Positions 1 to 64,000 of a stretch of 64,000 bases of DNA are shown piece after piece. Both the position numbers and the translations under genes were made by a program. The stretch covers positions 1 through 64,000 of the forward strand of contig CALWOA010000008.1 in assembly GCA_944382965.1 (NCBI GenBank), written 5' to 3'. The stretch's first letter is position 1. The number at the start of each line of letters is the position of its first letter. The notes beneath the pieces are model-generated. The model was not told where the DNA came from. It did no database searches and was given only the letters and a program-made list of their open reading frames with translations. This DNA comes from an uncultured Oscillospiraceae bacterium. Its GTDB lineage: Bacteria > Bacillota > Clostridia > Oscillospirales > Oscillospiraceae.

Positions 1-543
1 ATGGCTAGCAGAATGAAAGAAAAATATGTTGCTGAGATCGCTCCTGCTCTGAACAAGAAGTTCGGCTACAAGAGCGTGATGCAGATCCCCAAGCTGGATA
101 AGGTCATCGTCAACGTTGGCTGCGGCGAAAGCAAGAACAACGCCAAGGAGATCGAGGCCATCTGCAAGGATATCGCCACCATCACCGGCCAGAAGCCCAT
201 CACCTGCAAGGCTCGCAAGTCCGTTGCAAACTTCAAGGTTCGTGAAGGTGAAACTGTTGGCGTGAAGGTTACCCTGCGCGGCGACAAGATGTACGAGTTC
301 CTGGACCGGCTATTCAGCGTGGCCCTGCCTCGTGTCCGCGACTTCCGCGGCATCAACCCCAACTCCTTTGACGGCCGCGGCAACTATGCCTTCGGTCTGA
401 AGGAGCAGCTGATCTTCCCTGAGATCGAGTATGACAAGGTGGACAAGATCCGTGGTATGGACATCTGCATCTGCACCACCGCTACCACCGACGAGGAAGC
501 CAAAGAGCTGCTGACCCAGCTGGGTGCTCCCTTCACCGCTTGA
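1..543 (+). CDS. rplE: 50S ribosomal protein L5
   Basis: This 180-residue protein is L5, which binds 5S rRNA and sits in the central protuberance of the large subunit. The sequence is recognisable throughout: an opening [12 protein letters not shown], the [11 protein letters not shown] segment, and a C-terminal [18 protein letters not shown]. The length matches the usual 179-180 residues, so the ATG at base 1 is probably the true start, although its ribosome binding site lies outside the window. It is the first visible gene of the spc operon, 18 bases ahead of rpsN. Confidence 0.95.
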
Positions 544-561
544 TTTAGGAGGATTTAGCAA

Positions 562-747
562 ATGGCAAAGAAGTCTATGATCCTGAAGCAGCAGGCTGAG
601 GCTAAGTTCTCCAGCCGCCGCTACAACCGCTGCAAGATCTGCGGCAGACCCCATGCTTACCTGCGCGATTACGGTGTTTGCCGTATCTGCTTCCGTGAGC
701 TGGCCTACAAGGGCCAGATCCCCGGTGTCCGCAAGGCCAGCTGGTAA
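562..747 (+). CDS. rpsN: 30S ribosomal protein S14, zinc type
   Basis: This 61-residue protein is the short, zinc-binding form of S14 (type Z), part of the 30S head. Cys24, Cys27, Cys40 and Cys43 form two CxxC pairs that would hold zinc. A GGAGG precedes the ATG. Many bacteria also carry a zinc-free S14 paralogue induced under zinc starvation; none is seen here. After this gene comes an unusually long gap before rpsH. Confidence 0.96.
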
Positions 748-881
748 GGTCGAGTCTATAATGTGAAACAGATTCGGAGAGTCCTGGGAAGATGGCTCTG
801 CCTGCGGGCAAAGCGCATTCCCCGGATACCTCCGGGTCTTCAACGGGTTAAGCCCGTAACTTCTATTAGGAGGATACAAAC
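748..881 (+). promoter_or_regulatory. Structured gap upstream of rpsH, candidate r-protein leader
   Basis: Neighbouring genes in this operon are mostly 13-20 bases apart, but here 134 bases separate rpsN from rpsH. The stretch can fold into consecutive hairpins. GGAA (787-790) pairs with TTCC (818-821) and encloses TGCC/GGCA (799-802, 807-810) with a TGCG loop. CCGGA/TCCGG lies at 822-826 and 831-835, and ACGGG/CCCGT at 843-847 and 853-857. A TATAAT at 757-762 has no convincing -35 element. S8 is a known autoregulator of spc operons in E. coli, so an S8-responsive leader is possible. That is inference. Confidence 0.45.
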
Positions 882-1280
882 ATGCAAATCACCGATCCCG
901 TAGCAGATATGCTGACCCGCGTGCGGAACGCTAACTCTGCAAAGCACGACACTGTGGATGTCCCCGCTTCCAACCTGAAGAAGGCCATTGCCCAGATTCT
1001 GCTGGATGAGGGCTACATCAAGTCCTACTCTCTGGTGGACAACGGCAATCAGGGTACCATTCACATCACCCTGAAGTACCTGGCCAAGAAGCAGCCTGTT
1101 CTGACTGGTCTGCGCCGTGTTTCCAAGCCCGGTCTGAGAGTTTACGCTGGTGCCGACGAGCTGCCCAAGGTTCTGAAGGGCCTGGGTATCGCCATCGTCT
1201 CCACTTCCAAGGGCGTTATGACCGACAAGAAGGCTCGCGAGCTGCACATCGGCGGCGAAGTCCTGGCTTTCGTCTGGTAA
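882..1280 (+). CDS. rpsH: 30S ribosomal protein S8
   Basis: This 132-residue protein is S8, a primary 16S rRNA-binding protein of the small-subunit platform. It opens with the family motif [13 protein letters not shown] and ends with [14 protein letters not shown] and a hydrophobic tail. The ATG follows TAGGAGGATACAAAC. In E. coli S8 is the translational repressor of the spc operon. The hairpin-rich gap just upstream makes local feedback worth considering. Confidence 0.96.
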
Positions 1281-1294
1281 GGAGGATTTCGTAA

Positions 1295-1840
1295 ATGTCT
1301 AGAATTGGTAAGAAGCCGGTTATTATCCCGGCAAATGTTACGGTTGACGTTGCCGAGGGCAATGTGGTCACCGTAAAGGGCCCCAAGGGCACCCTGACCT
1401 ACACCTTCCATCCCGACATGATCCTGAAGGTTGAGGGCAACGTTCTGACTGTTGAGCGTCCCGACGAAGAGCACCTGCACAAGTCCCTTCATGGCCTGAC
1501 CCGTACCCTGCTGCACAACATGGTAGAGGGTGTTGAGAAGGGTTATACCAAGGAACTGGAAGTCAACGGTGTTGGCTACCGTGCAGAGAAGAAGGGCAAC
1601 CAGCTGGTCATGCGTCTGGGCTTCTCCCACGAAGTAATCGTGGACGAGATCCCCGGTATCACCATTGAGGTTCCCGCTCCCAACAAGATCATCATCCACG
1701 GCATCGACAAGCAGGTCGTCGGCCAGTTCGCTGCCGAAGTCCGTGGCAAGCGTCCCCCCGAACCCTACAAGGGCAAGGGCATCAAGTACACCACTGAGGT
1801 CATCCGCCGTAAGGTTGGTAAGACCGGTGGCAAGAAGTAA
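1295..1840 (+). CDS. rplF: 50S ribosomal protein L6
   Basis: This 181-residue protein is L6, which binds 23S rRNA near the GTPase-associated centre. It starts with MSRIGKKPV and contains the typical [13 protein letters not shown] and [16 protein letters not shown] segments. The length is normal. The start follows AAGGAGGATTTCGTAA, 14 bases after rpsH, and the gene is followed closely by rplR in the conserved spc order. Confidence 0.96.
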
Positions 1841-1855
1841 TGGAGGTGTGCCGAA

Positions 1856-2215
1856 ATGGTTAGCAAGGTCAATAAGAATGCAATGCGCCTGAAGCGGCAT
1901 GTCCGCGTTCGTGGCAAGATCTCCGGCACTCCTGAGCGTCCCCGTCTGAACGTGTTCCGCAGCAATGCGAACATCTACGCCCAGATCATTGACGACGTCA
2001 ACGGCGTGACCCTGGTTTCCGCCAATACGCTGGAGAAGGAATTTGAGGGCACCTGCGGCAACTGCGAAGCTGCCAAGAAGATCGGCCTGGTTGTGGCCGA
2101 GCGTGCCAAGGCAAAGGGCATCGAAGAGGTCGTGTTCGACCGCGGCGGCTATGTGTTCCACGGCCGTGTTGCAGCCCTGGCTGAAGGCGCCCGCGAGGGC
2201 GGCCTCAAGTTCTAA
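1856..2215 (+). CDS. rplR: 50S ribosomal protein L18
   Basis: This 119-residue protein is L18, which joins L5 in binding 5S r[26 protein letters not shown] near the N-terminus and [24 protein letters not shown] at the C-terminus are family signatures. The ATG is preceded by GGAGGTGTGCCGAA. It lies between rplF and rpsE in the usual operon order, with gaps of 15 and 18 bases. Confidence 0.96.
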
Positions 2216-2233
2216 GAGTAAGGAGGAAAAGAA

Positions 2234-2740
2234 ATGGCTTATAATAAGGCAAACAATGAAGCTTCCGAGCTCATTGAAAAGGTCGTTTACCTGAACCGGG
2301 TTTCCAAGACCGTTAAGGGCGGCCGTGTCATGAAGTTCTCCGCTCTGGTTGTTGTTGGTGATGGCAAGGGTACCGTGGGCTACGGCCTGGGTAAGGCTGC
2401 CGAAGTTTCCGAGGCCATTCTGAAGGGCATCGCCGATGCCAAGAAGAACATGGTCAAGATCTCCCTGGCAGGCAACACCATCCCTCATGATGTGATCGGC
2501 ATCTTCGGCGCCGGCACCGTTCTGATGAAGCCCGCTCCCGAAGGTACCGGCGTTATCGCCGGCGGCGCTGTCCGTGCCGTTATGGAGGCTGTTGGCATCA
2601 AGAACATCTGCGCTAAGTGCCTGCGTTCCAACAATCCCCAGAACGTTGTCAAGGCCACCATGGCTGGCCTGACTTCCCTGCGTTCCCCCGAGCAGGTTGC
2701 TGCTGTCCGGGGCAAGAGCGTAGAAGAAATCGTTGGTTAA
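2234..2740 (+). CDS. rpsE: 30S ribosomal protein S5
   Basis: This 168-residue protein is S5, which helps keep decoding accurate and lines the mRNA entry channel. The N-terminal dsRBD-like part includes [14 protein letters not shown] and the core holds [18 protein letters not shown] second conserved block is [19 protein letters not shown]. The start follows AAGGAGGAAAAGAA. The next gene, rpmD, begins 14 bases later. Confidence 0.96.
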
Positions 2741-2754
2741 GGAGGGCAATTAAC

Positions 2755-2937
2755 ATGGCAAACCTGAAGATTAAGCTTGTTAAGAGCCTGAACGGTCGTC
2801 TGGAGAAGCACATCGCCACTGCTCAGTCCCTGGGACTGCGTAAGATTGGCCAGGTCTCCATCCAGCCTGACAACACCCAGACCCGCGGCAAGATCGCTAA
2901 GATCGGCTACCTGCTGCAGGTTACCGAAGTTGAATAA
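2755..2937 (+). CDS. rpmD: 50S ribosomal protein L30
   Basis: This 60-residue protein is L30, a small 23S rRNA-binding protein. [15 protein letters not shown] and the KIGQV segment are characteristic. The frame stays open further upstream, but the ATG at 2755 follows GGAGGGCAATTAAC and gives the normal L30 length, so it is the start chosen here. rplO follows after 14 bases. Confidence 0.95.
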
Positions 2938-2951
2938 GGAGGGAAAGCGTT

Positions 2952-3392
2952 ATGAAGATTCATGAACTTTCTCCTGTTGCTGGCTCCACCCATGTGGGCA
3001 AGCGTAAGGGCCGCGGTGTCGGCACCGGCAACGGCAAGACCGGCGGCCGTGGTCACAAGGGCCAGAAGGCCCGTTCCGGCGGCAAGGTCCGTGTGGGTTT
3101 TGAAGGCGGCCAGATGCCTCTGGTACGCCGCATCCCCAAGCGCGGCTTCAACAACGTGTTCGCAAAGCCTCTGACTGCTGTCAACCTGGCTGCTCTGAAC
3201 AAGTTTGAAGACGGTGCTACTGTGGACGCTGCCGCTCTGATCGAGGCTGGTATCATTTCTGCATGTCCCTACGGCCTGAAGGTGCTGGCCAACGGCACCC
3301 TGACCAAGAAGATGACTGTCAAAGCTGCGGCTTTCTCTGAGTCTGCTAAGGAAAAGATCGAGCAGGCAGGCGGAAAGGCCGAGGTGGTCTAA
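2952..3392 (+). CDS. rplO: 50S ribosomal protein L15
   Basis: This 146-residue protein is L15, an early assembly protein that reaches into the 23S rRNA core. Its N-terminal half is a Gly/Arg/Lys-rich extension with [21 protein letters not shown], followed by [13 protein letters not shown]. The ATG follows AAGGAGGGAAAGCGTT. The stop codon abuts the GTG start of secY, so the two genes are probably translationally coupled. Confidence 0.95.
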
Positions 3393-4670
3393 GTGTTACA
3401 GACACTTCGCAATGCTTGGTCAATTCCGGAACTGCGCAAAAAGATCATCTTCACCCTGTTTATTCTGCTGATCTATCGGGTCGGCAACGTTATCCCTGTT
3501 CCCTTCATTGATGTGGGAACCCTGGCAAATTACTTTGACAGCGTTCTGTCCAATACTATCCTGGGTCTGTACAACGCCATGTCCGGCAGTGCCTTCTCCC
3601 AGGCAACAGTATTCGCTCTGGGTATTCAGCCCTACATCAATGCTTCCATTATCATCCAGCTGCTGACCATTGCCATTCCTTATCTGGAGCGTCTGGCTAA
3701 GGACGGCGGCGAGGAAGGTAAGAAGAAGATCGCACGGATCACCCGCTACACCACCGTTGGTCTGGGCCTGCTGATGGGCTATGCCTACTACACCATGCTG
3801 ACCAACTACGAGGCCTCCTATGGCCTGTCCATTGTGGAAGGCGGCTTCCTGCCCGGCCTGGTGATTATCCTGGCCTTCACCGCTGGCTCTGCCATGGTTA
3901 TGTGGCTGGGCGAGCAGATCACCGAGTTTGGCATCGGCAACGGCATCTCCATGATCCTGTTTGCCAACATCATTTCCGGCATTCCCGCTATGGTGAACAA
4001 TCTGCTGGCAATGACCTGGTGGCAGATCATCATCGTGCTGATCGGTATGGCTGCTCTGGTGCTGTTCATCATCTTCATCAATGATGCTGAGCGCCGGATT
4101 CCCATCCAGTATGCCAAGCGCGTTGTGGGCCGCAAGGTCTACGGTGGTCAGAACACCAACCTGCCCATCAAGGTGAGCATGTCCGGTGTTATGCCTGTCA
4201 TTTTCGCACAGTCCATCTGCAGCCTGCCTGCTACCGTCTGCGCTTTCGTGCCCGGCTGGACCGAGGGCTGGTGGTATGAGCATGTGTGGAGCTCCAGCAG
4301 CTGGATCTATGCATTCACCTACTTCTTGATGATTTTCTTCTTCAGCTGGTTCTACTCCACCATCCAGTATGATCCCGTGGAGATTTCCAACAACCTGAAG
4401 AAGAACGGCGGTTTCATTCCCGGCTTCCGTCCCGGCAAGCCCACCGCTGACTTCATCCAGAAGGTTATCAACAAGATTGTTGTCTTTGGCGCTGTATATC
4501 TCGGCATTGTTGCCCTGCTGCCCATTGTGGCCGGCAACCTGATGGAGGGTGTTCGTCACCTGGCCATCGGCGGTACTTCCGTCATCATCGTTGTGGGCGT
4601 TGCCCTGGAGACGGTGAAGGCTCTGGAAGCACAGATGCTGATGCGGCACTACAAGGGCTTCCTGGACTAA
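3393..4670 (+). CDS. secY: Protein translocase subunit SecY
   Basis: SecY is the channel of the Sec translocon and carries proteins across or into the cytoplasmic membrane with SecE and SecA. The 425-residue product has the usual ten hydrophobic segments. Conserved blocks include FALGIQPYINASIIIQLL in the second and GNGISMILFANI in the fifth segment, with PGWTEGWWYEHV in a later loop. The start is GTG, directly after the rplO stop, with a GGAAAGGCCGAGG Shine-Dalgarno inside rplO. Its place between rplO and adk is standard in Firmicutes. Confidence 0.96.
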   Translation: MLQTLRNAWSIPELRKKIIFTLFILLIYRVGNVIPVPFIDVGTLANYFDSVLSNTILGLYNAMSGSAFSQATVFALGIQPYINASIIIQLLTIAIPYLERLAKDGGEEGKKKIARITRYTTVGLGLLMGYAYYTMLTNYEASYGLSIVEGGFLPGLVIILAFTAGSAMVMWLGEQITEFGIGNGISMILFANIISGIPAMVNNLLAMTWWQIIIVLIGMAALVLFIIFINDAERRIPIQYAKRVVGRKVYGGQNTNLPIKVSMSGVMPVIFAQSICSLPATVCAFVPGWTEGWWYEHVWSSSSWIYAFTYFLMIFFFSWFYSTIQYDPVEISNNLKKNGGFIPGFRPGKPTADFIQKVINKIVVFGAVYLGIVALLPIVAGNLMEGVRHLAIGGTSVIIVVGVALETVKALEAQMLMRHYKGFLD

Positions 4671-4689
4671 TACAGGAGGTAATGGCAGG

Positions 4690-5328
4690 ATGAATCTCAT
4701 TCTACTGGGCGCACCCGGCGCCGGAAAGGGAACCCAGGCAGAGCTGCTGGTTCAGAAGCTCTCCATTCCCGCCATCTCTACCGGGAACATGCTCCGCGAG
4801 GCTATGGCCAAGGGTACGGAGCTTGGTAAAAAAGCAAAACAGTACATGGACGAGGGAAGCCTGGTTCCCGACGAGCTGATTCTCGGCATCGTCGCGGACC
4901 GGGTGGCCCAGCCCGACTGCCAAAACGGCTTCATCCTGGACGGTGTGCCCCGCACACTGGCCCAGGCAGAAGCGCTGGAGGCAAAGGGTGTGAAAATCGA
5001 CCATGTGGTGTCCATTGAGGTTGACGACGCGGAAATCGAAGGCCGGATGATCGGCCGTCGGGTTTGTGCCAAGTGCGGCGCAAGCTACCATGTGATCGCC
5101 AATCCCCCCAAGAGCGAAGGCGTCTGCGACCTGTGCGGCGGCGAGCTGGTAATCCGTAAGGATGACAAGCCCGAAACCGTACGCCACCGTCTGGAGGTGT
5201 ACCACGCTTCCACGGAAGTTCTGAAGGACTTCTATGCCAAGCTGGGCCGTCTGCGTACGGTGAACGGCAGCCAGTCCATCGAGGGGGCAAATGAGGATAT
5301 CCTCAAGGCAATAGGTGCAAAGGTATGA
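4690..5328 (+). CDS. adk: Adenylate kinase, zinc-binding LID type
   Basis: Adenylate kinase interconverts ATP and AMP with two ADP in the cytoplasm. The P-loop GAPGAGKGT spans residues 7-15, and FILDGVPRTLAQAEAL is the conserved AMP-site block. The LID domain carries Cys126, Cys129, Cys146 and Cys149, the structural zinc site common in Gram-positive enzymes. The length, 212 residues, is normal. The start follows CAGGAGGTAATGGCAGG. The last bases overlap the map start as ATGA. Confidence 0.96.
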   Translation: MNLILLGAPGAGKGTQAELLVQKLSIPAISTGNMLREAMAKGTELGKKAKQYMDEGSLVPDELILGIVADRVAQPDCQNGFILDGVPRTLAQAEALEAKGVKIDHVVSIEVDDAEIEGRMIGRRVCAKCGASYHVIANPPKSEGVCDLCGGELVIRKDDKPETVRHRLEVYHASTEVLKDFYAKLGRLRTVNGSQSIEGANEDILKAIGAKV

Positions 5329-6080
5329 TTGCAATCAAAAATGAACATGAGCTGGAAGCGATGCGTCAGGCCTGTAGAATTACCGCGGCAGCCCGTGCTT
5401 TGGCAGGGGAATTGGTAAGACCCGGCGTTTCGACGAAGGCGATAGATCATGCCGTTCACGATTATATTGTAAGTCAGGGCGCAAAACCGTCGTTCCTGAA
5501 TTACAACGGCTTCCCTGCAAGTGCTTGCATCAGTGTCAACAGTACGGTAATTCACGGAATTCCGGGTGGCTACATCCTGAAAGAAGGGGACATCGTGTCT
5601 GTGGACGTGGGTGCGTACTATAAGGGATTTCATGGAGATTGTGCCCAGACCTTTGCCTGTGGTGCCATCAGCACCGAAGCGCAGAAGCTCATTGATGTGA
5701 CGACCCAGTCCTTCTATGAAGGAATGAAGTTTGCCACCAAGGGCAAGCGCGTGCAAGATATCTCCCACGCCATTCAGACGTATGTGGAGTCTAACGGTTT
5801 TGCGGTGGTTCGTTCCTTCGTAGGTCACGGCGTGGGACGAAAGCTGCACGAGGAGCCGGAAGTTCCGAATTTCGGAAATCCCGGCCGTGGGCCCAGACTG
5901 CTGCCCGGTATGACCATTGCGGTAGAGCCGATGGTGAATGTGGGCACTTATGAAGTGCGCATTCTCAAAGATGGCTGGACCACAGTGACCGCCGACGGCA
6001 AGCTCTCGGCACACTATGAAAATACTGTACTCATCACCGACGGCGAGCCGGAAATACTCACCGTCAACGGAGGACTTTAA
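5325..6080 (+). CDS. map: Methionine aminopeptidase, type I
   Basis: This enzyme removes the initiator methionine from new proteins using a dinuclear metal centre. The 251-residue product has the pita-bread fold signatures: SVDVGAYYKGFHGD with the metal-binding aspartates, FVGHGVGRKLHEEP with the catalytic histidines, and TIAVEPM with a ligand glutamate. It starts inside the end of adk by a 4-base ATGA overlap, so translation is probably coupled. It is a compact type I enzyme without an N-terminal zinc extension. Confidence 0.96.
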   Translation: MIAIKNEHELEAMRQACRITAAARALAGELVRPGVSTKAIDHAVHDYIVSQGAKPSFLNYNGFPASACISVNSTVIHGIPGGYILKEGDIVSVDVGAYYKGFHGDCAQTFACGAISTEAQKLIDVTTQSFYEGMKFATKGKRVQDISHAIQTYVESNGFAVVRSFVGHGVGRKLHEEPEVPNFGNPGRGPRLLPGMTIAVEPMVNVGTYEVRILKDGWTTVTADGKLSAHYENTVLITDGEPEILTVNGGL

Positions 6081-6083
6081 GCT

Positions 6084-6392
6084 ATGGACCCAGCGATACC
6101 GGACACAAGCTTTACTGTTTCGGATGTGGTCATTTCCGTTGCGGGACGGGATCAGGGAGAGCTGTTCTATGTGATTGCACAGGACGAAACCCACCTGTTC
6201 CTGGCCAACGGAAAGGATCGGACACTGGAAAAACCCAAGCGTAAGAAACGCAAACACGCGCAAAAAGTCCTTCGCTCTGAGACCAGAGTTGCCGCCAAGC
6301 TGATTGCCGGCGACAAAGTGCTCAACAGCGAATTACGAAGAGATCTGGCGTTTCTTGCCAGACAACTGCAAGCGAATAACCTGGGAGGGTAA
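6084..6392 (+). CDS. KOW-domain RNA-binding protein (L14e/L6e-like)
   Basis: This 102-residue protein has a short KOW-like N-terminal half (VGDVV-type start, [15 protein letters not shown]) and a very basic middle, [12 protein letters not shown]. Small proteins of this kind occur between map and infA in many Clostridia and are annotated as KOW-domain or L14e-like. By position and composition it is probably a ribosome- or rRNA-associated protein, but its function is not established. The ATG lies three bases after the map stop, with GGAGG inside map. Confidence 0.8.
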
Positions 6393-6396
6393 TAAC

Positions 6397-6615
6397 TTGG
6401 CTAAGGACGACGTAATCGAGATTGAGGGCATCGTTACCGATGCACTGCCGAATGCTATGTTCAAGGTTGACATCGGCAACGGACACACCATTCTGGCACA
6501 TATTTCCGGCAAGCTCAGAATGAATTTCATCAAGATCTTGCCCGGTGACAAAGTAACCGTTCAAATGTCTCCGTATGATCTGACTCAAGGCCGGATCACC
6601 TGGAGAAGCAAGTAA
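6397..6615 (+). CDS. infA: Translation initiation factor IF-1
   Basis: IF-1 binds the ribosomal A site during initiation. The 72-residue product is a single OB fold with [35 protein letters not shown] and the ending [12 protein letters not shown]. The start is TTG at 6397, four bases after the preceding stop and preceded by GGGAGGGTAATAAC. The frame continues upstream, but only this TTG gives the canonical 72-residue length and a correctly placed ribosome binding site. Confidence 0.95.
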
Positions 6616-6653
6616 AATCAGAGAAGACCGTTCTCATATGGAGGTTAAACAGT

Positions 6654-6767
6654 ATGAAGGTAAGACCGTCCGTTAAACCCATGTGCGAAAAGTGTAAGAT
6701 CATCAAGCGCAAGGGTCGCGTAATGGTAATTTGCGAAAACCCCAAGCACAAGCAGAGACAAGGCTAA
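6654..6767 (+). CDS. rpmJ: 50S ribosomal protein L36, zinc type
   Basis: This 37-residue protein is L36, the smallest large-subunit protein. It reads [15 protein letters not shown] and has the zinc ligands Cys11, Cys14, Cys27 and His32. The ATG at 6654 follows GGAGGTTAAACAGT. It lies between infA and rpsM as in most Firmicutes. The gene is easily missed because of its length. Confidence 0.95.
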
Positions 6768-6786
6768 TAGGAGGTGCTGAACGAAT

Positions 6787-7155
6787 ATGGCACGTATTTC
6801 TGGTATTGATCTTCCCCGCGACAAGCGGATCGAAGTTGCTCTGACCTATATCTATGGCATCGGCCCCGCTCGTGCGGCTGAGGTTCTGAAGACCACCGGT
6901 ATCAACCCCGATACCCGTGTTAAGGATCTGACCGAGGAGCAGGAAGCCCAGCTGCGTGATGCTATCGAGCATCACTATATCATCGAAGGCGATCTGCGCC
7001 GTGAGACTGCTATGAACATCAAGCGGCTCAGCGAAATCGGCTGCTATCGTGGTCTGCGTCATCGTCGTGGCCTGCCTGTCCACGGCCAGCGCACCAAGAC
7101 CAACGCTCGTACCCGTAAGGGTCCCAAGAAGACCATCGCCAACAAGAAGAAGTAA
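6787..7155 (+). CDS. rpsM: 30S ribosomal protein S13
   Basis: This 122-residue protein is S13, a small-subunit head protein that contacts P-site tRNA and the L5 bridge. It starts [14 protein letters not shown], has the helix-hairpin-helix block [12 protein letters not shown] and ends in a basic tail with [14 protein letters not shown]. The start follows TAGGAGGTGCTGAACGAAT. It is the first gene of the alpha-operon segment; only 19 bases precede it, so there is no room for an E. coli-like S4 pseudoknot leader. Confidence 0.96.
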
Positions 7156-7169
7156 GGAGGGATATGTAA

Positions 7170-7568
7170 ATGGCTGCAAAGGCTACTAAGAAGGTTGTTA
7201 AGCGCCGTCGTGAGCGCAAAAACGTTGAAAAGGGTGCGGCACATATCCGTTCCTCTTTCAACAACACCATGGTGACCATCACCGACCTGGAAGGCAATGC
7301 CCTGAGCTGGGCTTCTTCCGGCGGACTGGGCTTCCGTGGCTCCCGTAAGTCCACTCCCTTCGCTGCCCAGACTGCTGCGGAAACCGCTGCCAAGGCTGCG
7401 ATGGAGCATGGCCTGAAGACTGTTGAGGTTTATGTGAAGGGTCCCGGTCAGGGACGTGAAGCTGCGATCCGCGCCCTGCAGACCGCTGGCCTGGAAGTTG
7501 TTATGATTAAGGACGTCACCCCCATTCCCCACAATGGCTGCCGTCCCCCCAAGAGACGTCGTGTCTGA
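7170..7568 (+). CDS. rpsK: 30S ribosomal protein S11
   Basis: This 132-residue protein is S11 of the 30S platform. [22 protein letters not shown] and the C-terminal [18 protein letters not shown] are family hallmarks. The ATG follows AAGGAGGGATATGTAA, 14 bases after rpsM. The gene order S13-S11-S4-alpha-L17 that follows is the conserved alpha operon. Confidence 0.96.
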
Positions 7569-7594
7569 GAAAGCAATAGGAGGATTTTTGCGTT

Positions 7595-8191
7595 ATGGCT
7601 AAGAATATGCAGCCCGTACTGAAGCGTTGCAGAACGCTGGGCGTTTCTCCTGCCGCAATGGGTTACAACAAGACTTCCAACAAGAACCCCGGCGGTCAGA
7701 GAAGAGCAAAGAAGTCTGAGTATGCTACTCAGCTGACCGAGAAGCAGAAGGTCAAATTTGTCTATGGCATTCAGGAAAAGCAGTTCCGTAACTACTACGA
7801 CAAGGCTGCCCGTGCCGAAGGCAACACCGGTGAAGTGCTGATGACCTACGTAGAGCGCCGTCTGGACAACGTTGTGTACCGTCTGGGCTTCGCCAACTCC
7901 CGTCGTCAGGCCCGCCAGCTGGTAAACCATGGTCACTTCACTGTCAATGGCAATCGTGTCAACATCCCCAGCTTCCTGGTGAAGCCCGGTGATGTGGTTG
8001 CTGTCTCCGAAAAGAGCGTTTCCAACAACTTCTTCAAGAAGCTGAAGGAAGACGATGCATTCGTTGCTGCCCCCAAGTGGCTGGACCGTGATAAGAACAC
8101 CCTCCAGGGTAAGGTAATTGCCATGCCTACCATGGCCGATATCGACTTCGATATCGCAGTGCACCTCATCGTCGAGTTGTACTCCAAGTAA
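7595..8191 (+). CDS. rpsD: 30S ribosomal protein S4
   Basis: This 198-residue protein is S4, a primary 16S rRNA-binding protein and often an autoregulator. The central S4 RNA-binding domain includes RLDNVVYRLGFANSRRQARQLVNHGHF and the product ends with HLIVELYSK. The N-terminal region lacks the zinc-type CxxC cluster. It starts 26 bases after rpsK with TAGGAGGATTTTTGCGTT. In B. subtilis rpsD stands alone; here it sits inside the alpha operon. Confidence 0.95.
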   Translation: MAKNMQPVLKRCRTLGVSPAAMGYNKTSNKNPGGQRRAKKSEYATQLTEKQKVKFVYGIQEKQFRNYYDKAARAEGNTGEVLMTYVERRLDNVVYRLGFANSRRQARQLVNHGHFTVNGNRVNIPSFLVKPGDVVAVSEKSVSNNFFKKLKEDDAFVAAPKWLDRDKNTLQGKVIAMPTMADIDFDIAVHLIVELYSK

Positions 8192-8227
8192 TGATCCTTC
8201 CCCCCTGTCTGTACGCATGTTTGTCTG

Positions 8228-8248
8228 GTGGGGAGAGTTTCTCCCCAC
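8228..8248 (+). promoter_or_regulatory. Hairpin between rpsD and rpoA
   Basis: GTGGGGAGA pairs perfectly with TCTCCCCAC around a 3-base loop, 24 bases before the rpoA start. No run of T follows, so it is not a terminator. It could slow decay, mark an RNA-processing site or help set rpoA output. There is no direct evidence for any of these roles. Confidence 0.5.
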
Positions 8249-8271
8249 ACTATTAAGGAGGGTTTTGATTC

Positions 8272-9231
8272 ATGGTAGAAATTGAAAAGCCTCGCATCAC
8301 TTGTTTTGATCAACCTGAGGATCCCTCTTACGGCAAGTATGTCGTAGAGCCTCTGGAGCGTGGCTACGGTATGACGCTGGGCAACTCCCTGCGCCGTATC
8401 CTGCTCAGCAGCCTGCCCGGCTATGCCGCAACTTCCGTGAAGATCCAGGGCGTTCAGCATGAGTTCTCTACCATTCCCGGTGTGACCGAGGATGTGACGG
8501 AGATTATCCTGAATGTGAAGCGGATCACTCCGAAGCTGCACAGCGCCGGTGTCAAGACTGTGCACATCGACGCAGTTGGCCCCTGCGAGGTCACTGCCGG
8601 CGATATCAAAGCGGATGCTGAGGTTGAGATTCTGAACCCGGAGCTGCACATCTGCACCCTGGGCGAAGATGCCACTTTTAACATGGAGATCACCCTGTCT
8701 CAAGGTCGTGGTTATGTTTCCTCTGACCGGAACAAGACCCCTCAGACCGTGATTGGCGTGATTCCCATTGACTCCATTTATTCTCCTGTTATCAAGGTGA
8801 ATTATACTGTGGAGCCTACTCGAGTTGGTGACAAGACCGACTTTGACAAGCTGACCCTTGAGGTCTGGACGGATTCCACCATTACTGCCAAGGACGCTGT
8901 GTCCCTGGGTGCGAAGATCCTTTCCGATCATCTGACTGTGTTTACCAACCTGTCTGACACTGTCAGCACCTCTTCCACTGTCGTGGAGAAGACTGCTGAC
9001 CGCCCCGATGCCAAGCTGTCCATGACCATTGATGAGCTGGATCTGTCTGTCCGGAGCTTCAACTGCCTGAAGCGTGCCAACATCAACACCGTTGCCGACC
9101 TGATTAACAAGACCGGCGAGGATATGATGAAGGTCCGTAACATGGGCAAGAAGTCCCTGGATGAGGTTCAGAAGAAGCTGGAGATGATGGGCCTGTCCCT
9201 GGCCAGCGAAGATTCTGGCAGCAACAACTAA
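8272..9231 (+). CDS. rpoA: DNA-directed RNA polymerase subunit alpha
   Basis: The alpha subunit nucleates RNA polymerase assembly and contacts UP elements and activators. The 319-residue product has the N-terminal dimerisation domain ([23 protein letters not shown]), a flexible linker near residues 230-250, and the C-terminal domain with [19 protein letters not shown] and [15 protein letters not shown]. The length is usual. The start follows TTAAGGAGGGTTTTGATTC. A hairpin lies in the 80-base gap after rpsD. Confidence 0.96.
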
Positions 9232-9266
9232 TAGAGTTTAACCTTTCAAAAAAGGAGGAAACGTTC

Positions 9267-9608
9267 ATGTTCGGCACTCGTAAGCTGGGTAAGACCAGCG
9301 CACAGAGAAAAGCCCTGCTGCGTCAGCAGGTAACCGACCTGCTGGAAAACGGCAAGATGGAAACCACTTTCTATCGTGCCAAGGAAGTACAGCCTGTGGT
9401 TGAGAAGATGATCACCCTGGGCAAGAAGGGCAACCTGGCAGCTTACCGCCGCGCTCTGTCCTACATCACCAAGGAAGATGTGGCCAACAAGCTGTTCAAG
9501 GAGATTGCTCCGAAGTACGCTGACCGTAACGGCGGCTACACCAGAGTAACCCGCACCGGCGCCCGTCGTGGCGACGCCGCTGAGATGGCTGTCATCGAGC
9601 TGGTGTAA
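9267..9608 (+). CDS. rplQ: 50S ribosomal protein L17
   Basis: This 113-residue protein is L17, located near the peptide exit tunnel. [20 protein letters not shown] and the closing [25 protein letters not shown] are typical. It starts after AAAAAAGGAGGAAACGTTC and is the last gene of the ribosomal run; a hairpin terminator candidate follows 24 bases later. Confidence 0.96.
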
Positions 9609-9632
9609 TGCGGTAATTCCTACGCAGATCAG

Positions 9633-9664
9633 GCGCCTGCCGCTGCATAGTGGCAGGCGCTTTA
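9633..9664 (+). terminator. Terminator after the alpha operon
   Basis: GCGCCTGCC (9633-9641) pairs with GGCAGGCGC (9652-9660) around a 10-base loop and is followed by TTTAT. The stem is strong but the T run is short. Its position just after rplQ fits the end of the ribosomal transcript. Confidence 0.7.
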
Positions 9665-9711
9665 TCCGTGGGAAGCATCAAAAAGAAATTTGAAATTTTT
9701 AGAAAAAACAC

Positions 9712-9740
9712 TTGACATTTTGGGAACTCCGTAGTATAAT
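9712..9740 (+). promoter_or_regulatory. Promoter of the tRNA-Thr gene
   Basis: TTGACA (9712-9717) and TATAAT (9735-9740) are both perfect sigma-A hexamers 17 bases apart. The tRNA begins 37 bases after the -10 element. An A/T-rich stretch sits just upstream of the -35. Confidence 0.9.
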
Positions 9741-9777
9741 GACCAAGCTGTCAGGGAGACAGCAAAGAACAGAAGAT

Positions 9778-9853
<76 letters not shown>

Positions 9854-9863
9854 AATTTTGAGA

Positions 9864-9890
9864 AGCCGAACCGAAGAGGTTCGGCTTTTT
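9864..9890 (+). terminator. Terminator of the tRNA-Thr gene
   Basis: AGCCGAACC (9864-9872) pairs with GGTTCGGCT (9878-9886) around GAAGA, and T residues follow directly. This is a classical intrinsic terminator 10 bases after the tRNA. Confidence 0.9.
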
Positions 9891-9930
9891 GCTTATCGGA
9901 AGAGATTTTCCAAGAAATGATATTGTGAAA

Positions 9931-9970
9931 CAAGTTCTCACTTGCTTCATAGGTGAGAAGTTGCTATAAT
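9931..9970 (+). promoter_or_regulatory. Promoter and palindromic operator of the cysteine desulfidase gene
   Basis: TTGCTT (9942-9947) and TATAAT (9965-9970) form a promoter with 17-base spacing. CAAGTTCTCAC (9931-9941) and GTGAGAAGTTG (9953-9963) form an inverted repeat with 10 of 11 pairs matched, flanking the -35 box exactly. A dimeric regulator bound here would block or position RNA polymerase. The regulator is unknown. Confidence 0.7.
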
Positions 9971-9976
9971 TGCCTT

Positions 9977-10124
9977 AAGGATGGCTTTCACTGAACGCGC
10001 ATTTGGATAAGCTTCATTTGGATGATGACAGTATGCTTAACGGCGCTGCCTTCAATGTTCCTTATACCTTGGAGGAGGGCAACCAAAATATAAAAGTACC
10101 GGTGAGCTGCCTCATCGGTACTTT
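9977..10124 (+). promoter_or_regulatory. Leader with attenuator-like terminator upstream of cysteine desulfidase
   Basis: About 180 transcribed bases precede the gene. AAAAGTACCGGTGAG (10092-10106) pairs along its whole length with the segment at 10111-10125 around CTGC, with one G-T pair, and ends in TTTT, so it resembles an intrinsic terminator inside the leader. Upstream, TGCCTTC (10047-10053) can pair with GAGGGCA (10075-10081). That same GAGGGCA could instead pair with TGCCTC (10108-10113) in the terminator. TAAGC/GCTTA (10008-10012, 10035-10039) may form a further stem. A 9-codon frame starts at 9981. No known riboswitch class was recognised. Confidence 0.55.
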
Positions 10125-10156
10125 TCGGACGATAAACAGAAAGGAAACGGGTTTCC

Positions 10157-11440
10157 ATGGAAAAAAACAGTACAGTGTATCAAACCTATGTCCAGATTCT
10201 GCATCGGGAATTGATTCCGGCCATGGGCTGTACCGAACCCATTGCCATTGCCTACTGCGCTGCCATGGCAAGAAGTGTATTGGGTGTCATTCCGGACCGG
10301 GTGGAGATTATAGCCAGCGGCAACATCATCAAGAATGTCAAAAGCGTTGTGGTTCCCAATACCAACGGCAGCAAAGGCATTTCTGCGGCCGCAGCCATTG
10401 GCATCCTTGGCGGGGATGAAACCGCCCAGCTGGAAGTGATTGCCCATGTCAGCGAGGAAGCAAAAGACCGTCTGCCGGATTATCTGAAGACAACACCTAT
10501 AACCGTCACTCCGGCAGATTCGGAGTATGTTCTGGATGTGACGGTCACTGTGCATCACGGAACGTCCTATGCTTCCGTTCGGGCAGTCAATGAACATACC
10601 AATTTGGTTCACATCGAAAAGGACAATAGGGTTCTGAAGGACAAGGAAATTCTGAACATCGTGGATGAGAGCGCCCCGGATTACAATCTGCTGAATGTAA
10701 AGGATATTTGTGACTTTGCCGATTCCTGTGATCTAAAGGAGGTTACGCCGCTTCTGGAGCGTCAGATTCGATATAACAGCGCAATTGCCGACGAGGGAAT
10801 GACAGGAAAGTATGGTGCAGCCATTGGTCAGACCCTAATTCGCGCCTATGGAAATGATGTGAAAATCCGGGCGAAGGCCCGGGCCGCAGCTGCATCCGAC
10901 GCCAGAATGAACGGCTGCGAGCTGCCTGTGATCATTACCTCCGGCAGCGGCAACCAGGGATTGACTGCATCTCTGCCTGTGATTGAATACGCCAAGGAAG
11001 AGAACCTCCCGAAGGAAAAGCTGCTCAGAGCCCTTCTGGTGTCCAATCTGATAACCCTTCACGCAAAACAGGGAATTGGCAGACTGTCTGCCTACTGTGG
11101 TGCCGTCAGCGCTGGCGCCGGTGCCGGGGCAGGAATTGCCTATCTGCTTGGAGGCGATACAGCCACTGTCAGCCATACCATTGTCAATGCACTGGCTATT
11201 ACATCCGGAATTGTCTGCGATGGCGCCAAGTCCTCCTGTGCCGCAAAAATTGCCGCTTCCGTGGACGCGGGAATTTTGGGATTTGAAATGTACCGTAACG
11301 GACATCAATTCTATGGCGGTGACGGCTTAGTGGTGAAGGGAGTAGAAAATAGTATCTACAACTTCAGCCACCTGGGCCGGGTAGGCATGAAACAGACAGA
11401 TCGGGAGATCATTCGCATGATGACCCAATCCCAGTGCTGA
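10157..11440 (+). CDS. cyuA: L-cysteine desulfidase (CyuA/YhaM, UPF0597 family)
   Basis: The 427-residue protein belongs to the UPF0597/YhaM family. Members break L-cysteine down to pyruvate, ammonia and sulfide and carry an iron-sulfur cluster. ELIPAMGCTEPIAIAYCAA near residues 19-37 holds the conserved Cys25. Later cysteines lie in SAYCGAVSAGAGAG and IVCDGAKSSCAAKIA. The ATG at 10157 follows AGAAAGGAAACGGGTTTCC. No cysteine transporter is adjacent. The attenuator-like leader and the operator suggest tight control, perhaps by cysteine; the signal is inferred, not shown. Confidence 0.85.
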   Translation: MEKNSTVYQTYVQILHRELIPAMGCTEPIAIAYCAAMARSVLGVIPDRVEIIASGNIIKNVKSVVVPNTNGSKGISAAAAIGILGGDETAQLEVIAHVSEEAKDRLPDYLKTTPITVTPADSEYVLDVTVTVHHGTSYASVRAVNEHTNLVHIEKDNRVLKDKEILNIVDESAPDYNLLNVKDICDFADSCDLKEVTPLLERQIRYNSAIADEGMTGKYGAAIGQTLIRAYGNDVKIRAKARAAAASDARMNGCELPVIITSGSGNQGLTASLPVIEYAKEENLPKEKLLRALLVSNLITLHAKQGIGRLSAYCGAVSAGAGAGAGIAYLLGGDTATVSHTIVNALAITSGIVCDGAKSSCAAKIAASVDAGILGFEMYRNGHQFYGGDGLVVKGVENSIYNFSHLGRVGMKQTDREIIRMMTQSQC

Positions 11441-11480
11441 AGATAATCGATTTTATTCAGGCGTGCAGCCATTGCGAAAT

Positions 11481-11512
11481 AACCGCTGTGCAGGGAAATC
11501 TGCACGGCGGTT
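11481..11512 (+). terminator. Terminator-like hairpin after cyuA
   Basis: AACCGC-T-GTGCAG pairs with CTGCAC-G-GCGGTT around a 6-base loop. The T content that follows is modest. It lies 40 bases after the cyuA stop and is the likely transcript end. Confidence 0.65.
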
Positions 11513-11527
11513 AAGTTCATTAACCAA

Positions 11528-11558
11528 AATAAAAACGCTGCTGAGAAATCAGCAGCGT
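11528..11558 (-). terminator. Terminator of rpmB
   Basis: On the minus strand ACGCTGCTGA pairs with TCAGCAGCGT around a 4-base loop and is followed by TTTTATTTT. It lies 18 bases after the rpmB stop. Confidence 0.88.
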
Positions 11559-11576
11559 AATTATATGCCTGGGAAA

Positions 11577-11765
11577 TCAGATGGCACGCTCGACCTTATT
11601 GGAGCGGAGGCATCTGGTACAAGCGTACACATGGCAGGGAGTTCCGTTAACGACAGCCTTAACGCGCTTGACGTTGGGCTTCCATGCACGATTGGAACGT
11701 CTGTGGGAGTGGGAGACCTTGATACCAAAGGTTACACCCTTGCCACAAAAATCACACTTAGCCAT
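11577..11765 (-). CDS. rpmB: 50S ribosomal protein L28, zinc type
   Basis: This 62-residue protein is L28. Two cysteine pairs, MAKCDFCGKG and ACTRCLRSNK, mark the zinc-binding form. The middle SHSHRRSNRAWKPNVKRV is characteristic. The frame stays open upstream, but the ATG at 11765 sits 11 bases after GGGAGGTG and yields the standard length. It is monocistronic, with its own terminator, and divergent from hprK. Confidence 0.95.
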   Translation of the reverse strand: MAKCDFCGKGVTFGIKVSHSHRRSNRAWKPNVKRVKAVVNGTPCHVYACTRCLRSNKVERAI

Positions 11766-11897
11766 TTCTTCATTGCACCTCCCATCCGGATGTTTACTCA
11801 ACAAACTACGCCTACCAAAGGCGCTTTGATATGATATCAAACTTTCGGCAAAAAAGCAAGGGTTTTTTTCAAAATTTTTTGATTTTTTCGAAATCTA

Positions 11898-11926
11898 TTG
11901 ATATTCCTTTTCCCGGCGGGTATAAT
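11898..11926 (+). promoter_or_regulatory. Promoter of the hprK operon
   Basis: TTGATA (11898-11903) and TATAAT (11921-11926) are spaced by 17 bases. A T-rich stretch lies upstream. The hprK start codon is 46 bases after the -10 box. Confidence 0.85.
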
Positions 11927-11971
11927 GTTCTGAAGGATTGGAAATTACCCAAACTATTGGAGGGATGCGCC

Positions 11972-12919
11972 ATGATGGATACATACAGCGTACTGCTGAG
12001 CCAGCTGGTTAAAGAATTTCATCTGGATGTGGTTTATGCCTCCACGGACTTTGCGTCCATTCGCATAACGGTGGAGGATATGGCCCGGCCAGGCTTGCAG
12101 CTGGCGGGGTATTTTGACCACTATGAACCCATGCGTTTGCAGGTCATGGGAAATGTGGAAATGAGCTATGTGACGAAACTGGCTTCCTGGGAGCGTTCTG
12201 CCATCTATGACCGGCTGTTCTCTTATAAGTTTCCCGCGCTGATTATCGCCCGGGGTATTACCCCCCATCCGGAAATGCTGACCATGGCAAAAAAGCACAA
12301 TGTCACCATTTTAAGTACCACCGAACCCACCAGCGCCATTGTATCCACCATTATTACCTATCTGAAAGCGGCCCTGGCGCCCCGCATTACCCGTCACGGC
12401 GTTCTGGCGGAGGTTTACGGCGAGGGTATCTTGCTTACCGGTGACAGCGGCATCGGGAAAAGTGAGGCGGCTGTGGAGCTTCTGAAACGAGGACACCGAC
12501 TGATAGCTGACGACGCTGTGGAAATCCGGAAAGTTTCCACCAATTCTCTGGTGGGCACGGCACCGGAGCTGATCCGCAATTACATCGAACTGCGGGGCAT
12601 CGGCATTATCAATGTGGCAAAACTCTTTGGTATGGGCGCCATCAAGTTGGAAAATGAAATCAACTTGGTGGTGGACATCGTCACTTGGAATAAGAACCAG
12701 GCCTACGACCGCCTGGGACTGGACGAACAGTATACGGAAATCCTGGGAGTAAAGATTCCCAAGTACACCATCCCCATCACTCCTGGACGAAATTTGGCAG
12801 TGATTTTGGAAGTTGCCGCCATGAATAACCGCCAGAAGAAAATGGGCTACAACGCTGCCCAGGAGTTCACGGATCAGATGAACCGACATTTTGAAGAACA
12901 TACAGGAAGGAACCCATGA
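11972..12919 (+). CDS. hprK: HPr kinase/phosphorylase
   Basis: HprK phosphorylates and dephosphorylates Ser46 of HPr and so controls carbon catabolite repression in Firmicutes. The 315-residue product has an N-terminal regulatory domain (about 1-130), the P-loop GDSGIGKS at 157-164, LIADDAVEI after it, and the signature block around ELRGIGIINVAKLFG. The ATG at 11972 is preceded by GGAGGGATGCGCC; a second ATG follows immediately and cannot be excluded. The final bases overlap the next gene as ATGA, so the two are coupled. Confidence 0.95.
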   Translation: MMDTYSVLLSQLVKEFHLDVVYASTDFASIRITVEDMARPGLQLAGYFDHYEPMRLQVMGNVEMSYVTKLASWERSAIYDRLFSYKFPALIIARGITPHPEMLTMAKKHNVTILSTTEPTSAIVSTIITYLKAALAPRITRHGVLAEVYGEGILLTGDSGIGKSEAAVELLKRGHRLIADDAVEIRKVSTNSLVGTAPELIRNYIELRGIGIINVAKLFGMGAIKLENEINLVVDIVTWNKNQAYDRLGLDEQYTEILGVKIPKYTIPITPGRNLAVILEVAAMNNRQKKMGYNAAQEFTDQMNRHFEEHTGRNP

Positions 12920-13881
12920 AAGAACTGACCATTGGCCCCAACGATGCAGGACAGCGGCTGGATCGTTTCCTTGCCAAAGCTGTTCCGCTGCTGCCGGCTT
13001 CCCTGGCTCAGAAATACATCCGCCTGAAACGAATCAAATTGGGCGGAAAGCGTGTGGAGCGGGACACCCGGCTTCAGGCGGGAGATGTGCTGCAGCTGTA
13101 TATCAATGACGAATTCTTTGACAAGCCCAAGGAAGAGAATGCCTATCTGACAGTGGCGGCTCCCAAGCTGAACATTGTCTATGAAGACGATCATATTCTG
13201 CTGGTGGATAAGCGCCCGGGCCTTGCGGTGCATCCTCATGACGGTGCGGAATATGGGCGGACGCTGATTGACCATATCCAGGCTTATCTTTACCAAAAGC
13301 GGGAGTGGCGGCCCCGGGAAGAGAATGCCTTTACCCCTGCACTGTGCAACCGGATTGACCGCAATACCGGCGGCATCGTCATTGCGGCGAAAACAGCGGA
13401 AGCCCTGCGGGTGATGAACCAGAAGATCAAAGACCGGGAACTGGATAAACGGTATCTGGCTGTTATGGAAGGAACGCCGAAAGTCAGAGAAGGCAGCCTG
13501 AAGGGCTTTTTATTCAAAGATGAAAAAAAGAACCGGGTATTTGTCAGCGACAGCCCCAAGCCGGGAGCTAAAACCTGCCAGACCAACTATAAAGTCCTGG
13601 TCAGCCGGAATGGTTTGAGCCTGGTGGAATGTGAACTGATTACCGGACGAACCCACCAGATCCGGGCCCAGTTTGCCCATGCCGGACATCCCCTGCTGGG
13701 AGACGGTAAGTATGGCAAGCTGGATAAACGTTATGACCGCAATTACCAGGCGCTGTACTCCTATAAACTGACCTTCTGCTTTACCACCGAGGCAGGCGCT
13801 CTGGAGTACTTGAATGGAAAGTCCTACCGGGTGGAAAAGGTGGACTTCGTCCAGGAGTATTTCCCGGATTTTCGCCTGTAA
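12916..13881 (+). CDS. RluA-family pseudouridine synthase
   Basis: The 321-residue enzyme isomerises uridine to pseudouridine in RNA, most probably 23S rRNA. It has an N-terminal S4 RNA-binding domain (about residues 13-65). The catalytic motif NRIDRNTGGI places the nucleophilic aspartate at residue 148, and GRTHQIRAQFAHAGHPLLGDGKYG is the later conserved block. Which family member it is (RluC, RluD or RluB-like) cannot be told from sequence alone. It overlaps hprK by four bases and is probably co-transcribed with it. Confidence 0.88.
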   Translation: MKELTIGPNDAGQRLDRFLAKAVPLLPASLAQKYIRLKRIKLGGKRVERDTRLQAGDVLQLYINDEFFDKPKEENAYLTVAAPKLNIVYEDDHILLVDKRPGLAVHPHDGAEYGRTLIDHIQAYLYQKREWRPREENAFTPALCNRIDRNTGGIVIAAKTAEALRVMNQKIKDRELDKRYLAVMEGTPKVREGSLKGFLFKDEKKNRVFVSDSPKPGAKTCQTNYKVLVSRNGLSLVECELITGRTHQIRAQFAHAGHPLLGDGKYGKLDKRYDRNYQALYSYKLTFCFTTEAGALEYLNGKSYRVEKVDFVQEYFPDFRL

Positions 13882-13905
13882 AACCGGGATGCAGGGAGCG
13901 ATTGT

Positions 13906-14637
13906 ATGAAGGTATTCATTACCAGCAGCCCTTATGTGGACGGGACGGATCGGGCCATACTCAGCGATGCAAATGATTTTGTGCAGCGGCTTCGATTTGT
14001 TTTGCCGCCGGAACCTCGGGCGCTGTTTATTTGCTCTGACCCGGACGATCACCACAGAACCTGCCACTTTGGGGCGGATACTGCGGCGGCTTTCTCTCTG
14101 GCGGATATGCCTTTTTCCGGATACCAGGTGCTGGATGGACGCAATGCCCACCTGGCGCAAAGGCTGATCGACCAAGCAGATCTGATCGTGCTGGCCGGAG
14201 GACACGTGCCTACCCAGAACGCCTTTTTCCGGAAAATCGGTTTGGGAAATCTGCTGAAAGATTTCTCCGGCACCGTTATGGGCATCAGCGCAGGCTCCAT
14301 GAACCTGGCCCGGGAAGAGTATGTCCAGCCTGAAGAGCCGGGAGAATCGTCGCCGGACTTTCCTCGGTTTTTGCCAGGATTGGGGCTGACGGAGGTCAAT
14401 ATTCTGCCCCACTATCAGAAGGTGTGGGATGCTGTTCTGGATGGTCGCAGGCTGTTTGAGGATATTACCTACGCCGATAGTTTTGGGAAAACCTTCTATG
14501 CCCTGCCGGATGGCAGCTACTTTTACCAGGATGAACAGGGCCTGCTGCTGTGCGGGGAAAGTTACATCCTGCGAAACGGAGAAATGGACCCGCTGACCCG
14601 GGATGGTCAGGTGCTGGACATGGCGGAATTTGGATAA
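13906..14637 (+). CDS. Peptidase S51 family protein (PepE-like)
   Basis: The 243-residue protein resembles the S51 family, which includes the alpha-aspartyl dipeptidase PepE and cyanophycinase. GISAGSMNLA puts the likely nucleophile at Ser128, and LIVLAGGHVPTQNAFF is the typical strand-loop before it. HYQ near residue 170 may supply the catalytic histidine. It follows the pseudouridine synthase by 24 bases and is the last gene of the hprK operon. Substrate is unknown; a cytoplasmic dipeptidase is the default reading. Confidence 0.75.
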   Translation: MKVFITSSPYVDGTDRAILSDANDFVQRLRFVLPPEPRALFICSDPDDHHRTCHFGADTAAAFSLADMPFSGYQVLDGRNAHLAQRLIDQADLIVLAGGHVPTQNAFFRKIGLGNLLKDFSGTVMGISAGSMNLAREEYVQPEEPGESSPDFPRFLPGLGLTEVNILPHYQKVWDAVLDGRRLFEDITYADSFGKTFYALPDGSYFYQDEQGLLLCGESYILRNGEMDPLTRDGQVLDMAEFG

Positions 14638-14640
14638 GAA

Positions 14641-14673
14641 AACGGTCTGCGAAGAAAATCGCAGACCGTTTTT
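14641..14673. terminator. Bidirectional terminator between the hprK operon and the VanX-like gene
   Basis: AACGGTCTGCGA (14641-14652) pairs with TCGCAGACCGTT (14659-14670) around AGAAAA. T residues follow on the plus strand and A residues precede it, so it can end transcripts from both converging genes. Confidence 0.85.
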
Positions 14674-14675
14674 GA

Positions 14676-15374
14676 TTACCCTGATGGGGGTTCAAAGGTT
14701 TTCTCCACCGGATATACTTGGGTATCAGAAAAGTGCCACCATTCCCCAAAGTAGCCGGTAAAACCGCCGCGTTCCATCACATCCTGCAAAAGCTGAGCGT
14801 TTTCCCTGGCGACGGAGGGACAGTCAGAGTAATCCCGGTCTGCCAGAGCGGAAAAATCGTCAAAGCCTGTGGGCATTTCCAGTTCCTGACCGGTTTCGTC
14901 CACCAGGGTCAAATCCACCGTATTCCCCCGGCTGTGGGAACTGAATCCGGTTTCCGGGTTTGCAACATAGGTCGGATCGGGACAAATTTCCCATAGACGA
15001 AACTGGGCACTGACAGGGCGGAAACCATCCCAGATTTTTAAGTATAGCCCCATATCTTCCAGTTCCCGGGACACTTCCTGGAGTTTTTTCACTGTACCGT
15101 AACGCAGGTAGGCGTCATAAAAGCTATAGATCTGTTCACCGGTAAAATTCTCCTGGGTTGCGTACATCAGCTCCTGCTGCACAACAGGCAGGTAGTCCTT
15201 CACCCGAACCAGGGCATCGTCCTGCGGCTCGGTGGGGACGGTTTGGGGCGGGGCAGTGGTTTCCTGCTCGGTAAAACCTGGGGTAGATTCCGTTGACTGG
15301 GTAGGGGGCGCAGCAGGACTTGCGCATCCGCTGAGCAGGAAAAGGATTGTCAGAAGCAAAATAAGTTGTTTCAT
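14676..15374 (-). CDS. VanX-like D-Ala-D-Ala dipeptidase lipoprotein (M15D)
   Basis: The 232-residue protein is a predicted lipoprotein: a hydrophobic signal ends in LLSGC at Cys17, followed by a Pro/Thr-rich linker to about residue 52. The rest matches the M15D zinc peptidases. SSHSRGNTVD gives His147 and Asp154 as zinc ligands, EWWHF gives catalytic Glu211 and ligand His214, and DGFRP carries the conserved arginine. VanX is cytoplasmic, whereas this enzyme would sit outside the membrane, where it could trim D-Ala-D-Ala peptides or salvage dipeptides. It lies nine bases after the LysR gene and shares its transcript. Confidence 0.82.
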   Translation of the reverse strand: MKQLILLLTILFLLSGCASPAAPPTQSTESTPGFTEQETTAPPQTVPTEPQDDALVRVKDYLPVVQQELMYATQENFTGEQIYSFYDAYLRYGTVKKLQEVSRELEDMGLYLKIWDGFRPVSAQFRLWEICPDPTYVANPETGFSSHSRGNTVDLTLVDETGQELEMPTGFDDFSALADRDYSDCPSVARENAQLLQDVMERGGFTGYFGEWWHFSDTQVYPVEKTFEPPSG

Positions 15375-15383
15375 GAAGTTCCC

Positions 15384-16277
15384 TTATTTCTGGTTCAAGG
15401 TGATCTGGGATAGGTGGTCGATCATGGCCCGCATTTGCAGGGATACCCACTTTTCCCGGCGATAGAGCAGCTGTTTCCACACCACCACCTGGCATTGGGG
15501 GACATTCAGCCGAACCAGACGCCCGGCCCGGACGCTGTCCTCGGTGACATAATCCGGCAGAAATCCAATGCCGGCGTTTTCTTCTGCCAATGCACAGATC
15601 AGATCCGCCCGACCGGTTTCCAGAATGGGCCGCACCTGCAAAGAATTGCGGGCCAGCTTTTCGTCCATGATTCTGCGGTAACTCATACCCCGCTCCGTCA
15701 GCAGAAAAGGAAAGCGTACCAGTTCTTCCAGAAAAACCTGGCTTTCCTTGGACAGAGGATGATCCGGAGATGCCACAAAGTGTACCTGGATTTCCTCTTC
15801 ACTGGCGATGACATAGTTGGTGTCGTAAACCCGATCGTCAATGGTGCAGATCATATCCACCTGGTTGTGGTCCAGAAATTCCAGCAGCTGTCCGGTGTCG
15901 CCAGTGGAAATTTCCAGGCAGATTTGGGGATAGGCGCTGCTGAACTGACGGAAGTGCCCGGCAATCAGAGGGCCGCACAGAGAATCCGGAGCACCCAGAC
16001 GGAGAATGCCCTTGGGTTCCTGTCTGGCTGCGGTCCCCAGTACCATCTCTTCCGACAGATGGCAGATGTTTTGGGCATAGGGAAGCAGATCCCGTCCTGC
16101 ATCGGTCAGACTGACCGTGTGCCCAATCCGGTCAAACAGCTGTACACCCAGTTCCTTTTCCAAAAGCTTGATTTGAAAAGAAATGGTGGGCTGGGAGTAG
16201 CCCAGCTTTTCTCCGGTTCTGGTAAAGCTTCCCAATTCTGCCGCTTCGATAAAAATATTCAAACTGCGAAGATCCAT
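15384..16277 (-). CDS. LysR-family transcriptional regulator
   Basis: The 297-residue product has the LysR layout: a winged helix in the first 65 residues (MDLRSLNIFIEAAELGSFT, YSQPTISFQIKLLEKELG) and an effector-binding domain from about 90. The ATG at 16277 fits the family start; a TTG two codons upstream has AAAGG at better spacing and is an alternative. The gene is followed nine bases later by the VanX-like lipoprotein. LysR proteins often control themselves or a divergent gene; the divergent neighbour here is a glycosyltransferase. Confidence 0.88.
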   Translation of the reverse strand: MDLRSLNIFIEAAELGSFTRTGEKLGYSQPTISFQIKLLEKELGVQLFDRIGHTVSLTDAGRDLLPYAQNICHLSEEMVLGTAARQEPKGILRLGAPDSLCGPLIAGHFRQFSSAYPQICLEISTGDTGQLLEFLDHNQVDMICTIDDRVYDTNYVIASEEEIQVHFVASPDHPLSKESQVFLEELVRFPFLLTERGMSYRRIMDEKLARNSLQVRPILETGRADLICALAEENAGIGFLPDYVTEDSVRAGRLVRLNVPQCQVVVWKQLLYRREKWVSLQMRAMIDHLSQITLNQK

Positions 16278-16368
16278 AAGCAATTCGCTGCCTTTCCCGT
16301 TTTCCTCCTTAAATTATATCCGGAAAGATATCAGAATGCAATCATTACTACGGTAAAGCTAAGTATCC

Positions 16369-16397
16369 TTGACAGGAAAATTGATGTAGATTATAAT
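16369..16397 (+). promoter_or_regulatory. Promoter of the glycosyltransferase gene
   Basis: TTGACA (16369-16374) and TATAAT (16392-16397) are separated by 17 bases, both perfect matches. The coding start is 33 bases downstream. Confidence 0.9.
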
Positions 16398-16429
16398 GGA
16401 AAAATAGAGAAGTCAAAAGGAGGATGTCT

Positions 16430-17365
16430 GTGACACGCGGATTTATTACGATTGCCACCGGCAAAGAACTGTATTATCAACTGGCACAGAATTTGCTGAA
16501 ATCCTATCGTCTGTATTCCCGGAATCCGATGCCGTTTGCCATCCTGTGCGATCGGGAAAATACATATACAGAGCAGTTTGATCAAACTGTAATCCTGGAG
16601 CACCCATTGAATTCTTTTTGGGATAAATTTGAACTGCTGGTGAAAGCACCCTACGATGAGACGATATTTATTGATGCGGACTGTCTGGCATATGCGGATT
16701 TAAATGAGTACTGGGACTACTTTGCTGGTGCGGATGATTTTACAGGATGTGGAACCAACTATCCCATCGAGTCAGAACGTGGGCTGTTTCAGGCAGAAGA
16801 GATTGGGGAATATTGTGGGAGAGCTCACTGGAAACCGGATATTTGCGGGGGACTGTATTTCATACGAAGAGGGGAAATCTGTAACGCGCTTTACAAAGAA
16901 TGCCAACATATTTCCCAAAACTATGATTCTTTTCATTGGCCTGACTATTGTGCTCCCCGGGCGGATGAAACTGTGCTTTGCCTGGCTATGGCGGTCCATG
17001 GCTTACATGCCATGGATGCAGACCCGGCAAATTACGGCATTCCCTGGGAAGCGACCCAGATGGAGTTTGATATTTTTACCGGGAAATGCACATATGCTAC
17101 ACAATGGCATCCGAAGGTGGAGCAGGGACGGTTAATTCACTTTGCTACCAGTAATTGTACAAAACCGCCATATATTTTTGAAATTGAGAAGTTGAATGTC
17201 ATGCTGAAATATGGCTTGAAACCAGGTGGGGATAAGCAGCTGCTGGGTCTTTGGGATTCTCTGCTGTATCGCTGTAAACTGCGCTATTATTACCTTTGCA
17301 CGAAGGACTTTATGGTTCGCGGCTTCTGGAAAATTCTGCGAATGATGAAAATTGCATCGAAGTAA
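16430..17365 (+). CDS. Putative GT-A-fold glycosyltransferase
   Basis: The 311-residue protein has GITIATG-like N-terminal strand residues, a DxD-type motif in IFIDADCLAY near residue 84, and a conserved CGGLYFIRRG segment, as in retracting GT-A enzymes of the GT8 kind. The family is not certain. The AAAGGAGG site touches an ATG at 16424 with no spacing, whereas the GTG at 16430 lies six bases after it, so GTG is chosen. It has its own promoter and terminator. Basic, hydrophobic residues near the C-terminus may tether it to the membrane. A role in a surface polysaccharide is inferred. Confidence 0.7.
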   Translation: MTRGFITIATGKELYYQLAQNLLKSYRLYSRNPMPFAILCDRENTYTEQFDQTVILEHPLNSFWDKFELLVKAPYDETIFIDADCLAYADLNEYWDYFAGADDFTGCGTNYPIESERGLFQAEEIGEYCGRAHWKPDICGGLYFIRRGEICNALYKECQHISQNYDSFHWPDYCAPRADETVLCLAMAVHGLHAMDADPANYGIPWEATQMEFDIFTGKCTYATQWHPKVEQGRLIHFATSNCTKPPYIFEIEKLNVMLKYGLKPGGDKQLLGLWDSLLYRCKLRYYYLCTKDFMVRGFWKILRMMKIASK

Positions 17366-17367
17366 TC

Positions 17368-17400
17368 AAAAGGCCTGCCATCTAGTGGCAGGCCTTTTGC
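17368..17400 (+). terminator. Terminator after the glycosyltransferase gene
   Basis: AAAAGGCCTGCCA (17368-17380) pairs with TGGCAGGCCTTTT (17386-17398) around TCTAG. It is strong and near the stop codon. Confidence 0.88.
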
Positions 17401-17426
17401 GCGTTTGCCGCACACCGAAATAGCGG

Positions 17427-17455
17427 TTTACATTTCTTTTGCCGCATGGTAGAAT
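17427..17455 (+). promoter_or_regulatory. Promoter of the rml cluster
   Basis: TTTACA (17427-17432) and TAGAAT (17450-17455) are 17 bases apart. The rmlA start is about 50 bases downstream after GAGAAGGAGGCAGGCT. Confidence 0.7.
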
Positions 17456-17506
17456 AATAGCGACAAGAATACAGAAATTTCTCTTTTTTGGAGAAGGAGG
17501 CAGGCT

Positions 17507-18412
17507 ATGAAAGGCATTATTCTTGCCGGCGGTTCCGGAACCCGGCTCTATCCACTGACCAAGGTTACTTCCAAGCAGCTGCTCCCGGTTTATGACAAAC
17601 CCATGATCTACTATCCCCTGTCCACCCTGATGCTGGCGGGTATCCGGGATATTCTGATTATCTCCACACCCACCGACACGCCCAGATTTCAGGATTTGCT
17701 GGGGGACGGCAGCCATTTCGGAATACACCTGACCTATGCGGTGCAGGAATCTCCGGACGGACTGGCACAGGCATTCCTCATTGGGGAAGACTTCATTGGG
17801 GAGGATGCCTGCGCGATGATCCTGGGAGATAATATTTTCTACGGAAATGGCTTTTCCGCAATTCTGCAGCAGGCCAGGGAAAAAGCGGAAGCCGGACGGG
17901 CAACTATTTTCGGTTATTATGTCCGTGACCCGGAGCGATTTGGTGTGGTGGAGTTTGACGAAAACGAGAAGGTAATTTCCGTGGAGGAAAAACCTGCCAA
18001 TCCCAAAAGTAACTATGCCATCACCGGCCTTTATTTCTACCCCAAGGGGGTATCCCAGCTGGCAAAACAGGTGGAAAAATCCCCAAGAGGGGAATTGGAG
18101 ATTACCACGCTGAACGACATGTACCTGCAGCGGGATGTTCTGGATGTGAAGCTTCTGGGCCGGGGCTTTGCCTGGCTGGATACCGGCACCATGGAAAGTC
18201 TGCTGGAAGCAGCGGAGTTTGTCCACATTGTACAGCGGCGCCAGGGTGTCAAAATCTCCGCACCGGAGGAGATCGCTTTCCGTTTCGGCTGGATTTCCAC
18301 GGAAGAACTGCTGGAGTCTGCTCAGGCTTATGGGAAGTCTCCCTACGGCCACCACTTGCGCCAGGTTGCCGAGGATAAATTCAAAAGTTTTAAGAAAAAT
18401 ACAGAAAGCTGA
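17507..18412 (+). CDS. rmlA: Glucose-1-phosphate thymidylyltransferase
   Basis: RmlA joins glucose-1-phosphate and dTTP to make dTDP-glucose, the first step of dTDP-rhamnose and related deoxysugar synthesis. The 301-residue product begins [18 protein letters not shown], the nucleotide-binding signature, and has [20 protein letters not shown] and [14 protein letters not shown]. The length is standard for the short form. It heads an operon with rmlB, rmlC and a glycosyltransferase. Confidence 0.95.
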
Positions 18413-18420
18413 GGAGCCCT

Positions 18421-19443
18421 ATGACCATTTTTGTAACCGGCGGCGCCGGATTCATCGGAAGCAATTTTATCTTCCATATGCTGGGCAAGTATCCTAAGTA
18501 TCGCATTGTCTGCCTGGACAAGCTGACCTATGCCGGAAACCTGAGTACCCTGGAATCGGTGATGGGCAATCCCAATTTCCGCTTTGCCAAGGTGGATATC
18601 TGTGACCGGGAGGCAATCTACAATCTGTTTGCAGAGGAACACCCGGATGTGGTGGTGAACTTTGCGGCGGAGAGCCATGTGGATCGCTCCATTGACAATC
18701 CGGAGGTGTTCCTGCAGACCAATATTCTAGGTACTCAGGTGCTGATGGATGCTTGCCGGAAATTCGGCATCACCCGCTACCATCAGGTTTCCACAGACGA
18801 AGTTTACGGCGACCTGCCGTTGGACCGGCCGGATCTGTTCTTTACCGAGGAAACCCCGATTCACACCAGTTCTCCCTATTCTGCTTCCAAGGCAGCGGCG
18901 GATCTGCTGGTGCTGGCCTACCACCGTACCTACGGCCTGCCGGTGACCATTTCCCGCTGCTCCAATAACTATGGGCCTTACCATTTCCCGGAGAAGCTGA
19001 TTCCGCTGATGATTGCCAACGCGCTGAATGACAAACCGCTGCCGGTTTACGGGCGAGGGTTGAATGTCCGGGACTGGCTGTATGTGGAAGATCACTGCAA
19101 GGCCATTGATCTGATTCTCCACAAGGGGCGTGTGGGAGAGGTTTACAACATCGGCGGCCACAACGAAATGCGAAATATTGACATCGTGAAGATGATCTGC
19201 CATGCTCTGAATAAGCCGGAGAGTTTGATTACCTACGTTGCCGACCGGAAGGGCCACGATATGCGCTATGCTATTGACCCGACGAAAATCCATCGGGAAC
19301 TGGGCTGGCTGCCGCAGACCAAGTTTGCCGATGGCATTGAAAAGACCATCGCCTGGTACCTGGATAACCGCCAGTGGTGGGAGACCATTCTCTCCGGAGA
19401 ATATCAGCATTACTACGAGAAAATGTATACAAACCGGCAGTAA
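18421..19443 (+). CDS. rmlB: dTDP-glucose 4,6-dehydratase
   Basis: RmlB converts dTDP-glucose to dTDP-4-keto-6-deoxyglucose with bound NAD. The 340-residue SDR enzyme has GGAGFIGSNF near residues 7-16, the catalytic STDEVYGDL segment and the YSASKAA tyrosine-lysine pair. VNFAAESHVDRSI is also typical. The start follows GAGGAGCCCT eight bases after rmlA. Confidence 0.95.
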   Translation: MTIFVTGGAGFIGSNFIFHMLGKYPKYRIVCLDKLTYAGNLSTLESVMGNPNFRFAKVDICDREAIYNLFAEEHPDVVVNFAAESHVDRSIDNPEVFLQTNILGTQVLMDACRKFGITRYHQVSTDEVYGDLPLDRPDLFFTEETPIHTSSPYSASKAAADLLVLAYHRTYGLPVTISRCSNNYGPYHFPEKLIPLMIANALNDKPLPVYGRGLNVRDWLYVEDHCKAIDLILHKGRVGEVYNIGGHNEMRNIDIVKMICHALNKPESLITYVADRKGHDMRYAIDPTKIHRELGWLPQTKFADGIEKTIAWYLDNRQWWETILSGEYQHYYEKMYTNRQ

Positions 19444-19454
19444 GAGGGAACGTT

Positions 19455-20072
19455 ATGAGTCAGATTAAGGTTTCGCCCTGTCCCATTGCGGGACTGTATG
19501 TCATTGAGCCTGCGGTGCATGGCGATGACCGGGGTTATTTTATGGAAACCTACAACCAGCAGGATATGGCCGAACACGGACTGAATATGGTGTTTGTCCA
19601 GGATAATCAGAGCCGTTCCCGGAAGGGGGTTCTGCGGGGGCTGCATACCCAAAAGCAGCATCCTCAAGGCAAGCTGGTGCGGGTGATCCGGGGCCGGGTG
19701 TTTGACGTGGCGGTGGATCTGCGCCCAGGTTCGGACAGCTACGGAAAGTGGTACGGTGTGGAGCTGTCAGAGGAAAATAAAAAGCAGTTTTATGTTCCGG
19801 AAGGCTTTGCCCATGGGTTTCTGGTGTTGTCGGATGTGGCAGAATTCTGCTACAAGGTTACGGATTTTTACCACCCGGAGGATGAGGTGGGCATCGCCTG
19901 GAACGACCCGGATATCGGGGTGCAGTGGCCCGAGGTAGTGGGAACATACTGCGGCAACGCCAGCGCCCAGGGCTATGCGTTATCTGACGGCACACCGCTG
20001 CTGCTCAGCCAGAAGGACCAGCAGCTTAAGCCCCTGGCGGAGCAAGGAGAGAAATTGCATGGAAAAAATTGA
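19455..20072 (+). CDS. rmlC: dTDP-4-dehydrorhamnose 3,5-epimerase
   Basis: RmlC epimerises the 4-keto sugar at C3 and C5. The 205-residue cupin contains DDRGYFMETYNQQD, the histidine-bearing VLRGLHTQKQHPQGKLVRV and FYVPEGFAHGFLVLSD. The ATG at 19455 is chosen because of the GAGGGAACGTT before it; the frame runs further upstream into rmlB. The last 14 bases overlap the next gene. No rmlD reductase is seen in the window, so the final step must be encoded elsewhere, or the sugar is not rhamnose. Confidence 0.93.
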   Translation: MSQIKVSPCPIAGLYVIEPAVHGDDRGYFMETYNQQDMAEHGLNMVFVQDNQSRSRKGVLRGLHTQKQHPQGKLVRVIRGRVFDVAVDLRPGSDSYGKWYGVELSEENKKQFYVPEGFAHGFLVLSDVAEFCYKVTDFYHPEDEVGIAWNDPDIGVQWPEVVGTYCGNASAQGYALSDGTPLLLSQKDQQLKPLAEQGEKLHGKN

Positions 20073-21339
20073 TTACCAGTATCTGCGTCCGAAAAAGGCG
20101 GAGGCACTGCGAAAATGGTGTGAAGCCCCGGTCGAAGTCCGGGAAGAGCCGGAAATCTGGCAGGGGAGCGGGGCAACCATTCTGCCTCTGCGCAGAAATC
20201 CGGCGTATGGCCTGCTGTTTGGAAAAGGCGGTGTTGTGGATCAGCAGGGACAGTATGTGGACCTGTCAGCCATTCCCGGCCGGGTACAGGGAAGCTACCC
20301 CTTTGAAAATGCCGAATATCGGGATGAAAAAGTGGTCTATTGTGGGTATCTGGTGAATCACTGGGGGCATTTCCTCATTGAAGGCGTAACCCGTCTGTGG
20401 TACTTTCTGGAAAATGATCCAACGGTTGACAAGTACGTGTTTTTCCTGGATGAAGGAGAGCAGCGGGAGATCCGGGGCAATTACCGGGAGTTCCTGGAAC
20501 TGCTCAAAATCTGGGACAAGCTGGAAATCATCAACCGTCCCACCACCTACCGGGAAGTGATCGTACCGGAACTGGGTATCCATATGCGCAAAGCCTATAC
20601 CCCGAAACTGGTGAAGGTATTCGACGCAGTGGCGGACAACGTGGTGCCGGATCCCAGTTGGGAGACGCCGGAAAAAATCTACTACAGCCGCAGCCAGTTC
20701 AAAAAGGGACAACAGTTTGAGTTCGGCTTTGACGCGTTGGACAACTTCTTTGAAAAGAATGGCTACACCATCCTCTATCCGGAAAAGGTGCCCCTGGGAC
20801 GGATGATTCATTACATTCGCAACAGTAAGGTGGTGGCGAGCCTGTCCGGATCCTTGCCCCACAATATGCTCTTTGCCAATCTAGGGCAGAAGGTGGAGAT
20901 TGTGGAGAGGCTGGTGATCAGTGACGACAATCAAACTGACGTCAACCGGATGCGTCAGCTTCAGGTGACCTATATCGATGCCAATATCCCGCTGTACCCA
21001 ATCGATTTTGTGGGCCCGTTCATTATGGGGTGGACCTCGGAACTGGAACGGTTTGCCAAAGACCAGGGCTACCAGCCGCCGGATGCACAATATCTGACCC
21101 AAAAGCACTACAAAAAATGCTTCGTTCGGTATATGAAATCCTATTGGGATCTGTACCAGTACAACTGGTTCCAGGATGACTGGTACGGCCCCTTTGCGGA
21201 TTCTCTGTATGAAGGCTACAAGGCAGGACACAGCTTCTTTGCCGACTATCTGGACGGGCGCAGACCCTTCCGGTGGCATCACTATTTGGAAATCCACTAC
21301 TTCAAGCAGTTTGTCAAACGGCTGCTGAAACGGCAGTAA
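20059..21339 (+). CDS. GT61-like (DUF563) glycosyltransferase
   Basis: The 426-residue protein resembles GT61/DUF563 proteins. It has an NHWGHFLIEGVTRLWYF block near residue 100 and a later KVVASLSGSLPHNMLFANLG segment with the conserved His-Asn motif. The ATG follows AAGGAGAGAAATTGC and overlaps rmlC by 14 bases, so the two are translated together. With the dTDP-sugar genes it probably transfers a sugar to a cell-surface polymer. Acceptor and donor are unknown. An aromatic-rich C-terminus (residues about 350-420) is unusual. Confidence 0.65.
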   Translation: MEKIDYQYLRPKKAEALRKWCEAPVEVREEPEIWQGSGATILPLRRNPAYGLLFGKGGVVDQQGQYVDLSAIPGRVQGSYPFENAEYRDEKVVYCGYLVNHWGHFLIEGVTRLWYFLENDPTVDKYVFFLDEGEQREIRGNYREFLELLKIWDKLEIINRPTTYREVIVPELGIHMRKAYTPKLVKVFDAVADNVVPDPSWETPEKIYYSRSQFKKGQQFEFGFDALDNFFEKNGYTILYPEKVPLGRMIHYIRNSKVVASLSGSLPHNMLFANLGQKVEIVERLVISDDNQTDVNRMRQLQVTYIDANIPLYPIDFVGPFIMGWTSELERFAKDQGYQPPDAQYLTQKHYKKCFVRYMKSYWDLYQYNWFQDDWYGPFADSLYEGYKAGHSFFADYLDGRRPFRWHHYLEIHYFKQFVKRLLKRQ

Positions 21340-21352
21340 AGGAGAAAATGCA

Positions 21353-21706
21353 ATGCTGTTTTTGGAATATCCGCCCTGCTCCACTTGCAAAATGGCGAAA
21401 AAGTGGCTGGACGATCATGGCCTGGCTTATACCGCCCGGCACATCAAGGAAGAGAATCCTACCTATGAAGAGCTGAGACGGTGGCTGGAAGCCAGCGGCT
21501 TGCCGGTCAAAAAGTTTTTCAATACCAGCGGTCTGCAGTACAAATCCCTTGGGCTGAAGGATAAGCTGCCGCAGATGTCCGAGGATGAACAGCTGCGCCT
21601 GCTCTCCAGCGACGGAATGCTGGTAAAGCGCCCCATTGTGGTGACCGAAAATGGTTCGGTGCTGGTGGGATTCCGGGAAGAACAGTGGACGCAAACCCTA
21701 TTATAA
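21353..21706 (+). CDS. ArsC/Spx-family protein with CSTC motif
   Basis: The 117-residue protein belongs to the ArsC/Spx/YffB thioredoxin-fold family. PPCSTCKMAKKWL near residues 7-19 carries a CxxC pair, FFNTSGLQYKSLGLKDKL is a conserved helix block, and VKRPIVV holds the family arginine. Members include arsenate reductases and the regulator Spx; the many YffB/Spx-like paralogues in gut Clostridia have no proven role. It starts 13 bases after the glycosyltransferase and ends the operon. Confidence 0.8.
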   Translation: MLFLEYPPCSTCKMAKKWLDDHGLAYTARHIKEENPTYEELRRWLEASGLPVKKFFNTSGLQYKSLGLKDKLPQMSEDEQLRLLSSDGMLVKRPIVVTENGSVLVGFREEQWTQTLL

Positions 21707-21757
21707 AAAATACTCCCTGTGTGATGCCGGTATGGCAGCATAGCAGGGAGTATTTTT
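21706..21757. terminator. Bidirectional terminator between the rml operon and the response regulator
   Basis: AAAAATACTCCCTG (21706-21719) pairs with CAGGGAGTATTTTT (21744-21757) and encloses a smaller ATGCC/GGCA stem. Runs of A and T on both sides make it functional for both converging genes. It overlaps the last base of the ArsC-like gene and the end of the regulator gene. Confidence 0.85.
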
Positions 21758-22439
21758 ATACCACAAATCGGTAGCCCAACCCACGGACAGTTTGAATATA
21801 GCGGGGCTTGGAGGGGTTTTCCTCAATTTTCTGCCGCAGGCGGTTGATGTAGACCATAATGGCGTTTTCGTCAATAATGGCCTCGCCCCAGACCAGGGTA
21901 TAGAGCATGTCTTTGGAAAAAACCCGGTTGACATTGTCCAGAAACAGTTTCATCATGGCGTGTTCCTTGGAAGAGAGGGAAATTTCCCGATTGTCCTTGT
22001 AGAACCGCATGGTAATGGTATTGTAGCGGAAAGGACCGGCCGTGATCACGGCACTGTCTCCAAAGGAACTGGCTTTGCTCCGGCGAAGCAAGGCTTTGAC
22101 CTTGGCACCCAGCACCACCGGATTAAAGGGCTTGGTTACATAGTCGTCAGCCCCAATATCCAATCCGTAGAGGGTATCGTAATCTTCCTGTCGGCCGCTG
22201 ACAATCATAATGGGGGTGCGCACACCCCGATTGCGCAGTGTCTGGATCACCTGAAACCCATCCATCCCCGGCATATTGATATCCATGATAATCAAATCGC
22301 AGCGATTCCGGGAAACCCATTGCAGAGCCTGCTCGCCGCTGGAAACCTGCTGGGATTCGATTCCATTGCTGCGGATGGCTTTATACAGCATGGTGCGGAC
22401 GGCTTCGTCGTCATCCACAATCAGCACCATATCTTCCAT
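21756..22439 (-). CDS. OmpR-family response regulator
   Basis: The 227-residue product has a receiver domain with the phosphoacceptor at Asp53 (LIIMDINMPGMDGFQ) and KPFNP, then an OmpR-type winged helix with VYINRLRQKIEENPSKPRYIQTV-like DNA-binding and GLGYRFVV at the end. The ATG at 22439 follows AAAGGGGGAATTCCC. The gene is divergent from a histidine kinase 84 bases away, the probable partner. Targets are unknown. Confidence 0.9.
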   Translation of the reverse strand: MEDMVLIVDDDEAVRTMLYKAIRSNGIESQQVSSGEQALQWVSRNRCDLIIMDINMPGMDGFQVIQTLRNRGVRTPIMIVSGRQEDYDTLYGLDIGADDYVTKPFNPVVLGAKVKALLRRSKASSFGDSAVITAGPFRYNTITMRFYKDNREISLSSKEHAMMKLFLDNVNRVFSKDMLYTLVWGEAIIDENAIMVYINRLRQKIEENPSKPRYIQTVRGLGYRFVV

Positions 22440-22523
22440 GGGAATTCCCCCTTTACAGATCTGCGGAACTTCGCTATGATGATAGTATAAGTCAAGAGCC
22501 TGGATTTGACAAGGGGGATTGGG

Positions 22524-24098
22524 ATGAAGAATGTATTTTCCGGCAAAAACCGGATTTTTTTCATGTTTGGCCTGGCACTGTTGGTGCTGGGACTGGCGGC
22601 GGGAATCTGGCTGGGAAAGAAGCAGAAAGCGCAGTATATCCAGCGTTTCCAGGAGAATCTTCTGCTGCAGGCATGGCAAATGGACAGCCGCATTCATCAG
22701 CTGCTGACGCCTGACATTGGCCAGTTGGAGCAAGGCAGCGGGGGATTTCCGGTGGAACTGGATACCCCGGGAAGCTTATGTGACCAAGCCGGCAGGCAAT
22801 ATCAGCTGCCTCCCCAGGCCCAGTGGCAGCAGGGCATGAATGTGCTGCCCTGTCTGGGAGAAAACGGGGAGGTCTACCTGGCGCTTGTGCAGGTTTCTTC
22901 GGAATCCGCAGCCAGGGGGATGCTTTTGGATCTGGTTTCCTTTTATCGGGACTGTGCGCCTGGAGAGGACGGGTATCAGGCAGTGCTGATGGACCGTTCC
23001 GGCAGCGCTTTGATTCATCCCAGAGACAACGGAATCGCGGTAGACCTGACCCGGGAAGGGGACGATCATGCGGCATGGGATCTGCTGGAGGACCAAGCCC
23101 AATCCCAGACCCCACACATCCGGGCTTTGACGGAAAACTCCTGGGTGGCGGTGATTCCCGTAGAGCAGTCCAGCAGCGGCTATTTCACTGTGGGCATTCA
23201 GGGCAGTATCCAGGGTGGGTTCCTTTGGGGATCGAGTACGATGTGGATCTTGTGTGGTATCCTGCTGACGGCAGGATTGGCACTTATGGCAGCGGCGGTT
23301 TGGGGAACGGGCCAGGGCCGCCGGGAATTGGAGTTGCTTCAGCAAAAGAATGCCGCTATGGAGGTTCTCAACCAGAAAACCCAACAGCTGGCCCACCACC
23401 AGCGGCTGGAAATCATGGGCACCCTGACATCCAGCATTGCCCACGAGTTTAACAATCTGTTGGTTCCCATTATGGGATACAGCATGCTTGCTCTGGAAAA
23501 GCTTCCCCCGGAAAACGAGGATATCTATGACGATGTTCTGGAAATTTACAATACTTCCCTGAAAGCCAAAACCCTGATTCAGCGACTGTCCGATTTGTCC
23601 CGGAAGAACTCGGAAACGATATTTCGGCCCCTTGCTCCGGATGAACTGGTGCAAAAAGCCCTTCACGTGGCAAAACCGGCTCAGAGCAAAACCATCACGG
23701 TGCAGACGAATTTGCATTGTCCGGACTCATGTATCCTGGGCAATGAAATCCAGCTGTCTCAGCTGCTATTGAATCTGATTCTCAACGGTTTTCACGCAAT
23801 GCCCAATGGCGGTACGCTGACCATCTCCACCCAAATGCTGGAGGAAACCGTGCAGATTACGGTGAACGATACGGGCACCGGTATTGCGCCGGAGGTGATT
23901 TCCCGGATTTTTGAGCCCTTCTTTACCACAAAAGAGCAGGGGAAGGGAACCGGGTTGGGGCTTGCCATTGTGGCTCAGGTGGTGGAAGACCACAAAGGAG
24001 AGATTGACGTCAGCAGTCGCTTAGGCGTTGGGACCACCTTTGTGGTGACCATTCCCCGGAAGAAGAGGGAAGAACCGGAGAGTATGGAAAATCTGTGA
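22524..24098 (+). CDS. Membrane sensor histidine kinase, HEFNN type
   Basis: The 524-residue kinase has a membrane segment near residues 13-32, an extracytoplasmic sensor region of about 200 residues, and a second membrane segment near 240-260. The phosphoacceptor histidine lies in SSIAHEFNNLLVPIMGY. The ATP-binding domain shows NLILNGFHAMPNGG, DTGTGIAPEVISRIFEPFFTT and GTGLGLAIV. HEFNN kinases are usually linked to NtrC-like or hybrid systems, but the neighbour here is OmpR-like. The ATG at 22524 follows AAGGGGG. The sensor domain resembles no family I can name. Confidence 0.88.
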   Translation: MKNVFSGKNRIFFMFGLALLVLGLAAGIWLGKKQKAQYIQRFQENLLLQAWQMDSRIHQLLTPDIGQLEQGSGGFPVELDTPGSLCDQAGRQYQLPPQAQWQQGMNVLPCLGENGEVYLALVQVSSESAARGMLLDLVSFYRDCAPGEDGYQAVLMDRSGSALIHPRDNGIAVDLTREGDDHAAWDLLEDQAQSQTPHIRALTENSWVAVIPVEQSSSGYFTVGIQGSIQGGFLWGSSTMWILCGILLTAGLALMAAAVWGTGQGRRELELLQQKNAAMEVLNQKTQQLAHHQRLEIMGTLTSSIAHEFNNLLVPIMGYSMLALEKLPPENEDIYDDVLEIYNTSLKAKTLIQRLSDLSRKNSETIFRPLAPDELVQKALHVAKPAQSKTITVQTNLHCPDSCILGNEIQLSQLLLNLILNGFHAMPNGGTLTISTQMLEETVQITVNDTGTGIAPEVISRIFEPFFTTKEQGKGTGLGLAIVAQVVEDHKGEIDVSSRLGVGTTFVVTIPRKKREEPESMENL

Positions 24099-24204
24099 AA
24101 AATTTTTGACAATCTTAACATTTATTAAGATTTTATCTATGGGCAGTTAAGGTTAATCTGATATAAAAATATCGGAATAAAAATAACGATATGGAGGAAT
24201 CCCC

Positions 24205-25278
24205 ATGAAAAAGTTTCTCGCTATGCTGCTGACTGTTGTTGTTGCGGTCAGTTTGCTGGGCGGCTGTGCAGGCGCTCATGTCCATGTCTGCCCCACCCAG
24301 CCCATCGCTACTGCGGCACCCACCCAAGGTACCCAGCCCACAACTGCCGGAAGCAGTGACGACGTGGTCAAGACCGGTCTGGCTGTGGTCACCAATATCG
24401 TCGACAGCACCGACGCTGCCGCTGATAAGAATGGCAGTGCCGTGTACGATGTAACCCTGGTTGCAGTTACCGTGGATGACAATGGTGTCATTGACTCCTG
24501 CGCCATTGACGGCATCAAGTCCACCGTGGAATTTGATGCCACCGGTGTCATCACCACCGACCTGACCGCCGCTCCCCAGACCAAGAACGAGCTGGGCGAA
24601 GCTTACGGCATGAAGGCCTACGCCGGCAGCGCCTACGAGTGGAACGAACAGGCCCAGGCTCTGGCGGATTACGCCGTGGGCAAGACTGTGGAGGAGCTGA
24701 AAACCGGCGCTGTCAGCGAATCCGGCAAGGCTGCCGATGCTGACCTGGCTTCCGTTGCTACCATTTACATTGGCGGTTATGTGGATGCCATTGCCGTGGC
24801 TGCGGAGAATGCCACCCACCTGGGCGCCCACAGAGGGGATAAGCTGGTGCTGAGCACCATTAACGGCCTGGACAACAGTGTCAACGCAGAAGCTGACAAG
24901 GACGGCACCTCCCAGCTGGATGTGAACGTTACCGCCCTGACCATGAACGGCGATACCATCACCAGCTGCATCCTGGACGGTCTGCAGGCCAAGGTCAGCT
25001 TTGATGCCACCGGCAAGATCACCACCGACCTGACCTCCGCTCCCCAGACCAAGAACCAGCTGGGCGAAGCTTACGGCATGAAGGCTTATGCCGGCAGCAC
25101 CTACGAGTGGAATGAGCAGGCTGCTTCCTTTGCTGCTTACGTTACCGGTAAGACCGCTGAGGAAGTGAACGGCATTGCCGTGGACGAAAGCACCAAGGTT
25201 ACCGAAGCCGATCTGGCTGCTACTGTGACCATCGCGGTAGGCGGCTTCCAGGCACTGATTGCCAAGGCAGCCGGTTAA
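24205..25278 (+). CDS. Lipoprotein with duplicated domain, Rnf-cluster associated
   Basis: The 357-residue product has a lipoprotein signal ending LLGGC (Cys21), a short Thr/Pro linker, and two copies of a domain of about 155 residues. Each copy contains DVTLVAVTVDDNGVIDSC-like strands and a TKNELGEAYGMKAYAG block. Proteins of this kind occur near FMN-binding and Rnf genes in Clostridia. The fold may be related to FMN-binding domains, but no SGAT-type flavin attachment motif is present. It starts after ATGGAGGAATCCCC and lies 30 bases before apbE, so it is probably part of the electron-transfer operon. Confidence 0.65.
   Translation: MKKFLAMLLTVVVAVSLLGGCAGAHVHVCPTQPIATAAPTQGTQPTTAGSSDDVVKTGLAVVTNIVDSTDAAADKNGSAVYDVTLVAVTVDDNGVIDSCAIDGIKSTVEFDATGVITTDLTAAPQTKNELGEAYGMKAYAGSAYEWNEQAQALADYAVGKTVEELKTGAVSESGKAADADLASVATIYIGGYVDAIAVAAENATHLGAHRGDKLVLSTINGLDNSVNAEADKDGTSQLDVNVTALTMNGDTITSCILDGLQAKVSFDATGKITTDLTSAPQTKNQLGEAYGMKAYAGSTYEWNEQAASFAAYVTGKTAEEVNGIAVDESTKVTEADLAATVTIAVGGFQALIAKAAG
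24532..25120 (+). repeat. Intragenic direct repeat in the lipoprotein gene
   Basis: Bases 24532-24652 and 25000-25120 are nearly identical copies 468 bases apart, which is 156 codons. The surrounding parts of the two domains are more diverged. This fits a tandem domain duplication with a strongly conserved core, or later gene conversion of the core. Confidence 0.9.
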
Positions 25279-25308
25279 TCCTTTGATTTTTTGACGGAAG
25301 GTGAAGTT

Positions 25309-26337
25309 ATGCGGCGAATCCTGATTTGCTTTGCGTGTCTTGCCTGTCTGCTGACAGGCTGTGCCGCCCCTGCCCAAACGGAAGGGCCGACCCAGTATCA
25401 GGCCACGTTTCTGACCCTGTTTGATACGGTGACCACCATTTTGGGGTATGCCGAATCGGAGGAAGCATTCCAGGAGAAGGCCCAGGCAATTCATGATAGG
25501 CTACTGGAATATCACCAGCTGTTCGATATCTATAACGGCTATGAGGGTATTGCCAACCTGAAAACCGTCAACGATCAGGCGGGCATTGCTCCGGTGGCGG
25601 TAGACCGGCGGATTCTGGATCTGCTGTTGGATTGCAAGGAATACTACGCTCTGACCGATGGGAAAGTCAATGTTGCCATGGGCAGCGTGCTGAAGCTGTG
25701 GCACGATGCCCGGACGGCAGGTATTGACGACCCGGAACATGCCGCCCTGCCGGAGGAGGCAGCCCTGGAAGAAGCTGCCGCCCACTGTAATCTGGACGAC
25801 GTGATCGTGGATGAAGCAGCGGGCACGGTATTCCTGGCGGACCCGGACATGCGATTGGATGTGGGGGCAGTTGCCAAAGGCTGGTCTGCCCAGCGGGTTT
25901 GCTCTCAGATTGAAGAGGGAATGCTGGTGAGCATCGGCGGCAACGTCTGTGCCACCGGCCCCAAGGCAACCGGCGCCCAGTGGGTTGTGGGAGTCCAATC
26001 CCCGGAGAAAGGGGATGCGGGTTACCTGCACACCCTGAATATTTCCGACGGCAGCGTGGTTACCAGCGGAGACTATCAGCGCTACTATGTGGTGGACGGG
26101 AAATCCTATCACCACATCATCGACCCTGAAACCCGGATGCCGGCAAACTACTGGCGCTCTGTGACCATCCTTTGCCCGGACTCCGGATTGGCGGACTGCC
26201 TGTCCACGGCGCTGTTCCTGCTGGATCAGGAGCAGGGACAGGCGCTTCTGGACAAGACCCAGGCTCTGGCCATGTGGGTTGCCCAGGACGGGACCATTAC
26301 CTACAGTCCTGGCTTTGAAGACTATATCCGAACCTAA
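25309..26337 (+). CDS. apbE: FAD:protein FMN transferase, lipoprotein
   Basis: ApbE moves FMN from FAD onto a Thr of exported or membrane proteins such as RnfG and RnfD. The 342-residue product has a lipoprotein signal ending LLTGC. It carries LFDTVTTILGY near the N-terminus, DVGAVAKGWSAQRV with the conserved lysine, and LVSIGGNVCATG. HHIIDPETRMPA and CLSTALFLL near the C-terminus complete the metal and flavin site. The ATG at 25309 follows GGAAGGTGAAGTT; the frame is open six codons further upstream. It lies between the repeat lipoprotein and rnfC. Confidence 0.93.
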   Translation: MRRILICFACLACLLTGCAAPAQTEGPTQYQATFLTLFDTVTTILGYAESEEAFQEKAQAIHDRLLEYHQLFDIYNGYEGIANLKTVNDQAGIAPVAVDRRILDLLLDCKEYYALTDGKVNVAMGSVLKLWHDARTAGIDDPEHAALPEEAALEEAAAHCNLDDVIVDEAAGTVFLADPDMRLDVGAVAKGWSAQRVCSQIEEGMLVSIGGNVCATGPKATGAQWVVGVQSPEKGDAGYLHTLNISDGSVVTSGDYQRYYVVDGKSYHHIIDPETRMPANYWRSVTILCPDSGLADCLSTALFLLDQEQGQALLDKTQALAMWVAQDGTITYSPGFEDYIRT

Positions 26338-26357
26338 TACAATAAGAAGGTGAATCT

Positions 26358-27662
26358 ATGAAACATCTTTTCTTTGGCGGCCTGCATCCGGCGGGACGGA
26401 AGGAACTTTCCTCCAATGCCCAGCTGGACACCGCCTTTCAGCCCAAGACCGTAGCCATTGCCATGCAGCAGCATATTGGCGCACCCTGCACTCCTCTGGT
26501 GCAGGTTGGGGACCTGGTCAAGAAGGGACAGAAAATTGGCGACGGTCAGGGATTGTGCGTGCCTGTCCATGCCTCTGTCTCCGGCAAGGTCATTGCGGTG
26601 GAACCTCGGCGGCATCCCAGCGGACGGGACATCCTGTCCGTGGTGATTGAAAATGACGGCCTGGATACCCCGGACACCACCCTGGTGCCCCATCCGGACT
26701 ATTCCGGGTTGGATGTGGATACCTTGCTTGCCATCATCCGGGAAGCCGGTGTGGTAGGTCACGGCGGCGCGGCTTTCCCCTCCAACATGAAGGCCCTGAC
26801 CAGCCTGGGCAAAATCGACACCCTGATTGCCAATGCCTGCGAGTGTGAGCCTTACATCACCGCTGACGACATCCTGCTGCGTACCAGCCCGGACCAGGTG
26901 CTGGAAGGCATGCGCATCGTCACCAAAATCCTGAACCCCGACCGGGTGGTTCTGGCCATTGAGGACAACAAACCCAAAGCGGTGGAAGCTCTGAAGCAGA
27001 GCCTGGCGGGCAAAGACGACGTGGAAATCCAGGTGCTGCCCACCCGTTACCCCCAGGGTGCGGAAAAGCAGCTGATTCAGGCGGTTACCGGACGGCAGAT
27101 TCCTCCGGGACAGCTGCCTTCCTCCGTCCAGTGCGCCGTGTTCAACGCCGCAACTTTCTACGCTGTCTATCGGGCGGTATGCCTGGGGCAGCCGGTGACC
27201 GAGCGAATTGTCACCGTAACCGGTGAGGCCGTGAAAAATCCCAAGAACTTTTTGTGCCGCATTGGTACCTCTTATCAGGAACTGATCGAAGCTGCCGGCG
27301 GCCTGACGGAAGATGTGTGGAAGGTCATCTGCGGCGGCCCCATGATGGGCTTTGCTCAGGATGATCTGTCCGTAGTGACCATCAAGGGCACCAACTCCGT
27401 GCTGTGCCTGGCCCAGTTCCGCAATCAGGAAAAGGAAAATCCGCTGTGCATCCGCTGCGGACGGTGTGTGCAGGTTTGTCCCATGCACCTGCAGCCGCTG
27501 TATCTGTACCGCTATCGGGACAATACGGATGAACTGAACCGCTACTATGTGATGGACTGCATTGAGTGTGGCTGCTGTGCCTATACCTGCCCGGGGAAAC
27601 TTCCTTTGGTGGAAGTGATCCGTAAGGGAAAATCCAAAGTAAGGGAGGCTGCTGGCAAATGA
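26358..27662 (+). CDS. rnfC: Rnf-type electron transport subunit C
   Basis: RnfC is the peripheral NAD(H)-binding, FMN- and iron-sulfur-containing subunit of Rnf complexes. The 434-residue product has an N-terminal GGLHPAGRKE stretch, REAGVVGHGGAAFPSNMK (nucleotide site), CECEPYITADD and two 4Fe-4S motifs: cysteines 364, 367, 370, 374 and 401, 404, 407, 411. It is shorter than some RnfC proteins, with no long C-terminal extension. The end overlaps rnfD by four bases. In this locus no rnfB or rnfA/E is adjacent. Confidence 0.93.
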   Translation: MKHLFFGGLHPAGRKELSSNAQLDTAFQPKTVAIAMQQHIGAPCTPLVQVGDLVKKGQKIGDGQGLCVPVHASVSGKVIAVEPRRHPSGRDILSVVIENDGLDTPDTTLVPHPDYSGLDVDTLLAIIREAGVVGHGGAAFPSNMKALTSLGKIDTLIANACECEPYITADDILLRTSPDQVLEGMRIVTKILNPDRVVLAIEDNKPKAVEALKQSLAGKDDVEIQVLPTRYPQGAEKQLIQAVTGRQIPPGQLPSSVQCAVFNAATFYAVYRAVCLGQPVTERIVTVTGEAVKNPKNFLCRIGTSYQELIEAAGGLTEDVWKVICGGPMMGFAQDDLSVVTIKGTNSVLCLAQFRNQEKENPLCIRCGRCVQVCPMHLQPLYLYRYRDNTDELNRYYVMDCIECGCCAYTCPGKLPLVEVIRKGKSKVREAAGK

Positions 27663-28615
27663 ATTTGACGGTATCTTCTTCTCCCCACGTTCGGGGAAAT
27701 GACTCCACCCGCCGGATTATGCGGGATGTGAACATCGCCCTGCTGCCGGCGCTGATTTTCGGCATTGCCCACTTTGGCATCCGGGCAGGGTTGGTGACCA
27801 TCGTATCCATTGCGGCGGCTGTGATTACAGAACTGGCTGCCAACCGCTTTATTTTCCGGGATCATCGGGAATTGGACGGCTCCGCAGTGGTCACGGGTAT
27901 GCTGCTGGCCATGACCCTGCCCGCTACCGTGCCTTACTGGGTTGCCGCTTTTGGCAGCGTGTTTGCCATTTTGGTGGTGAAGGCCTTCTGCGGTGGCTTG
28001 GGCCAGAACGCCTTTAACCCCGCCCTGGCGGCAAGAGCCCTGCTGGTGCTGCTGTTCCCCACCTCCATGGTGCGCTACGCCGCAGTCAATGGCTTCTTTG
28101 GCGGCATGGATGCGGTAACTACCGCAACCCCGCTGCACCATATGGTGATGCCCGCTCTGCCGGAGCAGAGTTTGCTGGATATGTTCCTGGGCAACATCCC
28201 CGGCTCCATTGGTGAGGTTTCTGCCCTGGCTCTGCTGCTGGGCGGTGCATATCTGGTGTACCGGAAGGTAATCTCCCTGCGGATTCCCGTTGCTTATCTG
28301 GGAACCGTGGCGGTGCTGACTCTGGTGTTCCATAAAACCGACGATGCCTTTGGCTGGATGATGTACAGCCTGCTGGGCGGCGGCGTGATCCTGGGCGCCA
28401 TCTTCATGGCCACCGACTATGCCACCTCTCCGGTTACGCCCAAGGGACAGATCCTCTACGGTATCGGCTGCGGCGCACTGACAGTTCTGTTTCGCTACTT
28501 CGGCCTGTTCCCGGAGGGAGTCACCTACGCTATTTTGATTATGAATGCCCTGTCCTGGGTAATGGATCGCTGGACGGCACCTGTCCGCTTCGGCAGCAAA
28601 GGAGGTGCCGCATGA
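27659..28615 (+). CDS. rnfD: Rnf-type electron transport subunit D
   Basis: RnfD is a polytopic membrane subunit that carries covalent FMN. The 318-residue protein has about nine hydrophobic segments, the conserved SSPHVRGNDSTRRIMRDV opening and GGLGQNAFNPALAARA. The segment MDAVTTATPLHHM matches the Dxx(S/T)xAT flavinylation pattern, which makes Thr157 the likely attachment site for ApbE. It overlaps rnfC and rnfG by four bases each, so the three are tightly coupled. Confidence 0.93.
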   Translation: MNLTVSSSPHVRGNDSTRRIMRDVNIALLPALIFGIAHFGIRAGLVTIVSIAAAVITELAANRFIFRDHRELDGSAVVTGMLLAMTLPATVPYWVAAFGSVFAILVVKAFCGGLGQNAFNPALAARALLVLLFPTSMVRYAAVNGFFGGMDAVTTATPLHHMVMPALPEQSLLDMFLGNIPGSIGEVSALALLLGGAYLVYRKVISLRIPVAYLGTVAVLTLVFHKTDDAFGWMMYSLLGGGVILGAIFMATDYATSPVTPKGQILYGIGCGALTVLFRYFGLFPEGVTYAILIMNALSWVMDRWTAPVRFGSKGGAA

Positions 28616-29151
28616 AAGTAAAACAGATTCTGACGGCCCTGGCGGCCATTGTGATATCTGCCGCTGTGTTGGTGGGTGCGCGCTTCGGCCTGTCCGGAGT
28701 GGCAAGTGAGATTGCCGCCGCGGAAAAGAAAGAAATGATCCGCTTCATGTTGCCGGAAAGCACCACCTTTACTCAGGAAGTCTACACCGGCGAGGATGAA
28801 GCCATCGTAGCGGTTTACAAGGGAGAAACCGGCTATGTCCTGGAAACCAAAACCGCCGGATATGCCGGAGATATCTATATGCTGGTAGGTGTGGACAACA
28901 GCGGCAAGGTCACCGGCCTGACGGTCCGGGACATGGAGGAAACCTTGGGCCTGGGCGCACAGGCGCTGCTGGATAAGGATTTTCTGATCCAGTTCCTGGG
29001 AACCCAGGGCGATGCCCAGATTGGTGAGGGCGTGGATGCTCTGACCGGCGCCACCGTTACCTCCAAAGCCATTGCCAGAGGCGTCAATGCCGCCGTGGGC
29101 TTTGTCACCGGCGCGGACACTTCCTCCGGCGCCACATCCTGGGGAGGTTAA
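28612..29151 (+). CDS. rnfG: Rnf-type subunit G, FMN-binding
   Basis: RnfG is anchored by an N-terminal membrane helix (about residues 5-28) with an extracytoplasmic FMN-binding domain. VDALTGATVTSKAI contains the flavinylation motif and makes Thr148 the likely FMN-carrying residue. YAGDIYMLVGVDNSGKVTGL is the usual strand pair. At 179 residues it is slightly short, ending in a Ser/Gly tail. It overlaps rnfD and is followed three bases later by an unassigned membrane gene. Confidence 0.93.
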   Translation: MKVKQILTALAAIVISAAVLVGARFGLSGVASEIAAAEKKEMIRFMLPESTTFTQEVYTGEDEAIVAVYKGETGYVLETKTAGYAGDIYMLVGVDNSGKVTGLTVRDMEETLGLGAQALLDKDFLIQFLGTQGDAQIGEGVDALTGATVTSKAIARGVNAAVGFVTGADTSSGATSWGG

Positions 29152-29154
29152 GCC

Positions 29155-29592
29155 ATGAAGAAACAATCCGGAATGTTGAATATCCTGCTGTGCGCCGTGG
29201 TTGCACTGACCATGCTGGTGTACATGCTGTGCAGAACCTTCCAGCCTGCGGTGGTTCTGCCCCCGCTGAACATCCCCAATCTTCTGATTTTGAGCGTTCT
29301 GGCCCTGATCCTGAATGCTTACCTTGCGCCCCAGGCAGATTACTGCTGGATTCAGGCGGATATTCTGGCAGCCATCACCTTCGGCATTCTGCCCTGGGTG
29401 GCGGGAGAAATTCCTGCCTGGCAGATCTGGCAGTTGGCTCTGGCGGGTGGCATGACCTTTGCCGCTGCGGAGCGGATTTTTAGCTCCCTGGTTCAGCGTA
29501 TTGCTTCCGGTCCCAAGGGGAAGCTGGCGATTCTCGCCACCGGCCTGGGACTGATGCTGGCAGGCCAGTGCTTTGCCGGCATGCTGCTGTGA
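29155..29592 (+). CDS. Unassigned polytopic membrane protein of the Rnf-like cluster
   Basis: The 145-residue protein has about five hydrophobic segments (near 9-28, 40-58, 69-86, 90-108 and 122-144) and little soluble sequence. It lacks the cysteine-containing motifs of RnfA and RnfE and is shorter than either, so it is not one of them by inspection. It begins three bases after rnfG behind GGGGAGG and is followed by a terminator, which makes it the last gene of the operon. It may take the place of the missing membrane subunits; that is a guess. Confidence 0.6.
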   Translation: MKKQSGMLNILLCAVVALTMLVYMLCRTFQPAVVLPPLNIPNLLILSVLALILNAYLAPQADYCWIQADILAAITFGILPWVAGEIPAWQIWQLALAGGMTFAAAERIFSSLVQRIASGPKGKLAILATGLGLMLAGQCFAGMLL

Positions 29593-29632
29593 TACAGCCA
29601 AGAAGCGTTTCATTCAATATTGTCCATGATCT

Positions 29633-29667
29633 GGAGTGGTACTGCAAAACAGTACCGCTCCTTTTTT
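29633..29667 (+). terminator. Terminator of the Rnf-like operon
   Basis: GGAGTGGTACTG (29633-29644) pairs with CAGTACCGCTCC (29650-29661), with one G-T pair, around CAAAA. Six T residues follow. It is a strong intrinsic terminator. Confidence 0.92.
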
Positions 29668-29703
29668 AAGGGGAACGAGGGAAGATTGGCGCATTTTGGC
29701 GAA

Positions 29704-29732
29704 TTGCTTTTTGGGGCAGAATATGATATGAT
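29704..29732 (+). promoter_or_regulatory. Promoter of the D,D-carboxypeptidase gene
   Basis: TTGCTT (29704-29709) and TATGAT (29727-29732) are 17 bases apart. The coding start is 30 bases downstream after AAGGAGAGACACT. Confidence 0.75.
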
Positions 29733-29762
29733 ATCCCAAATAACTGCGTAAGGAGAGACACT

Positions 29763-31442
29763 ATGGGAAAACGTGTGGTTAGCCTTTTTCTGGCGTGTTG
29801 TTTGCTGATATCCCTGGCTGGTGTTGGAATCGTTACTGTCAGCGCTGCCCAGTTGGATGGATGCAATTTATCCGTTTCTGTTGATGGCGGGGAAGCTGTG
29901 GTGGTGAAAGCCTACCAAAGTTCCTATGACAATAACCTATTGGTGTCACTTCGGGATCTGGCGGTGGTTCTGTCCGGCACGGACAAGGGATTTTCCATTG
30001 CCATTGAGCCAGACGAAGAATCCGGTACGCGAATTGTGATCCGCAGGGGACAGGAATATACCCCGGTGGGCGGGGAAGGGGAGCCGATTACCCAACTGGA
30101 TGTTGGGGACTGCATTTACGCCAGCACCAGCTACAATAAGCTGTTTTTTGACGATCAGGAAATGCGGCTGCCCACTTATCTGCATTTTGCCTCTGAGGAA
30201 CTGCCGGCGGATATTTTTGTCCGGATGGCGGATTTGGGCATGTACTTTGACCTGAATCTTGTGTACACCGGCCAGGACACCCTGACGCTGGATACCACCA
30301 CCGGATACCATTACGATCTGGAAAAGCAGCAATCGGAAGGGTATTTTCAGGATCTGCATGGGGTTGTGCTGGGGGATGCCAATACGGGCTGCGTTTTGTA
30401 TTCGTATAATGGGGATGTTTCCACCCAGATTGCCAGCACCACCAAACTGATGACCTATCTTCTGGTAAAAGAGGCCCTGGATGCCGGTACTCTGACAGAA
30501 GAGAGCATTTACACCGTCTCGGAGGATGTTTACCGTCTGGCAAATTCGGAAGATGGCATCTACCGGAAAAAGGGAAAATACGGCACTTTGGCTTTGGGAG
30601 CGGAGGTCACGGTTGGGGACTTGCTGCGGGCAATGCTGATTGTCTCTGCCAATGAAGCGGCAACGGCCCTGGCGGAAATGGTGTCCGGGTCGGAGGAAGC
30701 CTTTACCCAGCTGATGAACCAGCGGGCACAGGAACTGGGGCTGGAATCGGCTGTGTTTTACAATCCACATGGACTGCCGGATTATACCCAGTCTCCTACA
30801 GCTTCTAAGCGCCAGAACGAGATGAGCGCGGAAGATATGTTCCGCCTGACCCAGTACCTGCTGAACAACCACCGGGAACATCTGACGACCATCACCCGAA
30901 TGACCAAAACTGACCTTCCCAGCTTTGGGCAGACTCCCGAGGGGAAAGTGGCCTATGCCAAAACGACCAATGCGCTGCTGTATAATTTCCCGGACTGCCT
31001 GGGCTTGAAAACCGGAACCACCAATCGCTCCGGCGCCAACCTGGTCAGTGCCATGCCGGTAACAGATGGAAACGGGGATACCCACGACCTGGTGGTGGTT
31101 CTGTTTGGCGGAGAAGACGATGTGGAGCGATGCGAAAAAACCACTTGGCTGTTCCAGTATGCCCGGCAGTACTATGCGCAGACACCCTTCCCACAGGAGC
31201 AGCTTGTGGAAGAGACCACAGCCGTGACAGTTCCGCCTACTACGGAAGCCACCCAGCCTGCCACCGCAGTAACAGAGCCGATGGTAGTGCCGATGCAGGA
31301 ACAGACTCCGGAGCAGCCCGGAAGGGTGCTTCTGATGATGGGAATTTCCTTCCTCGCTGGTGTGGTTGTTGTGCTGATTGTGGTGCTTTTGATCAGAAAA
31401 TCAGGCAGAAGAAAAGACTATAATCCCAAATTTGGCCGATGA
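29763..31442 (+). CDS. D-alanyl-D-alanine carboxypeptidase, S11 family, with N-terminal extension
   Basis: The 559-residue protein has a signal peptide (about 1-29) and an N-terminal domain to about residue 180 that resembles the copper-amine-oxidase-like stalk domains of Clostridia. The S11 peptidase domain follows, with STTK (Ser225, Lys228), SAN (295-297) and KTG (416-418). A Pro/Thr-rich linker leads to a C-terminal membrane helix (about 525-548) and a basic tail. It would trim the terminal D-Ala of peptidoglycan pentapeptides at the outer face of the membrane. It is transcribed alone between a promoter and a terminator. Confidence 0.88.
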   Translation: MGKRVVSLFLACCLLISLAGVGIVTVSAAQLDGCNLSVSVDGGEAVVVKAYQSSYDNNLLVSLRDLAVVLSGTDKGFSIAIEPDEESGTRIVIRRGQEYTPVGGEGEPITQLDVGDCIYASTSYNKLFFDDQEMRLPTYLHFASEELPADIFVRMADLGMYFDLNLVYTGQDTLTLDTTTGYHYDLEKQQSEGYFQDLHGVVLGDANTGCVLYSYNGDVSTQIASTTKLMTYLLVKEALDAGTLTEESIYTVSEDVYRLANSEDGIYRKKGKYGTLALGAEVTVGDLLRAMLIVSANEAATALAEMVSGSEEAFTQLMNQRAQELGLESAVFYNPHGLPDYTQSPTASKRQNEMSAEDMFRLTQYLLNNHREHLTTITRMTKTDLPSFGQTPEGKVAYAKTTNALLYNFPDCLGLKTGTTNRSGANLVSAMPVTDGNGDTHDLVVVLFGGEDDVERCEKTTWLFQYARQYYAQTPFPQEQLVEETTAVTVPPTTEATQPATAVTEPMVVPMQEQTPEQPGRVLLMMGISFLAGVVVVLIVVLLIRKSGRRKDYNPKFGR

Positions 31443-31449
31443 AAAAGCA

Positions 31450-31490
31450 ACCGGCTGCCTCAGATCGTTTTGAGGCAGCCGGTATTTTTT
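31450..31490 (+). terminator. Terminator of the D,D-carboxypeptidase gene
   Basis: ACCGGCTGCCTCA (31450-31462) pairs with TGAGGCAGCCGGT (31471-31483) around 8 bases, followed by ATTTTTT. It is strong. Confidence 0.9.
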
Positions 31491-31495
31491 ATCTA

Positions 31496-31530
31496 AAAAG
31501 AACTGTGCCGGAGCGCTAGCTCCGGCACAG
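31496..31530 (-). terminator. Terminator of ackA
   Basis: On the minus strand CTGTGCCGGAGC pairs with GCTCCGGCACAG around a 4-base loop, followed by TTCTTTTTAG. It is just downstream of the ackA stop. Confidence 0.85.
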
Positions 31531-31546
31531 AAAGAATTGTAAGTGC

Positions 31547-32737
31547 TTACTTAGCAGCGTTGACCAGCTCAGCGGTGTCCTGAGCGATCATCAGCTCTTC
31601 GTTGGTGGGGATGACCCAAACGGTGACCTTGGAGTCATCGGCGGAGATGATGGCTTCTTTGCCGCGGACGTTGTTCTTCTCGGGATCCAGCTTCACGCCC
31701 AGGTATTCCAGGTTCTGGCAGATCCGAGCCCGCATGGAAGCGGAGTTCTCACCTACACCGGCGGTGAACACCAGGCAGTCCAGACCGCCCAGAGCAGCAG
31801 CGTAGGAGCCGATATACTTGCGCACTTCGTAGGCGAACTTGTCCAGAGCCAGAGTGCAGTCAGCGTTGCCAGCCTCAGCGCCTTCTTCGATGTCACGGAA
31901 GTCGGAGGAGATGCCGCTCAGAGCCAGCACACCGGACTTCTTGTTGAGCATATTCAGGCACTCGTCAGCATTCATGCCGTACTTGTTCATAATGAACTGC
32001 ACCACAGCGGCGTCCAGATCACCGGAACGGGTACCCATGGGAACACCGGCCAGAGGGGTCAGACCCATGGAGGTATCCTGGCACTTGCCGTCCTTCACAG
32101 CGGACAGGGAAGAGCCGTTGCCCAGGTGGCAGTTGACCAGCTTGATGTCCTTGCGGCCCATCAGTTCAATGGTGCGCTTGGTGACATACTTGTGGGAAGT
32201 GCCGTGGAAGCCGTAGCGGCGGATGGAGTCGTTCTTGTAGTACTCGGTGGGGATGGCATAGCGATAAGCCACAGGAGGCATGGTCATGTGGAAAGCGGTG
32301 TCGAACACGGCAACCTGGGGAGTGGAGGGCATAACTGCCTGGCAGGCGCGAATACCCATCAGGTTAGCGGGGTTGTGCAGGGGGCCCAGGGGGATGCACT
32401 TCTCGATAGCGGCGATGACTTCATCGTTGATGATGCAGGAGTCGAAGAACTCCATGCCGCCGTGCAGGACGCGGTGGCCCACAGCATCGATCTCATCGGT
32501 GGACTTGATCACGCCGTCTACGGGATCAACCAGGATGGACAGAACAGCCTGGATGGCCTCGGAGTGGGTGGGCATGGGGATGTCCTTGACGATCTTCTTG
32601 CCGTTGGCATTGTGGGTCAGACGGCCGTCGATGTAGATGCGCTCGCACAGACCCTTGGCAGATACGACACCGGTGTCGGGATTCATCAGCTGGTACTTCA
32701 GGCTGGAAGAACCGGCATTGATAATCAAAACGTTCAT
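31547..32737 (-). CDS. ackA: Acetate kinase
   Basis: Acetate kinase makes ATP and acetate from acetyl phosphate and ADP, a main energy step in fermenting anaerobes. The 396-residue product starts MNVLIINAGSSSLKYQL. It has RRYGFHGTSHKYV, the catalytic-site CHLGNGSSLSAV and GDLDAAVV, and ends with PTNEELMIAQDT. The start follows TTTAGGAGGCATCCCCCA. No phosphotransacetylase gene is adjacent. The gene is divergent from TmcAL, which consumes acetate. Confidence 0.97.
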   Translation of the reverse strand: MNVLIINAGSSSLKYQLMNPDTGVVSAKGLCERIYIDGRLTHNANGKKIVKDIPMPTHSEAIQAVLSILVDPVDGVIKSTDEIDAVGHRVLHGGMEFFDSCIINDEVIAAIEKCIPLGPLHNPANLMGIRACQAVMPSTPQVAVFDTAFHMTMPPVAYRYAIPTEYYKNDSIRRYGFHGTSHKYVTKRTIELMGRKDIKLVNCHLGNGSSLSAVKDGKCQDTSMGLTPLAGVPMGTRSGDLDAAVVQFIMNKYGMNADECLNMLNKKSGVLALSGISSDFRDIEEGAEAGNADCTLALDKFAYEVRKYIGSYAAALGGLDCLVFTAGVGENSASMRARICQNLEYLGVKLDPEKNNVRGKEAIISADDSKVTVWVIPTNEELMIAQDTAELVNAAK

Positions 32738-32806
32738 TGGGGGATGCCTCCTAAATAAATATTTTCAATTTGGCAAAAACGTGGTATGATAGCCATAGCT
32801 AAAGTT

Positions 32807-32835
32807 ATTATATTTCATTTTCTTCAATTTCTCAA
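32807..32835 (-). promoter_or_regulatory. Promoter of ackA
   Basis: Read on the minus strand, TTGAGA (32830-32835) and TATAAT (32807-32812) are 17 bases apart. The leader to the ackA start is about 70 bases. Confidence 0.85.
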
Positions 32836-32874
32836 GCCCTCAGAAGAAAAATTTTGGAAAAAGGAGAGGGTATT

Positions 32875-34023
32875 TTGAAAACCGTCGGGATTATCTGCGA
32901 ATATAACCCCTTCCACCTGGGACATCAAAAGCAAATAGACCGGATTCGGCAGGAATTCGGGCCGGATACGGCAGTGGTGTGCGCCATGAGCGGAAATTTT
33001 GTCCAGCGGGGGCACCCCGCCCTTGTGGACAAAAGCATCCGCGCCGAAGCGGCGCTGCAGTGTGGGGCAGACCTGGTGCTGGAGCTTCCCGTGACGGTGT
33101 CTCTTTCCTCTGCCGAAGGATTTGCAGAGGGTGGCGTGCAGATTTTGTCACGGGCCTGCGATACGCTGTGCTTTGGAGCGGAGTCTGCCGATGAAGCAGA
33201 TTTGATGCATACGGCAGACATTTTGTGCTTCCCGGAATTTGATCAGGTGCTGCGAAGGTTTTTGGAAACTGGTATTTCCTTCCCGGCGGCCCGGCAGGCG
33301 GCACTGACGGAGCTTGGGGGTGACGGGCAGATTCTGAGCCAGCCCAACAATATTCTGGCGGTGGAATACTGCAAAGTAATCCGCAAGCAAAATGCGAATT
33401 TGACTATATTTCCCATCCGGCGGGAGGGAAGCTACCATGCCCAAACCGCTGACGGGGAAAATCCGTCTGCCACAGCCGTGCGCACGCTGATGCTGGACGG
33501 GGAAACCTGGCAGCCCTTTGTGCCGGAGAATGCCAGGGAGCTGTTTACCCAGGCCCCGCTGCACACACTGGCAGCAGGGGAGCGGGCGGTGCTGGGAAAG
33601 CTTCGCACCATGACCGACGAGGAATTTGAAGCCTTGCCTTACGGCAGTGAAGGGCTGTGGCGGAAACTGATGCACGCATCCCGGAGAGAGGCCGGACTGG
33701 AGGAACTGCTTGCAGCGGTGAAATCCAAGCGTTACACCAGAACTCGGCTGGATCGGATGGTGATGTGCGCGTTTTTGGGTATTACCCGGGAAATACTGCA
33801 GCAGGAAGTGCCCTATACCCGGGTACTGGCCTTCAGCAGCCGGGGACGAGAAATTCTGAATGGGCAGAAAAAGCAGGGATGGCTGCGCAATGCCGGGGAA
33901 AAAATGGAGCATCCTTATTGGCAGCTGGAAAGGCGGTGCGGGGATTTGTATGGGCTGTTCTGCATTGACGCGCCGGAACCGGGGGAAGCAGAGCAGCGGC
34001 GGCGGGTTCGCCGCCTGCTCTGA
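32875..34023 (+). CDS. tmcAL: tRNA(Met) cytidine acetate ligase
   Basis: TmcAL makes N4-acetylcytidine at the wobble base of elongator tRNA-Met using acetate and ATP. The 382-residue product opens MKTVGIICEYNPFHLGHQKQI, the HxGH nucleotidyltransferase motif, and has AMSGNFVQRGHPALVDK and SQPNNILAVEYCK. The TTG at 32875 is chosen because AAGGAGAGGG lies four bases upstream; an earlier in-frame TTG has no such site. The C-terminal region includes KSKRYTRTRLDRM, which probably contacts tRNA. Confidence 0.9.
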   Translation: MKTVGIICEYNPFHLGHQKQIDRIRQEFGPDTAVVCAMSGNFVQRGHPALVDKSIRAEAALQCGADLVLELPVTVSLSSAEGFAEGGVQILSRACDTLCFGAESADEADLMHTADILCFPEFDQVLRRFLETGISFPAARQAALTELGGDGQILSQPNNILAVEYCKVIRKQNANLTIFPIRREGSYHAQTADGENPSATAVRTLMLDGETWQPFVPENARELFTQAPLHTLAAGERAVLGKLRTMTDEEFEALPYGSEGLWRKLMHASRREAGLEELLAAVKSKRYTRTRLDRMVMCAFLGITREILQQEVPYTRVLAFSSRGREILNGQKKQGWLRNAGEKMEHPYWQLERRCGDLYGLFCIDAPEPGEAEQRRRVRRLL

Positions 34024-34028
34024 CAAGC

Positions 34029-34058
34029 TTGACAGCCAGAATGCTCCCATGATATCAT
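34029..34058 (+). promoter_or_regulatory. Promoter of the YitT-family gene
   Basis: TTGACA (34029-34034) and TATCAT (34053-34058) are 18 bases apart. The promoter begins just after the tmcAL stop. Confidence 0.75.
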
Positions 34059-34089
34059 GGAGCAAACTGTTTTTCAGGGAGTTACAAAT

Positions 34090-34710
34090 ATGAGAAAATT
34101 GTCGTCCTTTGTCCCAAAACTGAAACCGGTGAATGTACTGGTAGCGTTCTTTGCTTCTGCATTCCAGGCCTTCGGCATGTACAATGTCCACTCGTTGTCC
34201 GGGGTGACAGAGGGCGGCGTATTTGGTATGATTTTGCTGATTGACCATTGGCTGGGGATTTCCCCGGCCATCTCCAGTGTGATTCTCAACGCAGCCTGCT
34301 ATGCACTGGGATGGAAAACTTTGGGAAAGGATTTTATCGCCTATTCTTTGATTGCAACCTGCGGTTATGCCTCTGCTTATGCCGTTTGTGAATGCTTCCC
34401 ACCATTGTGGCCGGAGATTGCCCAGATGCCCCTGCTGGCGGCGATCATCGGGGCCATGTTTATTGGTATCGGCGCGGGGCTGTGTGTCCGCGCCGGCGGC
34501 GCAACCAGCGGTGATGACGCTCTGGCCATGAGCCTGTCCCACCTGACGAAGCAGCCCATTGAGCGGATCTATCTTGCCAGTGATTTGCTGGTTCTGACAC
34601 TGTCGCTGAGCTACATCCCCCTGCGCCGGATTGGCTACTCGCTGCTGACGGTGATCCTGTCGGGACAAACCATCGGTCTGATTCAGAAAATCCATCGAAA
34701 ACGGAAATAA
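34090..34710 (+). CDS. YitT-family membrane protein
   Basis: The 206-residue protein has about five membrane segments and the conserved GGATSGDDALAMSLS motif near residues 137-150, as in the membrane part of the YitT family. It lacks the C-terminal cytoplasmic DUF2179 domain found in longer members. The ATG at 34090 follows CAGGGAGTTACAAAT. Function of the family is not established. It has its own promoter and lies between tmcAL and a MATE exporter. Confidence 0.72.
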   Translation: MRKLSSFVPKLKPVNVLVAFFASAFQAFGMYNVHSLSGVTEGGVFGMILLIDHWLGISPAISSVILNAACYALGWKTLGKDFIAYSLIATCGYASAYAVCECFPPLWPEIAQMPLLAAIIGAMFIGIGAGLCVRAGGATSGDDALAMSLSHLTKQPIERIYLASDLLVLTLSLSYIPLRRIGYSLLTVILSGQTIGLIQKIHRKRK

Positions 34711-34794
34711 CTGCCACTTTTTGCGCCTTTGGAATTTTACATTCTTATCAAAACCCTCCCCCGCAAATGCCGGAAAAATTGTACAGAATAATTG

Positions 34795-34823
34795 TTGACA
34801 TTCACCAAAAAGAATGCTACTAT
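34795..34823 (+). promoter_or_regulatory. Promoter of the MATE exporter gene
   Basis: TTGACA (34795-34800) and TACTAT (34818-34823) are spaced 17 bases apart. The start codon lies 41 bases downstream. Confidence 0.8.
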
Positions 34824-34864
34824 CTTGTGCAATTCAACATGGGCTTGCGCAGGAGGGGTTTGTG

Positions 34865-36256
34865 ATGTCGGATAGTCCAATGAAAGATCTGACCACCGGT
34901 TCTCCCATGAAACTGGTGCTGTCATTTATGCTGCCGCTGTTGTTTGGAATGGTGTTTCAGCAGTTTTACAACATGGTGGATACCGTAGTGGTGGGAAAAT
35001 TCCTGGGTGTGGATGCCCTGGCAGGCGTGGGTTCCACAGGCTCCATTAATTTCCTGGTGCTGGGGCTGTGCAACGGAATTTGTGCCGGTTTTGCCATCCC
35101 GGTGGCCCAGAAGTTTGGACAGCGGGATTTTGAGGGCCTGCGGAAATTTGTAGGCAATATGGTATGGCTGAGCATCTTTTTCGCTGTGGTCATTACGCTG
35201 GTGACAACGGTATTTTGCCGTCAGTTTCTGGTGTGGATGAATACGCCGGAAGATACCTTTTCCTATGCCTATGACTATATTTTTCTGATTTTTCTGGGTA
35301 TTCCGGCGACGATGCTGTATAACCTGCTGTCCGGCATTATCCGCTCCCTGGGCGATTCCCGAACCCCGCTGTATTTTCTGATTTTTTCCAGCCTTTTGAA
35401 TGTGGTGCTGGATATCCTGTTTATTGTGGCTTTCCACATGGGCGTTGGAGGAGCCGGCTGGGCGACTCTGCTCAGTCAGCTGATTTCCGGACTGCTGTGC
35501 CTGCGGTATATGGCGAAGCATTTCCCCATTCTGAAACTGAGTAAGGAAGATCTGAAGCTGGAGCGCAGCTATGTCCAGCGGCTTCTGGCCATGGGCCTGC
35601 CTATGGGAATGCAGTATTCTATTACCGCTATCGGCAGCATCCTGCTTCAGACCGCCGTCAACACCCTGGGCGCCAGCGCCATGGCTGCCATGACCGCAGG
35701 AAGCAAGGTGGTTTTCTTTGTGGTCTGTCCTTTTGATGCCATTGGCTCCACTGCTGCTACCTTTGCCGGGCAAAATATCGGTGCGGAAAAGCCGGAACGG
35801 GTACATGCCGGTGTCCGGGCATCCTCCATTCTGGGGGTTACGTACTCCATTGTGATTTTCTTCGTGCTGTATTTCTGGGGCGGAAATCTGACCTCCATTT
35901 TCCTGGATTCCGGGGATGCGGAAGCGGTCAATGTGATTCTGCCCATGAGCCGCCGCTTCCTGCTTTGGAACGCCCTGTTCTACATCCCGCTGCTGTATGT
36001 GAACCTGCTGCGCTTTACCATTCAGGGATTGGGTTTTTCCAACCTGGCTATGGTGGCGGGTGTGTCGGAAATGATTGCCAGAGGTATCTTTGGCTTGTGC
36101 CTGGTGCCCTACTTTGGATTTGACGCAGTGTGCCTTGCCAGTCCTGCTGCTTGGGTGATGGCAGATTTGTTCCTGTTCCCGGCGTATTACGCCTGCCTGA
36201 AAAAACGAGGATACCATCCCAAAGCCCAGAAGACCAAAACACTGTCTGCTTCCTGA
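34865..36256 (+). CDS. MATE-family multidrug efflux protein
   Basis: The 463-residue membrane protein has about twelve hydrophobic segments and the MATE signatures: SPMKLVLSFMLPLLFGMVFQQFYNMVDT at the N-terminus, GVGGAGWATLLSQLISG midway and ATFAGQNIGAEKPERV. It would export cationic or aromatic compounds in exchange for Na+ or H+. The ATG at 34865 lies seven bases after AGGAGGGG. It is monocistronic, and no regulator is adjacent. Confidence 0.92.
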   Translation: MSDSPMKDLTTGSPMKLVLSFMLPLLFGMVFQQFYNMVDTVVVGKFLGVDALAGVGSTGSINFLVLGLCNGICAGFAIPVAQKFGQRDFEGLRKFVGNMVWLSIFFAVVITLVTTVFCRQFLVWMNTPEDTFSYAYDYIFLIFLGIPATMLYNLLSGIIRSLGDSRTPLYFLIFSSLLNVVLDILFIVAFHMGVGGAGWATLLSQLISGLLCLRYMAKHFPILKLSKEDLKLERSYVQRLLAMGLPMGMQYSITAIGSILLQTAVNTLGASAMAAMTAGSKVVFFVVCPFDAIGSTAATFAGQNIGAEKPERVHAGVRASSILGVTYSIVIFFVLYFWGGNLTSIFLDSGDAEAVNVILPMSRRFLLWNALFYIPLLYVNLLRFTIQGLGFSNLAMVAGVSEMIARGIFGLCLVPYFGFDAVCLASPAAWVMADLFLFPAYYACLKKRGYHPKAQKTKTLSAS

Positions 36257-36261
36257 AAAAA

Positions 36262-36304
36262 CGCTGCCTTCTATGGTTTCGTCCACAGAAGGCAGCGCTT
36301 TTTG
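36262..36304 (+). terminator. Terminator of the MATE gene
   Basis: CGCTGCCTTCT (36262-36272) pairs with AGAAGGCAGCG (36287-36297), followed by CTTTTTG. It also lies downstream of the converging feo transcript, where a run of T on the other strand is present. Confidence 0.85.
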
Positions 36305-36322
36305 TTTGAATGAGGAAAGAAG

Positions 36323-36484
36323 CTATGTTTGTTTCTGGCTGCATCCGCCGCATTTTCCGCAAGAGCAGGAGCAGCCATCGGGGCAGCCAATACATTTGAC
36401 GCCTTTTTTCTTTGCTTTGTAGATATGTCTGGCGGCAAATCCAACGATTACTGCGATAATCGCCAGAATAATGAGATTTTCCAT
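36323..36484 (-). CDS. FeoB-associated Cys-rich membrane peptide
   Basis: The 53-residue product has one N-terminal membrane helix (residues 4-18), a basic stretch, and a tail with eight cysteines between residues 31 and 48. This is the pattern of the FeoB-associated Cys-rich family. It starts 21 bases after feoB with AAAGGAGCAGGTCT. It may bind iron or assist FeoB at the cytoplasmic face, possibly in place of FeoC, which is not seen. The role is inferred from location. Confidence 0.85.
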   Translation of the reverse strand: MENLIILAIIAVIVGFAARHIYKAKKKGVKCIGCPDGCSCSCGKCGGCSQKQT

Positions 36485-36505
36485 AGACCTGCTCCTTTCT
36501 TCGGC

Positions 36506-38503
36506 TTAAGCCCGGGCGCTGAGGGTATATTCTCCGGCCAGTTTTTGGTCGGCCTTTCTGCACAGGCTTACAATGACTGCGGCAATGACAGCCACTACAA
36601 TAAGACCGGGCAGGAATCCAGCTCCCAGACTGCCGGTGGTAATCAACGTACCGATCTGGTAGACCAGGTAAGCAACGGTAAAGCCGGTGGCAAACTGCAG
36701 CGCCACACCGCCCCAGAACCACTTCCGGTCGTTGATTTCCGAGTTCATAGCGCCCAATGCAGCGAAGCAGGGCGGGGTGTACAGGTTGAACATCAGGTAA
36801 GCCAATGCGGCAACTTTGGTGATGGCAAACACACCGGCAACCTCGGCACCGGCGCCTTCCATCAGGGCCAGTTCTTCGGTGTCAATCAGGTTTTCCAATC
36901 CCACGTAGCACACGGCCAGGGTACCTACCACATTCTCTTTGGCGATGAAGCCGGTAACCGCAGCGGCAGCCAGCTGCCAGGATACCACACCCACAACAGG
37001 AACCAGCAGATAAGCAATGGGGCTGGCGATGGTTGCCAGGATGGATTCGCTGGCCACTTCCGCCTCCTGGAAGCTCCAGTTGAAGGTCTGCATAATCTGA
37101 ACTATTGTGTTGCACAGCAGGATGATGGTACCGGCTTTGACAATGTACGCTTTTCCCCGAGAACACATGGCCACAAACGCCCGCTTTACGGAAGGAACTT
37201 TGTATTCCGGCAGTTCCATGATGAAGAAGGACTTGCGGCTTCTGTGCCCGGCAATTCGGTTGACCAGCAGCGCACCCAAAAGAATCAGGGCAATACCTAC
37301 GAAGTACATCAACGTACCCACCCAGGAAGCATCGGCGAAGAAGGCACCGGCAAACAGGGCGATGACCGGCAGCTTGGCGCCGCAGGGCATGAAGGGGGTC
37401 AGCATGGCGGTGGCACGGCGTTCCCGCTCGTTGCGGATGGTGCGGCAGGCCATAACGCCGGGAATAGCACAGCCGGTGCCGATAACGAAGGGAATGACGG
37501 ATTTACCGGAAAGGCCGACTTTCTTGAAGATGGGGTCCAGCACCACAGTGGCACGGGCCATGTAGCCGCAGTCTTCCAGCAGAGCAATCAGGAAGTACAT
37601 CACCATGACCAGCGGAAGGAATCCAATTACTGCAATCACGCCGCCGATAATGCCGTCCACCAGCAGTGCCTGCAAAATCGGTGCTGCATCGGATACCAGT
37701 TCTCCCACCCAGCCTTGGAAGGTTTCCAGCCAGGCGACCAGGGTATCTGCCAGATAAGGACCCAGGGTGGACTGGGAAATATCGAATACCAGAAACATCA
37801 CCAGGGCAAAAATGGGAATGCCCAGCCACTGGTTGGTGAGGATATCATCGATTTTATCCTGGAAGTTCCGCTGCTTGGTCAAAACCTTCCGTGTTTCCAC
37901 CTGGGACACAATGGAATTGACGAACTCGAATCGCTTTTTGTCTGCGGCAATTACCGACTCCTTGTGGCTCAGATCCACAGCGCCCTGGCTGTAGGGCGCT
38001 TTCTGTCCCTTGCCCTGGGCATCCACTGCAGCCCGAACCACAGCAGCCAAGCCCTCGCCGTTGGTGGATACGGTCTCCACCACAGGACATCCCAGCTTCT
38101 GGGAGAGGGCGGAAACGTCAATGGTTGTTTCTTTCTTCTCGTTGATGTCGGCCTTATTCAGTGCAACCACCACAGGAATCCCCAATTCCAGCAGCTGGGT
38201 GGTAAAGAACAGGGAGCGGCTCAAGTTGGTGGCGTCCACAATGTTGATGATGGCGTCAGGGTGCTCATTTTTCACATAGGAACTGGTGATGCTTTCTTCC
38301 GAGGTAAAGGGAGACATGGAGTAGGCGCCGGGAAGGTCAACAGCGATGAGCTGCTGGGAGCCTGCGTAGGCTTTCTTAATCAGCGCCTCTTTTTTGGCCA
38401 CCGTGACACCCGCCCAGTTGCCCACCTTTTCATTGCGGCCAGTGAGGGCATTGTACATGGTGGTTTTGCCGGAGTTGGGATTGCCAGCAAACGCGATTCT
38501 CAT
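36506..38503 (-). CDS. feoB: Ferrous iron transporter FeoB
   Basis: FeoB is a GTPase-coupled membrane transporter for Fe(II). The 665-residue product has the N-terminal G domain with GNPNSGKTT (7-15), DLPG (56-59) and NKAD (116-119), a regulatory helical region to about 230, then the membrane part with two Gate motifs, including GTGCAIPGVMACR. Two cysteines near the gates are present. The ATG at 38503 follows AGGAGGAATCCAAA; a TTG seven codons upstream lies on the other side of that site and is rejected. An operator palindrome sits in the short gap upstream. Confidence 0.95.
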   Translation of the reverse strand: MRIAFAGNPNSGKTTMYNALTGRNEKVGNWAGVTVAKKEALIKKAYAGSQQLIAVDLPGAYSMSPFTSEESITSSYVKNEHPDAIINIVDATNLSRSLFFTTQLLELGIPVVVALNKADINEKKETTIDVSALSQKLGCPVVETVSTNGEGLAAVVRAAVDAQGKGQKAPYSQGAVDLSHKESVIAADKKRFEFVNSIVSQVETRKVLTKQRNFQDKIDDILTNQWLGIPIFALVMFLVFDISQSTLGPYLADTLVAWLETFQGWVGELVSDAAPILQALLVDGIIGGVIAVIGFLPLVMVMYFLIALLEDCGYMARATVVLDPIFKKVGLSGKSVIPFVIGTGCAIPGVMACRTIRNERERRATAMLTPFMPCGAKLPVIALFAGAFFADASWVGTLMYFVGIALILLGALLVNRIAGHRSRKSFFIMELPEYKVPSVKRAFVAMCSRGKAYIVKAGTIILLCNTIVQIMQTFNWSFQEAEVASESILATIASPIAYLLVPVVGVVSWQLAAAAVTGFIAKENVVGTLAVCYVGLENLIDTEELALMEGAGAEVAGVFAITKVAALAYLMFNLYTPPCFAALGAMNSEINDRKWFWGGVALQFATGFTVAYLVYQIGTLITTGSLGAGFLPGLIVVAVIAAVIVSLCRKADQKLAGEYTLSARA

Positions 38504-38554
38504 TTTGGATTCCTCCTCTTTCAATAGATGTTCCTTCAGGCTTAGGTTTTATAT

Positions 38555-38570
38555 GTTAGCAAAAGCTAAC
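38555..38570. promoter_or_regulatory. Iron-operator palindrome 1, between feoA and feoB
   Basis: GTTAGC-AAAA-GCTAAC is a perfect 6+4+6 palindrome 52 bases upstream of the feoB start. On the minus strand it overlaps a possible promoter, TTGACG and TAACAT with 16-base spacing, so feoB may also be transcribed and repressed separately from feoA. Confidence 0.8.
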
Positions 38571-38610
38571 TGGTCGTCAAAAAGAATCAGGAGAACAGAT
38601 TCTCCCGGAT

Positions 38611-38823
38611 TCAAATTTGAATGGCTTCTGCCAGTTGGGGATCAATGCTGTATCTGCCGTCCTTGACGGAGATCACATAGCTGCCCTTCCGTCGGGAGAC
38701 CAGAGTAACGGGTTCGCCGCTGTAGCAGCCCAAGGAGAACAGAAAGGCATTTAGTTCTTCGTCCTCTGTCTGGACCTGGCGGATGATGTATTCGGTTCCT
38801 TCCTGTGCATGGGTCAAATTCAT
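38611..38823 (-). CDS. feoA: FeoA-family ferrous iron transport protein
   Basis: The 70-residue protein is a single SH3-like FeoA domain: MNLTHAQEGTEYIIRQV, LGCYSGEPVTLVSRRKGSYVI and SIDPQLAEAI. FeoA is a cytoplasmic partner thought to support FeoB GTPase activity. The ATG at 38823 follows AGGTGAGGCTT; the frame extends upstream into the operator region without a ribosome site. It is the first gene of the leftward feo operon, followed by feoB and the Cys-rich peptide. Confidence 0.9.
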   Translation of the reverse strand: MNLTHAQEGTEYIIRQVQTEDEELNAFLFSLGCYSGEPVTLVSRRKGSYVISVKDGRYSIDPQLAEAIQI

Positions 38824-38853
38824 AAGCCTCACCTGATTTAGATCATATTGCCA

Positions 38854-38869
38854 ATTAGACATGGCTAAC
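38854..38869. promoter_or_regulatory. Iron-operator palindrome 2, feoA side, distal
   Basis: ATTAGA-CATG-GCTAAC matches the GTTAGC-N4-GCTAAC pattern with two changes. It lies in the transcribed leader of feoA, exactly 33 bases from palindrome 3, about three helical turns. Confidence 0.72.
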
Positions 38870-38886
38870 TGCCACATCAAAAAATG

Positions 38887-38902
38887 ATTAGCGGCCGCTA
38901 AC
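38887..38902. promoter_or_regulatory. Iron-operator palindrome 3, feoA side, proximal
   Basis: ATTAGC-GGCC-GCTAAC matches the consensus with one change at the edge. It begins about three bases after the predicted transcription start of the leftward promoter, where a bound repressor would block initiation. Confidence 0.8.
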
Positions 38903-38911
38903 TTCACGGGT

Positions 38912-38940
38912 ATGATACAGCCAGATCCAGATTTTGTCAA
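38912..38940 (-). promoter_or_regulatory. Leftward promoter of the feo operon
   Basis: Read on the minus strand, TTGACA (38935-38940) and TATCAT (38912-38917) are 17 bases apart. The predicted start near 38905 is just outside palindrome 3. Confidence 0.85.
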
Positions 38941-38990
38941 TACCCTTTTATAAAAAAACTCTTGAAATTATTGAGAATTACTTTCAAAAT

Positions 38991-39006
38991 GTTAGCTTTG
39001 ACTAAC
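38991..39006. promoter_or_regulatory. Iron-operator palindrome 4, central
   Basis: GTTAGC-TTTG-ACTAAC matches the consensus with one change. It lies between the two divergent promoters, upstream of both -35 boxes, in an A/T-rich stretch. Confidence 0.72.
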
Positions 39007-39045
39007 ATTTTTGAAATATTTTCAGCGAGGAACAAAAAATAATTC

Positions 39046-39074
39046 TTGACAAATCCCGGTAAGCAGGGTATCTT
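39046..39074 (+). promoter_or_regulatory. Rightward promoter of the flavodoxin operon
   Basis: TTGACA (39046-39051) and TATCTT (39069-39074) are 17 bases apart. The predicted start near 39081 abuts palindrome 5, mirroring the leftward promoter. Confidence 0.85.
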
Positions 39075-39081
39075 ATTAGTA

Positions 39082-39097
39082 GTTAGCGAACGCTAAC
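39082..39097. promoter_or_regulatory. Iron-operator palindrome 5, flavodoxin side, proximal
   Basis: GTTAGC-GAAC-GCTAAC is a perfect copy placed at about +1 to +17 of the rightward promoter. Confidence 0.85.
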
Positions 39098-39114
39098 TAA
39101 TGTTTGTACAACGG

Positions 39115-39130
39115 GTTAGCTGCTGCTAAC
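39115..39130. promoter_or_regulatory. Iron-operator palindrome 6, flavodoxin side, distal
   Basis: GTTAGC-TGCT-GCTAAC is a perfect copy, exactly 33 bases from palindrome 5, the same spacing as on the feoA side. It ends 25 bases before the first rightward start codon. Confidence 0.85.
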
Positions 39131-39155
39131 TTCTGCGAAGAAACGAGGAATACAT

Positions 39156-39260
39156 ATGATTTCCATAGAACTGTTGCGGACATTGGGGGCCATAGGCGGC
39201 ATCGTGTGCATCCTGCTCCTGTCCGCCTGGGTCAAACAACATCTCAGAAAAAATCAGTAA
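39156..39260 (+). CDS. Small single-pass membrane peptide, iron locus
   Basis: A 34-residue frame starts at 39156 and encodes MISIELLRTLGAIGG, a hydrophobic helix (about 8-26) and a basic tail ending KQHLRKNQ. It is the first frame after the rightward promoter and is followed 19 bases later by DUF3793. The ribosome site (ACGAGGAATACAT) is weak. Its position and topology resemble the small peptides that accompany FeoB. It could be a real peptide or a short chance frame. Confidence 0.5.
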   Translation: MISIELLRTLGAIGGIVCILLLSAWVKQHLRKNQ

Positions 39261-39279
39261 CCATTTTCGGGAGGTTTTT

Positions 39280-39831
39280 ATGTCCGACGATTACCTGATC
39301 CGCAACTGCGCACCTACTTTGGCGGGAATCAAAACCGCAAATCTGTTTACTTGCCCCTTTGATACCCGGGAGGAATTGTTTCAGGCAATCCGGAGAATGA
39401 ACCGACGGCTAACGCCCAAGGGACTGCGGGTGCTGCCCCTTCGGGTGTCCCGGAGCAAGGCGCTGATCTATCTGTACCGACCGGTGAAACTGGCGCAGGA
39501 TCTGTCGGACTGCGTGGCAGTATGTCTGCTTCGCCAGCAGGGATATGTTCCGGGCAGCTGCCAGCAAACGCTGGTGCAGCTGATCCGAAAACTTCGCTGT
39601 CAGGAGGACTTTCCTCATGAAATCGGTCTGTTTCTGGGCTATCCGCCGGAGGATGTCCAGGGATTTATGACCCGGGGGCCTGCCTGCTGCAAATGCAGCG
39701 GCTGCTGGAAAGTCTACGGGGACGAAGATGCTGCCAGAAAGAAGTTTGCCCAATATAAAAAATGCACCCAGATTTACTGCCGGCTTTGGGCAGAAGGAAA
39801 CAATATTGAGCGGCTCACAGTAGCCGGTTGA
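39280..39831 (+). CDS. DUF3793 family protein
   Basis: The 183-residue protein matches DUF3793, common in Clostridia beside flavodoxin and iron genes. The family block HEIGLFLGYPPEDVQGF is near residues 112-128, followed by a cysteine-rich CCKCSGCWKVYGDEDAA segment that might bind a metal or cluster. The start has CGGGAGGTTTTT upstream. The function is unknown; the location under the iron operators suggests a role when iron is scarce. Confidence 0.85.
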   Translation: MSDDYLIRNCAPTLAGIKTANLFTCPFDTREELFQAIRRMNRRLTPKGLRVLPLRVSRSKALIYLYRPVKLAQDLSDCVAVCLLRQQGYVPGSCQQTLVQLIRKLRCQEDFPHEIGLFLGYPPEDVQGFMTRGPACCKCSGCWKVYGDEDAARKKFAQYKKCTQIYCRLWAEGNNIERLTVAG

Positions 39832-39857
39832 TATACCAGATTTTTAGAAAGGTTGGA

Positions 39858-40286
39858 ATGTATATGCGTAAAATTGCAGTTGTTTATTGGAGCGGCACCG
39901 GCAACACCGAGGCAATGGCCCATGCTGTTGCGGAGGGAGCCAAGGATGCCGGAGCCGAAGTTACCATGTTTACCCCGGGGGAATTCTCCGGTGCCATGGT
40001 GGAAACATTTGACGCCATTGCCTTTGGCTGCCCGTCCATGGGCGCCGAGCAGCTGGAAGAAAGTGAATTTGAACCGATGTTTCTCGACTGCAAAGGCAAA
40101 CTGAAAAACAAGCCCATTGCCCTCTTTGGCTCCTACGGCTGGGGAGATGGGGAGTGGATGCGCACCTGGGAGGAAACCTGCCGGGAGATTGGGGCTGATC
40201 TGGTGGCCTCCGGGGTCATCTGCCAGGAAACTCCGGAGGATACGGCCCTGGCGGAATGCCGGGATCTGGGAGCGGCATTGCTGTAA
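39858..40286 (+). CDS. Flavodoxin
   Basis: The 142-residue protein is a short-chain flavodoxin. WSGTGNTEAMA near residues 11-21 is the FMN phosphate loop, and FGCPSMGAEQLEE and FGSYGWGDGEWM are the isoalloxazine loops. Flavodoxins replace ferredoxin as electron carriers when iron is low, which fits its place behind iron-type operators. The ATG at 39858 has AAAGG five bases upstream; another ATG at 39864 also possible. It is followed by a DtxR-like regulator. Confidence 0.92.
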   Translation: MYMRKIAVVYWSGTGNTEAMAHAVAEGAKDAGAEVTMFTPGEFSGAMVETFDAIAFGCPSMGAEQLEESEFEPMFLDCKGKLKNKPIALFGSYGWGDGEWMRTWEETCREIGADLVASGVICQETPEDTALAECRDLGAALL

Positions 40287-40327
40287 CTAACCCCGCTTTG
40301 TGCGGTGGCTGTCTTGGGAGGGGCTGT

Positions 40328-40708
40328 ATGGGAAGGAAAACCACCCGCCGGGAGGTCTATTTGCATCTGATCTGCCGCTTATCCGGCAAAGGCAAGGTGC
40401 GAGGAGCGGATATTGCCAGAGAACTGGAGGTTTCCCGGCCAACGGTATGCGTGTACATAAAGCACCTGGCGCAGGAGGGGGATGTTTTCATCGATCCCCA
40501 GCGGGGGATCTGCCTGACTGAGCAGGGGAGGGCTGCCATTGCAGTCCACCGGGAAACACAGCAGGTATTATCTGCACTTCTGCAGAGCCTGGGTGTGGAG
40601 GCGGAAACGGCCTGCCTGGATGCGGAGAAAATGGAGCAGCATCTGAGCCGGGACAGCCTGCAAGCTTTGCAGCATCTGCACAGCCAAAAAGAAACTACAG
40701 GAAAATAA
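40328..40708 (+). CDS. DtxR/MntR-like metal-dependent repressor
   Basis: The 126-residue product has an N-terminal winged helix (REVYLHLICRL, ADIARELEVSRPTVCVYIKHL) and the DtxR-type dimerisation helix region ending ACLDAEKMEQHLS. It is the natural candidate to bind the six palindromes upstream and sense iron. Compared with MntR and DtxR the metal site is changed. The positions of MntR Asp8, Glu11 and His103 appear to be Val, His and Gln, while the two glutamates and a DtxR-like Cys remain. The ATG at 40328 follows GGGAGGGGCTGT. Confidence 0.78.
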   Translation: MGRKTTRREVYLHLICRLSGKGKVRGADIARELEVSRPTVCVYIKHLAQEGDVFIDPQRGICLTEQGRAAIAVHRETQQVLSALLQSLGVEAETACLDAEKMEQHLSRDSLQALQHLHSQKETTGK

Positions 40709-40713
40709 AAATT

Positions 40714-40750
40714 ACAGCGCTGCGCCTGAATTGGCGAAGCGCTGTTTTTC
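40714..40750 (+). terminator. Terminator of the flavodoxin operon
   Basis: ACAGCGCT (40714-40721) pairs with AGCGCTGT (40738-40745) and encloses CGCC/GGCG. TTTTC follows. It also faces the converging DUF4340 gene. Confidence 0.85.
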
Positions 40751-40766
40751 TTTTCTGGAAACTCGA

Positions 40767-42116
40767 TTACAGAACCTGATCGTTTACGGTTTCCACCAGA
40801 GAAACCACATCCGCTCTGTTTACAAAGACGGTAGGTTCACCGTTCAGGGTTACCATACAGCTGGTGCTGTTGTAGCGGTAGAATACCAGTTCTACCTCCG
40901 GGAAGTTCTGGTGATTCTGATGGATGACAAACCGGATTTCCTCCGGATTTTCTCCTGGATCTTCAGCGGCGTAGCCGGTGGATGTCAGATCGTCCAGGGC
41001 ATCCAAAATGGAATCACCGTCCACTTCTTCGCCGTCCAGGGTGTAGGTTACTTCCTGGGTTTCGTTGCCATCTTCATCGGTGGAGGTTGTGCGGGTAATA
41101 CGGAGTGTGTAGGTTTCCCCATCCAGGGTAATATCCATAGAGAATACCTTGTCCCAATCCATCAAAAGCACATCCTCCGGCCTTAAATCTGCATAGGTGG
41201 TGAAGATCAGCGCTTCTGCCGCGGTTGCCGGGATGGTGTAGACCATATTGGAGCCGGAAATCCGGGCGTAGTACCCATTTTCACAGGAATCTCCGATTTC
41301 CAAGGAGAAGGTCTGCTCCTCTTCTTCCTGGGTGTAGTGTACAACCAGCGTGGCGGCGGGACTGTCCAGACCATACTTGCTCAGATCCTCAGCATGGTAA
41401 TTGACGCATTCCTGCCAGGTGGTATCTGTGACATAGCGCAGAAGATTTTCGGTCAGATCCGTGTCCAGAGGATGATCGTTCAAAAACCAGATGTACTCGT
41501 CAGAGTAGGCAAGACCGCTGCCTTCCATGTTTTCAATGGTGTAATTGCTGTCACTGCTCAGATGTTCCAGGGAAAGAACGTTGTCCATCTGGGGAACTTC
41601 TTCCATTTTCAGAACGCCATACAGGCCATACTGGAAAGCGTCCAGGAAGGTCGCGTCCACCAGGTAAGCGTTGCTGTCTCCGATGGACAGGTAGCGCTGG
41701 TTTCCCAAAGTGGTCTCCTCGCCGACTTTGATGGTGTACTCCGTACCGCCGGCAGTGAAATTGATCTCGCAGACCGGGGCTTCCAGCGTGTACTGATCCC
41801 AGTTTTCCACGTTTTCAATGGTTTTTGCAGAGGTGATTTCCGACAGGGCATCCAGCATGGTGTCAATGTAACTGCTGTCCAACGGGAAGGCGGCATCCTC
41901 GGCATAAACCCAGGTGTCATCCTCCTTGACTACGGAAACATCTTCGCTGTATTTCCAATGAAGGTCGGTAACGTCTTCGGGGTTCACTGTGAAAATGGTG
42001 GTATAAACTTCCTGGGATTCCGTTCCCTTTGGAGCCAGTGCTTTCACGGCAAAGGTTGTACCCAACAAAACAGCCAGGGCCAGCAGCAAAAGAAAAAGTT
42101 TCTTTCCACGTTTCAT
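40767..42116 (-). CDS. DUF4340 domain protein of a Gld-type ABC system
   Basis: The 449-residue protein has one N-terminal membrane helix (about 6-25) and a long extracytoplasmic part with three related segments of the DUF4340 type, for example TIKVGEETTLGNQRYLS. It is rich in acidic residues. The ATG at 42116 lies inside the end of the GldG-like gene (ATGA overlap). Proteins of this kind go with GldFG-like ABC transporters in Clostridia. They may be accessory surface subunits; the role is unknown. Confidence 0.82.
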   Translation of the reverse strand: MKRGKKLFLLLLALAVLLGTTFAVKALAPKGTESQEVYTTIFTVNPEDVTDLHWKYSEDVSVVKEDDTWVYAEDAAFPLDSSYIDTMLDALSEITSAKTIENVENWDQYTLEAPVCEINFTAGGTEYTIKVGEETTLGNQRYLSIGDSNAYLVDATFLDAFQYGLYGVLKMEEVPQMDNVLSLEHLSSDSNYTIENMEGSGLAYSDEYIWFLNDHPLDTDLTENLLRYVTDTTWQECVNYHAEDLSKYGLDSPAATLVVHYTQEEEEQTFSLEIGDSCENGYYARISGSNMVYTIPATAAEALIFTTYADLRPEDVLLMDWDKVFSMDITLDGETYTLRITRTTSTDEDGNETQEVTYTLDGEEVDGDSILDALDDLTSTGYAAEDPGENPEEIRFVIHQNHQNFPEVELVFYRYNSTSCMVTLNGEPTVFVNRADVVSLVETVNDQVL

Positions 42117-43573
42117 CTGCGTTTCCTCCGGAACCAAATGAGAATGCCAACTACCAGATAGGCAGCGGGAACCAAACCGATAAACAGCGTGGCCAGCAGC
42201 GAAGCAGTACTGCTGTCTATGGTCAGGTATTCTGTGCTCAGGGATTTGGCATGGATGGTAATGCTGCTGTCCTCACTCTGGCACAGATAATGGAGCATGT
42301 TCAGGAACAGATCCTGGTTTCCGCCGGAGACCATTTCGTTGGTCTGGGAATCCAGAAGGGCGGTGGAGGATACCCAAATCACGTCGCTGTAAATGCCGTC
42401 ATCCAGGGTTTCCGAAGCCAGTACCGCCAGAGCAAAGGGACCATCCTGGTCTCCTTCTTCCTTTTCATAGGTATTCAGGCCGTATCCGGCAGCTTTGGAG
42501 AAGGCGCTGTCCGAGGTGGTCAGAAGCTCTGTAACGGAAATGTTGTCCGGCAGATCCTGGCTCACCGTCAGACCCTGGGCGATGGGCAGCAGCACGGAAT
42601 ACCCGTTTTCCAGCAAGGGCGTCGTGACGGTATGGGTGTTGATTTCCGGCAGCAAATAGTAGGGTGTGCCCCAGACATAATGGGACTGGTCAGCTTCCAC
42701 CACAATTCCTTCGCTGGCGGTGATGCCGTAGTGAGCCATGATGGATTCCAGATTGGTTAGCTTACCGTCCTGCGGGGGATCGGACAGCAAAATCAGCTTG
42801 CCGCCGTTACCCAAATAGGTTTCGATTTTTGTTTTTTCCTCCAGGGAGATATCTCGCTGAGGGGCATAAATCAGCAGACAATCCGCGTCATCCGGTACCG
42901 CCTCCGCTGTCAGCAAGGAAAGTTCCTGGGTTTGCATGTTTTCCTTTTCCACGGCGCTGGAGAAAGCAGCGGGCAGGGATTGTTCGCCATGACCTGTGAG
43001 CAGGTAGATCGTTGGCAGGTCTTCGCTGGTGACATAGTCAATGGCACTGGTGATTTCACTTTCTCCGCAGAAGCTCCAGTTTTCTTCCCCGTAGTAATAG
43101 TAGGCTTCATAGTCTACGACAAAAATATCGCTGTAGGGGATATACCGGGACTTGTCACCGCACTCCACAATCAGGCTGTTTTCCTGCAGGGAATCGGTAT
43201 AGGCTTGGGCGAAAGTGGGGTTTACATCAGGGTCTACTTTCTGAACCCGAATCTTGTCACTCAGGGCCTCATACTGGTCAAGCAAGGTACCAATGTAGTT
43301 TTCTTCATAGCCACTGCGCACCACCCAGTAGATGGTGACCTCCTGATCCAGCTCGCCTGCCAGAACCTCCGTCTGTTCGGATACGGTGAAAATCTGACCG
43401 GAGGTGGTGTCAAACTGGGTAAGGCCGGCAGGCAGCGCCCCAATGAGCAAGTTGGCAGTAATGGCGATTGCCAGAACAATGGCGGTTGCCGCTACGCTAT
43501 AGCCGCCGATTCGGAAGGAGCGGGTTTGGAAAGATGCTTTCAGTTTATGCATCCATTTTCTCAGATGGTTCAT
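42113..43573 (-). CDS. GldG-like ABC transporter substrate/accessory protein
   Basis: The 486-residue protein has an N-terminal membrane helix (about 25-48), a large extracytoplasmic GldG-type domain with TIYLLTGHGEQSLP and NGGKLILLSDPP, and a C-terminal helix followed by RRKRR. In Bacteroidetes GldG works with GldF and GldA in gliding, but in Firmicutes the same family is a transporter of unknown substrate. It overlaps both neighbours by four bases. Confidence 0.85.
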   Translation of the reverse strand: MNHLRKWMHKLKASFQTRSFRIGGYSVAATAIVLAIAITANLLIGALPAGLTQFDTTSGQIFTVSEQTEVLAGELDQEVTIYWVVRSGYEENYIGTLLDQYEALSDKIRVQKVDPDVNPTFAQAYTDSLQENSLIVECGDKSRYIPYSDIFVVDYEAYYYYGEENWSFCGESEITSAIDYVTSEDLPTIYLLTGHGEQSLPAAFSSAVEKENMQTQELSLLTAEAVPDDADCLLIYAPQRDISLEEKTKIETYLGNGGKLILLSDPPQDGKLTNLESIMAHYGITASEGIVVEADQSHYVWGTPYYLLPEINTHTVTTPLLENGYSVLLPIAQGLTVSQDLPDNISVTELLTTSDSAFSKAAGYGLNTYEKEEGDQDGPFALAVLASETLDDGIYSDVIWVSSTALLDSQTNEMVSGGNQDLFLNMLHYLCQSEDSSITIHAKSLSTEYLTIDSSTASLLATLFIGLVPAAYLVVGILIWFRRKRR

Positions 43574-44436
43574 TCACTCCACCTCCGCTTCTCCATGGAC
43601 TGAACACTGAGGAACAGGAAAACGCCTGCCACAGACAGGAAAAATACCACACATCGCAGGTCAAACACACCGTCGATGAGGACATAGAACCACTCGAATA
43701 GCGACAGTTTTTCCATAATGGCGGGGAACAGCCCTTCAAAGGCGGAAGAATCAAAGGCATAGGCAACCATGGTTCCTCCTGCCAGTACTGCCGCGCACAT
43801 CAGCGATGCAAAGCCGTTTTTGGTCATTAAATATACGATGCCGCTGATGATCAGGGCGCAAAGAACCAGCATGGACAAAGAACCAAAGGCAGTGACAGAT
43901 GCCATGGAAGCCAGATCTGCAATGAAGTAATCCACCAGCATCACCACAAAGCACAGCCCTGCCGCTACTGCCTGACTTTCCGTAATGGAGGAAATGTACA
44001 TCCCCACAGCAATCAGCGCCGCACCCAGACAGAAGAAACCAGCGATGGAGCTGAAAGCGGCGGCCAGATTCATGTTGCCGTAAGCTGTCAGGATAATGGG
44101 ATACAGGCTGATGATCGCCAAAGGAATCAAAAACATGGTCAGAAGCGCCAGGTACTTTCCCAGTACTACCTGGGTCATGGACAGGGGCAGAGAGTAGAGC
44201 AGCTGGTCGGTTTTCTGCCGCCGTTCCTCCGCCAAAACCCGCATGGTCAAAATGGGCACGATAATCAAAAATACAAAGCTCATGCTGCCCAATACATATT
44301 CAAAGTTGGTGGTTGCTGATTGCAGGTTGTACACCATGGTATAGATTCCGGCAAACAGCAGCAAAAAGGCGCCGAACACATATCCGCTCAGATTGGTGAA
44401 GCAGGACGACAGTTCATGCCGCAAAACCGCTTTCAT
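43570..44436 (-). CDS. GldF-like ABC-2 permease
   Basis: The 288-residue membrane protein has about six hydrophobic segments and the family start MKAVLRHELSSCFTNLSGYVFGAF. RQKTDQLLYSLPLSMTQVVLGKYLALL is a typical ABC-2 loop. It overlaps the ATPase and the GldG-like gene by four bases, so the four genes form one tightly coupled unit. Substrate is unknown. Confidence 0.87.
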   Translation of the reverse strand: MKAVLRHELSSCFTNLSGYVFGAFLLLFAGIYTMVYNLQSATTNFEYVLGSMSFVFLIIVPILTMRVLAEERRQKTDQLLYSLPLSMTQVVLGKYLALLTMFLIPLAIISLYPIILTAYGNMNLAAAFSSIAGFFCLGAALIAVGMYISSITESQAVAAGLCFVVMLVDYFIADLASMASVTAFGSLSMLVLCALIISGIVYLMTKNGFASLMCAAVLAGGTMVAYAFDSSAFEGLFPAIMEKLSLFEWFYVLIDGVFDLRCVVFFLSVAGVFLFLSVQSMEKRRWSE

Positions 44437-45389
44437 TTGGCAGGTTCCTCCTTTTCTTCCTGAGTCAGTTCCAGGAAAATATCTTCCAGGCTGGCCTTAG
44501 CCACAGACATCTGCAAAATGGGGCAGTTTGCCCGACTGAAGGCGAAAAACAGATCCCGGCAGGCTTTCCGGTCGTCATGGCCTTCCAGCTCTACCTGCAC
44601 CTGGCAGCAGCCATCATCCATAGGCTTGGTGTGAATTCCTACCAGACCGGAAATATCCTGCAGAATGCCACGGATATTTTTCTCCGGGGCCTCTGCCACC
44701 AGATTTACCGTGGCGGTGCCGGCAAACAGCCGCTCCAGGTTTTCCGGACTGTCGCAGGCCACCAATTTGCCTTTGGAGATGATGAGGATGGTCTGGCACA
44801 CGGCCTGTACTTCCGACAGAATGTGACTGGACAAAATCACCGTGTGGTCTTTTCCCAACTGCTGGATCAGCTCCCGGATCTCTGTAATCTGTCGGGGGTC
44901 CAGACCCACCGTTGGCTCGTCCAGAATAATGACTTCCGGATCTCCCAGAATGGCCTGGGCGATGCCCACCCGCTGCTTGTAGCCCTTGGACAGGTTCTTA
45001 ATCAGCCGGTCGGCAACATCCTGAATCTGGGTGACCGCCATAACATGGGAAAGCTGATTGGGAATGTCGGATTCGCGGATGCCCTTTGCCCGGGCCACAA
45101 AGGTCAGATATTCCCGAGGGGTCCGGTCAAGATACAGCGGCGGCTGCTCCGGAAGATAGCCAATCAGCTTTTTTGCCTGCTGGGCCTCTTCAAAAATGTC
45201 GAAACCGCCGATGCGAACCTGCCCGGATGTGGCGGCCAGACATCCGGTCATGATGTTCATGGTTGTGGATTTTCCCGCACCGTTTGGCCCCAGAAATCCG
45301 TAAATCTGCCCTTTTTCGATGTGAAAGGACAGATCCCATACTGCGGTATGATTGCCATAGCGCTTGCACAGATGGTTTACTTCAATCAA
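44433..45389 (-). CDS. ABC transporter ATPase of the Gld-type system
   Basis: The 318-residue ATPase has Walker A GPNGAGKS, the signature LSKGYKQRVGIAQ, Walker B VIILDEPT and the switch histidine in SSHI. A C-terminal extension of about 100 residues is typical for GldA/CcmA-like ATPases. The start is TTG at 45389, seven bases after AAAGGAGG; the frame is open upstream but no ribosome site supports a longer form. It is the first gene of the four-gene operon. Confidence 0.92.
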   Translation of the reverse strand: MIEVNHLCKRYGNHTAVWDLSFHIEKGQIYGFLGPNGAGKSTTMNIMTGCLAATSGQVRIGGFDIFEEAQQAKKLIGYLPEQPPLYLDRTPREYLTFVARAKGIRESDIPNQLSHVMAVTQIQDVADRLIKNLSKGYKQRVGIAQAILGDPEVIILDEPTVGLDPRQITEIRELIQQLGKDHTVILSSHILSEVQAVCQTILIISKGKLVACDSPENLERLFAGTATVNLVAEAPEKNIRGILQDISGLVGIHTKPMDDGCCQVQVELEGHDDRKACRDLFFAFSRANCPILQMSVAKASLEDIFLELTQEEKEEPAK

Positions 45390-45487
45390 GACAATTCCTC
45401 CTTTTCTGCTGCGAACCATTGTAGCCGTCCAGGCTGAATTGTCCCTGAAAAAAGGAGGGCAGAATGTGAAAGAATTGTAAATTCCCA

Positions 45488-45532
45488 CCCAAACAAAAAA
45501 TTGGGCCGCATCTTCCGGAAGATGCGGCCCAA
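45488..45532 (-). terminator. Terminator of the two-component operon
   Basis: A 32-base perfect palindrome (45501-45532; arms TTGGGCCGCATCTTCC and its complement) is followed on the minus strand by TTTTTTGTTT. It lies 18 bases after the kinase stop. Confidence 0.92.
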
Positions 45533-45550
45533 TGGCGGCTATTTTCGGCA

Positions 45551-46762
45551 TTATGAACCGGAAACCGGCAGCTGAATGAAAAAGGTGTTGATACCGTCTT
45601 CGCTTTCGGCCCAGATTTTTCCTTTGTGGGACAGAACGATGCTTTGGGCAATGGACAGTCCCAGACCGTAGCTGCCGTCCCGGCTTCTGGCTTTGTCCAC
45701 ACGGTAAAAACGCTTGAAGATATTTTGTAAATCTTCCGGAGAAATTTCCTGCCCAGGGCTGGCAACGGAAAGCAGACAGTGACCACCATGGCGAATCAGC
45801 TTGACCCAGATGCGACCTTCCGGTGCGGAATATTTCATGGCGTTGTCCAACAGAATTCCCAATACCTGCCGCAGATGGGAAGCGCTGGCCTTCAGGGTGA
45901 TGCCTTTTTCTATTGCGGTGGACAGGGTCAATCCCTTTTCAAAGTACATTGGTTCAAAGGGTAAAACCGCATCCTCCACCAGCTGGCTCAGGTCCACCGG
46001 GGCAAAATTGGTACTTACTGAACCATTGTCTACCCGGGTAAGCTCCAGCAATCCTTCCACCAGCCCCCGCATCTGGTGGGACATGGTCAGAATGCTGGAA
46101 GAGAACTGCTGCTTGGCGCTATCGTCTTGGGCTGGGTCCTGGAGCAGCTCCGCATTGGTCAGGATTACCGCCAAGGGCGTTTTTAGTTCATGGGAAGCAT
46201 CTGCCACAAATTGTTGCTGCTGCTTCCAGGCTTTTTCCACAGGCTTGACCGCCCAGCGGGCAAGCATAATGCTGATGCACAGAAAGATTCCCATGCTGGC
46301 AAGCCCAATCAATACACAGACCTGGGTCAAATGCCGGATGGCGGAGCGCTCACTGGACATATCCGCAAACACCAGCCATTGTCCGCTGACACCCATGGAC
46401 TTGCTGAAGCGCAAATTGTATTCTTTCAGAATGCCCATTTGTTCGTCCTGTTCCAACGCTGCCCGGGTGATTCTCAGTATGGTTTCCTCATCCGAAAGAT
46501 CATAATACCCGCCGCTGGTGGCAATCAGCTGCCCCCGAAATCCAATGAGTACCGTAAAATAGGGAAGCCGCACCTCCTGGGAAATGTCCCCCAGATTCCG
46601 CTGCTGGGTTGGGTTGGCAGAGATAGAACGCAGGGTGCGAATGCTCTGTTCTTCCAGACTTTTGCTCATGTAATGGATGACCATGCCGAATACCATGCTG
46701 AGCATGATCGTCACAATAGCCATTACAATGCAGACAAACTTGATCCGCAGCTTTCTCAGCAT
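45551..46762 (-). CDS. Membrane sensor histidine kinase
   Basis: The 403-residue kinase has membrane segments near 10-30 and 145-165, an extracytoplasmic loop of about 110 residues, and a HAMP-like linker. The phosphoacceptor lies in FVADASHELKTPLAVI. The ATPase domain has LLDNAMKYSAPEG, then FKRFYRVDKARSRDGSYGLGLSI. It overlaps the response regulator gene by 7 bases and is its obvious partner. The signal is unknown, and the adjacent Gld-type ABC operon may be a target. Confidence 0.92.
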   Translation of the reverse strand: MLRKLRIKFVCIVMAIVTIMLSMVFGMVIHYMSKSLEEQSIRTLRSISANPTQQRNLGDISQEVRLPYFTVLIGFRGQLIATSGGYYDLSDEETILRITRAALEQDEQMGILKEYNLRFSKSMGVSGQWLVFADMSSERSAIRHLTQVCVLIGLASMGIFLCISIMLARWAVKPVEKAWKQQQQFVADASHELKTPLAVILTNAELLQDPAQDDSAKQQFSSSILTMSHQMRGLVEGLLELTRVDNGSVSTNFAPVDLSQLVEDAVLPFEPMYFEKGLTLSTAIEKGITLKASASHLRQVLGILLDNAMKYSAPEGRIWVKLIRHGGHCLLSVASPGQEISPEDLQNIFKRFYRVDKARSRDGSYGLGLSIAQSIVLSHKGKIWAESEDGINTFFIQLPVSGS

Positions 46763-47433
46763 GCTTCATCCACCTCCAGATGATAGCCCAGTCTGCGGAT
46801 AGCCTGAATGCGGACATTGGAGCCGATGCTTTGCAGCTTCTTGCGCAAAAAACCCACATACACTTCCACATGATTTTCCACGGCGTTGGAGTCAAATCCC
46901 CAGACTTTGGCAAGGATGACTTCCTTGGGCAAAATCTGGTTTTGCGACTGCATCAGAAACCGCATTACATCAAATTCCCGGGCGGAGAGCTGAAGCCGTT
47001 TTTCTCCGCATACCAGCATACCGGTGGACAGTTCCAGGGCAGTGTTGCCGCATACCAGCTCGTCCACCTGGTTGCCCTGGCGGCGCAGCAGAGCATTGAT
47101 GCAGGCCAGAAGTTCCCGGGAGTCAAAGGGCTTTGTCAGATAATAGTCCGCTCCGGCGTTCAGCCCATCAATTCGGTCTTCCAGGCCGGACTTGGCGGTG
47201 AGCATCAGAATCGGCGTGGCACAGCGTTTGGCCCGGACTTGTCGGGCTACCTGGTAGCCGTCCATTCCCGGCATCATCACGTCCAGAATCAGCAGATCGT
47301 ATACTCCGGTTTGGGCGTATTCGGCGCCGGTTATCCCATCATATACCGCTTCCACGGAAAAGCCCTTGGATTCCAGCAGGGCTTTCAGGGAATCTGCCAG
47401 CAATTTTTCGTCTTCAATAATCAAAACTTTCAT
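46756..47433 (-). CDS. OmpR-family response regulator
   Basis: The 225-residue protein has a receiver domain with Asp51 (LLILDVMMPGMDGYQ), the conserved TKPFDS lysine, and a C-terminal winged helix with VEVYVGFLRKKLQSIGSNVRIQ and RRLGYHLEV. It is the first gene of the pair with the kinase. A perfect 12-base palindrome CTACTATAGTAG (47462-47473) lies 28 bases upstream and may be a self-binding site. Confidence 0.92.
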   Translation of the reverse strand: MKVLIIEDEKLLADSLKALLESKGFSVEAVYDGITGAEYAQTGVYDLLILDVMMPGMDGYQVARQVRAKRCATPILMLTAKSGLEDRIDGLNAGADYYLTKPFDSRELLACINALLRRQGNQVDELVCGNTALELSTGMLVCGEKRLQLSAREFDVMRFLMQSQNQILPKEVILAKVWGFDSNAVENHVEVYVGFLRKKLQSIGSNVRIQAIRRLGYHLEVDEAC

Positions 47434-47533
47434 GGTAATGCCTCTTTTCCCATTCTTAGTACTACTATAGTAGGACAGAAAGCTGAATGCAACCTGAAAA
47501 AACGGGTGTTCACAGTAAATTTACGAAATGACA

Positions 47534-47568
47534 GAAAAACCGTCCCACTCCGCAACGGCATGGGACGG
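47534..47568 (-). terminator. Terminator of plsY
   Basis: On the minus strand CCGTCCCA pairs with TGGGACGG around 13 bases, followed by TTTTTCTG. It is 11 bases after the plsY stop. Confidence 0.85.
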
Positions 47569-47578
47569 CATTACAAGA

Positions 47579-48199
47579 TTAATTTTTCCGGGACATCCGG
47601 TGATCTCCCCGGACGGTGCTGCGCAGACCGATTTCCTTGCCGGTGGCGATGCGGACAATGTTTTCCCAGTGTCGGTACAGCATCACCAGGGAGGCTGTAC
47701 AGAGAATGGCGGTCAGCACCAGATCGTGGGTGGAAAGACCCATGTAAAGCGGCACCACCCCAATGGTGCCCAGGGCACCTACGGAAATGTAGTCGGTAAT
47801 CAGGGTTGCCAGAATCACAACTGCGGCCACCAGCAGCGCCAGCTTCCAGTTCAGGGCCAAAGCCAGACCAAAGTAGGAAGCCAACCCCTTGCCGCCCCGG
47901 AACTTCAGATAGAAGGGGAAAATATGCCCGATCACGCAGGCCACGCCGGCGCAGGCGCCGACATAAACCAAATCCGGGAACAGCCATCGGGCCAGGCAGA
48001 CAGCCAGCACACATTTGAGAATGTCATGCAACGCCACAGCGATTCCGGCTTTCCAGCCCAGCAGGACGGTGGCATTGGAAGCCCCCAGATTGCCGCTGCC
48101 GGAAGTGCGAATGTCGGTTTTCCGCACTTTGCCGATATAGTAAGCCATACTGGAGCAGCCCAGCAGATATCCCATCAGGATGGATACAGCATATGCCAT
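47579..48199 (-). CDS. plsY: Acyl-phosphate:glycerol-3-phosphate acyltransferase
   Basis: PlsY makes lysophosphatidic acid from acyl phosphate and glycerol-3-phosphate in the membrane. The 206-residue protein has about five membrane segments and the conserved SGNLGASNATVLLG (phosphate loop), GHIFPFYLKFRGGKGLASYFG and the final STVRGD-like tail. The ATG at 48199 follows GGTGGGAGAATCT. It is monocistronic. A TATAAT (minus strand, 48230-48235) may be its -10 box with a weak -35. Confidence 0.92.
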   Translation of the reverse strand: MAYAVSILMGYLLGCSSMAYYIGKVRKTDIRTSGSGNLGASNATVLLGWKAGIAVALHDILKCVLAVCLARWLFPDLVYVGACAGVACVIGHIFPFYLKFRGGKGLASYFGLALALNWKLALLVAAVVILATLITDYISVGALGTIGVVPLYMGLSTHDLVLTAILCTASLVMLYRHWENIVRIATGKEIGLRSTVRGDHRMSRKN

Positions 48200-48282
48200 A
48201 GATTCTCCCACCTTTCCAATTATGCTTTCATTATACCGCAACATAAGGCCGATGGGAAGACGTTTTTTCTCCCAATTCCAGG

Positions 48283-48313
48283 AAAACCGGCCCCTGGTTT
48301 TGCCAGGAGCCGG
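48283..48313 (-). terminator. Terminator of the GntR-ABC operon
   Basis: On the minus strand CCGGCTCCTGG pairs with CCAGGGGCCGG around CAAAA, followed by TTTTCC. It lies just after the permease stop. Confidence 0.82.
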
Positions 48314-48318
48314 GACAG

Positions 48319-49143
48319 TTAATTCAGATTCAGTTTCCGGTTGACGAAGTGATACATCAAAACGTAACTTACCACGCCAATGACCAGGAACAGCGTCATC
48401 TGGGAGACAAGCAGATTGGAAAAAATGCCGTAGGGATCGGCGCTGCCGGTAATAGCAGGCAGATTGCCAAGGATTCCGATGGTACCACTGACCAGAGAAA
48501 TGCCCACATGGATGCCGTAGTAAACACCAATGGCAGCCAGAATCTTATGCTTCTGGGCAATGATGGAACCGATGGTCACAGAGAGCATCACAACCACAAT
48601 CTCGCAGACCATACCGCACAGACTGTTGGCCAGGAGCATCCACACATACCGGAGCTCTTCTTGCTGAAGCAGCAGCTTCAGCTTCTCCCAAATGCCGGGC
48701 ATCATATCCCACAGCATGGGGAAAAGTCCTTCCAGGGCGGAAAAGCCTACAATGCCAAAAACGATGAAGCTAACAATCAGTGCTGCGATTGCAATCACAG
48801 CGCCAATCAGGTTGGTGACCAGACTGGACAGCAGAATCTGGTGGGTCGTTACCGGCAGGGTGAAAGTCAGGTAACCCTCGTCGGTGAACCGGCTCTTATA
48901 GAACCGCCAGATTGTGAAAAATTCGATGCCTGTGGCGCAGACCACGATTCCAACGATGGCTGCAATCATGGACAGCACGCACAGCACAACACCCAGACCG
49001 GCTTGGGCATCCTGGTTGCTGAACGATACCAGGTAGCGCATGGCGCTGCCGCCCAGCAGTGCGGCACTCAGACTGATCAGGCACAGCAGGCCCAGTACAC
49101 CCCGGGCAGCCCGCCATTCGTGTTTTAGCAGTTTGGTAAACAT
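48319..49143 (-). CDS. ABC-2 type permease
   Basis: The 274-residue membrane protein has about six hydrophobic segments and a start MFTKLLKHEWRAARGVLGLL typical of ABC-2 permeases linked to YtrA-like regulators. It overlaps the ATPase gene by 19 bases. The substrate is unknown; YtrA-type systems in Bacilli respond to cell-wall antibiotics or take up small molecules. Confidence 0.85.
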   Translation of the reverse strand: MFTKLLKHEWRAARGVLGLLCLISLSAALLGGSAMRYLVSFSNQDAQAGLGVVLCVLSMIAAIVGIVVCATGIEFFTIWRFYKSRFTDEGYLTFTLPVTTHQILLSSLVTNLIGAVIAIAALIVSFIVFGIVGFSALEGLFPMLWDMMPGIWEKLKLLLQQEELRYVWMLLANSLCGMVCEIVVVMLSVTIGSIIAQKHKILAAIGVYYGIHVGISLVSGTIGILGNLPAITGSADPYGIFSNLLVSQMTLFLVIGVVSYVLMYHFVNRKLNLN

Positions 49144-49838
49144 TTGAACACCTCCCGGAATAGTTCATCCAGGGACTTACCGGTTTCTTCCCTGGTTTCA
49201 TCGGCGTTGCCGTAGCGAACCACCTTGCCCTGATTCAGGAAAACAAATTCGTCCAGAATCCGCTCCACATCGGCAATTAGATGGGTGGAGATCAGCACGG
49301 TGGCGGTAGGATCATAGTTGGTGATAATGGTATTGAGTACATAGTCCCGGGCTGCCGGGTCCACGCCACCGATGGGCTCATCCAGCAGGTACAGTTTGGC
49401 CCGCCGGGACATCACCAGCACCAGCTGTACTTTTTCCTGATTGCCTTTGGACAAGGCACGGAACCGAACGTCCAAGGCGATGCCTAGGGCGTGGAGCATC
49501 TGCTCCGCACGCTGGCGGTCAAAGTCTGCGTAGAAGTCCTGGAAAAAGTCCAGCAGTTCCCGAATCTTCCGCTGTTTGCTGAAGTAGGGACGGTCGGGTA
49601 GATAGGACACCAAAGATTTTGTCCCTGCACCCACGGATTCTCCGCAGACGCAGACACTGCCGGATGTAGGGGTGAGCAATCCCGCTGTCAGTTTAATCAG
49701 AGTGGTTTTACCGCTGCCGTTGGGGCCAAGCAGGCCTACAATCTTTCCCTGAGGCAGCTCCAGGTTTACACCGTCCAGCGCCAGGGTATGGTGATAGCGC
49801 ATGGTTAGACCGGTGGTTTGCAGTGCGTATGTCTGCAC
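49125..49838 (-). CDS. ABC transporter ATPase
   Basis: The 237-residue ATPase has Walker A GPNGSGKTT, a YtrB-like signature LSKGNQEKVQLVLVMSR, Walker B LYLLDEPIGGVD and ISTH. The start is GTG at 49838, nine bases after GGAGG; the frame runs nine codons upstream, but those overlap the ribosome site. It follows the gntR stop by one base, so the two are coupled. Confidence 0.88.
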   Translation of the reverse strand: MQTYALQTTGLTMRYHHTLALDGVNLELPQGKIVGLLGPNGSGKTTLIKLTAGLLTPTSGSVCVCGESVGAGTKSLVSYLPDRPYFSKQRKIRELLDFFQDFYADFDRQRAEQMLHALGIALDVRFRALSKGNQEKVQLVLVMSRRAKLYLLDEPIGGVDPAARDYVLNTIITNYDPTATVLISTHLIADVERILDEFVFLNQGKVVRYGNADETREETGKSLDELFREVFKCLPNC

Positions 49839-49839
49839 G

Positions 49840-50214
49840 TTATGATTCCTCCTTCTTTTCGGCAAACGACAGCAAAAGATTTGCTGCCTGTGTTGGCGTC
49901 AGGCCAAAGACCCGGAATTTCTCGATACATTCCCGAGCCAGTTCCTGCAGCGCTTCGTCCCGCATGGCGGACAGGACGCTTTGCTCCTGGGTGACGGTGC
50001 GGCCATTGGTGCCGCCGCCTACCAGAAGGCCCTCTCGTTCCAGCTCTGTCAACGCCCGCTGTACGGTGTTTGGGTTCACCTGAGCCTGGGCAGCCAGATC
50101 CCGAACGGAAAGAATTTTCTGTCCGGGGGACCATTCTCCTGTCAGAATGGCGCCCCGAATGGTTGCCATGATTTGCTGATACACCGGACGTTCTCCGGTA
50201 AATTTCCAGTTCAT
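49840..50214 (-). CDS. GntR-family regulator, YtrA type
   Basis: The 124-residue protein is a short GntR regulator: a winged helix (YQQIMATIRGAILTGEWSPGQKILSVRDLAAQAQVNPNTVQRALTELE spans residues 14-60) and a small helical C-terminus, as in YtrA. The ATG at 50214 lies five bases after AGGAGG. YtrA-type proteins repress their own operon, and a long palindrome upstream supports that here. Confidence 0.92.
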   Translation of the reverse strand: MNWKFTGERPVYQQIMATIRGAILTGEWSPGQKILSVRDLAAQAQVNPNTVQRALTELEREGLLVGGGTNGRTVTQEQSVLSAMRDEALQELARECIEKFRVFGLTPTQAANLLLSFAEKKEES

Positions 50215-50228
50215 AGGCACCTCCTTAT

Positions 50229-50262
50229 GTGTTACTGTATTACTACACTAATACAGTAACAC
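50229..50262. promoter_or_regulatory. GntR operator palindrome
   Basis: GTGTTACTGTATTA (50229-50242) and TAATACAGTAACAC (50249-50262) are perfect inverted repeats separated by 6 bases. The palindrome covers the -10 box of the gntR promoter, where a repressor would act. Confidence 0.9.
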
Positions 50263-50281
50263 AGTGAGAGAGAATTGTCAA
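50253..50281 (-). promoter_or_regulatory. Promoter of the gntR-ABC operon
   Basis: Read on the minus strand, TTGACA (50276-50281) and TACTGT (50253-50258) are 17 bases apart. The -10 box lies inside the operator palindrome. Confidence 0.8.
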
Positions 50282-50290
50282 TAAGAAAAT

Positions 50291-50327
50291 AAAAAAATTT
50301 GCCGCCGGGAGTATTCCCAGCGGCAAA
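50291..50327 (-). terminator. Terminator of the ccdA-tlpA operon
   Basis: On the minus strand TTTGCCGC pairs with GCGGCAAA and encloses GGGA/TCCC. TTTTTTT follows. It lies 16 bases after the thioredoxin-like gene. Confidence 0.9.
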
Positions 50328-50342
50328 AGCCATATTCGTCTT

Positions 50343-50933
50343 TTATCCCAGCAAAAGATCCACACCCTGCTGGAGCATGTCAGCAGTCAGCGCACCTTGG
50401 GCCCAGACTACAAAGTTGCCTTCCGCATCCAGGAAGTAGCTTACCGGCACCGCATTGACGCCATAAGCGGCAGCGGCATCCAGATCCGAGTCAAAATAAA
50501 TGGGGAAGGTATAGCCCTGTTCGTCAATAAACTTGGAGGCGGTTTCCACCGTCTCCTGGGAGCCGTCGGTCAGGTTTACCAGCACAAAGTGAATGTCCTC
50601 CCCATACTGGTCATAAAACTCCTGAAATTCCGGCATTTCGCTGATGCAAGGCCCGCACCAGCTGGCCCAGAAATTCAAAATCACCGGTTTGCCCCGGAAG
50701 TCTGACAACTTCACCGGATTGTTGTCCTTGTCATAAACCGTAAAATCCGGAGCTGGCTGAGCAGCGGCCTCGGTTTCGTCGCTGGTTGCCTGGGTAGATT
50801 GCGGAGCGGTAGCAAAACCGCCCAGGGAAACTTCTCCGCTGAGCCGGTTGTACAGAAGGTAAGCACCGGCGATTACCACGGCAAAGGCCAGCACAAAAAT
50901 CAGCAGCTTTAACAGTTTGTAGGTCTTTTCCAT
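50343..50933 (-). CDS. TlpA/ResA-like membrane-anchored thioredoxin
   Basis: The 196-residue protein has an N-terminal membrane helix (about 8-28), a Thr/Ala-rich linker, and a thioredoxin domain with NFWASWCGPC (Cys93, Cys96) and the cis-proline segment NAVPVSYFLD. It reduces disulfides outside the membrane. It lies 18 bases after the CcdA-like gene, which would supply electrons from the cytoplasm. Haem-biogenesis genes are not adjacent, so the targets may be other exported proteins. Confidence 0.9.
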   Translation of the reverse strand: MEKTYKLLKLLIFVLAFAVVIAGAYLLYNRLSGEVSLGGFATAPQSTQATSDETEAAAQPAPDFTVYDKDNNPVKLSDFRGKPVILNFWASWCGPCISEMPEFQEFYDQYGEDIHFVLVNLTDGSQETVETASKFIDEQGYTFPIYFDSDLDAAAAYGVNAVPVSYFLDAEGNFVVWAQGALTADMLQQGVDLLLG

Positions 50934-50951
50934 AGAGTCCTCCTTTGGCAG

Positions 50952-51614
50952 TTATTGCAGAATCCGCAGGAACCGTCCCAGCATGCTGGTGGCCATGAGC
51001 ACACCTACCACAACCAGCAGTCCGCCGCAGACCCGGTTGATGGTGCCATAATGGGATTTAATCCAGGTGAAGGCGGATTTCAGCTTGTCGATCAGCACGG
51101 CGCTGAACAAGAACGGGATGCCCAGTCCCAGAGAGTAGCACAGCAGCATAATCATGCCTTCCAGCACATGTCCCTGTTGAGAGGCCAGCATCAGGGCTGA
51201 GCCCAGGAATACGCCCACGCAAGGCGTCCAGCCTACAGAGAAAATCACGCCGAACAAGAAAGCGGAGAAAAATCCCATGTTTTCCTTGACACCGCCATGA
51301 CTGCCGCCTCGGAAGAGATTCCATTTCAGCAGCCCCATATAGTTCAGGCCAAACAAAATGACCACGACTCCGCAAACCAGGTTAACCCAGGTTTGGTACC
51401 GGGTAAGAAAGCTGCCAACCGTACCGGCTAAAGCGCCCATGGCAGTAAATACCAGGGTAAAGCCCAGTACAAATCCCAGCACACAGGTCAGGGTTTTCCG
51501 GGTGCTGCGCTGACCGCCGCCGGCAAAGTAAGAAATATAAATGGGCAGCATGGGCAGCAGGCAAGGGGAGATAAAGGTGATGATTCCTTCCAAGAAGGAA
51601 ATCAGATATTGCAT
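50952..51614 (-). CDS. ccdA: CcdA-like thiol:disulfide transmembrane transporter
   Basis: The 220-residue protein has about six membrane segments and two conserved proline-cysteine motifs, FISPCLLP (Cys18) and WTPCVG (Cys132), as in CcdA and the core of DsbD. It carries reducing equivalents from cytoplasmic thioredoxin to an outer partner, here the TlpA-like protein. The start follows AAGGAGGGACATT. It is the first gene of a two-gene operon. Confidence 0.9.
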   Translation of the reverse strand: MQYLISFLEGIITFISPCLLPMLPIYISYFAGGGQRSTRKTLTCVLGFVLGFTLVFTAMGALAGTVGSFLTRYQTWVNLVCGVVVILFGLNYMGLLKWNLFRGGSHGGVKENMGFFSAFLFGVIFSVGWTPCVGVFLGSALMLASQQGHVLEGMIMLLCYSLGLGIPFLFSAVLIDKLKSAFTWIKSHYGTINRVCGGLLVVVGVLMATSMLGRFLRILQ

Positions 51615-51640
51615 AATGTCCCTCCTTATGATTTTTCCTC

Positions 51641-51669
51641 ATTATAACGTAAATAGGACTCATTTGCAA
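51641..51669 (-). promoter_or_regulatory. Promoter of the ccdA-tlpA operon
   Basis: Read on the minus strand, TTGCAA (51664-51669) and TATAAT (51641-51646) are 17 bases apart. The coding start is 27 bases downstream. Confidence 0.85.
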
Positions 51670-51709
51670 ATACTATTTTTTTATATCAAATATTGTTTAC
51701 AACTTTTGC

Positions 51710-51741
51710 AAAAAACAGCGGCGTGGTTTTCCACGCCGCTG
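51710..51741 (-). terminator. Terminator of the CofE-like gene
   Basis: On the minus strand CAGCGGCGTGG pairs with CCACGCCGCTG around AAAA, followed by TTTTTTGC. It lies 15 bases after the stop codon. Confidence 0.9.
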
Positions 51742-51756
51742 AAAAAGCAGGACAAA

Positions 51757-52950
51757 TCAGTCGTTGGTGTAGTTGTCGAAGTAACCCTGAATGTGGATGA
51801 TGGGGGTACCCTTGTCGCCGGAGCCGGAGGTCAGATCGCACAGAGAGCCGATCAGGTCGGTCAGGCGGCGGGGGGTTGTACCCTGAGAGGCCATGGAGCC
51901 GGCCAGGTTGCTGTCCTTCTGACGGATGGCACCCTCAATGGCGGCCTTCAGATCCGCACCGGACAGACCGGCAAAGTCGTTATCTGCCAGATACTTCAGC
52001 TTCAGCTCATTGGGAGTTCCTTCCAAACCGGAGGTATAGGCAGGGGAAACCACCGGGTCAGCCAGCTCCCAGATCTTGCCCACGGGGTCCTTGAAAGCGC
52101 CGTCGCCATAGACCATGACTTCCACCAGCTTGCCGGTCTTTTCCAGGAACTTGGCCTGGATATCCTTGACCAGGCCGGTGCACTCCCGGGGGAAGAGCTT
52201 GACCTTGTCTTCGGTGGACTTGTTGGAGCCCAGCAGACCGTACTTTTCATTGCAGCCGCTGCCGTCCACGGGAGCGGTGAGAATATCGTCCAGGCCGCAG
52301 ACCTTCTCAGCACCGGCGCCAATCAGCAGCCGCTTGGTGCGGGCACGGGTGTGGATATCGCAGGTCAGCACGTTCTTGGTGTAGTTCAGAATCACCCGGG
52401 GATCGTTGGCGAAGATCACTTCTACCTGGCAGCCTTCCTCCTGAATCAGATCGGAGTAGTACTGCACATAGTCAACCAGGGTGAAGGGGTGCAGGTTCTC
52501 GCCGAAGAGCTGACGGTAACGCTCCAGGGTCAGCACATCGGAGTAGGGATTGATCTTTGCCTCATCCAGCTTGTCCAGGGAAACCAGCTCGTTGCCCACC
52601 TCATCGGAAGGATAGCTCAGCATGAGCACAATCTTCTTGGCACCCCGGGCAATGCCCCGCAAGCAGATGGCGAAGCGGTTCCGGGAGAGGATGGGGAAAA
52701 TCACACCAATGGTTCCGCCGCCCAGCTTGGCGCGGATATCGGTGGCAATGGCATCGACGGATGCGTAGTTGCCCTGAGCACGGGCTACCACGGACTCGGT
52801 AACGGCAACCACATCCCGGTTGCGCATTTCATAACCTTCACTTTCGGCAGCAGCCAGGACACTGTCAACGACGATATTCGCCAGGTCGTCGCCCTCACGG
52901 ATGATGGGGCAGCGGATGCCTCTGGATACGGTTCCGACTTTTCTTTCCAT
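51757..52950 (-). CDS. CofE-like (F420-0:L-glutamate ligase family) protein
   Basis: The 397-residue protein has the CofE fold signatures IREGDDLANIVVDSV near the start, RDVVAVTESVVARAQGNY, and a C-terminal GDGAFKDPVGKIWELADP block. In archaea and actinobacteria CofE adds glutamate to coenzyme F420. No F420 gene is seen nearby, and most Clostridia lack the cofactor. A related amide-ligase reaction on another substrate is likely but unknown. It is monocistronic, with its own promoter and terminator. Confidence 0.78.
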   Translation of the reverse strand: MERKVGTVSRGIRCPIIREGDDLANIVVDSVLAAAESEGYEMRNRDVVAVTESVVARAQGNYASVDAIATDIRAKLGGGTIGVIFPILSRNRFAICLRGIARGAKKIVLMLSYPSDEVGNELVSLDKLDEAKINPYSDVLTLERYRQLFGENLHPFTLVDYVQYYSDLIQEEGCQVEVIFANDPRVILNYTKNVLTCDIHTRARTKRLLIGAGAEKVCGLDDILTAPVDGSGCNEKYGLLGSNKSTEDKVKLFPRECTGLVKDIQAKFLEKTGKLVEVMVYGDGAFKDPVGKIWELADPVVSPAYTSGLEGTPNELKLKYLADNDFAGLSGADLKAAIEGAIRQKDSNLAGSMASQGTTPRRLTDLIGSLCDLTSGSGDKGTPIIHIQGYFDNYTND

Positions 52951-53009
52951 GTTTGCAACCTCATTTCTCCGGCTTGGAGCACCAAAACCGGAATAGAATC
53001 AACACAATA

Positions 53010-53038
53010 GTTATACCGCAGTTGCGGTGGATTTTCAA
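53010..53038 (-). promoter_or_regulatory. Promoter of the CofE-like gene
   Basis: Read on the minus strand, TTGAAA (53033-53038) and TATAAC (53010-53015) are 17 bases apart. The start codon lies about 60 bases downstream. Upstream, 53041-53156 is A/T-rich and holds no recognisable element. Confidence 0.7.
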
Positions 53039-53156
53039 CATTTTTTTTGTAAACGCGAAAGAAAAACAAAGAATTGTCAATTTTCACAATTTTTGAAGGA
53101 AGGCATTTTCCTCACTGGGGAATATTGGATAGAGGAAAAAAGGGCATTTTTCGGAA

Positions 53157-54008
53157 TTATCCCGCGTTCCGGGCAAAAAATGCCACAGCCACGGCGCCGG
53201 GGCCGACATGGGTGCCTACCACGCTGCTGACGATGCTCACAGGAAGGTTTTCCACCTGGCCTTCCCACAGCGCGGCGCTGTCGGCAATGTATTTTTGCAG
53301 CAGCGCATCGCTCAAACCGGTATAACCCAACATCAGAGGCTTGGTAAAGTCCACGCCGCCGGATTTCTGAATTTCCTGAACCAGCAGGTTGTTGCCTTGC
53401 TTGGAGCCTCTGGCTTTGCCCATCATCTTCACTTCGCCATCGGTGACAGAAATGACGGGCTTGATGTTCAGAAGACCGCCGGCAAAGGCCACGGTGGAGG
53501 AAATCCGGCCGCCCTTCTTCAGATACTCCAGCGTATCCACCAAGGCCAGCACCCGGACCTTTTGCCGCTGTGCCAGCACATCCTGGGCAATTTCCTCAGC
53601 GGTCATGCCGGAGTTTGCCAGATGCAGAGCATACTCTGCCAGAATACCCCCGCCGATGGCAACGGTCAGGGTATCCACCACAAAAATCTTTCCGGGGAAT
53701 TCTTCCGCAGCAATGCTGGCGCTCTGATAAGTACCGGAAAGCTTGGAGGATACGGTCAGGCAAACCGCCGTATCTCCGGCATCCACTACCTCCTGAAATA
53801 CCTGGGAAAAGGCATAGGGCGTGGGCTGGCTGGTGGTAGGCAGCACGTCGCTCTCCACCAGCATTTCATAAAACTTCTTGGAATCGATATCCACTCCGGA
53901 CACATACTGTTTCTCTCCAAAGTGAATGGTCAGGGGGACAATTTTAACCTGTTGGGCGACCTCAGGGGTAAGGTCGGAAGTGGAATCTACAATAATTTTA
54001 ACGCTCAT
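53157..54008 (-). CDS. DegV-family fatty-acid-binding protein
   Basis: The 283-residue protein opens MSVKIIVDSTSDLTPEVA and has TSQPTPYAF, LTVSSKLSGTYQSA and the GRIS segment of the DegV family. DegV proteins bind a fatty acid; in some Firmicutes (FakB) they present it to the kinase FakA for phosphorylation. No fakA is seen here, so this may be a FakB or an orphan. It follows the MarR gene by 19 bases, which suggests control of lipid use by that regulator. Confidence 0.9.
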   Translation of the reverse strand: MSVKIIVDSTSDLTPEVAQQVKIVPLTIHFGEKQYVSGVDIDSKKFYEMLVESDVLPTTSQPTPYAFSQVFQEVVDAGDTAVCLTVSSKLSGTYQSASIAAEEFPGKIFVVDTLTVAIGGGILAEYALHLANSGMTAEEIAQDVLAQRQKVRVLALVDTLEYLKKGGRISSTVAFAGGLLNIKPVISVTDGEVKMMGKARGSKQGNNLLVQEIQKSGGVDFTKPLMLGYTGLSDALLQKYIADSAALWEGQVENLPVSIVSSVVGTHVGPGAVAVAFFARNAG

Positions 54009-54027
54009 ACTAACTCCTTGTGTTCGT

Positions 54028-54501
54028 TCATTCTTGGGAAGGGGAAGAATCCGGCTTGATCCCTTCTTTGCAGATGTTGTGCAGATTTCCGGCGATCAGC
54101 GACAGAACCTGATAGAAAACTTCCCGCTGGGCATCATTCAGACCGGCTCCCGCCTGCTCTACAGCCAGCTGCGCCTTATGGCTTACCGTGGCAGCGGCGG
54201 ATTTGCCCTGTTCAGTGAGGGTCAGAATGGCCCGGTATTTGGAACCATTGGGCATTTCCCGCACTACCATCCCTGCCTGCTCCAGTTCTGCCAGAATCCG
54301 GGAAATGGCGGCTTTGTCCTTTTCACAGATCTCGCACAGCCGTGCTGCGGTGATTCCGGCAGGGTGCCGGCTCATGGCCAGAAGGCACTGGGCGTGGGGA
54401 CCTTTCAAGCCGTACTTGGCCATTTCCAGCCGCTCGATTTTTTGAATGTCGTGGTACATGCAGGACACCGACGCGGAAAAAAGTTCGTATTTGCTGATCA
54501 T
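54028..54501 (-). CDS. MarR-family transcriptional regulator
   Basis: The 157-residue protein has the MarR winged helix (KGPHAQCLLAMSRHPAGITAARL, KDKAAISRILAELEQAGMV) between dimerisation helices at each end. Such regulators respond to small aromatic or lipid ligands; FabT-like members control fatty-acid genes. Together with the downstream degV gene a lipid-linked role is plausible but not shown. The start follows TTTGGAGGTTCCATA (minus strand). Confidence 0.9.
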   Translation of the reverse strand: MISKYELFSASVSCMYHDIQKIERLEMAKYGLKGPHAQCLLAMSRHPAGITAARLCEICEKDKAAISRILAELEQAGMVVREMPNGSKYRAILTLTEQGKSAAATVSHKAQLAVEQAGAGLNDAQREVFYQVLSLIAGNLHNICKEGIKPDSSPSQE

Positions 54502-54517
54502 TATGGAACCTCCAAAT

Positions 54518-54531
54518 GTTGAGTAGACAAC
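54518..54531. promoter_or_regulatory. Candidate MarR operator
   Basis: GTTG-AGTAGA-CAAC is a palindrome located between the promoter and the start of marR. MarR dimers often bind such sites to repress themselves. The assignment is inference. Confidence 0.5.
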
Positions 54532-54538
54532 GTTCTAG

Positions 54539-54567
54539 ATTATAATAATATTTTTATACTTTGTCAA
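54539..54567 (-). promoter_or_regulatory. Promoter of marR-degV
   Basis: Read on the minus strand, TTGACA (54562-54567) and TATAAT (54539-54544) are perfect and 17 bases apart. Confidence 0.9.
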
Positions 54568-54630
54568 TGGCTATTTCCGCCCGCCTCTGCGGCAAGGGAA
54601 AATGTTTTTAAAAAGTTGTATTTTCCTTGC

Positions 54631-54664
54631 TTGTAATGGTTGACATCCAGTGATATAATATCAC
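54631..54664 (+). promoter_or_regulatory. Promoter and palindromic operator of the G3E GTPase operon
   Basis: GTGATATAATATCAC (54650-54664) is a perfect 15-base palindrome with a central A, and it contains the -10 box TATAAT (54654-54659). TTGTAA (54631-54636) lies 17 bases upstream as a weak -35. A metal-sensing repressor such as Zur or an ArsR-type protein is the likely reader, because the operon encodes metallochaperones. Confidence 0.6.
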
Positions 54665-54692
54665 ACAGAGAATATTTTTAGAAGGTGTTACT

Positions 54693-55898
54693 ATGACAAA
54701 AATCGATATTTTTTCCGGATTTTTGGGAGCCGGCAAGACGACTCTGATCAAAAAGCTGATTTCCGAAGGCTACCAGGGACAGAAGCTGGTGCTGATTGAA
54801 AACGAGTTCGGCGAAATCGGCATTGACGGCGGTTTCCTCCAGGATGCGGGTATCAACATTACCGAGATGAACTCCGGCTGCATCTGCTGCTCTCTGGTGG
54901 GTGACTTCGGCAAGGCTCTGAAGCAGGTCATCGAGCAGTATAACCCTGACCGGATTCTCATTGAGCCCTCCGGTGTGGGCAAGCTGTCCGACGTCATCGG
55001 CGCGGTGAACAAAGTGACCAACGACCAGGTTACCCTGGGCTACACGGTAGCGGTTGCCGATGCGGGCAAGGTCAAGGTGTATATGAAGAACTTCGGCGAG
55101 TTCTACAACAACCAGGTGGAGACTGCTTCTACCATCGTTTTGTCCCGTACCGATTCCATTCCCCAGGCTAAGCTGGATGCCGCAGTGGCCATGCTCCGGG
55201 AGCACAACAGTGTGGCAACCATCGTCACCACACCCTGGAATGACCTGACCGGCGAGCAGCTGCTCCAGGCCATGGAGGGCAAAGCCAGCCTTGCAGCAGA
55301 ACTGGCCCAGATGGAAATGGAGCGTCTTGCTGCAGAAGAGCAGGAAGAGCACGAACACCATCACGACCATGATCACGATCACGAGCATCATCATGACCAT
55401 GACGAGCACTGCACCTGCGGCTGCCACGATCATGAGGAGCACGAGCACCATCATGACCATGACCATGAGCATCATCACCATGACCACGACGAGCACTGCA
55501 CCTGCGGCTGCCACGATCATGAGGAGCACGAGCACCATCACGACCATGACCATGAGCATCATCACCATGACCACGATGAGAACTGCACTTGCGGCTGCCA
55601 TGACCACCATCATCATCACCATGCCGACGAGGTGTTCACCTCCTGGGGCGTTGAAACTGCCAGAAAGTTTGACAAGGCGGCTGTGGAGCAGGCACTGCAC
55701 GAACTGGATTCCGGCAAGTATGGCATGATTCTCCGGGCCAAGGGTATCCTGCCTGCTGTGGACGGCAGCTGGATTCACTTTGACTATGTTCCCGAGGAAT
55801 GCAATGTCCGCACTGGCAGCGCCGATGTGACTGGCAAACTCTGTGTCATTGGTTCCAAGCTGGACGAAGCCGGCGTAGCTGCTCTGTTTGGGGTGTAA
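54693..55898 (+). CDS. G3E GTPase metallochaperone (COG0523) with His/Cys repeat region
   Basis: The 401-residue protein is a COG0523/CobW-like GTPase. It has the P-loop GFLGAGKTT (9-17), the metal motif CICC (Cys63, Cys65, Cys66) and RILIEPSGVG. Residues about 218-308 form a very His/Asp/Glu-rich block with three CTCGCHDH units in 29-residue repeats, and the C-terminal domain follows. Such proteins deliver zinc, cobalt or other metals; the insert could buffer many ions. It is followed two bases later by a second GTPase. The metal is not known; zinc is the common case. Confidence 0.88.
   Translation: MTKIDIFSGFLGAGKTTLIKKLISEGYQGQKLVLIENEFGEIGIDGGFLQDAGINITEMNSGCICCSLVGDFGKALKQVIEQYNPDRILIEPSGVGKLSDVIGAVNKVTNDQVTLGYTVAVADAGKVKVYMKNFGEFYNNQVETASTIVLSRTDSIPQAKLDAAVAMLREHNSVATIVTTPWNDLTGEQLLQAMEGKASLAAELAQMEMERLAAEEQEEHEHHHDHDHDHEHHHDHDEHCTCGCHDHEEHEHHHDHDHEHHHHDHDEHCTCGCHDHEEHEHHHDHDHEHHHHDHDENCTCGCHDHHHHHHADEVFTSWGVETARKFDKAAVEQALHELDSGKYGMILRAKGILPAVDGSWIHFDYVPEECNVRTGSADVTGKLCVIGSKLDEAGVAALFGV
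55344..55622 (+). repeat. 87-base tandem repeat encoding the metal-binding segment
   Basis: Units start at 55404, 55491 and 55578, each 87 bases (29 codons) apart; the first two are almost identical and the third is partial. A shorter, related stretch precedes them from about 55344. The repeat is in frame within the GTPase gene, so copy-number changes would keep the frame. Confidence 0.92.
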
Positions 55899-55900
55899 GC

Positions 55901-56845
55901 ATGGTACAGATTCCTGTCTATTCCTTTACGGGATTTCTGGATTCCGGAAAGACCAAATTCATTCAGGAGACGTTGGAAGATCCCCGGTTCAATGCCGGGG
56001 AGCGGACCTTGCTTCTGGTGTTTGAAGAAGGGGAGGAAGAGTACGACTTTTCTACCTATCCCCATCAGAATGTCTACCTGGAAGTGCTGGATCAGCAGAC
56101 CGTCACGGCCAAGGAGCTGCAGGCTTTGCAGAAAAAGTACAAAGCCCAGCGGGTGGTGGCAGAGCTCAACGGCATGCAGCAGGTAGGCGACCTGTACATG
56201 CGCTTCCCGGAAAATTGGGTGGTGGCCCAGGAGGTCATGTTTGCCGACTCCACCACCATTATGACCTATAACGCCAACATGCGCAATCTGGTGATGGACA
56301 AGCTGGTGGGCGCCCAGATGGTGGTGTTCAACCGGCTGACTCCCGGCGCTGACGTGATGCCCTTCCACAAGCTGGCCCGTGCCGCCAGCCGCCGGATTGA
56401 CATTCTGTATGATTACACCGACGGCACCACCTCCTTTGACGACATCGAAGACCCGCTGCCCTTTGACATCAACGCCCCGGTGATTCAGGTCAAGGACGAG
56501 GATTATGCCCTGTGGTACCGGGATGTGTCGGAGGAGCCGGACAAGTACAACGGAAAAACCGTTTGCTTCAAAGCTCAGGTTGCCATGCTCCGCCGGGATA
56601 AGAACGGCATGTTCGCTCCGGGCCGGTTTGTGATGACCTGCTGTGTGGAGGATATCCAGTTCTGCGGCATTCCCTGCCGGTACGACCAGGCGGCAACCCT
56701 GGAATCCCGGAGCTGGGTGATGGTTACCGCCAAGATCAGTGCCGAGAAGCACCCCCTGTACAAAGGCGAGGTAGGCCCCATCTTGACAGCCCTGGAAGTG
56801 GTCAAAGGCGCTCAGCCCGCCAACCCGGATGTGGCAACTTTCTAA
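55901..56845 (+). CDS. G3E-like GTPase fused to a YcgQ-type (DUF1980) domain
   Basis: The 314-residue protein starts MVQIPVYSFTGFLDSGKT, a COG0523-like P-loop near residues 11-18, but it lacks the CxCC metal motif and has FNRLTPG in place of a clear NKxD. From about residue 200 the sequence turns into a domain like the C-terminus of YcgQ/TIGR03943 proteins, with FVMTCCVEDIQFCGIPC and SWVMVTAKIS. YcgQ proteins pair with the permease YcgR, linked to metal homeostasis. The fusion beside a metallochaperone suggests a shared task. The ATG at 55901 follows GGGGTGTAAGC. Confidence 0.75.
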   Translation: MVQIPVYSFTGFLDSGKTKFIQETLEDPRFNAGERTLLLVFEEGEEEYDFSTYPHQNVYLEVLDQQTVTAKELQALQKKYKAQRVVAELNGMQQVGDLYMRFPENWVVAQEVMFADSTTIMTYNANMRNLVMDKLVGAQMVVFNRLTPGADVMPFHKLARAASRRIDILYDYTDGTTSFDDIEDPLPFDINAPVIQVKDEDYALWYRDVSEEPDKYNGKTVCFKAQVAMLRRDKNGMFAPGRFVMTCCVEDIQFCGIPCRYDQAATLESRSWVMVTAKISAEKHPLYKGEVGPILTALEVVKGAQPANPDVATF

Positions 56846-56865
56846 AGCACCATACAACAAAACAT

Positions 56866-56910
56866 TGCCCTCTCCTGACTGGGAGTTTCCCGGACAGGAG
56901 GGCAGTTTTT
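56866..56910 (+). terminator. Terminator of the GTPase operon
   Basis: TGCCCTC (56866-56872) and CTG (56875-56877) pair with CAG and GAGGGCA (56895-56904), with a small bulge, and enclose GGGA/TCCC. TTTTT follows. It faces the converging DUF6773 gene. Confidence 0.82.
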
Positions 56911-56912
56911 GC

Positions 56913-57365
56913 TTATTCTTGGTTTTCCAGGTGCTGCTTGCGCTTTTTCGTGAGAACGGCAGCGATTTGCACAGCAGCAAAACAAATGGTTGTTGTGAAC
57001 AGGGCGGTCAGGACAAGCACTACTCCCGCACCCAGGAGCAGGCGATGCTGAAGATATACCCGTACTGCCTGAAACAGTCCGAACAGGCAGCCTGCCAGCA
57101 GACTCATCTTCAAATTGGTTTGCCAGTTCGGTTTGAGTTTCCGATCCCAGATTCCGTTTTTGATGCAGCCCAGCAGCAGGTAGCCGGAGCACAGGAAGAG
57201 AACCACAAATTCTCTTGCCAGAGCCCGAGAATCGCCAGGGTACAGGGCGCTCTGAACCAGAATGGCGGCCACCAGACCCCAGAAAGCCAGCCAGAAGCCG
57301 GTATGCTCGATTTTCAGCAGCTTCTGCTCCTGCATTTCATCCAATTGCGACTCAGTCTTCTTCAT
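56913..57365 (-). CDS. DUF6773-like membrane protein
   Basis: The 150-residue protein has four hydrophobic segments (near 25-42, 55-72, 85-105 and 112-132) and a basic C-terminus. The ATG at 57365 is chosen because GGGAGG lies nine bases upstream; two earlier ATGs sit too close to that site. It overlaps the XRE regulator gene by 14 bases. Such pairs of a small HTH protein and a membrane protein are common in Clostridia; the function is unknown. Confidence 0.72.
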   Translation of the reverse strand: MKKTESQLDEMQEQKLLKIEHTGFWLAFWGLVAAILVQSALYPGDSRALAREFVVLFLCSGYLLLGCIKNGIWDRKLKPNWQTNLKMSLLAGCLFGLFQAVRVYLQHRLLLGAGVVLVLTALFTTTICFAAVQIAAVLTKKRKQHLENQE

Positions 57366-57567
57366 TTTCATCATCCTCCCCAAACAGTTCATCCAGACTT
57401 TTTCCCAAGACCCGACAGAGCTTCCGACAGAGCTTGATGGTGGGGTTATATTCCCCTTTTTCGATGGCGTTGATGGTTTGACGGGACACGCCAACGATTT
57501 CTGCCAGATCTTTCTGTGTGAGGTCTTTTTGTACACGAGCAAGTTTTAACGCAAGGTTTTTTGCCAT
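57352..57567 (-). CDS. XRE-family transcriptional regulator, small
   Basis: The 71-residue protein is a single helix-turn-helix: LARVQKDLTQKDLAEIVGVSRQTINAIEKGEYNPTIKLCRKLC spans residues 10-52, and the end is strongly acidic (GEDDENEED). It starts after GGAAGGAGGCAATGTC and is translated together with the membrane gene that overlaps its end. It probably regulates its own operon. Confidence 0.92.
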   Translation of the reverse strand: MAKNLALKLARVQKDLTQKDLAEIVGVSRQTINAIEKGEYNPTIKLCRKLCRVLGKSLDELFGEDDENEED

Positions 57568-57590
57568 GACATTGCCTCCTTCCTGAATGT

Positions 57591-57619
57591 ATTGTAGTTT
57601 ATAATTTTCTAAAAGTCAA
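57591..57619 (-). promoter_or_regulatory. Promoter of the XRE-DUF6773 operon
   Basis: Read on the minus strand, TTGACT (57614-57619) and TACAAT (57591-57596) are 17 bases apart in an A/T-rich region. Confidence 0.85.
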
Positions 57620-57765
57620 GTATATATTACTTAAAATCTAAAAAACTTTACCATCATGGAGAATAGAAGCCGAGGATCACAGGAATGCTCACATGCCATT
57701 CTCATGGATGCAATTTTGAAAAAGGTGTGCTATAATATAAGAAAAACAGGAAAAGGTAGATGCCT

Positions 57766-59031
57766 ATGTACCAACCACTTGCGGATTTGCTTCGCCCGCA
57801 GACATTGGATGAAGTCTACGGTCAGGAGCATATTTTGGGGAAGGATGCCGTGCTGCGACGGCTCATCGACTCCGGGAAGATCCCCAACATGGTTTTTTAC
57901 GGCCCCAGCGGCACGGGAAAAACCACCGTGGCCAATATCATCGCCAAACAGACCAACCGAACGCTGTACAAGCTCAACGCCACCACTGCCTCCATCGGGG
58001 ATATTAAGGAAATTGTCTCCCAGCTGGATACGTTTCTGGCGCCCAATGGGGTGTTGCTGTACCTGGATGAGATTCAGTCCTTCAATAAAAAGCAACAGCA
58101 GTCTCTGCTGGAGCATATCGAAAACGGTAAGATCACCCTGATCGCTTCCACTACGGAAAATCCATACTTTTATGTGTTCAACGCCATTCTGAGCCGATCT
58201 ACGGTGTTTGAGTTCAAGCAGATTTCCGCCTCTGCGGCTTTGCAGGCAGTACGCCGGGCGGTTGCCTTTATGGAGCAGCGCACGGCTTTGACGGCGGTGC
58301 CGGAAGAAGGGGCGCTGGAATACATTGCAGGCGCCTGCGGCGGCGACCTGCGCAAGGCCATGAATGCGGTAGAGGTGCTGTTCTCCGCCGGAAGGCCGGA
58401 AGGGGAAAGGCTGCCCCTGACCCTGGAAGATGCCAAAGCCGTCACCCAGAAAAGCGCCCTCCGGGCTGACCGGGACGGAGACAATCACTATGACCTGCTC
58501 TCAGCTCTGCAAAAATCCATTCGTGGCTCCGACCCGGATGCCGCCTGCCATTATCTGGCCCGGTTGCTGGAGGCCGGGCAGATGCAGTCCGCCTGCCGCC
58601 GTCTGATGGTCATTGCCGCCGAGGATGTGGGGCTGGCCTATCCCATGATTATTCCCATCGTCAACGCCTGTGTGGATATGGCCTTGAAGCTGGGCATGCC
58701 GGAAGCCCGGATTCCCCTGGGCGATGCGGCGGTGCTGATGGCCACTTCACCCAAGTCCAATTCCGGCCACATTGCCCTGGATATGGCGATTTCTGACGTA
58801 CGGAAGGGAAAATCCGGGGATTTTCCCCGGCATTTGCAGAATGTCCATGCGGATTCTTATACCATGGAGCGGGAACAGGGCTATCTGTATCCCCATGACT
58901 ATCCCAACCACTGGGTCCGCCAGCAGTATCTGCCGGATGAACTGGTGGGAACCCACTACTACGAATACGGCCCCAATAAGCTGGAACAGGCAGCCAAGCA
59001 GTATTGGGACGCCATCAAAAAGGAGGGCTGA
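57766..59031 (+). CDS. rarA: Replication-associated recombination protein A (RarA/MgsA AAA ATPase)
   Basis: RarA is an AAA+ ATPase acting at stalled replication forks. The 421-residue protein has Walker A GPSGTGKTT (46-54), Walker B LLYLDEIQSF, an arginine-finger block LSRSTVFEF, and the C-terminal tetramerisation domain ending in YLPHDYPNHWV-like residues. The ATG at 57766 lies nine bases after AAAAGG; one at 57760 is too close. An extended -10, TGCTATAAT, precedes it. The next gene starts two bases after the stop. Confidence 0.93.
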   Translation: MYQPLADLLRPQTLDEVYGQEHILGKDAVLRRLIDSGKIPNMVFYGPSGTGKTTVANIIAKQTNRTLYKLNATTASIGDIKEIVSQLDTFLAPNGVLLYLDEIQSFNKKQQQSLLEHIENGKITLIASTTENPYFYVFNAILSRSTVFEFKQISASAALQAVRRAVAFMEQRTALTAVPEEGALEYIAGACGGDLRKAMNAVEVLFSAGRPEGERLPLTLEDAKAVTQKSALRADRDGDNHYDLLSALQKSIRGSDPDAACHYLARLLEAGQMQSACRRLMVIAAEDVGLAYPMIIPIVNACVDMALKLGMPEARIPLGDAAVLMATSPKSNSGHIALDMAISDVRKGKSGDFPRHLQNVHADSYTMEREQGYLYPHDYPNHWVRQQYLPDELVGTHYYEYGPNKLEQAAKQYWDAIKKEG

Positions 59032-59033
59032 CC

Positions 59034-59225
59034 ATGGATGTGCGGGTAGGGGATGTGCTGCTGATGAAAAAGGCTCACCCCTGTGGAGAAAAGCGATGGC
59101 TGGTGCTGCGCACCGGCGCGGACTTCCGGCTGCGGTGCCTGGGCTGTGGCCACGAACTGATGACCCCCCGATTCAAAGCAGAAAAAAATATCCGTTCCAT
59201 TGAACGCAAGGAAACCTCCGACTGA
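59034..59225 (+). CDS. DUF951 family protein
   Basis: The 63-residue protein matches DUF951: VGDVLLMKKAHPCGEKRW and FRLRCLGCGHELMTPR. Two cysteines in a CxxC and further Cys/His residues suggest a small zinc-binding module. The ATG at 59034 follows AAGGAGGGCTGACC inside the end of rarA. It is often found near rarA or rpsF in Firmicutes; the role is unknown. A terminator overlaps its stop. Confidence 0.88.
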   Translation: MDVRVGDVLLMKKAHPCGEKRWLVLRTGADFRLRCLGCGHELMTPRFKAEKNIRSIERKETSD

Positions 59226-59242
59226 TTATGTCGGAGGTTTTT
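59212..59242 (+). terminator. Terminator after the rarA-DUF951 pair
   Basis: AAACCTCCGAC (59212-59222) pairs with GTCGGAGGTTT (59230-59240) around 7 bases, followed by TT. The stem overlaps the last codons of DUF951. Confidence 0.85.
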
Positions 59243-59376
59243 CCTGTATTCCGGCGGAACCGGAGGAAAGGGAATGGGCCTTGCCTGAACTTGCGCCGAA
59301 ACCGGGACATGGATGCGACCGACTTTTTTGCGCCGCCGGGCTATACTGGGTGCATACCGAATGGGGAGGCGAGCGC

Positions 59377-60141
59377 ATGGAAGTTTACCTGGATTTGGTG
59401 ATTATTCTGAACTTTTTGGTGGATTTTCTTCTGCTCCTGGGGACAAATCGGCTTTCCGGTTTTCCTCTGTCGGCAAAGCGCTGCGCTGTGGCTGCCTTGC
59501 TGGGAGGGCTCTACAGCGGCGGGTGTATGCTGCCGGGATTTCGCTTTCTGGGGAGCCTGCTGTGGCGGCTGGTGAGTCTGGGGCTGATGAGCGTGATTGC
59601 CTTTGGGTGCAGCGGCAGCGCACTGAAACGGGGCGGGGTTTTCATTCTGCTGAGCATGGCCTTGGGGGGAATTGCCCTGAACTTCCAGCGAGGCAGTATG
59701 ACGACGCTGATTCTCTGCGCCGGTGGTCTGTGGCTGCTGTGCCGGATCGCCTTCGGGGACAGAGTAGGCGGCCAGGAATACATACCTATTACCCTGACTT
59801 ATGGCGGACAGACTGCCAGCGTGATTGCTCTGCGGGATTCCGGAAATACCCTTCGTGACCCCATTTCCGGGGAACCGGTGCTGGTGGTGTCTGCCAAGGT
59901 GGGGCAGCGGCTGACGGGAATGGGGGAAAGCCAATTCCAGACGCCTCTGGAGACCCTGGCCCAGCACCCTATTTCCGGACTTCGGCTGGTGCCCTACCGG
60001 GCGGTGGGACAAAGCTGCGGTATGCTTCTGGGGATGCGGCTGGAGCAGGTGAAAATCGGAGATCGGGTACAAAGTGCAGTAGTGGCCTTTGCGCCGGAGG
60101 GCCTGGACGGCGGATATCAGGCGTTAGTAGCGGTAGGATAA
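59377..60141 (+). CDS. spoIIGA: Sigma-E processing peptidase SpoIIGA
   Basis: SpoIIGA is the membrane aspartic protease that cleaves pro-sigma-E in the mother cell when the forespore signals through SpoIIR. The 254-residue protein has five membrane segments in the first 125 residues and a C-terminal protease half with ALRDSGNTLRDPISGEPVLV (Asp154). The ATG at 59377 follows GGGGAGGCGAGCGC; the frame is open upstream but only this start gives the normal length. It lies 24 bases before sigE. Confidence 0.92.
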   Translation: MEVYLDLVIILNFLVDFLLLLGTNRLSGFPLSAKRCAVAALLGGLYSGGCMLPGFRFLGSLLWRLVSLGLMSVIAFGCSGSALKRGGVFILLSMALGGIALNFQRGSMTTLILCAGGLWLLCRIAFGDRVGGQEYIPITLTYGGQTASVIALRDSGNTLRDPISGEPVLVVSAKVGQRLTGMGESQFQTPLETLAQHPISGLRLVPYRAVGQSCGMLLGMRLEQVKIGDRVQSAVVAFAPEGLDGGYQALVAVG

Positions 60142-60165
60142 TAATTGGGGAAAGGGAGGAACATT

Positions 60166-60873
60166 ATGAAATTTTGGTTGGAACTGCTGAAAAAATTGGG
60201 ATTTTTCCGGGATCAGGGAATTTTCTACATTGGGGGCAGTGACGTTCTGCCCCCTCCGCTGAAAGGGGATCAGGAACTCGATGCCCTGAAGCGGCTGGAG
60301 CAGGGGGACGAGAATGCCAAGCAGCAGCTGGTGGAGCACAACCTGCGTCTGGTGGTGTACATAGCTCGCCGATTTGAAAATACGGGAATCAACCTGGAAG
60401 ATTTGATTTCCATCGGCACTATCGGACTGATTAAAGCCATCGGAACCTATCGTCTGGATAAGAAAATCAAACTGGCAACCTACGCTTCCCGGTGTATTGA
60501 AAATGAAATCCTGATGTACATCCGCAAAACCTCTAATCAAAAAGCGGAAGTTTCCCTGGACGAACCCATTAATATGGACTGCGACGGAAACGAATTGCTG
60601 CTGTCGGATATTTTGGGCACGGAGGAAGACATGATCCTGCGCCCGCTGGAAGATGACGTGGATTTGTGCGTTCTGCGCCAGGCTTTGCGGGAACTGCCGG
60701 AGCGGGAACGGGAAATTGTTTTGATGCGGTTCGGCCTGGAAGGGCGGAAGGAACTGACCCAGAAAGAAGTGGCCCAAAAGATGGGAATTTCCCAGTCTTA
60801 CATTTCCCGACTGGAGAAGCGAATCATGCAGAGACTGAAAAAAGAGTTCCTCCGGCAAACCAGCTGTGCTTGA
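60166..60873 (+). CDS. sigE: Sporulation RNA polymerase sigma-E factor
   Basis: Sigma-E directs early mother-cell transcription during sporulation. The 235-residue product has an N-terminal pro-sequence of about 27 residues that SpoIIGA removes. Region 2 ([47 protein letters not shown]) and region 4 ([37 protein letters not shown]) follow. The ATG at 60166 follows AAAGGGAGGAACATT. The pair with spoIIGA shows the organism is a spore former or recently was. Confidence 0.95.
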
Positions 60874-60927
60874 TTTTGCCCAAACAGTATGTTATAATCG
60901 ATATGGAAATTTATCGATTATAACATA
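60870..60927 (+). promoter_or_regulatory. rex promoter with long perfect palindrome
   Basis: TTGATT (60870-60875) and TATAAT (60893-60898) are 17 bases apart. TATGTTATAATCGATA (60888-60903) and TATCGATTATAACATA (60912-60927) are perfect 16-base inverted repeats around 8 bases, covering the -10 box and the first transcribed bases. Autoregulation by Rex is likely, but the arms do not spell the usual Rex box exactly. Confidence 0.75.
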
Positions 60928-60948
60928 TCGAATGGATAAGAGGTTGTT

Positions 60949-61599
60949 ATGGAAAGCAAGAAGATATCAAAATCCGTGTTGAAACGGCTGCCCGGATATT
61001 TGGCATATCTGAAAACCATGCCGGAAGGGTCTGCGCCGCATATTTCCGCCACGGCTTTGGCCAATGCCCTGGGCATGGGCGAGGTGCAGGTGCGCAAGGA
61101 CCTGGCCATGGTTTCCGATGGAGGACGGCCCAAAATCGGCTACCAGCGGGAGGCGCTGATTGATGATATTGAGCAGTTTCTGGGCTATGACAACACCACC
61201 GACGCCATTCTCATTGGAGCCGGTAAGCTGGGACAGGCGCTGATGGCCTACAGCGGTTTTGACGAATACGGTCTGAACATTCTGGCGGCATTCGATGCGA
61301 ACCCCAAAATGTCCCGTACCGAGGAGGGCAAGCCTGTCTACAATGTTTCCAAGCTGGAGCAATTCTGCCGTACCCATAAGGTGCTGATGGGCATTATCAC
61401 GGTTCCTGCAGAGCATGCCCAGAGTGTGGCAGATCAGCTGATTGCCGGAGGCATCAAGGCTATCTGGAACTTTGCGCCTACCCATCTGGATGTCCCTCCC
61501 GGAATTCTGGTGCAGAACGAGAACATGGCCACGTCTCTGGCGGTGCTGTCCGTTCATCTGAAGGCCCAGATCAAGGAAGAAAAAGAAACCAAGAAATAA
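60949..61599 (+). CDS. rex: Redox-sensing transcriptional repressor Rex
   Basis: Rex senses the NADH/NAD+ ratio and represses fermentation and NADH-using genes when NAD+ is high. The 216-residue protein has a winged helix (VLKRLPGYLAYLKTMPEG, ALGMGEVQVRKDLAM) and a Rossmann domain with ILIGAGKLGQALM and FDANPKMS. The start follows GGATAAGAGGTTGTT. It has its own promoter and terminator. Rnf-type and acetate-kinase genes in this window are possible members of its regulon, by inference. Confidence 0.95.
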   Translation: MESKKISKSVLKRLPGYLAYLKTMPEGSAPHISATALANALGMGEVQVRKDLAMVSDGGRPKIGYQREALIDDIEQFLGYDNTTDAILIGAGKLGQALMAYSGFDEYGLNILAAFDANPKMSRTEEGKPVYNVSKLEQFCRTHKVLMGIITVPAEHAQSVADQLIAGGIKAIWNFAPTHLDVPPGILVQNENMATSLAVLSVHLKAQIKEEKETKK

Positions 61600-61600
61600 C

Positions 61601-61633
61601 AAAATACCGCACCCGGTTCGGGTGCGGTATTTT
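61601..61633 (+). terminator. Terminator of rex
   Basis: AAAATACCGCACCC (61601-61614) pairs with GGGTGCGGTATTTT (61620-61633) around 5 bases. It is very strong and right after the stop. Confidence 0.92.
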
Positions 61634-61729
61634 GCGTTCCGAAAAATTTGAAAAAATGAAACCATTTTCCCATAACCGGAGATTAGATAGGTGAAAGCGG
61701 CTTTCGCCAAACGGTTAGGAGTATGCACT

Positions 61730-62272
61730 ATGACAGAAGAAATCATCTTGCGCAAATTGCGCAGCGGCGACCCGGCGGGGTTGGAGGCGCTGATGGACCG
61801 ATACATACCCTATGTCTCAACCATTGTCTGGAATATTTTGAGAAACTGCATGGGCAAGGAAGATGCGGAGGAAGTGGTATCCGATGTGTTTGTGGCGGCG
61901 TGGAATCAGGCCGATGACATACAATCGGGGTATGTCAAGGCCTGGCTGGGAGCCGTAGCCCGCAACAAGGCAAAAACCAAGCTTCGTTCCGCCGGACAGA
62001 CCCTGCCCCTGGAAGAGGATGTGCTGGAGCTTGCGGACGAATGTACCCCGTCCTCCGCTGCGGAGCAGGCGGAGGAGCGAAAACTGGTGCAGAAAGCACT
62101 GGATCAGCTGGAACCGACGGACCGGGAAATCTTCCTGCGCCACTACTATTATGCTCAGACCGTGGAAGAGATTGCCCGGCACATGCAGTCGAATCCGTCA
62201 ACCATCAAAACCAAATTACGACGGGGCCGTATGCGGCTGAAAACCATATTGCAGAGGTGGGAAGTAGTATGA
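61730..62272 (+). CDS. ECF-type RNA polymerase sigma factor
   Basis: The 180-residue protein has region 2 (ALMDRYIPYVSTIVWNIL, DAEEVVSDVFVAAWNQADDI) and region 4 (LEPTDREIFLRHYYYAQTVEEIARHM, STIKTKLRRGRMRLK) of the sigma-70 ECF family. The start at 61730 follows AGGAGTATGCACT. Its last bases overlap the next gene as ATGA, the usual sign of an anti-sigma partner. Signal unknown, probably envelope-related. Confidence 0.9.
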   Translation: MTEEIILRKLRSGDPAGLEALMDRYIPYVSTIVWNILRNCMGKEDAEEVVSDVFVAAWNQADDIQSGYVKAWLGAVARNKAKTKLRSAGQTLPLEEDVLELADECTPSSAAEQAEERKLVQKALDQLEPTDREIFLRHYYYAQTVEEIARHMQSNPSTIKTKLRRGRMRLKTILQRWEVV

Positions 62273-63490
62273 AACGAGATATTTTCGATTTGTTGGATGG
62301 CATTCGGGACGATACCGTGCAGCTGGAAGAATCTGCGCCCTTGTCCTCTGACCGGATCAAGGAGCTGACGATGGAGAAAATTGCGCCGAAAGAGAAAAAG
62401 AAACCCAGAATTCTGTACCGGATTCTGATTGCTGCCGCCATTTTGTCCTTGCTGAGTGCAACCGCCTTCGGGGCGGAACCATTCCTGGAGGCGGGAGACT
62501 GGTTCCGCAGCGTACTGGATAACCAGCTGGAACAGGACAAAGCGATTGTCCGGAATATGGGGCTGGACGTAACGGTTCCGGAAACCATAACTCCGGAGCA
62601 GATTCAGCTGGTCAACGACCTGGGACAAGTGTTTGAACAGACCAGCGTCACCAGTGAAGGCACCACGGTGACCCTGACCGCCGCCTATGCGGATGCCAAT
62701 GTGATGCACCTGTACTTCCAGGTGGAAGCCCCGAAGGGTACCGTCCTGCCGGATGGGATAGACTATGCCTTCCAGGATACGGGGGATGTGGAACCATTTT
62801 TGGAACTGTCCGAAAATTGCGGTTGCGCCTATGATGTCGACGCATTGCCGGATGAAAACCCCAAAGACAACAGGAAGGAGTTTCATGTTACGCTGCGGCT
62901 GAACCCTGGGAGCAGCGCAAAGCTCAATGACGGAGAGCTCAAGAAGTTGAACATTACGGGTATTTATGGGTGGATACCTTCTGAGAGTCAGTTGAAGTGT
63001 ACGCTACTGGCACCCGGCAACTTTACTTTTGATCTTAGCTTAACCAACTCTGTGGAAGAAATTGTCTTGAATGTGGAAGGCATTACCTACAGTGGACACA
63101 GAGAGTACACCTGGACCCATGAGGGGGAATGTTCGGACTGGTGCCGGAAGAAACTGACGGGACAGACGGAGCCGGAAAGTGGTTTGCCACTGCATTCGGA
63201 AAGCTATGATTTTACCATCACAATGCAGGAAATGAAAGATTGGTCCTCTGGGCGCAGAATGGACCTACCGCTATACTGCCAGCGAGGATGCATATTCCAT
63301 GGAGTTGGATTACCAGATTATTTTGAAAGACGGAAGCAGTCCGTTAAGCTTCGATGTTGCCCACAGCAGGGATAATTGCACTCGAGGCGTCAGCTCCTTT
63401 ACAACACCTCTTGACCTGACCCAGGTGGACTATATCCTGATTGGCGACCCGGAAATGGGAGAGCCTGTGAAAGTCTATCTGCCTCAGTAA
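62269..63490 (+). pseudogene. DUF4179-type anti-sigma factor, frameshifted
   Basis: A membrane protein starts at 62269, overlapping the sigma gene: a cytoplasmic N-terminus of about 45 residues, one membrane helix (about 47-67) and a long outer domain of the DUF4179 kind. The frame breaks at 63250-63252 (GGG). With one G fewer the reading continues as WSSGAEWTYRY and joins a second open frame that ends at 63490 with VKVYLPQ. As read, the first frame ends at 63375 with an unrelated tail. The restored product is about 406 residues. It may be a sequencing error or a true break. Confidence 0.78.
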
Positions 63491-63496
63491 CAAAAA

Positions 63497-63523
63497 TCCC
63501 GGCAGCGGTTTTCGCTGCCGGGA
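63497..63523. terminator. Bidirectional terminator between the sigma operon and the DUF975 gene
   Basis: TCCCGGCAGCG (63497-63507) pairs with CGCTGCCGGGA (63513-63523) around GTTTT. A and T runs on both sides allow it to serve the two converging genes. Confidence 0.85.
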
Positions 63524-63528
63524 AATAT

Positions 63529-64000
63529 TTATAGCTGCGGCTTTTTGGTGATCTCCCGGTAAAATACGGCGTAGGCCGCATTCTTGTAGGGATTCAGAGC
63601 GATGTGTCCCAGATTCAGAGTCAGAATACACAGCAAAGACCAGCCGATGAAGGTCAGTTCCAGAATGAACAAATCGGTTTTGTGTCCGCGCATCAATTCC
63701 TTGGAGCGGCGGATGGCTTCGCTGGCGGTGAGCTCCGGGTGCTCCTCCAGAATGAAGGGGGTCATGGCGTAGCTCAGAGCGGCGATAATTCCGGGAACAA
63801 TCAGCAGCAAGGACCACAGCAGGGTGTAAAGGCTTCGCAGAAAGTGCTGGGCAAAGCCGGTGCCGAACCGGTCAAACTGGGAAAACAGGTCATTGAATTC
63901 CGTGGGCTTTCCGTCATGCTGGCGCAGCAGAAACCGGGCATATCCCAGCTGCAAAACGCCGCCTAAGAGGAAAGAAGCAAGACCGAAAATACCATTTTTG
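63529..64000 (-). CDS. DUF975 family membrane protein, 5' end outside the window
   Basis: The visible C-terminal 157 residues hold three to four membrane segments and the DUF975 blocks LLIVPGIIAALSYAMTPFILEEHPELTASEAIRRSKELMRG (about residues 50-95 of the visible part) and NPYKNAAYAVFYREI. The frame stays open to the window edge, so the start lies beyond base 64000; a TTG at 63954 is internal. Family function is unknown; it may be a membrane partner of envelope stress systems. Confidence 0.8.
   Translation of the reverse strand, partial: KNGIFGLASFLLGGVLQLGYARFLLRQHDGKPTEFNDLFSQFDRFGTGFAQHFLRSLYTLLWSLLLIVPGIIAALSYAMTPFILEEHPELTASEAIRRSKELMRGHKTDLFILELTFIGWSLLCILTLNLGHIALNPYKNAAYAVFYREITKKPQL

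Follow-up and report, generated by a model that had tools for sequence, protein, structure and literature searches.

In a 64,000-nt stretch of DNA from an uncultured Oscillospiraceae bacterium (the window), six copies of one palindrome accompany the facing promoters of a feoA-feoB operon and a DUF3793-flavodoxin operon. We propose, with a probability of roughly 0.6, that a DtxM-type repressor blocks both promoters, and that the operators lying behind terminator-like hairpins likely hold RNA polymerase on the T-tract while iron is plentiful. From the arrangement of promoters, operators and hairpins we infer that the array adds iron-gated, roadblock-assisted termination to promoter repression.

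In the proposed mechanism, Fe(II) would act as co-repressor and Fe(II)-loaded DtxM would sit as a single dimer on each operator. On the operators at the transcription starts (O1) of both facing promoters the loaded repressor would block initiation, and on the downstream operators (O2 and O3) it would hinder the polymerase over the T-tract, where the enzyme would stop or release and leave the next gene untranscribed. Under iron scarcity, DtxM would dissociate from the DNA, the terminators would be read through, and feoA, feoB and the DUF3793-flavodoxin genes would rise together.

Six palindromes at a divergent iron locus

An earlier note on this DNA had described six copies of GTTAGC-N4-GCTAAC, paired 33 bases apart at both facing promoters with one copy at each predicted transcription start, a fifth copy between the promoters and a sixth before feoB. 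All of this is borne out in the array (38555-39130), in which three palindromes are perfect, two carry one mismatch and one carries two. On the minus strand, the feoA promoter (TTGACA-17-TATCAT, 38912-38940) is followed by its O1 (38887-38902, one mismatch), by O2 exactly 33 bp beyond (38854-38869, two mismatches), by feoA (38611-38823; Pfam FeoA, 5.8e-13), by the perfect operator O3 in the feoA|feoB gap (38555-38570) and by feoB (36506-38503; Pfam FeoB_N, 5.5e-56). The promoter of the DUF3793-flavodoxin operon (TTGACA-17-TATCTT, 39046-39074, plus strand) faces it and precedes a perfect O1 (39082-39097) and, again exactly 33 bp beyond, a perfect O2 (39115-39130). Then follow, on the same strand, a 34-aa ORF without family match (39156-39260), the DUF3793 gene (39280-39831; Pfam PF12672, 3.8e-56), the flavodoxin gene (39864-40286; TIGR01753, 2.4e-41, above cut-off) and the gene for DtxL (40328-40708), a divergent DtxR-like protein in which most metal ligands are missing. 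The remaining operator (38991-39006, one mismatch) lies between both promoters, and the mirror layout can be read as two promoter-operator modules back to back plus this middle site.

Allowing up to two mismatches, the whole window has seven sites, six of them inside these 576 bp, compared with a mean of 1.5 sites and a maximum of 2 per 600 bp in 60 dinucleotide shuffles of the window. At up to three mismatches the window holds fewer sites than the shuffles (13 versus 17) and is thus no richer than chance, so that only tight matches count and loose ones are meaningless. A known riboswitch or other RNA element was rejected as the source of the array, as an Rfam search of positions 38000-40000 gave no match at E up to 1 and ten loci gave nothing but tRNAs at gathering scores.

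Recurrence of the palindrome at iron operons

The genome-wide motif scan that the earlier note had proposed found seven exact matches to the core TTAGCN4GCTAA in the 2.63-Mb genome (60 contigs), six of them at two feo loci: four belong to this array, two to a second feoAB operon and one to a metal-related cluster on contig C53. The second feoAB operon, 62 kb away, has two operators, placed at the promoter and in the feoA2|feoB2 gap (C8:101047 and C8:101350; L005:6048 and 6351), and the fold test found no terminator in that gap.

Among 150 genomes of the family, 70 contain the exact 12-base motif and 7 contain the pattern read backwards. A FeoB search returned 593 matched stretches, 575 of them encoding a FeoB relative, and the best 80 of 575 were kept; these 80 feo loci, mostly from draft genomes, were thus chosen by FeoB similarity rather than at random, and feoA could be read in 77 of them. 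Sites at up to two mismatches occur upstream of feoA at 65 of the 77 loci, and in the feoA|feoB gap likewise at 65 of 77. Further sites in relatives lie upstream of DUF3793-flavodoxin operons, FecCD-type and other ABC genes, ZIP genes, a P-type ATPase and a methyltransferase.

The nearest named record, Candidatus Faecousia faecavium (L127; FeoB 97%), retains all six sites in register, including the two-mismatch O2 and the middle operator, and its N4 differs in five of the six. Constant half-sites around a variable N4 are as expected for protein-binding sites, and RNA structure alone was rejected on this comparison as the reason for the palindrome; the family profile is undecided on that point since the half-site pattern itself served to select its sites. 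The earlier note had suggested DtxR-type palindromes that switch iron uptake and flavodoxin together, and had held that the array's absence from relatives keeping the genes would count against this. The array is present in such relatives, feoAB and the DUF3793-flavodoxin genes share operators here and elsewhere, and the sites are very likely operators, as predicted, of a DtxR-type repressor. On these comparisons the palindrome is a conserved operator motif of iron operons.

Putative operators at predicted transcription starts and behind terminator-like hairpins

Best promoters upstream of feoA were picked without regard to the operator, and in 54 of 73 feoA loci (4 of the 77 lack a scored promoter or site) the operator begins 7-9 nt past the -10 element, which is about where transcription would start. 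O1 in the window conforms to this conserved geometry, starting 9 nt (feoA side) and 7 nt (DUF3793 side) after the -10, and a repressor on O1 would be placed to block initiation.

The operators further downstream are set behind a different kind of element. The feoA|feoB gap of the window contains a canonical hairpin of eight pairs with a T-rich tail (38607-38578, minus strand; -13.3 kcal/mol), its T-tract 14 nt before O3; the GC-containing stem-loop is followed at once by the T-tract, as in an intrinsic terminator predicted from sequence, and L127 keeps the stem and changes the loop. In the feoA leader a TTTTTT tract (38879-38884, minus strand) is seen between O1 and O2, and the fold test did not flag this O2. 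In the DUF3793 leader, the T-run ahead of O2 is weak (-9.5 kcal/mol, 14 nt).

We applied a strict test, which calls for a hairpin of -8 kcal/mol or lower followed by a T-tract, to the sense strand, the antisense strand and shuffled sequence (given as means). The gap set comprised the 69 relatives with a site within one mismatch of the generic GTTAGN6CTAAC; the feoA loci without a one-mismatch gap site before feoB number 8 or, on recount, 7, each of the 7 with a two-mismatch site. Hairpin and T-tract precede the gap operator in 39 of 69 cases on the sense strand, compared with 2 of 69 on the antisense strand and 2.8 in shuffles. The tandem O2 of feoA leaders behaves alike (14 of 27 sense, 0 antisense, 0.4 shuffles), as does the gene-proximal operator of DUF3793 loci (11 of 25, 1 and 0.9), while O1, which served as control, gives 2 of 67, 2 and 0.6. 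The tandem O2 and O1 sets are each one locus smaller than the 28 and 68 collected, owing to missing full flanks; the DUF3793 set derives from 30 of 64 genomes with a match, from which the locus described here (L300) was left out and 4 of the remaining 29 had no site.

The position of the T-tract is fixed as well. Before the feoA|feoB operator, T makes up 89% of bases at -12 and -11 and 2% at -8; across the three operon contexts its share at -8 is 0-8%, and hairpin and T-tract end 8-10 bp upstream of the later operators. An earlier, laxer terminator test separated the gaps weakly (53 of 70 versus 31 in shuffles), and these fixed-position tests were used instead. With the distance left out of account, terminator-like structures turn up in 50 of 70 operator-bearing gaps and also in 4 of the 7 gaps lacking a one-mismatch operator, so their presence alone is no proof; it is the fixed distance that speaks for coupling.

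Between paired operators, T-runs are found in 25 of 28 O1-O2 spacers compared with A-runs in 5 of 28, while lone O1 sites are followed by a T-run in 15 of 40 and an A-run in 16 of 40. DNA bending by A-tracts was accordingly rejected as the reason for the run, as the sense strand of the spacers carries T, not A. The 33/34-bp spacing can be decomposed into O1, which as RNA is able to form a short hairpin, a T-tract and about ten bases, and a hairpin and T-tract between the operators explains this spacing better than looping or cooperativity. A universal 33-bp spacing was rejected: at feoA 34 bp is commonest (20 of 29 pairs) and 33 bp occurs in 4 of 29, and DUF3793 and ABC leaders range from 25 to 101 bp. 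Five inspected leaders with operators 51-101 bp apart (L111, L118, L119, L121 and L124) have a separate hairpin and T-rich stretch before the second operator; one at 47 bp (L114) passed a loose test and has no real T-run.

The alternatives weighed here are not mutually exclusive. DtxM could bind the array with promoter repression alone mattering, O2 and O3 being auxiliary or cooperative sites and the hairpins ordinary, uncoupled terminators. O1 geometry would by itself suffice for repression, the gap site of the second feo operon has no terminator, the strict test finds no hairpin with T-tract before 30 of the 69 gap operators, and the 4 of 7 gaps mentioned above have terminator-like structures with no one-mismatch operator. 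This account nevertheless leaves the fixed distance between T-tract and operator in three operon contexts, the confinement of hairpin and T-tract to the sense strand and the occurrence of T-runs after O1 when O2 is present but not otherwise without explanation, and a terminator-like structure placed downstream of a promoter but ahead of the first gene calls for a reason; we therefore regard it as a serious but rather unlikely alternative. Less likely still is that O3 marks a separate, repressed feoB promoter and the hairpin ends the feoA transcript, an arrangement compatible with DtxM binding. A weak promoter match (TTGACG-16-TAACAT, 9/12) does overlap O3 in the window, but matches of at least 9/12 occur in 7 of 69 gaps, compared with a mean of 5.1 (largest 11) in shuffled flanks, and a feoB promoter was rejected as a general feature of the gap.

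One point counts against the preferred reading, in which DNA-bound DtxM gates the terminators. At typical roadblock distances the repressor would halt polymerase close to where the T-tract begins, short of the release point, and could hinder or delay release rather than help it.

Candidate regulators

The genome search returned two DtxR-family proteins, DtxL and DtxM, and one Fur-family protein. DtxM, a 121-aa protein, is encoded away from the array (C23:15367-15729) and has an N-terminal iron-repressor HTH domain (PF01325, 1.1e-10, 42 bits versus a cut-off of 26) and a metal-binding and dimerisation domain (PF02742, 1e-12, 48.3 bits versus 27), with ligand residues at all six positions that serve as metal ligands in DtxR and MntR (M9, E12, H78, C100, E103 and H104). 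Pfam finds these first two DtxR-type domains and no C-terminal SH3-like domain, which, at 121 aa, rules out the three-domain IdeR/DtxR type. DtxM resembles MntR and other two-domain regulators in this architecture and has MntR as its best PDB match (6.5e-14), but scores under the NCBIfam cut-offs of both models matched, MntR and DtxR. The M, C, E and H at its ligand positions, which we take to be the metal-binding residues, are nearer DtxR than MntR.

A DtxM-like protein, counted by best match alone where a genome has several paralogs, is encoded by 134 of the 150 family genomes and by 76 of the 80 feo genomes, and at 12 of 80 loci the gene is the divergent neighbour of feoA with a generic site between them. 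Of the 16 family genomes in which no DtxM was detected, five retain the exact motif (G060, G072, G124, G144 and G149), and the four feo genomes lacking a detected DtxM still have operator-like sites; these cases may reflect assembly gaps.

The earlier note had favoured the neighbouring DtxL as the repressor, with the paired sites acting by cooperative binding or looping, and several features are consistent with such a role. Its gene comes after the flavodoxin gene in the same orientation, both DtxR-family domains score above the Pfam cut-offs, and the protein is kept at 84% in the nearest species together with the array. DtxL retains, however, one of the six metal-ligand positions, a single Glu (VHQEEQ compared with MEHCEH in DtxM), and so lacks the ligand set of a metal-responsive family member. 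It also has V at the specificity residue (42 in DtxM), where C-type sites like those of the window go with R, and thus mismatches the array it would bind. No close copy exists in the 149 other family genomes (next best, 42% identity), and the motif persists in two genomes of the same genus that lack DtxL, in one case with a 33-bp pair upstream of feoB's partner gene feoA. DtxL was rejected as the main binder, and the reading built on it is very unlikely; judged by its residues and distribution, DtxM probably fits better as the predicted binder of the array.

Degenerate DtxR-like proteins show a recurring link with DUF3793-flavodoxin operons. Two such paralogs lie directly behind flavodoxin genes in relatives (L124:4951-5334 and L126:1121-1771), with the ligand positions replaced (RLCVLC and RLRAMY). 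Three others lie downstream of feoB (L205:7202-7585, L138:7252-7617 and L156:7389-7766) and have unusual ligand or recognition-helix residues; DtxL may stem from this group.

Covariation of DtxM residue 42 with operator base 6

For the covariation analysis, sites were picked by the half-site GTTAG with base 6 left free, and three feo loci without readable feoA were scored upstream of feoB (L139 gave sites, the other two none). Three of the 76 DtxM-bearing genomes had no scored sites, leaving 73 for the ranking of columns. Residue 42, the equivalent of DtxR Gln43 in the recognition helix, ranks top of the 121 DtxM columns with a score of 0.52, which none of 20000 label permutations reached. The runner-up columns 50, 45, 46 and 9 score 0.49, 0.48, 0.45 and 0.43, and clade effects inflate all column scores. 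Across the 76 DtxM-bearing genomes, base 6 is C in 131 of the 172 half-sites paired with R at residue 42; of the 150 half-sites paired with V, 42 have C and 76 have T. The other operator positions tested (1, 7 and 8) reach at most 0.19 with any DtxM column.

On the FeoB tree, residue 42 changes between R and non-R at least 18 times. Among 11 well-supported tree-independent pairs, an average of 8.1 agree and 0 oppose at a strict cut (median p 0.008), and at a looser cut 7.0 agree and 0.1 oppose (median p 0.016). In the structure of IdeR on DNA, a single base, the first C of CCTAA, receives a direct hydrogen bond, and it comes from Gln43 (PMC8464063). Alignment on CTAA places the covarying base at this position. 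The same study gives normal binding for the Q43A variant (PMC8464063), which makes the Gln43 contact dispensable in IdeR.

The covariation points to DtxM as the regulator. It also weighs against Fur control of the locus with the palindromes serving another regulator. The genome does encode one Fur-family protein, and a Fur-box-like stretch is visible by eye beside the middle operator (38967-38985), but that stretch is absent from L127, in which all six palindromes are present, and we consider Fur control highly improbable.

A wider reading of the DtxM-gated terminators, to which we give slightly less than even odds, is a metal-gated terminator cassette composed of hairpin, T-tract and operator at a fixed 8-10 bp, in which the upstream operator of 33/34-bp pairs doubles as an RNA hairpin. 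The Fe(II)-repressor would then be a termination factor that stops both start and read-through across a large clostridial group, its operator specificity having been switched repeatedly via a single recognition-helix residue.

Relation to known systems

In the DtxR/IdeR system, repeats 1 and 3 of the box TTAGGTTAGSCTAACCTAA are covered by one IdeR dimer (PMC8464063). Together these two repeats read TTAGG-N4-SCTAA and match TTAGC-N4-GCTAA here in half-site, N4 gap and length (14 bp), whereas the full 19-bp box accommodates two overlapping dimers and the sites here hold one dimer's worth. The operator is hence not the classical double-dimer 19-bp DtxR box, a candidate rejected because the 14-bp spacing of one dimer alone is present. 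The sites here are moreover arrayed, at feoA mostly 33-34 bp apart, and differ at base 6, which covaries with residue 42.

The closest published precedent among the literature matches listed appears to be YtgR of Chlamydia, a DtxR-like iron repressor bound inside the intergenic region of the trpRBA operon, where, in the part of the report available, an iron-dependent drop in read-through is described (PMC6504234). Unlike the arrangement proposed here, that part of the report describes no intrinsic terminator at a fixed distance, concerns one locus rather than a regulon-wide design, and includes an alternative promoter in the YtgR system (PMC6504234). Among the matches listed, which covered few subscription papers, we found nothing on this motif or on DUF3793 with iron and nothing on operator-coupled intrinsic terminators, and iron control in Oscillospiraceae and other clostridial anaerobes was not described in them. 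In Bacillus, DNA-bound CcpA and CodY form roadblocks that halt elongating polymerase; we know of no fixed hairpin and T-tract ahead of the operator in roadblocks of this type.

The analysis supplies a motif for iron control in Oscillospiraceae and other clostridial records, together with a candidate regulator and a specificity residue that can be tested. If operator and terminator are indeed coupled, a DNA-binding repressor could by this compact design serve as a conditional terminator, and the wealth of natural variants would allow the effect of roadblock position on intrinsic termination to be measured.

Further loci with operators

On contig C53 of the genome (L006:1223), an exact operator lies behind the promoter TTGACT-17-TACAAT and is followed, over L006:1306-2422, by an ORF for a Cys-rich peptide of 59 aa and a gene for an LCM-type methyltransferase, with a CsoR-like gene and a P-type ATPase gene on the other side; a metallophore-like function of the cluster would be a guess. 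Methyltransferase (L110), ZIP (L114) and P-type ATPase (L116) genes also occur near operators in relatives. On contig C39 (L009:2596), a one-mismatch operator begins 12 nt past TTGACT-17-TATGAT, upstream of a ZIP transporter gene that is a candidate member of the regulon.

The regulon is perhaps enlarged in genome G066 (L120), which has 13 exact operators compared with 5 in the genome described here, some of them beside genes that by eye resemble ABC transporters and a TetR-like regulator. In a genome of the same genus (L107:7854-8160), a DUF2325 gene has its own operator behind a terminator-like hairpin and is followed by the DUF3793-flavodoxin genes.
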